Source: Candidatus Hermodarchaeota archaeon
GTDB lineage: Archaea > Asgardarchaeota > Hermodarchaeia > Hermodarchaeales > Hermodarchaeaceae
Direction: 5' to 3'
Length of the DNA: 23,534 bases
Assembly (NCBI GenBank): GCA_016840185.1
Contig: JAEOSV010000023.1
Location: forward strand, 1-23,534
Both the position numbers and the translations under genes were made by a program. A model generated the notes under the pieces. The model was given only the letters and a program-made list of their open reading frames with translations, ran no database searches and was not told the origin of the DNA. Positions 1 to 23,534 of this stretch are shown here, in pieces; the stretch's first letter is position 1, and the number at the start of each line of letters is the position of its first letter.

Positions 1-1113
1 AACTGGAAGGGACAACACTTCCTTTGCTGCTTGCTCAGAAACAGGCATCAACCCTTCCTTATACTGAAAGAGTCGACGATAAATCGGAGTAAGATGAAGC
101 GGCACTTCGTAGTATATAGCCGCACCAATTTTGGCCTTATACAACGATTTCTGAACAGCATCCCTGTTTCGAGGTGCAGGAATCTGAATTGTGTACAAAT
201 ACCAATTATGTGTCGCCCACGACGCCTCTGTGGGTAACCTAATCCCTTCAATATCATGAAGCTGTTTAGTCAAATACGCCGCGTTAGCTTTTCGTTTCTT
301 CAGAAACTCAGGGATTCGTTTGACTTGAGCTTCACCAATCGCCGATTGAAGCTCAGGCATTCGATAGTTATGGCCCAACTGCACATATTCATATGGGCGA
401 ATTTCCCCGTGAGTTCGGATTTGTCGCAAGCGCACGGCGAGGTCGTCATCGTTGGTTGTCAATAATCCTCCTTCACCGGTTGTGATGATCTTGCTTGGAT
501 ACAAGCTAAAACAGCCCACATCGCCGATGGTGCCAACATCGTGGCCACGATACTTTGATCCATGAGCTTGACAGGCATCTTCAATAATAGCGATATCGTG
601 TTTTTCCGCCAGCTCCAGTAAGGGATCCATTTCTGCTGGGTGTCCATACAAATGGACCGGCATGATGGCCTTCGTACGTGAAGTGATAGCGGATTTTACC
701 TTTTCAGGGTCCAAGTTGTATGTCTCTGGCGAAATATCAGCGAACACCACCTTTGCTCCGTTCAGCAACACCATATTCGTTGTGGCTATGAAACTAAAGG
801 GTGGTGCAATTACTTCGTCGCCGGCTTTTACATCAAAGGCTAATAATGCAGCGTGAAGAGCAGCGGTTCCAGAGTTTACTGCGATTGCGTGTTTCGCACC
901 AATACTCTTAGCAAAGGCTTCTTCGAAGCGAAGTGTAAAGGTGCCTGCTCCAGATTTATGTGTGAGCATTCCGCTTTCCAGAACTTCTGTGACCGCTGCT
1001 ATTTCTTCTGCACCCAATATAGGACGATTGGAAGGAATGAAACGGTTTGGCGACGAGGTCGACGGTCCTGACAAAGTCGATGTCTCCATTCCATAAATGG
1101 GGTGTTCTCCCAT
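1..1113 (-). CDS. DegT/DnrJ/EryC1/StrS-family PLP aminotransferase (3' end cut by window edge)
   Basis: Translating the minus strand from the ATG at 1113 gives 371 codons without a stop up to the left edge, so only the last few residues are missing (family members are usually 370-400 aa). The enzyme class transfers an amino group from glutamate to a keto-sugar nucleotide using PLP, for surface glycans or glycoprotein sugars. Visible hallmarks: the cofactor-phosphate segment NSGTAALHAAL (80-90), the Asp of IIEDACQAHG (D179) that contacts the pyridine nitrogen, and the Schiff-base lysine K208 in SLYPSKIITTGEGG. The C-terminal half has the family segment GHNYRMPELQSAIG. The ordinary motifs argue for an active enzyme; the sugar substrate cannot be told. 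A second in-frame ATG lies 8 codons in. It follows the GNAT gene in the same orientation after a 71-base gap that contains its own TATA-like sequence. Confidence 0.93.
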   Translation of the reverse strand, partial: MGEHPIYGMETSTLSGPSTSSPNRFIPSNRPILGAEEIAAVTEVLESGMLTHKSGAGTFTLRFEEAFAKSIGAKHAIAVNSGTAALHAALLAFDVKAGDEVIAPPFSFIATTNMVLLNGAKVVFADISPETYNLDPEKVKSAITSRTKAIMPVHLYGHPAEMDPLLELAEKHDIAIIEDACQAHGSKYRGHDVGTIGDVGCFSLYPSKIITTGEGGLLTTNDDDLAVRLRQIRTHGEIRPYEYVQLGHNYRMPELQSAIGEAQVKRIPEFLKKRKANAAYLTKQLHDIEGIRLPTEASWATHNWYLYTIQIPAPRNRDAVQKSLYKAKIGAAIYYEVPLHLTPIYRRLFQYKEGLMPVSEQAAKEVLSLPV

Positions 1114-1144
1114 ATAAAATTAACTGTTCTTCCGTAAATTAGAG

Positions 1145-1150
1145 TTTAAA
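1145..1150 (-). promoter_or_regulatory. TATA-like box of the aminotransferase gene
   Basis: On the minus strand TTTAAA lies 31 bases before the ATG at 1113, inside an AT-rich gap flanked by CCGT and ACGG (1132-1153). The distance fits an archaeal TATA box with a leader of only a few bases. No strong Shine-Dalgarno precedes the ATG. Inferred from spacing only. Confidence 0.35.
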
Positions 1151-1184
1151 CGGAACTTCAGTAAATTTTTCCGCAATTTAAACC

Positions 1185-2135
1185 CTACAACGCCATTGCA
1201 AAGATTACGAGTCTGTGAACATGCTGGAATCCCAACTGCGTATATAGGTTGAAAGCCGGTTCGTTAGTAATATCAAATTCCAATTGGATCTTCGGGATGC
1301 CATTCTTCTTGGCACCTTGGAAGCTAACAGCCATCAACGACCGTCCTAAACCCTGCTGGCGAAATTCCGGGAGAATAGCTATCGGTCCCAGCATACCCAC
1401 TTCCTGAATGGGACGAACAATCGTTAATCCAACAATCTCCTCTCCTTTCACAAGAACTGCGGTCGCATCCTCCACAAAGGGTCTTTCACGGTCCAACCAG
1501 AATTTGAATGCTTCCACCCGCTGTTCGGGAGTCTGATCTAACCAAAAGCGATCTTTACTATTATCAAACATCTCAAAAAATGGATCTTGAAGAACCTCAT
1601 TCGAGACTTGTTCAAGGGGTCGGAGCTCAAAACCAGGGGGAATCTTGGGTTCGGGGAGTGATTGTTGGGTAAGGTCCTTTTCTAGGCGGGCTTCCTCTGA
1701 AGAAAGATTGAACCCTTGAGCTTCATACCATCTGGCATAATGATGGTACCATGATTCATTATCCGGAGTAATGCCGGTCAATTCGGCTTCAAGGCGTCCG
1801 TAATGTTGTCGTTTTACGTGAGCGATGCTTGTTTTGAGGAGTTGCTGGGCGATCTCGTCTTTGTCAGGTCCAGACTTGACAATCGGGTGCCAACGGCCCA
1901 GTGTGGCAATCGTGGGCACAAATGAAAAAATAACAAGCCATCCTACGATTTGTTCATCGGAATAAGCAATAAGGGGTGTGCTGTCGGTGCGATTCGCCCA
2001 CCATTCTATCGAAGTCAGGATGGTGTTTATCGTTATGTTTTCGGTTGCTAATCCCTCTTCACGTCGCGTTTCCAGAATAAAGCGTGCGAGCTCCTCGGAA
2101 TTAACATCTTTCCAGGGTTGAATCTGAATATCCAT
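1185..2135 (-). CDS. GNAT-family N-acetyltransferase, two GNAT-like halves
   Basis: The open frame begins at an ATG at 2165, but the ATG at 2135 (MDIQIQPWKD) fits the usual GNAT beginning better and gives 316 aa. The C-terminal half is a recognisable GNAT fold: the acetyl-CoA pyrophosphate loop reads LPEFRQQGLGRSLM, preceded by a strand with GMLGPIAI and followed by NEPAFNLYTQLGF, the usual beta5-alpha4 region. The N-terminal half (EELARFILETRREEG, then a strand with IVGWLVIFSF) resembles a second GNAT domain without a clean Q/RxxGxG/A loop, so it is probably a structural or degenerate copy. The acceptor (small molecule, protein N-terminus or lysine) cannot be read from sequence. It lies downstream of the ferritin-like genes but is separated from them by a strong inverted repeat, so it may be a separate transcript. 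Confidence 0.85.
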   Translation of the reverse strand: MDIQIQPWKDVNSEELARFILETRREEGLATENITINTILTSIEWWANRTDSTPLIAYSDEQIVGWLVIFSFVPTIATLGRWHPIVKSGPDKDEIAQQLLKTSIAHVKRQHYGRLEAELTGITPDNESWYHHYARWYEAQGFNLSSEEARLEKDLTQQSLPEPKIPPGFELRPLEQVSNEVLQDPFFEMFDNSKDRFWLDQTPEQRVEAFKFWLDRERPFVEDATAVLVKGEEIVGLTIVRPIQEVGMLGPIAILPEFRQQGLGRSLMAVSFQGAKKNGIPKIQLEFDITNEPAFNLYTQLGFQHVHRLVIFAMAL

Positions 2136-2194
2136 GAATCCATGATTCAAGATAGTCCTATACATAAGTGGATTGGCAACGAAAAATAATGTGA

Positions 2195-2232
2195 TCTAAA
2201 TCGATACAAGATTATTTTGTAATCGATTTAGA
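2195..2232 (-). terminator. Perfect 11-bp inverted repeat at the 3' end of the ferritin-like operon
   Basis: TCTAAATCGAT (2195-2205) and ATCGATTTAGA (2222-2232) are exact reverse complements separated by 16 bases; ACAA/TTGT inside can extend the stem past a one-base bulge. The ferritin-like stop codon TAA (2228-2230) sits in one arm. The hairpin lies between that stop and the GNAT start, so it may end the upstream transcript or protect its 3' end. It could instead be an operator for the GNAT gene. There is no long T-run. Confidence 0.45.
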
Positions 2233-2665
2233 GTTCGCCAACGACTTGCATGAGGGTTTTGTGGTGGCGTTTTTCATCCTCGAGAATGTGCTCAAGGATT
2301 GCTTTGATGGTTGGTTGCTTGACAATTTTGATTTGTTCTTCGAGGATTTCGATCATATTTTTCTCGACTTCGATATGCTCGTTAAGGTCACGTTTCGCAA
2401 CCAGTTTATCCGTCCATTTTTCTTCATGAAAATCTTTGAAGGAGTAGGGTTGTTCTCTCAGCACACGTTCAATGGTCTGATACATTTTTGCGTGCTTTCC
2501 AGAATCCATTCCAAGCTCATCAATTAGAAGTTTTACAGCAGCATTGTCTACTGTCTTTGCTGTTTCCTGATAGAGCTCTACGGCTTTCTTTTCGATTTTG
2601 ATTGCACGTTCAATCATTTCGAGTAATTCTTTGTGGGGACCTTCGGACATGGTTCTCACATCCAT
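2228..2665 (-). CDS. Ferritin-like (rubrerythrin-related) four-helix protein, copy 1
   Basis: A 145-aa all-helical protein with the layout of a ferritin-like diiron bundle: helix A with IEKKAVELY (E25 region), helix B ending DSGKHAKMY, helix C with EHIEVEKNMIEILEEQ, and helix D with the metal-binding-like ExxH of EDEKRHHKTL (E131, H134). The rubrerythrin ExxH of helix B is replaced by D-S-x-K-H in both copies here, which suggests a divergent subfamily with an altered metal site. There is no C-terminal rubredoxin domain. Expected roles are peroxide reduction or iron handling in the cytoplasm, but activity is unproven. It is the last gene of the hemerythrin cassette, 66 bases after its paralogue at 2732-3166, which is similar in helices C and D. 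An in-frame ATG at 2650 is an alternative start. Confidence 0.82.
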   Translation of the reverse strand: MDVRTMSEGPHKELLEMIERAIKIEKKAVELYQETAKTVDNAAVKLLIDELGMDSGKHAKMYQTIERVLREQPYSFKDFHEEKWTDKLVAKRDLNEHIEVEKNMIEILEEQIKIVKQPTIKAILEHILEDEKRHHKTLMQVVGEL

Positions 2666-2731
2666 GGGTTCAATGACACCGAAATGGGATTCTCCTCTAA
2701 AAAAGACTTCTCCTCTTCGCAGAGAACTGGT

Positions 2732-3166
2732 TTAAATCTCCCAAATCTCATCTTTGAGAATCTTATGGTGCCGTTCTTCATCTGCGACGATATGCTTGAG
2801 AATGACTTTCAGGGTTTTATCCTCGGTGGCAAGGATTTCATCCTTGATGAGTTCAATCATCTTGGCTTCGCGATCAATGTGGTGTTTGATGGCCTCAAGC
2901 CCTTGATTGCGTTGCTTCCATGTACCCACGTACGTTTTCTCTTCTGGGTCTTTAGGTTGTTTGGTCTCTTTCTTCAGGGCATCCAGAAGCATCTGAACCA
3001 TACTGGCATGTTTCGTTGAATCTGCGGCGCAGATTTCAAACAGGATTTTGATTCCCACATGATCGATGTCTTTCATTTCTTTCCGTAGGGCTCGTGCGGA
3101 TTCCTTTTCCAGGGTCAGTTGGGTTTCGAGTAGTTCAATCAGCCGGTCGTTTGCCATGATATTCAC
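2732..3166 (-). CDS. Ferritin-like (rubrerythrin-related) four-helix protein, copy 2
   Basis: A 144-aa paralogue of the next gene, with the same helix order: LLETQLTLEKESARAL, then ICAADSTKHASM with the D-S-x-K-H variant (D49-H53), then EAIKHHIDREAKMIEL, then VADEERHHKILKDE with ExxH (E130, H133). The shared departure from the usual helix-B ExxH in both copies argues that it is a trait of the family and not decay. Its ATG overlaps the TGA of the hemerythrin gene by 4 bases (3163-3166), a translational-coupling arrangement, so the two are almost certainly co-transcribed. A second ATG three codons in could also be used. The likely role is oxidative-stress defence or iron binding together with its neighbours; homo- or heterodimers with copy 1 are possible. 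Confidence 0.82.
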   Translation of the reverse strand: MNIMANDRLIELLETQLTLEKESARALRKEMKDIDHVGIKILFEICAADSTKHASMVQMLLDALKKETKQPKDPEEKTYVGTWKQRNQGLEAIKHHIDREAKMIELIKDEILATEDKTLKVILKHIVADEERHHKILKDEIWEI

Positions 3167-3708
3167 TTCTCCATGAGTTTGTCTACAAGGTCACTGTAAT
3201 ATGACTGGACTTTTGTTCCCGTTCGTGTATCCATTGCCTTAAACTCTTTGGCAATTTCATCCATTTCGGCTTTTGATAACAAATCCTTCGCTATTGGAAA
3301 CAGTTCTTCATCTTCTAATTTGATGTGTGGTTGGATGAGTTCAACGTAGTTATCGAGACACTGAATCACACGTTCTCGTGCAGGCCGGTCACCTGTAAAC
3401 ATTGGACGGGCAAATCGGCGTAATTCCGCAATGTACGCAAGGAGAAACATATGTTCTTCAACGAGTTTATCGATTGTCTCATCAAACTCTGAGCTGGATC
3501 CGTGTTCCATAATCATAGGAAATAACCACTGTTCTTCTTTACCGTGGTGTACGATATCTGCATAGGTGCTCCAAAAATCAACTAACCACCAATAACGTCG
3601 TGGTCTGATGGGTGTTCCTGCCTTAATCTCATCACGAATCGTTTCAGTTACTGTTACGGCTTTTGCTATGAGGCGATGCTCCTTCACAAGGAATTTTAGA
3701 GGTTGCAT
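3163..3708 (-). CDS. Hemerythrin (HHE cation-binding) domain protein
   Basis: A 181-aa single-domain hemerythrin-like protein. Diiron ligand candidates are in order: H11 (KEHRLI), H54/H55 and E59 (DIVHHGKEEQWLFP), H86 (EEHMFLL), H128 and E132 (QPHIKLEDEELFP). Such proteins bind O2 or NO or buffer iron through a non-heme diiron centre. The start at 3708 is supported by a purine-rich GAAGGAG about ten bases upstream and a TATA box further up. It leads a three-gene operon with two ferritin-like proteins (4-base overlap with the first), diverging from the hydrolase at 3844. The grouping supports a role in sensing or detoxifying oxygen or NO in an anaerobe. Family assignment is firm; the ligand is inferred. 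Confidence 0.93.
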   Translation of the reverse strand: MQPLKFLVKEHRLIAKAVTVTETIRDEIKAGTPIRPRRYWWLVDFWSTYADIVHHGKEEQWLFPMIMEHGSSSEFDETIDKLVEEHMFLLAYIAELRRFARPMFTGDRPARERVIQCLDNYVELIQPHIKLEDEELFPIAKDLLSKAEMDEIAKEFKAMDTRTGTKVQSYYSDLVDKLMEK

Positions 3709-3760
3709 GACGTTGTACTCCTTCGCTTCTTCGAGGTTAGTTTAAAGCAGGGGTTTCTGA

Positions 3761-3768
3761 TATAAAAA
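3761..3768 (-). promoter_or_regulatory. TATA box of the hemerythrin/ferritin-like operon
   Basis: On the minus strand TTTTTATA lies about 55 bases before the hemerythrin ATG. This predicts a start of transcription near 3738 and a leader of about 30 bases that includes the GGAG ribosome-binding sequence. It sits in the 135-base divergent gap with the hydrolase gene. Confidence 0.5.
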
Positions 3769-3791
3769 CAAATTCTTGCTGTTCCACAAAG

Positions 3792-3802
3792 AATAATAAA
3801 AG
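3792..3802 (+). promoter_or_regulatory. TATA-like box of the hydrolase-membrane protein gene
   Basis: AATAATAAAAG lies about 45 bases before the ATG at 3844, predicting transcription from about 3822 with a short leader that still contains GGTGG. A second AT-rich element (AAATAAA at 3807-3813) is an alternative. Confidence 0.35.
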
Positions 3803-3843
3803 AATCAAATAAAGAGCGGTTCCAAGAAGTTTTGGTGGGAATA

Positions 3844-5595
3844 ATGGGTCGTTTACGTCCGCGTTATATTCTCTTCCTTGTCAGCATCATTATGATGATT
3901 AGTGGCATCGCTATGGCCTGGGGTGCCCAGAATAATATGGGCACTGTCCAAGCCAGTGAAATAACTCTCAATACTTCTGATGGTGTGCCAATTTCGGCAA
4001 TTCTGCAAAGACCACTTGCCGCGACAGCAGGTACTCCCCTTCCTGGTGTAGTAGTCATACATGGTGTCATTCAATCCAAAGAGTGGGTTATGGCATTTGG
4101 CATCGAACTGGCTCGCCGGGGATTTGTAGTCCTGACTATTGATGCAGTGGGTCATGGCAATTCGGGACCGAGTGTGGGCCCTGGAACGGATCGAGGTGGC
4201 ATCGTAGCCTTGGAATACCTTGATAGTTTGCCCTATGTAAGCACACTTGGCATGGTCGGTCATAGTATGGGTGCCGGTATTGAAATCCAAGCCATCAACG
4301 AGACTTCGATTCAAGTTGACAGCATCGTCCTCGTAGGTGGGGGAGGTAGCAGCATTGCAACATGGACTAACACTACCTTTCCCCGGAACATGCTTCTTGT
4401 AATAGGATTATATGATGAACTCTTCGATGTACCCGCAATGTTGAATTATCTTGCAGGACCCTTCAACACAGCAGCCCCTGTGACTCCTGGACAACTCTAT
4501 GGGGATTATGCTACGGGAACAGCCCGAATGCTTCTTCTTTCTCCAACAAACCACCTCTTCGAAACAATCGATGCTATAACTATCAGCGCAACCACCGAGT
4601 GGCTCATGAACAGTCTCAAAGGATCACCAGACGCATATTGGATTCCGAGCCAAAATCTCCTGTATCCACTTTGGATCTTAGGCGGCATATTTGCCTGCCT
4701 TGGCGCAGTTCTCTCAGTTCTTGCATTGTTCACAATCTTGACAAATTTCAGTATCTTCCAACAAATTCAACATACTCCCAACTCTCGATACTTCGCAACA
4801 ACTCCGAAATATCTAGGTCTTGGTCTCATCTACGGTATTATAGGATTGGTGAGCCTATTTGCCATGCTTATTGTGGATATTCCTGTCTCATATCCTCAAA
4901 GCCTAGGACTATCAGTGATTATAGGACTCTTTATTGGCGGACTAGTAACGTTCCTTATCCTTGTTGGAATCAAATACATCCTTAATCGAAAAGATAACAC
5001 ACCAACTTGGAATGACATTGGAGGTTTCAACGGAAAAGAAAAAGGGGATTACAAGGCGTTACTTAAAACCGTTGGGCTTGGGTTTCTGCTGGGTCTCATT
5101 GGGATTGCATGGCTCTATCTATGGGTCCTCCCTGTTGACCTGCTCCTCGCCTTGGACTTTCGAGTATTTCTCCCATTCCTGAAAGCCCTCTCACCTCTTC
5201 GTGCACTCTTCGTTCCTCTCTACTTCCTCTTATTCCTACCCGTATTCCTCGTTGATGGATTATGGCTGATGGGTTATCTTCGCACGCAACCCAAAGAAAA
5301 CTGGAAGAACACCCAGATTTGGTGGACGAGTAAAGCCATACTCATCAAAGTGTTAGTTTTGGCATTAATTCTCCTAATCCAGACAGGAGTTAGCTTTGCC
5401 ATTGGCGGCCCATTCATTTCGGGATTCATGGGCTTCTATTTGCTTTTCCTATGGATTTTCATTCCAATGTATGCTATCTCAACGACTTTCCTTGCCTGGT
5501 CTTATCGACTCAGCAACCGCTTCTACATCGCGATCCTCTTCAATGCCTTTCTCTTCGCTTGGATTATGGCTGCAATACTCCCCATCTACATCTAA
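3844..5595 (+). CDS. Alpha/beta hydrolase fused to a C-terminal multi-pass membrane domain
   Basis: The frame opens with a TTG at 3832, but the ATG at 3844 follows GGTGG by six bases and is preferred (583 aa). An N-terminal hydrophobic segment (residues 6-26) is followed by an extracytoplasmic-looking alpha/beta hydrolase (about 37-258): oxyanion VVVIHG (H73-G74), strand FVVLTIDAVGHGNSG, nucleophile elbow GHSMG (S141), acid YDELFD (D191) and SPTNHLFE (H237). The full triad suggests an active esterase, lipase or peptidase related to dienelactone hydrolase/S9-like enzymes. From about residue 272 onward come roughly eight hydrophobic helices, ending in WIMAAILPIYI. The substrate could be a membrane lipid or an exported ester; this is inference. 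It diverges from the hemerythrin operon and lies 61 bases before the polymerase gene, so the two may share a transcript. Confidence 0.85.
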   Translation: MGRLRPRYILFLVSIIMMISGIAMAWGAQNNMGTVQASEITLNTSDGVPISAILQRPLAATAGTPLPGVVVIHGVIQSKEWVMAFGIELARRGFVVLTIDAVGHGNSGPSVGPGTDRGGIVALEYLDSLPYVSTLGMVGHSMGAGIEIQAINETSIQVDSIVLVGGGGSSIATWTNTTFPRNMLLVIGLYDELFDVPAMLNYLAGPFNTAAPVTPGQLYGDYATGTARMLLLSPTNHLFETIDAITISATTEWLMNSLKGSPDAYWIPSQNLLYPLWILGGIFACLGAVLSVLALFTILTNFSIFQQIQHTPNSRYFATTPKYLGLGLIYGIIGLVSLFAMLIVDIPVSYPQSLGLSVIIGLFIGGLVTFLILVGIKYILNRKDNTPTWNDIGGFNGKEKGDYKALLKTVGLGFLLGLIGIAWLYLWVLPVDLLLALDFRVFLPFLKALSPLRALFVPLYFLLFLPVFLVDGLWLMGYLRTQPKENWKNTQIWWTSKAILIKVLVLALILLIQTGVSFAIGGPFISGFMGFYLLFLWIFIPMYAISTTFLAWSYRLSNRFYIAILFNAFLFAWIMAAILPIYI

Positions 5596-5656
5596 TCCGG
5601 CACAAAGTTAAAGCTCACGAATGCACTCATTCAATGATGTGTCTGAGGTGTTAACT

Positions 5657-7615
5657 ATGCCGAATACCCATTATTGGTTGCTGGATACAACTTACAGTGA
5701 AGATGAACGTAAAATTCAGCAGACATTCCTACAAACACCCGCTCAGACACTCGTCAAAGGCGAAACAGATTTTTCTCCATATTTCTACGCAACACCTGCA
5801 AGTCTTGGTGAAGCGGTAAACCGAAAAGACCTGATGAAAAATGAGATAATATCTGTTGCACAGGTTCCGTCAACAAGCACTGTAAAAACTCAACGTGAAT
5901 GGGAACGAAAGATCAACCCAAGTCTCAGTTATGTCTATGATCAAGAACAACGATTTGGATGCCCACATAAACGAACCACTACGGGCTATAAGCTCGATTT
6001 ACACGTCCCCACAAAACAGCTCAAAGCCTTCAACTCACGTTTCTCTCAAATCGCGGACCAAGACCCTCTTAAGTTCGAATTCTTGAAAGAATTCTTTCGA
6101 TATACTATCCAACCGATCCCTCAAATGCCACGAGATCAACTGAAACTTGATCCAAAATTTGATGACTCAAAAATACTCCGAGGCATCATGTTATCACGCA
6201 TCGCAAATATCCCTTTTATGCGAGCCCTAACCAGTCGCAGTGTTTCTGAATGGATCCGCTCCATGCTTCACACAAGCTATCGCCGTTTAGGTATTCTCAT
6301 CCCTGATCCAGAAGAACTGAAGCTGGGGCACACACCCCATCGCGTTGAAGGAGCATTAACCATTGCTCCCACACCCGGTGTATACTATCACATGACGGTT
6401 TTAGACTTTGAATCTCTTTATCCAAGTCTCATTGACCAATACAACCTCTCATACGAAACCATGGACTGTGACCATGACGATTGCCACCCGAATTCGGTTC
6501 CCGATGCACCACATTATGTGTGCACACATCGACGAGGAATTTTCAGTACCCTCATCGGAGCACTCAAGGATCTCCGAATTTACTGGTTCAAACCCCAAAG
6601 CCGGCAAACAAAAATCTCCTCAGAAGAACGAAATCAAGCACAAGTCATCTCTAATCTTCTCAAATTCCTTCTTGTTAGTAGTGGTGGTGTCACAATACGT
6701 ATTCAAGGGCTTGCTAGTCCTCCGCTCGCAGAATCAATGATGGCCTACGGGCGATGGGCCCTGCGGACCAGTTGGGACTTTGCCATTGAGAAGGGAATGC
6801 GACCAATCTATGGAGACACTGATTCCCTATTTCTCGATCGCCCATCAAAACGAGATATTGAATGGTTAATTGCTAAGGTAAAAGACGAGTTGAAATTACA
6901 ACTCGCGGTAGATGTCGTCTATCCCATGTGTGTGTTCAGTTCCGCAAAAAAGGCATATTTTGGTATCTTTCCCGATGGAACACCCGATGTTAAAGGAATT
7001 ACTTTAGGAAAATCGAGTACACCCACACGTTTCCACCAAATCTTTTTAGAAGTTGTAAAACCCCTTGCTTCTGTCGACAACTCTGAAAAACTGGTCAAAG
7101 TAATTCCACGAATAATTAAAATCTTGCAGCATCAAATTACGCGCCTTCGTCGAAAAGAGTTTTCTGTCGAGGAACTGGAATATCGGGTCAAAGTTTGGAA
7201 AGCGGATAAGGAACGCGGGAAAGGAACTGCGCTAGCCCAACCCTACCAAGCTCTCCAACAATTAGAAGATTCGGGCGTTAAAGTGAAAAAACGCGATGAA
7301 GTTGGGTTTGTCAAAGTCACCCCATTTCGGTACGGTACTCGCACATTCACCGTCAAACCCACGCAAATGGCCACCCAGGAAGAAATTGACATTCCCGACT
7401 ATATTCGTAAACTCGAAATGGCTTTTGAACAAGTTTTACTCCCGATGAATATTGAGTTTCCAGGTCAACAATCCCGCGCCTTGGATTCCTACCTCTCGAA
7501 AACGGTATCCGCGCCATTTCAGGAATCGCCCCCTGAGCCTGGAAAACGTGAGCCCATTAAAAAACAGAAACGATTGATTGATTACACTAACGGTGAAGAT
7601 GAGGAGGCTTCATAG
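5657..7615 (+). CDS. Family B DNA polymerase lacking the 3'-5' exonuclease core
   Basis: The ATG at 5657 is preferred over one at 5621 because GAGGTG lies six bases upstream; the product is 652 aa, against roughly 770-900 for standard archaeal PolB. Residues 5-50 (YWLLDTTYSEDE, FSPYFYATP) match the family B N-terminal domain. The part that should hold the exonuclease with its D-x-E motif is reduced to a short linker ending EFFRYTIQPIPQMPR, and no Exo I, II or III motif is visible. The polymerase half has intact motif A (DFESLYPS, D250), a C/H cluster (C271, C276, C289), KKAY, and motif C (YGDTDS, 385-390). Motif B is altered: LLKFLLVSSGG replaces the usual K-x6-7-YG core, losing the conserved Asn and Tyr. 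The C-terminus carries QKRLIDYT (Q637), a PCNA-binding PIP-box-like motif. Probably a catalytically competent, non-proofreading repair or bypass polymerase; an inactivated PolB2-type role remains possible. Confidence 0.9.
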   Translation: MPNTHYWLLDTTYSEDERKIQQTFLQTPAQTLVKGETDFSPYFYATPASLGEAVNRKDLMKNEIISVAQVPSTSTVKTQREWERKINPSLSYVYDQEQRFGCPHKRTTTGYKLDLHVPTKQLKAFNSRFSQIADQDPLKFEFLKEFFRYTIQPIPQMPRDQLKLDPKFDDSKILRGIMLSRIANIPFMRALTSRSVSEWIRSMLHTSYRRLGILIPDPEELKLGHTPHRVEGALTIAPTPGVYYHMTVLDFESLYPSLIDQYNLSYETMDCDHDDCHPNSVPDAPHYVCTHRRGIFSTLIGALKDLRIYWFKPQSRQTKISSEERNQAQVISNLLKFLLVSSGGVTIRIQGLASPPLAESMMAYGRWALRTSWDFAIEKGMRPIYGDTDSLFLDRPSKRDIEWLIAKVKDELKLQLAVDVVYPMCVFSSAKKAYFGIFPDGTPDVKGITLGKSSTPTRFHQIFLEVVKPLASVDNSEKLVKVIPRIIKILQHQITRLRRKEFSVEELEYRVKVWKADKERGKGTALAQPYQALQQLEDSGVKVKKRDEVGFVKVTPFRYGTRTFTVKPTQMATQEEIDIPDYIRKLEMAFEQVLLPMNIEFPGQQSRALDSYLSKTVSAPFQESPPEPGKREPIKKQKRLIDYTNGEDEEAS

Positions 7616-7638
7616 ATTAAACATTCGTCTAGTTATTA

Positions 7639-7658
7639 CGTTTAAACTAGTTTATACG
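7639..7658 (+). promoter_or_regulatory. 20-bp near-perfect palindrome in the promoter of the zinc-ribbon membrane protein
   Basis: CGTTTAAACT joined to AGTTTATACG is self-complementary except for one base pair, centred on CTAG. It lies 45 bases before the ATG at 7704 and overlaps a possible TATA box (TTTATACG). Its form suggests an operator for a dimeric regulator. A second TATA candidate, TTTTTTAT at 7673-7680, would give a leaderless transcript beginning at the ATG. Confidence 0.4.
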
Positions 7659-7703
7659 GAAATAAAGTAAACTTTTTTATTGTGCCGATTCACTTAAAAT
7701 ACT

Positions 7704-8489
7704 ATGAGCAACATCCGGTTTCTAGGTACCGTTGAATCGGTTTTAAAAAATCGTAGTCAACTATTTGCCAACATACATGACAACCGGAACACGAAAAGCT
7801 ATCTCATCGACTTTCAAGTAGCAATTTTTCTCTTTGCGTTCATTTATGGAGCATCAATGGGTCTCTACTCCGGTGGAATTCAGGTATTTTTTTCTGCCAT
7901 GAAAATCCCCCTTCTCTTGTTTCTCACCTTATACATTTGTCTTCCAACCTTCTACGTATTAGATAGTCTACTTGGCGGTGCCCTCTCTTTCCGTCAAATG
8001 CTTCTAATTCTACTCGCTGGATTTACCATCATGGCAACAATACTACTTGCGTTTTTGCCCATTTCGCTCTTCTTTCTACTGACCACTGCGGACTATACAT
8101 TTGTTGTAATCCTGAACGTCGCCGTCTTTGGACTTGGTGGCCTTGGGGCTATAATCTACTTCCTTCAAGGATATTTCACTATGTATCGGCTCGAAGAGGA
8201 ACCAGGACCAACTATCACCGAATCAGGTAAATGCTCACAATGTAAGAAAGACGTCAAAGAGGGATCAGCCTTCTGTCAATCTTGTGGCATCCGAGTTATG
8301 CAGACTCCTGACAAAGGGTTTCAGGCTTCTTCGCTCCCAATTCTCATTGGCGTTGTTGTTCTCATCTTTGTTGGCACTCAGCTAGCATGGATTCTCCGAC
8401 CTTATTTCCACTTCTATCCTTTCTTCATTCGTCCACTTGGTGGAAACTTCTACCTCGCAATGCTCGATCTCATATTTCCATGGATATGA
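7704..8489 (+). CDS. Multi-pass membrane protein with an internal zinc ribbon (unknown function)
   Basis: A 261-aa protein with four hydrophobic helices (about 37-60, 68-90, 98-125, 133-156), a zinc ribbon C177-x2-C180-x10-C191-x2-C194 in a soluble loop, a fifth helix (212-231), and the tail LAWILRPYFHFYPFFIRPLGGNFY. The helix arrangement and the tail with W-x-LRP and GN-F/Y recall uncharacterised Yip1-like integral membrane proteins; that is a resemblance by eye, not a firm assignment. The ribbon should be cytoplasmic and could bind a protein or nucleic-acid partner. It stands 88 bases after the polymerase with its own TATA-like element and palindrome, and ends 54 bases before the convergent FAH-family gene, with a T-rich stretch (8528-8536) in between. 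Confidence 0.75.
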   Translation: MSNIRFLGTVESVLKNRSQLFANIHDNRNTKSYLIDFQVAIFLFAFIYGASMGLYSGGIQVFFSAMKIPLLLFLTLYICLPTFYVLDSLLGGALSFRQMLLILLAGFTIMATILLAFLPISLFFLLTTADYTFVVILNVAVFGLGGLGAIIYFLQGYFTMYRLEEEPGPTITESGKCSQCKKDVKEGSAFCQSCGIRVMQTPDKGFQASSLPILIGVVVLIFVGTQLAWILRPYFHFYPFFIRPLGGNFYLAMLDLIFPWI

Positions 8490-8543
8490 CTGAAAAAGGT
8501 TCAATGGAGTTATCCGTGCAGCGTCCCCTCTTTTTTCCTCGGG

Positions 8544-9389
8544 TCATAGTTCACTGTTTTTAGCAACCGGATTTCGAAGGATGCCAATACCTTCAATTTC
8601 TGCTTCCACCACATCACCATCTTGTAAAAACACTGGTTTGGGTTTTGCAACTGCCCCAACTCCTGATGGAGTGCCTGTGGCAATTACATCTCCTGGTTCC
8701 AAGGTTAACACCTTTGAAATGTCTGTGATTAGTTCCGCGACTGAAAAGACCATTTCAGAGGTTGAACTATTTTGACGGGTTTTCCCGTTGAGACGAAGTT
8801 GCAGTTGGAGGTTCTGCGGGTCAGGTAGTTGGTCCGGGAGAGTCAAGACTGGTCCCATGGGAGCAAAGGTATCGAAGCTCTTCCCTCGGAACCACTGTCC
8901 ATCACGATATTGGAAGTCTCGTGCTGAAACATCATTAAAGACAGTATATCCGCCAACATGATCTAGCGCAGTATCTAAGGGAATATCCCGTCCCCCCGTA
9001 CCAATGACCACGCCTAATTCGACCTCATAATCAACTTGCTTTGCCTCATTTGGGAGAAGAATCGTCGCTTCAGGACCAATCGTGGCCGTTGGCGGTTTAG
9101 AGAAGAGCACTGGTGCTTCCGGCATTGTTCGCCCGGTTTCTTTCACATGATCCTTGTAGTTCAATCCAATAGCAATGATTTTGGTGGGGCGAGGAATTGG
9201 GGCAAGCAAATTTATCTTTTCAACGGGCTGGGCATCGATTCGACCCTTTAATGCTGCTTCAATGGTCGATTCAAGGCTAGGGTCCTTCAAGTAATCCAAC
9301 ATTGTTGGAATGCCAGGAGTTGGTACCACCTCTCCATTATCTAAACATCCAACACGAGGTCCGGCATCTGTTGCGTAGCTGACCAGCTT
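8544..9389 (-). CDS. Fumarylacetoacetate hydrolase (FAH) family protein
   Basis: This family cleaves or decarboxylates 2,4-diketo or 2-hydroxy-dienoate acids with Mg2+ (acylpyruvases, oxaloacetate decarboxylases, homoprotocatechuate-pathway isomerases). The family core is clear: KIIAIGLNYKDHVKE, then the metal-binding DYEVELGVVIG (E-x-E), FNDVSARD with its Asp, RGKSFDTFAPMGPVL, and GDVIATGTPSGVG. The first 60 residues form the small N-terminal domain typical of this group. The frame extends to a TTG at 9410, but the GTG at 9389 gives VKLVSYATD, matching the usual start of family members, and a GGAGAG lies upstream at about 13 bases; this gives 281 aa. No catabolic partner lies nearby, so the substrate is undetermined. 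It is transcribed toward the zinc-ribbon membrane gene. Confidence 0.92.
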   Translation of the reverse strand, partial: KLVSYATDAGPRVGCLDNGEVVPTPGIPTMLDYLKDPSLESTIEAALKGRIDAQPVEKINLLAPIPRPTKIIAIGLNYKDHVKETGRTMPEAPVLFSKPPTATIGPEATILLPNEAKQVDYEVELGVVIGTGGRDIPLDTALDHVGGYTVFNDVSARDFQYRDGQWFRGKSFDTFAPMGPVLTLPDQLPDPQNLQLQLRLNGKTRQNSSTSEMVFSVAELITDISKVLTLEPGDVIATGTPSGVGAVAKPKPVFLQDGDVVEAEIEGIGILRNPVAKNSEL

Positions 9390-9588
9390 CACCTGATGGC
9401 TTCTCTCCAATCACAAACTCACTACAAAACTAACACTAATCACAAAGTTCAACCCTAAAAAATTGCCTCAATCACAACTCACATCCGACAAAAATCACTC
9501 CCCACAACGGAAGAACACACCATCTGGAAGTTTAGGGTAGAAGGAGGATATGTAAAAGCTCTGGTACCCGTTCCAATTCTACGGCTTA

Positions 9589-10071
9589 TCATTTCTTTCT
9601 TTGTCGTGCAACGATATCTTTCTCACGTCGGGTCTTCGGTTTTGGTGGTCCTCTTATAGCGGGAATTAAACTCATGACTCCACCCATCATGGCAAGAATC
9701 GCTCCAAGAAAATGAGTCAGGCCCGGATAAAAACCAACTCCGAACACCATCCAGACTCCTGCAGCAATGACGGGAATTCCAAAGAAGAGGGACAGAAATC
9801 CACCAATCACACCGCTTCGGAATATGGAAACCACTGCTGCCACGATGATGACGATTCCACAAAGGAGCATGACCCCAATGGTGATTAGTAACATTTGTCC
9901 AATGAGCTCGTATAGCGGTCGGATATCTATTGGGACGGATGGAATTGCTGCCAGGAATGGTAATATGGTGAAATAGATGGCAATCTGGGATCCAAGAATC
10001 ATAATAGCTCCAAATACTTGGAATAGTCCTCCAAGGTCAGCAAGACAGGGTTTTTCTTTATCATCGGGCAT
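9589..10071 (-). CDS. Small four-helix membrane protein (unknown)
   Basis: A 160-aa hydrophobic protein with four predicted membrane helices (about 15-41, 58-83, 87-112, 115-137), a short acidic N-terminus (MPDDKEKPC) and a strongly basic C-terminal tail (PPKPKTRREKDIVARQRKK) that by the positive-inside rule should face the cytoplasm. No catalytic motif is seen and I do not recognise the family. The ATG at 10071 is preceded by GAAGGAA, and on the minus strand CTTTATTA (10098-10105) lies about 30 bases upstream as a TATA candidate. It is divergent from the gene at 10293. The 180 bases between it and the FAH-family gene hold no ORF that I trust. Confidence 0.65.
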   Translation of the reverse strand: MPDDKEKPCLADLGGLFQVFGAIMILGSQIAIYFTILPFLAAIPSVPIDIRPLYELIGQMLLITIGVMLLCGIVIIVAAVVSIFRSGVIGGFLSLFFGIPVIAAGVWMVFGVGFYPGLTHFLGAILAMMGGVMSLIPAIRGPPKPKTRREKDIVARQRKK

Positions 10072-10292
10072 GTTTAGAATTCCTTCTATGCGTGCTAATA
10101 AAGCCTATCAAACCGTCAATCCTTAAAAATACGGATACTGGTTTCGATCATTCGTTAAGAGTTGAGGGATTGAAATCTGAACCGATTGTATACTAATTTA
10201 TCATCCCCACTTCTTCCCGTGGGTGTTTTCCGAACCCTGCGGTTGCCATGAATAAATAACGAACCAGGGAGGGGGTAGATTAGGAATTAAAA

Positions 10293-10715
10293 ATGAATCC
10301 CGAAGAATTGATGAAAAAATACCAACAGCTAACCGCCAAACCCTTGGATTCACCATCGATGAAAAATGAATCGGGTGAATCCGTTATGTCCCTCTTCCAG
10401 AGTTCTTCACTGCGGATTTTGTTGCTCCGGACCTCAGAGGAGCCTGAAACGGTGTCAGTTGAAGTCGAGGTCTGGTTGCCCGGAAATAATTCAGATAATG
10501 GCTCCTCCCAGTCCAATTCACCCTCAGCCGATTCGGAAAATGAGAAGCTTGGTGTAGTCCTAGGACAGATGATTGATCATCTTCAGTACTTATTACGTCT
10601 GCATCAATCCGGATTTATACTGGATGTCATCAAACATGATTGCCTTTGGACAGCTTCAAAGTCCTTTGTGAAACCACCCAGTCGAGAAGTCTTCGATTTA
10701 CTCCTCCCTCCGTAA
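10293..10715 (+). CDS. Uncharacterised small soluble protein
   Basis: A 140-aa protein that I do not recognise. Visible parts: an N-terminal amphipathic stretch (NPEELMKKYQQLTAKP), a beta-like segment (SLRILLLRTSEEPETVSVEVEVWLPG), a low-complexity Ser/Asn/Asp linker (about 65-83), and a C-terminal part beginning with a helix (VVLGQMIDHLQYLLRLHQ) and continuing GFILDVIKHDCLWTASKSF. It has no signal peptide or membrane helix. The start is supported by GGGAGGGGG about 20 bases upstream and a closer AGGA before the ATG. It precedes the Lrp-like regulator in the same direction, but with 158 bases and a palindrome between, so separate transcription is likely. Confidence 0.6.
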   Translation: MNPEELMKKYQQLTAKPLDSPSMKNESGESVMSLFQSSSLRILLLRTSEEPETVSVEVEVWLPGNNSDNGSSQSNSPSADSENEKLGVVLGQMIDHLQYLLRLHQSGFILDVIKHDCLWTASKSFVKPPSREVFDLLLPP

Positions 10716-10791
10716 GCTTGAATTTTGAGTGCAGATATGATTTACTTTAAAAGTGGGAAGCTTCGAACACTTGCTGCTTTCGAGTAGAACT

Positions 10792-10816
10792 TTCTCTGAA
10801 TCATTGATTCAGAGAA
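10792..10816 (+). promoter_or_regulatory. Perfect 25-bp palindrome (operator candidate) upstream of the Lrp-like regulator
   Basis: Arms TTCTCTGAATCA and TGATTCAGAGAA are exact reverse complements around one central T (10804). It lies 57 bases before the preferred regulator start at 10874. Odd-length perfect dyads of this kind are typical binding sites of dimeric HTH regulators, and autoregulation by the gene it precedes is the simplest reading. The same sequence would fold into a stem with essentially no loop, so a role as RNA hairpin is less likely, and no T-run follows. Confidence 0.55.
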
Positions 10817-10873
10817 TAAAGGCTGGCTTCTCCTACTCGTTTGGAGGTTCTCCCCTGCTGCGTGGTGTCTGCG

Positions 10874-11842
10874 ATGGACCTAATTGACAAAGGCATTTTT
10901 TATGCTTTAGATGCCAATTGCCGCGTTTCCTATGAAGCCTTAGCCCGACACTTCGAAATTAGCGCTAACGCCATAAAAAAACGGGTCAACCGACTCCAAA
11001 CTAGCGGAGTACTCAAACGGTTCACAGTCTGGCTAAGTCTTAGTATGATTGACGCAGAGATGCTCGTGGCTTTCATCCGGACGGATGGGAGTCAAGATGA
11101 TGAGACCCTCATCAATTCAATTGGGAGCAATCCCATGATTCACCGTGCAGCCTATCTCTCCAATGGCAACCTTGTGGCCTTTGGTGAATATAATGGCGCT
11201 TCAGGACTCAGTGACCTCAGCCGATTCCTCCGAAACCAAGATGGGGTAACTGAGGTGGAAACCCACACCTTATTAACTGAAAAGGGTGGCAAGGTCAACT
11301 TCTCTCCCCTCCAATTGAAAGTGTTGCGTCAGCTCCGCGAAAATGCTCGTATGTCAATTGTCAACTTGGCCAAGCAAACCGGGTTAACCGCCCGGACAAT
11401 CCGCCGAGTACTAGAACAGCTTGGGGGAAATAGTTCCACAACACGTGCCTTTGTTATTCGTGAAGATCTCCGACCCGAAGAACGTGCCTCAATCGAACCA
11501 GTTCATTTCCGTAGCTTTTGGAATTTGAATGCGGGTGGTAACATCTCCTATGCGGTGCGAATTCATTATGCAGAAAATCAGGTGAATCCTGGTGAGCTTG
11601 CTACATGGCTACGCGACAAATATCCCATTGCGCACTGGTATTCATATGCATCCGCCTCTGAACCTCTCCTGTTTAGCACATTTGTTGTCCCGAATGTAGG
11701 AAAGTTCGAAAAAATCTATCAGTCACTAAGACGTGGCCCAATGATTGAATCTGTTGAAACACTTGTTTTCTATCCCTTCCGGCATTTCAAAGGACTCCGT
11801 GAAATCCGGCTTGAAGAAATGCTCAATCAAGCAGACTCATAG
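10874..11842 (+). CDS. Lrp/AsnC-like transcription regulator with two winged-HTH units
   Basis: The frame opens at a TTG (10841) with two GTGs, but the first ATG, at 10874 (MDLIDKGIFYALD), begins exactly at the HTH as in AsnC/Lrp proteins, giving 322 aa. The first HTH spans about 1-48 (DANCRVSYEALARHFEISANAIKKRVNRL). It is followed by a ligand-domain-like part and by a second HTH (about 145-185: LKVLRQLRENARMSIVNLAKQTGLTARTIRRVLEQL), then a second C-terminal alpha/beta part. This is about twice the length of a classical Lrp protein, so it is a tandem or fused form that may bind DNA as a pseudo-dimer. Likely regulated by its own product through the palindrome at 10792-10816. Its targets are unknown; the serine hydrolase downstream is one candidate because similar TTCGA elements occur before both genes. 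Confidence 0.85.
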   Translation: MDLIDKGIFYALDANCRVSYEALARHFEISANAIKKRVNRLQTSGVLKRFTVWLSLSMIDAEMLVAFIRTDGSQDDETLINSIGSNPMIHRAAYLSNGNLVAFGEYNGASGLSDLSRFLRNQDGVTEVETHTLLTEKGGKVNFSPLQLKVLRQLRENARMSIVNLAKQTGLTARTIRRVLEQLGGNSSTTRAFVIREDLRPEERASIEPVHFRSFWNLNAGGNISYAVRIHYAENQVNPGELATWLRDKYPIAHWYSYASASEPLLFSTFVVPNVGKFEKIYQSLRRGPMIESVETLVFYPFRHFKGLREIRLEEMLNQADS

Positions 11843-11966
11843 TGCTCGTTCCATTCCAAGATTTTCAATATGATATGTTTTCGAGAATTTGTGAACCACA
11901 CAGTTCGTTTTCTTGTTCGAGTCTTTCTTTAGAAGACCACTTTTCGAACTTGCCGGTTTCCACGAC

Positions 11967-11972
11967 TATATA
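11967..11972 (+). promoter_or_regulatory. TATA box of serine hydrolase 1
   Basis: TATATA in CGACTATATACAC predicts transcription from about 11995. This lies downstream of the first ATG (11983) and so supports translation from the ATG at 12023, which has AGGAAGGA before it. Three TTCGAG/TTCGAA elements (11880, 11916, 11943) lie upstream. Confidence 0.5.
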
Positions 11973-12022
11973 CACTTGAATTATGAAGATGCTGTTAGCT
12001 GGTCCCCACAGGAAGGACGCGG

Positions 12023-13237
12023 ATGATAAACAAGCGGTTCACTCCTCTGATTTGTTTACCATTACTGGTTCTTTTCTTAGTCATCGTCCCAGCAAACGCT
12101 ACATATTCAGAAACCATGTGGGTTCCCGATTATTGGCCCACCGGTGGATGGCAAACCTCAACTCCCGAAGCCCAAGGTTTGGATCAAACCTACCTTACCG
12201 CCATGGACGAATATATCGATGAGGTCGATTGGGGCTTTGCCACGGTTTCATCTGTTGTCATTAAGAACGGCTACATCGTTCATGAAACTTACTATGGATC
12301 TTATGATGAAACACACCGAAGGAACATCTTTTCCTGCACGAAAAGCTTCGTCTCCACTCTCGTTGGCATTGCTCTGGCAGAAGGACACATCAACAGTCTT
12401 GATGATCACGTCATGGATTTCTTCAGCGACCGCACGATCGCTAACATGGATTCACGTAAAGAGGCAATTACGATTGAACACCTTCTGACAATGACTGATG
12501 GCTTCGACTGGCCCGAACACCCTTATGGTTCAGGTAGTCCATTCAATCAAATGACCAGCAGCCTCGACTGGGTACAATTTGTCCTTGACCGACCCATGGC
12601 CCATGATCCCGGGGAAGAGTGGAATTACAACTCTGGCTCCTCCCATCTCCTCTCCACCATAGTCAACATCACAACAGGGCAGTATGCCCACGAATATGCC
12701 GAAGACAAGCTCTTCGGTCCCCTCGGAATCACCCATTATGATTGGGGTAAAGACCCCGATGATAACGCATTTGGTGGTGCAAGCCTCCGGCTAACCCCCC
12801 GTGATATGGCAAAACTCGGATTTCTGTTCCTCAATGATGGAACTTGGGATGGAGCACAGATTGTTCCCGCAGAATGGGTTGAAACAGCAACATCCAGCAT
12901 GGAATTGCTAAACACTGAACGGGGTTATGGCTATCAATGGTGGACCCATCCAACCTTCTCAGGTTATTCAGCTCGTGGTTATCTGGGTCAATTCATCTAT
13001 GTCTTCCCCGAATTGGACCTAGTCACGGTCTTCACCGCCTCAACCAACTATATCCAAGACGAATTTCTCATCGAAGAATACGTTCTCCCCGCCGCAGGCT
13101 TCGTCGTTGGTGGCGGCTTACCTCTGAATGGAGAAATGATTACAGCCGCAATCATTGGGGCATTCGCAATCATTGTAACCGTTACAGTTGTCAGCGCCTA
13201 TCTCCTCCATCGGCGCAGACAGATCCCCTCCACATAA
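12023..13237 (+). CDS. Membrane-anchored serine hydrolase, beta-lactamase/PBP fold (copy 1)
   Basis: A 404-aa exported protein. A signal peptide (about 1-26, LPLLVLFLVIVPANA) is followed by a COG1680-type serine hydrolase domain with the nucleophile tetrad S104-C-T-K107, the Tyr-loop Y202-N203-S204, and a third-motif region YSARGYLGQ around 315-323. A single hydrophobic helix (373-395) and HRRRQ end the protein, so the enzyme should face outward, anchored at its C-terminus. Family members are class C beta-lactamases, D-aminopeptidases and esterases; in an archaeon without peptidoglycan, an ester or small-peptide substrate is more plausible. AGGAAGGACGCGG precedes the ATG, and the TATA box position rules out the earlier ATG. 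Copy 2 lies at 14626-15816, in the same orientation and with the same architecture. Confidence 0.9.
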   Translation: MINKRFTPLICLPLLVLFLVIVPANATYSETMWVPDYWPTGGWQTSTPEAQGLDQTYLTAMDEYIDEVDWGFATVSSVVIKNGYIVHETYYGSYDETHRRNIFSCTKSFVSTLVGIALAEGHINSLDDHVMDFFSDRTIANMDSRKEAITIEHLLTMTDGFDWPEHPYGSGSPFNQMTSSLDWVQFVLDRPMAHDPGEEWNYNSGSSHLLSTIVNITTGQYAHEYAEDKLFGPLGITHYDWGKDPDDNAFGGASLRLTPRDMAKLGFLFLNDGTWDGAQIVPAEWVETATSSMELLNTERGYGYQWWTHPTFSGYSARGYLGQFIYVFPELDLVTVFTASTNYIQDEFLIEEYVLPAAGFVVGGGLPLNGEMITAAIIGAFAIIVTVTVVSAYLLHRRRQIPST

Positions 13238-13339
13238 TGCTGACTCCTCCAACGGCTCCCACAGGACATCCGAATTCCGGCTTTCCGAAATCCGTTGTCC
13301 ACCAGCAGTAGGCCCCCAAGCATTGGAAAACATTGGAAA

Positions 13340-13385
13340 ATTTGGACCGAATGGCTCCAATCCCCTCCAACCTCTTGGTCCAAAT
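13340..13385. repeat. Inverted repeat between convergent genes, possible bidirectional terminator
   Basis: ATTTGGACC (13340-13348) and GGTCCAAAT (13377-13385) are exact 9-bp complements with a 28-base spacer. They lie between serine hydrolase 1 and the small gene on the opposite strand. A tandem ATTGGAAAAC-like repeat (about 13322-13340) precedes it. The remaining 13238-13452 interval shows no gene I can support. Confidence 0.3.
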
Positions 13386-13452
13386 CGGGTGTCCCGGGAG
13401 CCGTACTACTTCCCTTTTCCACATTTCACGGGTTGCTACTCGACAATCTCTT

Positions 13453-13620
13453 TTATGGAAAGAAGGGTCGAAACCAAGGTGTATAACCGACGATTAAGGC
13501 TACAACGAAGATGATGATGATCAAAATTGCACAGCAACCAATCAGTCTTCGCCGCGTTGATGGATCCTCATCCGCGAATTCGACTGAATCAGTTTCTGAC
13601 TCCTCAATGGGCATTCTCAT
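13453..13620 (-). CDS. Small single-pass membrane protein (55 aa)
   Basis: On the minus strand, an ATG at 13620 opens a 55-codon frame ending in TAA. The protein has an acidic N-terminus (EESETDSVEFADEDP), a basic stop (STRRR), one strongly hydrophobic helix (LIGCCAILIIIIFVVALIVGY) and the short tail TPWFRPFFP. This orderly acid-base-helix-aromatic layout is hard to get by chance and is typical of a real small membrane protein. GAGG lies just before the start codon at a tight three-base spacing. I do not know the family. By charge, the N-terminus should be cytoplasmic. It lies between a serine hydrolase (convergent) and a methyltransferase (divergent). An ATG two codons in is an alternative. 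Confidence 0.6.
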   Translation of the reverse strand: MRMPIEESETDSVEFADEDPSTRRRLIGCCAILIIIIFVVALIVGYTPWFRPFFP

Positions 13621-13744
13621 AAACCTCGGATTTCAAGGTTCTAAAAACGATTAAGTCTTTTCAATTGAATACATTTCCTCAATACCAATCCCTTACAACC
13701 AAAACCCCAAAAAGAGATTACAAAACCTTACATGTTGAGCGTGC

Positions 13745-14485
13745 ATGTTTGACTATGACGAATTAGCCCAGGAGTATGGCCAACACCGCCGCGTTCACCC
13801 GGAAGTCCTAAAGACACTTCTGACCACCAGCCAAGTCCACCATAAATCAAAGATCTTAGAGGTTGGGTGCGGAACCGGCAATTACATCACCGCTGTATTC
13901 GAAGCCACAGGCGCCACTTCATGGGGAATTGATCCCTCCCTTGAGATGCTAACAGAGGCACAACAACAATCCCCCAAAATCACCTTTGAACAAGGACATG
14001 CAGAATCTCTCCAATTTGAAGATAACTTCTTCGACTTAGTCTTTTCCGTGGATGTGATCCACCACCTCGAGCAAATTCCTCCATATTTTTCGGAAATCTT
14101 TCGCATCCTCAAACCTGGAGGACTCATTTGCACCGTAACCGACTCCGACGACATCATTCGCAACCGTCGCCCTCTTGCATTCTACTTTCCGGAAACCATA
14201 TCCGTTGACCTCCAACGATACCCATCAATCCTCCTTCTACGAAAACGCATGGAAGATACTGGATTCCGAAACATCCAACAAATCCGCGTCGAGTTTCCCC
14301 ATGAAATTACCGATATCCAAGCCTACAAAGACAAAGCCTATTCCTGCCTCCATCTCATATCCACTGACGCTTTCCAAATAGGCCTCGTTCGAATGGAAAC
14401 TGATCTAGCCCAAGGGGCAATCCCGGGAAATAGTCGTTATCTATTGCTTTTTGGGAAAAAGCCAGAACGTGTCGTGTTCCTATGA
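13745..14485 (+). CDS. Class I SAM-dependent methyltransferase
   Basis: A 246-aa cytoplasmic methyltransferase. SAM-binding motif I is ILEVGCGTGNY (37-47), the acidic residue after beta2 is D63 (WGIDPS), motif II/III lies around SLQFEDNFFDLVFSVDVIHHL and motif post-III is EIFRILKPGGLICTV. The C-terminal third (about 145-246) is variable, as expected for the substrate-binding part, and gives no clue to the acceptor. This is the methyltransferase type 11/25 group, in which small molecules are the usual acceptors. It is flanked by two paralogous serine hydrolases, but spacing on both sides (over 100 bases downstream) does not suggest a tight operon. A hairpin follows the stop codon. Confidence 0.9.
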   Translation: MFDYDELAQEYGQHRRVHPEVLKTLLTTSQVHHKSKILEVGCGTGNYITAVFEATGATSWGIDPSLEMLTEAQQQSPKITFEQGHAESLQFEDNFFDLVFSVDVIHHLEQIPPYFSEIFRILKPGGLICTVTDSDDIIRNRRPLAFYFPETISVDLQRYPSILLLRKRMEDTGFRNIQQIRVEFPHEITDIQAYKDKAYSCLHLISTDAFQIGLVRMETDLAQGAIPGNSRYLLLFGKKPERVVFL

Positions 14486-14502
14486 ACAATCTACCTCGTA
14501 CC

Positions 14503-14531
14503 CCTTTCCGAACCAGGTTTTTCGGAAAAGG
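14503..14531 (+). terminator. Hairpin after the methyltransferase gene
   Basis: CCTTTCCGAA (14503-14512) pairs with TTCGGAAAAGG (14521-14531) with one bulged base and an eight-base loop, 17 bases after the stop. GATTTTTG follows about 13 bases later. Stem and position fit a 3'-end element; the T-stretch is weak. Confidence 0.4.
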
Positions 14532-14583
14532 ACAGTTCTCTATGGATTTTTGAGTAATTTCATAACCAAATATAGTCTCTAAC

Positions 14584-14589
14584 TTTATA
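14584..14589 (+). promoter_or_regulatory. TATA box of serine hydrolase 2
   Basis: TTTATA lies about 40 bases before the ATG at 14626 and predicts transcription from about 14613. This excludes the TTG start at 14602 and leaves a leader with GGATGG as ribosome-binding sequence. Confidence 0.45.
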
Positions 14590-14625
14590 CCTTCCAACTC
14601 CTTGAAACATCTTGGATGGATGACA

Positions 14626-15816
14626 ATGAAAAGAATGCAGCCTTTGATCGTTGTGCTCCTTTCTCTTCTGCTGATTCCGTTATTTCTTCTTCCAAATAAT
14701 CAAGTCGTCTCAGCACAATCACGTGAACCTGATTATTGGCCAACAGATGATTGGGTGACGGCATCTCCGGAAGCGCATGGCCTAAATCCAGTGATGTTCC
14801 AACAGATGGAACAATACATCGAGAGTCAGCCCTGGGGCTTCGTCCTTCGATCTATTCTTGTTATCAAGAACGGATACCTCGTTTATGAAAATTATATGGG
14901 TGTTCCCGATCGTGAAACTCAGCGAAGTAATATCTATTCATGCACTAAAAGCGTGTCCTCCGCGCTCATTGGGATTGCCATCGACCAGGGCTATCTGAGC
15001 CTCAACGATCGACTCGTGGACATCTTTTCTCATCTCACCATTCAAAACATGGATAGTCGAAAAGCCGCGATTACCGTTGAAGACCTGCTCACAATGACCT
15101 CAGGGCTCCCTTGGGATGAATCAACATATCCGTATGGTAATCCGAACAATGACTGGAACAGGATGACAACCAGTCCCAATTGGGTTGAATTTGTCATTAA
15201 CCGACCCATGCAGTATTCACCTGGCTCCTATTGGGTTTACAACACCGGTGGGTCCCACCTTCTCTCCGCGATAATCAACCAGACAACCGGCGTATCCACA
15301 CAAGAGTTTGCAGAAACCAATTTGTTTGCGCCTCTTGGTATCACCAACTATTACTGGTCACGTGACCCCCAAGGCAACGTGAACGGGGGATCCTCTCTAC
15401 AACTACGACCACGTGATATGGCTAAATTTGGTTTTCTTTACCTCAATAATGGAACTTGGGATGGTCAGCAAATCCTGCCCACGTCATGGGTGACCGCTTC
15501 CTCAGCAACTCATGCCACAGTTGATAGTCAAACCCAGTATGGATATCAATGGTGGGTCCATCCGACAATCGATGCCTATGCGGCCCATGGCTATCTCAAT
15601 CAACATATCTTTGTGATTCCAAGCCAGGATATGATTGTTGTATTCACTGCCAGGAGTTCTGGTATGAATCCCATGCATCTCATCGAAGACTTCATTCTTC
15701 CTGCAGCAAGTGCACCGGGTGATTTACTTCCTCTGGCGATTGGCGTCGGTGCAGTCATCATTACGGCGATTGTTGCTGTTGGTTGCATTGTTCTAATTCG
15801 ACGAAGATATCCCTAG
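14626..15816 (+). CDS. Membrane-anchored serine hydrolase, beta-lactamase/PBP fold (copy 2)
   Basis: A 396-aa paralogue of the gene at 12023, with the same order: signal peptide (LIVVLLSLLLIPLFLL to VSAQS), conserved EPDYWPTDDW segment, serine hydrolase domain with S105-C-T-K108 and Y205-N206-T207, long conserved runs such as TIQNMDSRKAAIT and LRPRDMAKFGFLYLNNGTWDG, and a C-terminal membrane helix ending RRRYP. The third motif reads AAHGYLNQ, where copy 1 has SARGYLGQ, so substrate preference may differ. GGATGG is six bases before the ATG at 14626. The two copies bracket the methyltransferase and the small membrane protein, indicating an old local duplication that has diverged well beyond recent copying. 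Expected to act outside the cell membrane on esters, amides or D-amino-acid peptides; the substrate is unknown. Confidence 0.9.
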   Translation: MKRMQPLIVVLLSLLLIPLFLLPNNQVVSAQSREPDYWPTDDWVTASPEAHGLNPVMFQQMEQYIESQPWGFVLRSILVIKNGYLVYENYMGVPDRETQRSNIYSCTKSVSSALIGIAIDQGYLSLNDRLVDIFSHLTIQNMDSRKAAITVEDLLTMTSGLPWDESTYPYGNPNNDWNRMTTSPNWVEFVINRPMQYSPGSYWVYNTGGSHLLSAIINQTTGVSTQEFAETNLFAPLGITNYYWSRDPQGNVNGGSSLQLRPRDMAKFGFLYLNNGTWDGQQILPTSWVTASSATHATVDSQTQYGYQWWVHPTIDAYAAHGYLNQHIFVIPSQDMIVVFTARSSGMNPMHLIEDFILPAASAPGDLLPLAIGVGAVIITAIVAVGCIVLIRRRYP

Positions 15817-15891
15817 AAAATGTACTCGGTTCATTAATCCATCTGGTTTTTAGCCTACGCCGACAAATAATGCTATTCACGGTGTATTGTT

Positions 15892-16551
15892 ATGAGTGAA
15901 GATACCCTACAAAAAGAAATTGCGTGTCCAAAAGGTGGAAACCCCCGGGCAATCAAAGCCGTAATCCGCATAGAAAAACTCCCTTTCATGGAACGTACAA
16001 TGAGTGAAAAAATCGAACAAGAACACCGAAAACTAGCTGAAACTGATCCGGATGAATTCCAACGAGAAATCCATCGTCAACTAGCCGATGCCCAAGCGAA
16101 AATGCGGAACGAAGGATTGGTGAAACTCAAACTCACATGCCCAGATCATCCAGGTGATGGCGAATATCGCTTCTTCTTTGAAGATTTACCCAATTATGCA
16201 CCGGTCATCAAAGAAAACGTTCTCCGCTGTCTGAAATGTGGCGTACCCGTGTCCCTGGAAAGCACCAAAACTTCAGGAAAAAACAAAGTGCTTAACATTA
16301 AATGTCCAAACCATGGCACTGGACAACGAAAAATCTCATCCTCTATCCACGACATCATCATGCAAGCTGAAACGACTACAACAACACCCGCACCTTCGCA
16401 GAAACCAGAGACTCAACCCACACCTGTAAAACCAACCCCACAAGCTGACGGTGATGTGACAATCAGTTTCTGCTGGAATTGCGGGGCAAAAACCATTGAT
16501 GCCACCTCCCAATACTGTCACAAATGTGGAGTCCCCTTAATCCCTCCCTAG
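15892..16551 (+). CDS. Multi-zinc-ribbon protein (unknown function)
   Basis: A 219-aa soluble protein rich in zinc-ligand pairs: C12 near KGGNPR, C83/H86 (CPDH), C113/C116 (CLKCG), C138/H141 (CPNH), and at the C-terminus C194/C197 with C209/C212 (FCWNCG, YCHKCG), a typical zinc ribbon. A charged helical region (about 34-75) and a Thr/Pro/Gln-rich linker (about 160-187) separate the parts. I do not recognise the whole family; such proteins in archaea are often adaptors that bind protein or RNA. AAATAATG (15865-15872) lies at the distance expected for a leaderless or near-leaderless transcript from the ATG. The C-terminal ribbon resembles that of the membrane protein at 7704 in general type only. 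Confidence 0.75.
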   Translation: MSEDTLQKEIACPKGGNPRAIKAVIRIEKLPFMERTMSEKIEQEHRKLAETDPDEFQREIHRQLADAQAKMRNEGLVKLKLTCPDHPGDGEYRFFFEDLPNYAPVIKENVLRCLKCGVPVSLESTKTSGKNKVLNIKCPNHGTGQRKISSSIHDIIMQAETTTTTPAPSQKPETQPTPVKPTPQADGDVTISFCWNCGAKTIDATSQYCHKCGVPLIPP

Positions 16552-16554
16552 CCC

Positions 16555-16776
16555 GCCACGCCAAAAAACCTCCACAAAGTCCATTAAATTCTTGACGCCC
16601 TTTGCACCAATAAATTAACACCCACTGAATTCTGGATTAACCTCAAAGACCGACTCATCCACATTCACTACTTTGCAGTCCATAATGGCAAGGACGAACA
16701 CCTCGGCTATCTGGAAGTCACCGAAGACATCATGGATATCCGCGCGCTTGAAAGTGAGAAACGACTCCTCGACTAG
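16555..16776 (+). pseudogene. Remnant of a PAS-domain (DUF438-type) protein
   Basis: Read in one frame, 16555-16776 encodes PKNLHKVH, a stop (TAA, 16585-16587), then ILDALCTNKLTPTEFW, INLKDRLIHIHYFAVHNG, YLEVTEDIMDIRALE and GEKRLLD-like EKRLLD followed by a true stop (16774). This matches the end of the PAS domain found after hemerythrin-linked DUF438, where the segments read roughly PPKS-H-V, EFWI-L-GR-IHI-YFAV and LEVTQDIT-IR-LEGE-RLL. Everything upstream (start codon and most of the PAS fold) is gone, and the frame is interrupted, so it is a decayed fragment and not a gene. It starts directly after the stop of the zinc-ribbon gene, which suggests a deletion joined the two. The match is from memory of the family. 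Confidence 0.7.
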
Positions 16777-16857
16777 CCCTGAAACCTCTTTCCAACCCTG
16801 TTTCGTGGAGTATATCAAGCCCACTAAGAATACCCTTCCACCAGAGAGGTGGAACCC

Positions 16858-17265
16858 GTGCTCCTCGAACTCACCATCGGCATACTCTTACTCATCATCC
16901 TCGGACTCATCCTCTACAACATCTACCAAAAACGCATGATCAACATCCGCGTCCAACAACAAGTCCTACAAGAAAAAGACCGCATCCGCAAAGACGCCCT
17001 ATCAAGAAGCCGAGCCGTTCTGAAAGGCAAAATCGGTGAACAAATGGCACCCCTACTCGAAGCGTTTCCTTTCCAGCCCGCGGACGCCCGGTTTATTGGT
17101 GCACCCATCGACTACATCGTTTTTGATGGCTACAGCAAGAATAACCCCACAGAAATTGTACTCATCGACATCAAAACAGGCAACGCTCAACTTAGCACAA
17201 TCGAAAGACGCATCGCTAAACTCGTTCACGAGAAACGTGTCAGATGGATGACGATTCGCATCTAA
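16858..17265 (+). CDS. Membrane-anchored endonuclease distantly related to Holliday junction resolvase (COG4741-like)
   Basis: The GTG at 16858 follows GAGGTGG by six bases and is preferred over the GTG at 16849; it gives 135 aa. A hydrophobic N-terminal helix (3-21) is followed by a charged, probably coiled-coil stretch (30-52) and a PD-(D/E)xK-type nuclease core: E61 (KGKIGEQMAP), D85 (GAPIDYIVFDG) and D104-I-K106 (IVLIDIKTG), then RRIAKLVHEKRVRW. The layout matches archaeal proteins described as predicted secreted endonucleases related to archaeal Hjc. The usual E-x-K is D-x-K here. It ends five bases from the convergent radA gene. The substrate (extracellular DNA, or membrane-near recombination) is open. 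Codons end largely in C, as in radA. Confidence 0.88.
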   Translation: MLLELTIGILLLIILGLILYNIYQKRMINIRVQQQVLQEKDRIRKDALSRSRAVLKGKIGEQMAPLLEAFPFQPADARFIGAPIDYIVFDGYSKNNPTEIVLIDIKTGNAQLSTIERRIAKLVHEKRVRWMTIRI

Positions 17266-17270
17266 CATTC

Positions 17271-18209
17271 CTATGCATCTGCAATACCATTAGCCACAAT
17301 TGTGAAAAGCGCCTCTCCCTCTGGCAAATAAGGCGAATCAATGAGGGTAGCAATACGACGCTCACCCTTGCTCTTCCGGAGATAAATCCGCGTCTGAGCT
17401 GCGTGAGCCACGATATGGCCCCCCGTGGGTCTATCCGGCGCTCCGAAGAAGACGTCGGGTTGGGAGTGGACTTGGTTTGAGGTGACGACGGCGATGTTGC
17501 TGATTTCGGCGACGCGGAGGAGGTCGTGGAGGTGTTTGTTGAGTTTTTGTTGGCGTTCGGCGAGCATGCCGCGTCCGAGGTATTCGGCGCGGAAGTGGCC
17601 GATGAGGGAGTCGACGACGAGGAGGCGGACTTTTTCGAATTGGGGGTTGTCTTGGATTTGTTGGACGAGGAGCATTTGGTGGTCGCTGTTATAGGCGCGG
17701 CCGACGATGATGTTTTTGAGGGCTTGGTTGGGGGGGATGTTTTTGGCTTGGGCCATGTTGATGATGCGTTCGGGGCGGAAGGTGCCTTCGCTGTCGATAT
17801 AGGCGGCTTTGGCGTCGCATCCGCCTTGTTCTGCGGGGAGTTGGACGTTGACGGCGAGTTGGTGACAAATCTGGGTTTTACCGGAGCGGAATGCGCCGGC
17901 GAATTCGGTCATGCTACCGGTTTCTAAACCACCGCCGAGGAGGGCGTCGAGTTCCCGGCTGTTGGTGGTGATGCGTTCGATAGTTTGACGTTTCTTCCAG
18001 AGTTGGTCGGCAGTTTCGAGGCCGATACTAGCAAGGCGTTGGGCTGATTCGATGATCTTTTGGGCGGTGTTGGCACCGATGCCAGCGAGGCTGGTGAGTT
18101 CTTTAACGGAGGCGGCGGCGATTCCTTCGATGGTGCGGAAGCCGCATTCTTCGAGTTTTTGGGCGACGGTAGGTCCGACGCCATCGACTTTTTCAAGTTC
18201 TGAGGGCAT
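17271..18209 (-). CDS. radA: DNA repair and recombination protein RadA
   Basis: The archaeal RecA/Rad51 homologue that forms filaments on single-stranded DNA and drives strand exchange. 312 aa, a little short of the usual 320-350. Residues 1-65 form the helix-hairpin-helix domain (KVDGVGPTVAQKLEE, LAGIGANTAQKIIE). The Walker A motif is GAFRSGKTQ (105-113), where most archaeal RadA have GEFGSGKTQ; the lysine and threonine are kept. Walker B is RLLVVDS (D200), followed by the IGHFRAEYLGRGMLAERQQKLN signature and the L2-region GAPDRPTGGHIVAHA. GGAAGGA precedes the ATG. Codons are strongly C-ending from the start to about 17440 and then return to the window's ordinary usage in the last 55 codons. 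The gene has a long structured leader. Confidence 0.97.
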   Translation of the reverse strand: MPSELEKVDGVGPTVAQKLEECGFRTIEGIAAASVKELTSLAGIGANTAQKIIESAQRLASIGLETADQLWKKRQTIERITTNSRELDALLGGGLETGSMTEFAGAFRSGKTQICHQLAVNVQLPAEQGGCDAKAAYIDSEGTFRPERIINMAQAKNIPPNQALKNIIVGRAYNSDHQMLLVQQIQDNPQFEKVRLLVVDSLIGHFRAEYLGRGMLAERQQKLNKHLHDLLRVAEISNIAVVTSNQVHSQPDVFFGAPDRPTGGHIVAHAAQTRIYLRKSKGERRIATLIDSPYLPEGEALFTIVANGIADA

Positions 18210-18254
18210 GGTTCTTCCTTCCGAAGGGTCATGCGTGTACGCGTGAGTGACATA

Positions 18255-18310
18255 TTAGGTGGGGAGACCTCGCCGAAAGTATTCGGGGTGTAGCAAGAAG
18301 AGGTCCCGCC
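18255..18310 (-). other. Nested hairpins in the radA leader
   Basis: On the minus strand, GACCTC and GAGGTC enclose CCGAA-TACT-TTCGG, giving two nested stems about 45-100 bases before the radA start. A (CA)n tract lies upstream (GT repeat at about 18316-18330 on plus). A TATA-like CTATAATAG (about 18346-18354) would make the leader roughly 110 bases, long for archaea. A regulatory role is inference. Confidence 0.35.
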
Positions 18311-18457
18311 GTGCGTTGTGTGTGTGTGCGGTGTCCCCTATTATAGCTACTGGTTTTCTAACGAGACCCAGCCCTAATGTTTCTCCTGCCCAGTTCCGTA
18401 AACCGACTTTATAATCATTAGACACCCCTCTGTGAAAGTGAAAAACTAAGCTTGTCC

Positions 18458-20320
18458 CTAGTCCTCAGTAATAGATGCCAGTCCCAGGGCTTTCAATGAA
18501 GCCTGCGTGGGGTGTCCCTCAGAATTGCATCCACGCCGTTTATACAGTTCGGTGAGTGAGTCTTCAAAGTCTTGGTGGCTTGTAAAGGCGGTATATCCTT
18601 TGGTTGGCCCATCGGGAATCGGTTCGTTCAGGAACCGGTGAGGGAGCTTATCGTACTGGCGAGGTGTTTCCTCGTATTCGCGGATGTTAAACATGCGAGC
18701 AAGCGTCCAGATGCGATCTGCCACCTCTGTTACCGAATCGACCGAGTAGTGCAGTCCAGTGGCTACATGTAAGATTTCTGCACAGTCTTTCACATTTAAC
18801 CGAGGTGAAATTGAGTGCGTGAAAAGACAGATGATCAGCGAGTCTTTGAGGATTTTCAGGTTCTGCTGCTCGACGAGTGATTTTAAAACTGGAATGGCAC
18901 TCGATTCGGGTGGCTTTGTAGTTGAAGGCCAACCTCGTAAATGACTGGCCCCCGCTGCAGCCGTCGCATAACTCAGTCCGAGACCAAGTTTTCCTCGTGG
19001 GTCCCAGGCAGGGAATTCAAGGCCCTTCGTGTGGACAGCTAGTTTTATCGCTTCCTCTCCAAGTTCTTGGGACAGTTGATGAACACCCTTCGCAAGCTGT
19101 TCGCCGGCACCTTCACAGTTCGCAATTTTTGGTAGCAGTTCAATTACCTTGTCTGCGTCACCGAATTCAATTCCCGCTGATTGGAGGTCCTTGGGGAGCA
19201 GCTTACGAGTCGTAAGTTCCATGAAGAACCCGATGACGTTTCCTGTACTTATTGTATCTAATCCTAAATTGTTGCAAAGATGATTACACTGAACGATGGC
19301 GTTGATGTCGCTGATTCCTAAATCTCCTCCCATCATACCGAGAGTTTCGTATTCAGGTATGGCAAGCTTCCCTGTTCGGTCCTTCGGTGCCCAAGGGAAT
19401 TTAGGTTGTTTAAAAGTCCAAGCACAGCTAATCACGCATCCTTCACACGGTGTTCGGCTTTTGTCTTTCCTGAACTGGGTCTCAATTGCTTCGTCATCAA
19501 TCTGGTTGTGTTTATCAAAAAAAGTGGTTTGAAAATTCCGGGTTGGAAACATCCCGATGCTATTCGCATAATCCACCAGCCATGGTGTTCCGTGGTAATG
19601 GAGGGAATGCCCTTTCTCCTTGGCTTTACGGGCTCGTTGAGCCAACTGTACCACTAAATCCCGTTCCTGATCAGCATCCGGAGTTGGAATCAGGTGTTTT
19701 GGACCCCGGATGGCGATTGCTTTCAGGTTCTTGGCACCAAACACCGTCCCTAATCCACCTCGACCGAAATTCCGGAAATAGTTGTGAGTTAAACAGGCAT
19801 ATCGAACCAGGTGCTCTCCAGCTGGACCCGTAGATATGACTTGGGTTTTTGGATCGGTTTTGCGGAGGGCTAGTTCGGTCTCATGTGTTGATTTGCCCCA
19901 TAGGGTTGAAGCGCTCTTAATTGCTAATTCGCTTTCACTGATGTGGATCCAGACGGGCTTCTCTGCTTGTCCTTGTACGACCAGCAAATCGTATCCTGCT
20001 CGTTTGAGCTCAGGACCAAGATATCCTCCCATTCCGCTGTCTATATAGAGTTGTGTTAACGGGCTTTTTGATATGGCCGTGCAGCGTCCCGTGATTGGAA
20101 TTCGTGTTCCTTGGGTGGGTCCCGTCGCAAGATAGAACCGATTTTCAGCTCCAAGAGGATTAGTTCGGACTGGAACCTCCTTGTATAGATAATAGGTACC
20201 GAGTCCTTTCCCACCAATAAACCGATGGAGCACTTTTTCGGGAATCTGTTCTTCACGAATCTGCTGAGAACTCAAATCCACCCGCAGAAGTTTACCCGTC
20301 CAACCAAAAATTACAACCAC
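18458..20320 (-). CDS. aor: Aldehyde:ferredoxin oxidoreductase (tungstopterin enzyme)
   Basis: A 620-aa member of the AOR family, which oxidises aldehydes to acids and reduces ferredoxin using a bis-pterin tungsten centre. Hallmarks in order: the N-terminal GWTGKLLRVDLS and GGKGLGTYYL, GYLGPELKRAGYDLLVVQG, the pterin-binding segment RNFGRGGLGTVFGAKNLKAI (184-201 region), the [4Fe-4S] ligands C292-x2-C295-x3-C299 with the fourth C498 (DSLIICLF), PEYETLGMMGGDLG, and DPRGKLGLGLSYATAAAGASHLRG. Length and motifs are complete, so it should be active in the cytoplasm of an anaerobe. The only plausible start is the GTG at 20320; TTTTATTG (20352-20359, minus) is its TATA candidate, predicting a leader of about 10 bases. 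No pterin-synthesis or ferredoxin gene lies next to it. The AOR, FOR or GOR subtype cannot be settled by eye. Confidence 0.95.
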   Translation of the reverse strand: MVVIFGWTGKLLRVDLSSQQIREEQIPEKVLHRFIGGKGLGTYYLYKEVPVRTNPLGAENRFYLATGPTQGTRIPITGRCTAISKSPLTQLYIDSGMGGYLGPELKRAGYDLLVVQGQAEKPVWIHISESELAIKSASTLWGKSTHETELALRKTDPKTQVISTGPAGEHLVRYACLTHNYFRNFGRGGLGTVFGAKNLKAIAIRGPKHLIPTPDADQERDLVVQLAQRARKAKEKGHSLHYHGTPWLVDYANSIGMFPTRNFQTTFFDKHNQIDDEAIETQFRKDKSRTPCEGCVISCAWTFKQPKFPWAPKDRTGKLAIPEYETLGMMGGDLGISDINAIVQCNHLCNNLGLDTISTGNVIGFFMELTTRKLLPKDLQSAGIEFGDADKVIELLPKIANCEGAGEQLAKGVHQLSQELGEEAIKLAVHTKGLEFPAWDPRGKLGLGLSYATAAAGASHLRGWPSTTKPPESSAIPVLKSLVEQQNLKILKDSLIICLFTHSISPRLNVKDCAEILHVATGLHYSVDSVTEVADRIWTLARMFNIREYEETPRQYDKLPHRFLNEPIPDGPTKGYTAFTSHQDFEDSLTELYKRRGCNSEGHPTQASLKALGLASITED

Positions 20321-20351
20321 GCTCCGGTACCAGCGTCATACAATCAAGAAC

Positions 20352-20359
20352 AATAAAAC
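20352..20359 (-). promoter_or_regulatory. TATA-like box of the aldehyde oxidoreductase gene
   Basis: On the minus strand GGTTTTATTG lies about 36 bases before the GTG start and predicts a transcript starting near 20330. A 14-bp palindrome, ACTCTT-TC-AAGAGT (20404-20417), lies about 50 bases further upstream in the divergent region. Confidence 0.4.
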
Positions 20360-20501
20360 CTTACTGCATCCCGTTATCGAACCCTTTTTTCTTTCCATAA
20401 GAAACTCTTTCAAGAGTAGCAATAGAAACATTCAGGTATTTCCTTAGTATAAAAACAACTTGACACTTTGAAACAGAATTGGTGTCCTTTTTGACTGATT
20501 C

Positions 20502-20529
20502 CGTCGTCATGAGATTATATTCTACGACG
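20502..20529 (+). promoter_or_regulatory. Inverted repeat flanking a TATA-like element upstream of the binding-protein gene
   Basis: CGTCGT (20502-20507) and ACGACG (20524-20529) are complementary and bracket ATTATATT (20514-20521). A regulator bound there would cover the TATA box. A second TATA candidate, TTTAAG (20573-20578), is closer to the gene. The 20321-20653 interval has otherwise only the AOR promoter, a palindrome and a hairpin; no gene. Confidence 0.35.
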
Positions 20530-20602
20530 ATGAGGACACATTTCGCCTTCCAAGTACCGGAATAACAAGGGATTTAAGGAATAAGCTTCACCTTTGACCA
20601 GT

Positions 20603-20622
20603 ATCGTAGCACTAGCTACGAT
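20603..20622 (+). other. Perfect 8-bp hairpin in the binding-protein leader
   Basis: ATCGTAGC (20603-20610), loop ACTA, GCTACGAT (20615-20622). If transcription starts from the TATA-like TTTAAG at 20573, the mRNA would begin almost exactly with this stem, as in transcripts stabilised by a 5' hairpin. Its perfection supports this region being leader and not coding, and so a start downstream of the TTG at 20594. Confidence 0.4.
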
Positions 20623-20653
20623 TCGGAAAAACGCCAAGAGGTTTGAAACTAAA

Positions 20654-22495
20654 TTGGAGCGAAAACGCATTTTCCAATTACTTGCAGTTCTCCTCTTTGT
20701 AGGCATGATGCCTATCTGGTTCTATCCTGCTGGTCAGCTTCCCTCTGTTGCTGCTCAGGCATGGGACCCAACTGGTCCATACGCTGACAGAGTCATCTTC
20801 CATGTTATTACTGGCCAAGATGTCCAAGTCGCTGCTCTTATTCAAGGCGACATTGACAACCTTGCTGATAACGTAGAAGCTGCCTACATTGAAGAATTGC
20901 AAGCTAATCCAAACATTGAAGTAACCCAAACTGAACGACTCGGTTTCGGTTTCATGGCCATCAACTGTATGCGCTATCCTTACTCGATTCCTGCGTTCCG
21001 ACGTGCAATGGCTTATGCAGCTGACAAGCACGAAGTCGCCACCATCATGTGGGGTGGCCTTGGCTTCGCCCTTGACACCTGTGTACCCGCGTCTGTTGGT
21101 GTGTGGCACAATAACGCCACTTCTCCCAGTTACAAGGAGCCCAACGTTGCGCTAGCACAAGCAGAATTAACTGCTGCAGGATTCTATGATGCCAACGGTG
21201 ACGGATACTTCGACGATCCGAACGGTGAACCTTTCACCTTCCGTCCGATGTATTCCATCGAAGCTCCCCAATGGGGTGCAGCCATGACCTCCCAGCAAGT
21301 TTACTGGGATCAGGCTGGTATCAGTGTAGAACCGATGCCGATCTCCTTCAACACCCTACTGGACATCGTTTATACGATTCCACGTAACTACGACGGTGCT
21401 AACTTCGCCTACGGTCTTAGCCCCAACCCACTTATCCTTGAGAACTGGATGTCCCAATACATCGCAGATCCTGAAGGTAACATGTTGAACTGGGCTAACG
21501 ACACCTACGACTACTGGGTAGATATCATGCTCACCTCCTCAGACTATGATGAGGTCCTTGACGCATCATATGCTGCTCAGCAAGTTTTCGTCGAGAACGT
21601 ACCCATGCTTGTCTGGTACAGCAACTGGGAAGTCAACGCCTACCGCTCTGACAAGTGGGAGGACTTTATCATTATTCCTGGTTGGGGTATTGCAGGCATG
21701 AACCGCTGGGTTCCCCAGACTGTCAAACTTAGAGAAGGACAGCCTGAACGTGACCCAAGCACAGGTACTGGTGGTACATTCAACACTCTGATTGGCTCCG
21801 CCATGGACTCACAGAACCCGTTGACCTCCACCAGCGTTTATGGCAACTACCCACTCTCTCAAGTCTACTCCAGCCTTGCTGGTCTCAATGATCCGAACCA
21901 CGAACCGTCAATGGACAGTAACGGACTCGCCTATCACTGGGAGATCACCGAACTAACTGACGGTCTACAATTCGACTTTACGCTGTGGGGCGCAGACGAT
22001 GATCACCCAGCTGCCTATTGGCACGACATGGGTGGTAGTTACGATGGTCGTGTGACGGCACATGATGTTGCCTTCAGCTACAACTACATCGTCAACTATT
22101 CCATTCCAACATACGTCACTGCGATTCCCTACTTCAACTCCTGTGTTGCCGTAGATGACTTCCACGTTCGGATGACCACCAATGGTAAGAGCTACTGGGC
22201 CTTTGATCAGCTACGTGGTTGGGATACTATTCCAGAGCACATCTGGTCTGGTATCGTCAGCCCTGTAACCTTCTCAAACCCTGAGCCCATTGGTAGTGGT
22301 CCATTCAAGTGGTACCGACGAATTGAAGGCGAATACGTCGAGTTGGAATTCTGGGAAAACTATCATCGTGGTGTGGAAGGTCACGCCGCTGGTGAAACAG
22401 CACCAGTCAGCTATCTCCCAATCTACATTGCTGTAGGTGTGCTAGTAATTGTCGTGGTCCTCCTCGGCAGCTTCTGGTATCTACGCAAGAAGTAG
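20654..22495 (+). CDS. ABC-type family 5 (peptide/nickel class) substrate-binding protein, circularly permuted, membrane-anchored
   Basis: The frame runs from a TTG at 20594; I prefer the TTG at 20654 (613 aa), which leaves a compact signal peptide (ERKRIFQLLAVLLFVGMMP to VAAQA), has GAGG 12 bases upstream and avoids coding through a perfect hairpin. After the signal, the protein starts with what is normally the second half of an SBP_bac_5 protein: YADRVIFHVI, ALIQGDIDNLADNV, IPAFRRAMAYAADK, and a Ca-loop-like DANGDGYFDD (about 43-365). The usual first half then follows: GGTFNTLIGSAMDSQNPL, LAYHWEITELTDGLQF, VTAHDVAFSYNYI, PIGSGPFKWYRR and WENYHRG (about 373-572). A C-terminal helix (588-610) ends in RKK. 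Expected to bind oligopeptides or similar outside the cell for an ABC importer not in this window. Codon use suggests high expression. Confidence 0.9.
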   Translation: MERKRIFQLLAVLLFVGMMPIWFYPAGQLPSVAAQAWDPTGPYADRVIFHVITGQDVQVAALIQGDIDNLADNVEAAYIEELQANPNIEVTQTERLGFGFMAINCMRYPYSIPAFRRAMAYAADKHEVATIMWGGLGFALDTCVPASVGVWHNNATSPSYKEPNVALAQAELTAAGFYDANGDGYFDDPNGEPFTFRPMYSIEAPQWGAAMTSQQVYWDQAGISVEPMPISFNTLLDIVYTIPRNYDGANFAYGLSPNPLILENWMSQYIADPEGNMLNWANDTYDYWVDIMLTSSDYDEVLDASYAAQQVFVENVPMLVWYSNWEVNAYRSDKWEDFIIIPGWGIAGMNRWVPQTVKLREGQPERDPSTGTGGTFNTLIGSAMDSQNPLTSTSVYGNYPLSQVYSSLAGLNDPNHEPSMDSNGLAYHWEITELTDGLQFDFTLWGADDDHPAAYWHDMGGSYDGRVTAHDVAFSYNYIVNYSIPTYVTAIPYFNSCVAVDDFHVRMTTNGKSYWAFDQLRGWDTIPEHIWSGIVSPVTFSNPEPIGSGPFKWYRRIEGEYVELEFWENYHRGVEGHAAGETAPVSYLPIYIAVGVLVIVVVLLGSFWYLRKK

Positions 22496-22523
22496 ACGTT
22501 CAGTTCGACTTAACCCTCTCAAA

Positions 22524-22558
22524 GGTGCCGTCAAGGCACCCACCCTTTTCTTTTTTTT
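22524..22558 (+). terminator. Hairpin and T-run terminator after the binding-protein gene
   Basis: GGTGCC, loop GTCAA, GGCACC (22524-22540), then CCACCC and a run of T interrupted by one C (22545-22558), 28 bases after the stop codon. This is the clearest terminator in the window and fits a strongly transcribed gene. Confidence 0.75.
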
Positions 22559-22631
22559 ATTCTTGATGACTAGGGATTAGCTTATTTTTCACGAAATTCA
22601 CAAAAATCTCAAAGCTTGCCACTTTCGGCAG

Positions 22632-22639
22632 GATTATAA
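22632..22639 (+). promoter_or_regulatory. TATA box of the presenilin-like protease gene
   Basis: ATTATAAC (in GGATTATAACGCC) is centred about 27 bases before the ATG at 22663, predicting a leaderless transcript. It also excludes the ATG at 22652, whose frame closes after 32 codons. Confidence 0.5.
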
Positions 22640-22662
22640 CGCCTTCAGAATATGAAGCCCCC

Positions 22663-23534
22663 ATGGACAACGGAGAAACTCCTTCTACACCAATCCCCAC
22701 ATCAGAAGATGAAGATAGGCAAGTGCACCTCACCTGGCGGATGCGAATAACCTACTTGTATGGCCCAATTCTCGCCATGATTTTCTCTCTCTTCATCACT
22801 TACATGGTCGTTCTTTCGAATCCCTTTCTTGATTTTGGAATTTTTCCTCCCATCACCGATCCCTATGAAACCCTTATCATTCTTCTTGTAATTGGGGTGG
22901 TTGGTGGAGTGGCTACGTTTGCAACCTTCATGGTCTTTCAACGTGGGAGTGAAACCCTGCATCGAGTCATCATTGCAGCTTTTGTATCTCCGCTTTTCTT
23001 CATTCTCACCGTTTTCCTAGGACAAGCAATTTTCCTCGTGTTACTCTTTCAAGGGCTAACAAACTTCCACCTATCCATGATCGCCTTCGCATCCATCATG
23101 TTTTCCGCCTTCTCCCTGGTATTCATTTTCACCGATGCCCTAGGTGTAACAGGCCGCAACGTCTTGTTCACCTTATACGGAATCGTCCTCGGAGTCTTCA
23201 TCGCGACGAACTTTTCTTGGGTCATATCGATGACGCTCTTAATCATCCTCGCTGTACAGGACATGATATTTGCGATGAAACTGGGACCATCTATTGTTGA
23301 TGCTGATCCCCAACGACATGCCCGCTCCGCTTTTACCTTCGTTATGGGTCCATTGATTATCGGAGTGGGAGACCTCATTGTCTATGCTGCCTTGGTTGCC
23401 TATGCTCTTCGTTACGTTGGCTGGACCTTCGCTGGGTTGACCTTCATTGCGGTCCTCATTGGGTGTCTCATCAATACCCAGATTGTCGCACGTTATCCCA
23501 ATCAGGTTATTCCTGGATTACCCATCCCCCTAAT
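22663..23534 (+). CDS. Presenilin-like (A22 family) intramembrane aspartyl protease, cut by the right edge
   Basis: The ATG at 22663 opens a frame of 290 codons that runs off the window. A short acidic N-terminus (1-20) is followed by about nine hydrophobic helices. The three signatures of presenilin/signal-peptide-peptidase proteases are in order: the first catalytic Asp in LAVQDMIFA (D200; usually Y-D), GVGD (D237, in LIIGVGDLIVYAAL), and PGLP (284-287, in place of the usual PAL), just before the edge. Archaeal members of this group are COG3389-type. It should cleave membrane-spanning segments, for example signal-peptide remnants. The gene is nearly complete; only the last helix and tail are missing. 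A TATA box at 22632 suggests a leaderless mRNA. It lies after a terminator, so it is its own unit. Confidence 0.88.
   Translation, partial: MDNGETPSTPIPTSEDEDRQVHLTWRMRITYLYGPILAMIFSLFITYMVVLSNPFLDFGIFPPITDPYETLIILLVIGVVGGVATFATFMVFQRGSETLHRVIIAAFVSPLFFILTVFLGQAIFLVLLFQGLTNFHLSMIAFASIMFSAFSLVFIFTDALGVTGRNVLFTLYGIVLGVFIATNFSWVISMTLLIILAVQDMIFAMKLGPSIVDADPQRHARSAFTFVMGPLIIGVGDLIVYAALVAYALRYVGWTFAGLTFIAVLIGCLINTQIVARYPNQVIPGLPIPL

What the first reader, a model, noticed from the sequence alone, without database searches (positions are those of the whole stretch)
20654..22495. Circularly permuted family 5 solute-binding protein
In ordinary SBP_bac_5 proteins the order is GGTL..N-P, LAxxWE, hDGxxxTAeDVafS, vGTGPfk, NPxYW, then vxfrvIpd-xxrvaaLxsGeiD, and finally the large lobe with vRrAlaYAiDr. 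Here the chain begins just after the NPxYW point (WDPTGPYADRVIFHVI, ALIQGDIDNLADN), runs to the normal C-terminus, then continues into the normal N-terminus (GGTFNTLIGSAMDSQNPL) and ends at the NPxYW equivalent (FWENYHRG) before the membrane anchor. The cut and join are exactly complementary, which is what tandem duplication followed by loss of the outer halves would leave. The permutation places the anchor next to the hinge instead of at the usual terminus.
Basis: partly seen in the sequence, partly recalled or inferred. Interest (0 to 1): 0.85.

Follow-up and report, generated by a model that had tools for sequence, protein, structure and literature searches.

The report
Naturally permuted archaeal nutrient-binding protein
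This archaeal gene makes a cell-surface nutrient-catching protein of a well-known family whose chain starts in the middle and joins the old end to the old beginning, and relatives show that this rearrangement is real, old and widespread in archaea.

Summary
One intact ORF (20594/20654-22495, +) matches Pfam SBP_bac_5 in swapped order: residues 57-260 to profile 141-328, the C-terminal part to profile 6-141. Predicted models agree: the first part fits residues 224-520 of AppA (1xoc), the second 17-210, with complementary splits on other chains.

It is no artefact and not peculiar to this gene. 39 homologues (47-90% identity) share the order and junction. In 48 of 227 related (Asgard) genomes a listed match runs across the seam. 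I collected 155 distinct C-N sequences beside 196 ordinary N-C ones, including Bathyarchaeota and Nitrososphaerota records. A second permutation with another cut (c2-N-c1; 29 distinct) occurs in Asgard and Thermoproteota; one origin for it is rejected.

Permuted genes lie beside Opp-type permeases in 13 mapped cases, but not here. Four related genomes show only permuted or fragmentary family-5 proteins yet encode Opp importer genes. Likeliest role: membrane-anchored ABC-importer receptor, ligand unknown. Six paper searches found no report. It is a new variant of a known family.

The parts
20654..20761 (+). N-terminal hydrophobic export signal (start codon TTG 20594 or TTG 20654)
   Evidence: Sequence; AF2 helix at residues 4-23 of the 613-aa form. 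Some relatives begin at the residue equivalent to 20654 (MERK/LERK), P0001 at the one equivalent to 20594. No signal-peptide predictor was run.
20762..21718 (+). C-half of the SBP fold (ordinary residues ~190 to C-terminus), placed first in the chain
   Evidence: Pfam profile 141-328; model residues 54-361 fit 1xoc 224-520, 38-360 fit 1zty 186-528
21719..21769 (+). Junction: ordinary C-terminal tail joined to the ordinary mature N-terminus (TVKLREGQPERDPSTGT)
   Evidence: Conserved region in alignment A1; compared with tails and heads of ordinary proteins; no membrane-like segment in 202 of 202 C-to-N junction rows, duplicates included
21770..22372 (+). N-half of the SBP fold (ordinary N-terminus to the NPxYW point), placed second
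   Evidence: Pfam profile 6-141; AF2 model of window 21749-22372 alone, pTM 0.87, fits 1xoc 17-210, 1zty 1-187, 1vr5 26-211
22415..22492 (+). C-terminal transmembrane anchor followed by RKK
   Evidence: AF2 helix at residues 588-612 of the 613-aa form; conserved in A1, with extensions behind it in some rows; 131 of 155 distinct type A proteins have a membrane-like segment after the last SBP part by a crude hydropathy test

Best explanation
The gene encodes a circularly permuted family-5 (Opp/Dpp type) solute-binding protein of an Asgard archaeon, close to records labelled Hermodarchaeota. SHOWN by computation: the chain runs C-half, linker, N-half and anchor, and is predicted to fold into the ordinary two-lobed binding protein. 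SHOWN: this order is that of a large archaeal family, and some relatives lie beside oligopeptide-type permease genes. INFERRED: the protein is exported by its N-terminal signal, held on the outer membrane face by the C-terminal helix, closes its lobes on a small solute and hands it to an Opp-type ABC importer. In the window's own subfamily that importer is encoded elsewhere in the genome. INFERRED: the order arose by in-frame tandem duplication of an ordinary anchored SBP gene. Loss of the first N-half and the last C-half would leave the old signal and anchor at the new ends, and the internal anchor plus second signal would have been deleted. The ligand (peptide, oligosaccharide or other) is not known.
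For: Swapped Pfam, NCBIfam and PDB matches. AF2 model pLDDT 89.8, pTM 0.81; complementary structural coverage. 39 homologues with the same order and further clades. Permease genes beside 8 type A loci (L066, L125, L127, L134-L138), and permease plus OppD/F-type ATPase genes beside 5 type B genes (L062, L127, L131-L133); these loci were partly chosen because searches showed nearby permeases, so this is not a frequency. G002, G069, G070 and G071 show only permuted or fragmentary PF00496 proteins and have permease plus oligo_HPY genes. Clean junction and re-sited hydrophobic ends.
Against: No permease was found in the window: 21 of the 27 ORFs of 120 aa or more were scanned, the other six overlap these. 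In one search, 15 further type A genes or fragments in 9 loci, the closest relatives among them (L059, L064, L065, L130), had no permease tagged. One search's list was cut, so 3 of 11 matches in G066 and 1 of 8 in G069 were not seen, and G053 (L057, L058) was not entered in the script. No precursor of double length was found in the lineage, and the tandem SBP proteins that exist are not close to it in the tree. Ligand and transport are untested.
Confidence: 0.75

Rival explanations
1. The swapped order was made by fission and fusion: two half-genes, possibly from different SBP paralogues, joined the other way round, rather than one gene being duplicated and trimmed.
For: No double-length precursor was found in the lineage. 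In the hand-picked 43-row tree type A needs two changes and is one clade in only 38% of 200 bootstrap trees. The N-half tree gives type A one branch with only 40% support.
Against: Type A is one branch with 99% SH-aLRT in the 123-row tree, and one branch in both half trees (N 40%, C 89%). Signal and anchor at the new ends, with neither left at the junction, is what trimming an anchored tandem would leave. Stand-alone halves were not searched for.
Confidence: 0.2
2. The window's subfamily is no longer a transport receptor. It is a surface binding protein for sensing, adhesion or scavenging, uncoupled from any importer.
For: No permease neighbours in the window and none tagged beside the closest relatives. 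A presenilin-like protein is a conserved neighbour instead. Some close relatives carry zinc-ribbon C-terminal domains. More distant permuted SBPs are fused to subtilase or Ig-like domains.
Against: Related genomes G069-G071 show only permuted or fragmentary family-5 proteins but encode Opp-type permease and ATPase genes. Other type A clades sit beside permeases. Several SBPs can serve one importer: Pseudomonas DppBCDF with DppA1-A5 (PMC4206461, listing and start of abstract).
Confidence: 0.25
3. Assembly join, frameshift or decaying duplicate that only looks permuted.
For: None found.
Against: Intact frame; 39 homologues with the same order and junction; permuted order in 155 distinct sequences.
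Confidence: 0.01

Closest known systems
SBP_bac_5 (PF00496) family, cluster C solute-binding proteins (AppA 1xoc, DppA 1dpp, TM1223 1vr5, NikA)
   Different: Linear order is C-half then N-half; N- and C-termini lie at the NPxYW crossing strand. Of 106 PDB sequences matched by the type A profile, the 60 shown have their best stretch on one side of the seam only
Type B permuted SBPs found here (e.g. P0055 Baldrarchaeia, P0062 Thermoprotei, P0084 Desulfurococcaceae, L131)
   Same: Also natural permutations of the same fold with new hydrophobic ends; four lie in complete SBP-permease-permease-ATPase-ATPase clusters
   Different: Cut lies about 150 positions into the C-half, so the order is c2-N-c1; placed elsewhere in the tree and not one clade
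Tandem SBP proteins in other Asgard genomes (L100: four copies in 2781 aa; L099, L103 two copies)
   Same: Show that double- and longer-length SBP chains exist in the phylum
   Different: Each copy is in ordinary N-C order and they branch away from type A
Circularly permuted binding proteins made in the laboratory for biosensors
   Same: Shows that binding proteins can be permuted: PMC3454389 (passages) names permutation of ligand-binding domains as a technique and cites Okada 2009 (not read)
   Different: Engineered, not natural; the family used by Okada was not checked here
Swaposin / saposin, the textbook natural circular permutation (PMC3320104, passages read)
   Same: Permutation by duplication as the proposed origin
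   Different: Unrelated fold and function

Membership tests
SBP_bac_5 (PF00496) solute-binding proteins | Profile match above Pfam's gathering score (32.4 bits) | tested here: met
   139.8 bits whole protein; 104.7 and 43.0 bits for the two parts alone
SBP_bac_5 (PF00496) solute-binding proteins | Two-lobed cluster C fold | tested here: met
SBP_bac_5 (PF00496) solute-binding proteins | Ordinary N-to-C order | tested here: not met
   Order is reversed. It is therefore filed as a permuted subfamily related by descent, not as an ordinary member
SBP_bac_5 (PF00496) solute-binding proteins | Export signal and envelope location | tested here: inconclusive
   Hydrophobic N-terminus and C-terminal helix in sequence and model; no signal predictor or localisation run
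SBP_bac_5 (PF00496) solute-binding proteins | Works with an Opp/Dpp ABC importer | tested here: inconclusive
   No importer gene found in the window; permeases beside some relatives of other clades and elsewhere in related genomes
SBP_bac_5 (PF00496) solute-binding proteins | Binds a solute | not testable with these tools
   No assay; conservation around one recalled ligand-site motif gave no clear answer
Natural circular permutation | Two parts match complementary parts of one family in swapped order, within one intact frame | tested here: met
Natural circular permutation | Both parts descend from one ordinary protein | tested here: inconclusive
   Both halves place type A on one branch, but N-half support is 40% and C-half 89%
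Permutation by duplication | Double-length or partly trimmed intermediates in the lineage | tested here: inconclusive
   Tandem SBPs exist in the phylum but not close to type A; none in the lineage among the rows classified

The most novel reading that the evidence does not exclude
The family-5 binding-protein fold has been circularly permuted several times in nature, at two or more cut points. In parts of the Asgard archaea the permuted form has wholly replaced the ordinary receptor of the Opp importer, and has become a general surface module also fused to subtilases and zinc ribbons. The advantage would be that the membrane tether is moved from the end of the chain to the hinge between the lobes, which would change how the loaded receptor docks on the permease.
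Probability: 0.35. Interest if true: 0.8.

Novelty: new variant of a known kind. Interest (0 to 1): 0.66.

Why it matters
Solute-binding proteins are among the best-studied protein families and a standard scaffold for engineered biosensors, but six full-text searches aimed at it found no report of a natural circular permutation in one (open-access PMC only). The permuted family is old and large, so profile annotation in the ordinary direction splits or misreads these proteins, and counts of transport receptors in archaea may be affected. It gives a natural series (ordinary, type A, type B, tandem) in which the effect of chain order and anchor position on receptor-permease docking can be tested directly, and a case for asking how often permutation by duplication occurs.

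Tried and rejected
Frameshift or assembly join: rejected, since homologues share the order and junction. The tandem SBP proteins as direct precursors: they branch elsewhere. One origin of type B: rejected by an AU test on 43 hand-picked rows, p 5.9e-11, under LG+G4. I had already seen the tree when I named the group, so that p is flattering; the same test on 123 rows did not finish. Ligand from conserved residues: my first script looked at the wrong motif and the second gave no clear answer, so no ligand is proposed. Type A as one origin: strong (99% SH-aLRT), not in the smaller tree, where P0114/P0144 and P0196 were left unresolved. P0114, P0144 and kin lack a C-terminal anchor and may be bacterial, but no source names the organism. 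Search of the window's own genome: none held. Searches list only the best rows (150 and a cut list), so the share of permuted proteins per genome was not measured.

Structure rows against a clean split: 48 of the 50 listed chains start at chain residue 172 or later; 3drj and 3drg are listed from 64 and 18, and 2o7i takes in model residues up to 433. The tool says that ranges give only the first and last aligned residue.

Counting notes: one search gave 171 type A, 31 type B, 198 ordinary and 8 tandem rows, with seven further L-locus rows (fragments, truncated tandems, split matches) set aside; database proteins that fit no class were also set aside without being printed. 155, 29, 196 and 8 are distinct. 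They were collected by searches of which two started from permuted type A and one from type B proteins, plus genome loci, so the ratio says nothing about frequency. Tree rows were thinned by k-mer similarity with different limits per class. For one search the ordinary database rows were halved and type A rows hand-picked. One search dropped A_P0253 and B_L076 for long branches, and more ordinary rows. The count of 48 genomes was read and recounted from the 150 rows, transcribed (129 rows span the seam).

Full report
What is there. The window carries one intact frame on the + strand, 20594 to 22495, 633 aa from TTG 20594 or 613 aa from TTG 20654. Pfam PF00496 (SBP_bac_5) matches twice within it, 139.8 bits in all against a cut-off of 32.4, and in swapped order: residues 57-260 to profile 141-328, and the downstream part, scored alone at E 4.1e-11, to profile 6-141. 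NCBIfam models and PDB sequences agree. The two parts meet at the same profile position with no overlap, which is what a circular permutation predicts.

Not an artefact, not unique. A search of 5.8 billion proteins gave 46 close homologues (48-90% identity, some of them fragments), named ones from Promethearchaeota and Hodarchaeota, and 8 distant ones; the 8 are in ordinary order. The window and 39 of the close ones align over the whole SBP part in the same order with the same junction region; several rows lack the very N-terminus and some have extensions after the anchor. In 227 genomes of the phylum of G001 (the genome of a Hermodarchaeota-labelled contig) 75 match at E 1e-20 or better. Of the 150 matches listed, 129 in 48 genomes run across the seam, from profile position 47 or lower to 531 or higher of 615, which an ordinary-order protein cannot give. 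Where both halves were found in the loci the C-half came first, apart from one differently cut gene in G001.

Beyond the phylum. A search with an alignment of diverse permuted proteins and one with a second type were classified with two half-profiles. Of the 289 proteins returned and listed by the three searches, 154 read N-C, 101 C-N (type A) and 22 c2-N-c1 (type B); 12 are partial or split. Each of the last two searches listed only its best 120 hits. Named type A sources outside Asgard include a Nitrososphaerota (P0185) and a Bathyarchaeota (P0200) record; a Thermoprotei record (P0220) shows only the C-half and is marked partial. Type B includes Baldrarchaeia (P0055), Thermoprotei (P0062), Thermoproteota (P0066) and Desulfurococcaceae (P0084). 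Together with fetched loci the distinct counts are 155 type A, 29 type B, 196 ordinary and 8 tandem copies; the sample was gathered from permuted queries and gives no frequencies.

Origin. In a 123-row tree on both halves type A is one branch (SH-aLRT 99) and type B needs six changes, at least three forced by starred branches. In separate trees type A is one branch in both halves, weakly for the N-half (40) and better for the C-half (89). In a hand-picked 43-row tree type A needs two changes and is one clade in only 38% of 200 bootstrap trees, and one origin of type B is rejected (p 5.9e-11). At the junction the ordinary C-terminal tail (as in the ordinary protein P0068, NPWTWLSVYK) runs directly into the ordinary mature N-terminus (GGTL...). 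No membrane-like segment was found in 202 of 202 junction rows (171 type A, 31 type B, duplicates included), while 131 of 155 distinct type A proteins have one after the last SBP segment and 137 have a hydrophobic stretch before the first (crude hydropathy). This fits duplication and trimming of an anchored ancestor, as described for permutation by duplication in PMC3320104 (passages read). Tandem SBP proteins with two to four ordinary copies exist in other Asgard genomes, but they branch away from type A, so they show only that such chains exist.

Role. In the 28 loci mapped (coordinates of permeases and ATPases), permuted genes lie beside permease genes in 8 type A loci and beside permeases with OppD/F-type ATPases for 5 type B genes; four of the latter (L131, L132, L133, L062) have the complete order SBP, two permeases, two ATPases. 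Some of these loci were chosen because of those coordinates. Fifteen further type A genes or fragments in 9 loci had no permease tagged, among them the closest relatives of the window (L059, L064, L065, L130); the permease list was cut, and one genome, G053, was not entered in the script. The window itself shows none in the 21 of 27 ORFs scanned, the other six overlapping these. In G002, G069, G070 and G071 the PF00496 matches break at the permutation point or are fragments, and the same genomes have BPD_transp_1 permeases and oligo_HPY ATPases. The permuted proteins are then the only family-5 receptors seen for those importers, subject to genome completeness, which is not stated. A published Hermodarchaeota study infers peptide use from peptidase and oligopeptide transporter genes (PMC8163825, passages read). 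I therefore read the protein as a membrane-anchored receptor of an Opp-type importer. The step from fold and neighbourhood to transport is inference.

Related architectures. Of nine permuted-SBP ORFs longer than 1000 aa that were scanned, five (L049-L053, one each; 1653-2597 aa) carry a Peptidase_S8 domain after the SBP; the other four (1084-1349 aa, in L050, L054, L055) do not, and two of these have Ig-like or PKD-like matches. Some close relatives have a C-terminal zinc ribbon.

Literature. Six searches of the open-access PMC library aimed at this question listed no report of a naturally permuted solute-binding protein. The one paper that held all three terms has them in a domain table and a reference title (PMC2588589, passages), and the one speaks of permutation as an engineering technique (PMC3454389, passages). 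Other listed papers were judged by title and abstract start. A survey of SBP repertoires of model bacteria has no occurrence of 'permut' in its text (PMC9602780). Papers outside that library were not searched. No PDB sequence among the 60 shown of 106 matches to the type A profile has a best stretch that spans the seam.

Verdict. Observation confirmed, interpretation supported and extended. The protein is a permuted subfamily of a well-known family: a new variant, old and widespread, with a second kind of permutation beside it.

Noticed in passing
window 22663-23532 (runs off the window) and L001, L002, L012, L064, L065: A presenilin-like membrane protein (PF01080, E 3.1e-5, below Pfam's cut-off) follows the permuted SBP gene, and this neighbour is conserved at 47-67% identity in related loci.
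   Followed up: partly
L062 7105-8628 -; L127 (record 37179-39095 -); L131 (record 16092-17807 +); L132; L133; P0055-P0067: A second circular permutation of the same fold (order c2-N-c1), four of five mapped genes in complete Opp clusters, also in Thermoproteota; one clade is rejected.
   Followed up: yes
L100 2625-10967 +; L099 2575-13440 -; L103 1488-6941 +: Asgard proteins with four, two and two ordinary SBP copies in one chain.
   Followed up: partly
L049 3876-11435 -, L050 2930-10720 -, L051 4184-11113 -, L052 2798-10558 -, L053 4-4962 -: Giant ORFs of 1653-2597 aa (L053 ends at a contig edge) in which a permuted SBP is followed by a subtilase (Peptidase_S8) domain; two of the five also have PKD/Ig-like matches near the C-terminus.
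   Followed up: partly
L119 6070-8190, L120 2992-5157, L121 (record 14451-16562), L122 (record 15771-17873): The second permease of the Opp cluster in these genomes has an ORF of about 700 aa, about twice the length of the first permease; the extra part was not examined.
   Followed up: no
window 5621-7612 +: Family B DNA polymerase of 664 aa (PF00136); no exonuclease-domain match was listed at E 0.001.
   Followed up: no
window 12023-13234 + and 14602-15813 +: Two beta-lactamase-family (PF00144) serine hydrolase-like genes separated by a methyltransferase gene.
   Followed up: no
L129 (record around 17620-17624), L060 around 1782-1788: Two consecutive permuted SBP genes in the same frame, separated by one or two stop codons, in two genomes.
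   Followed up: no
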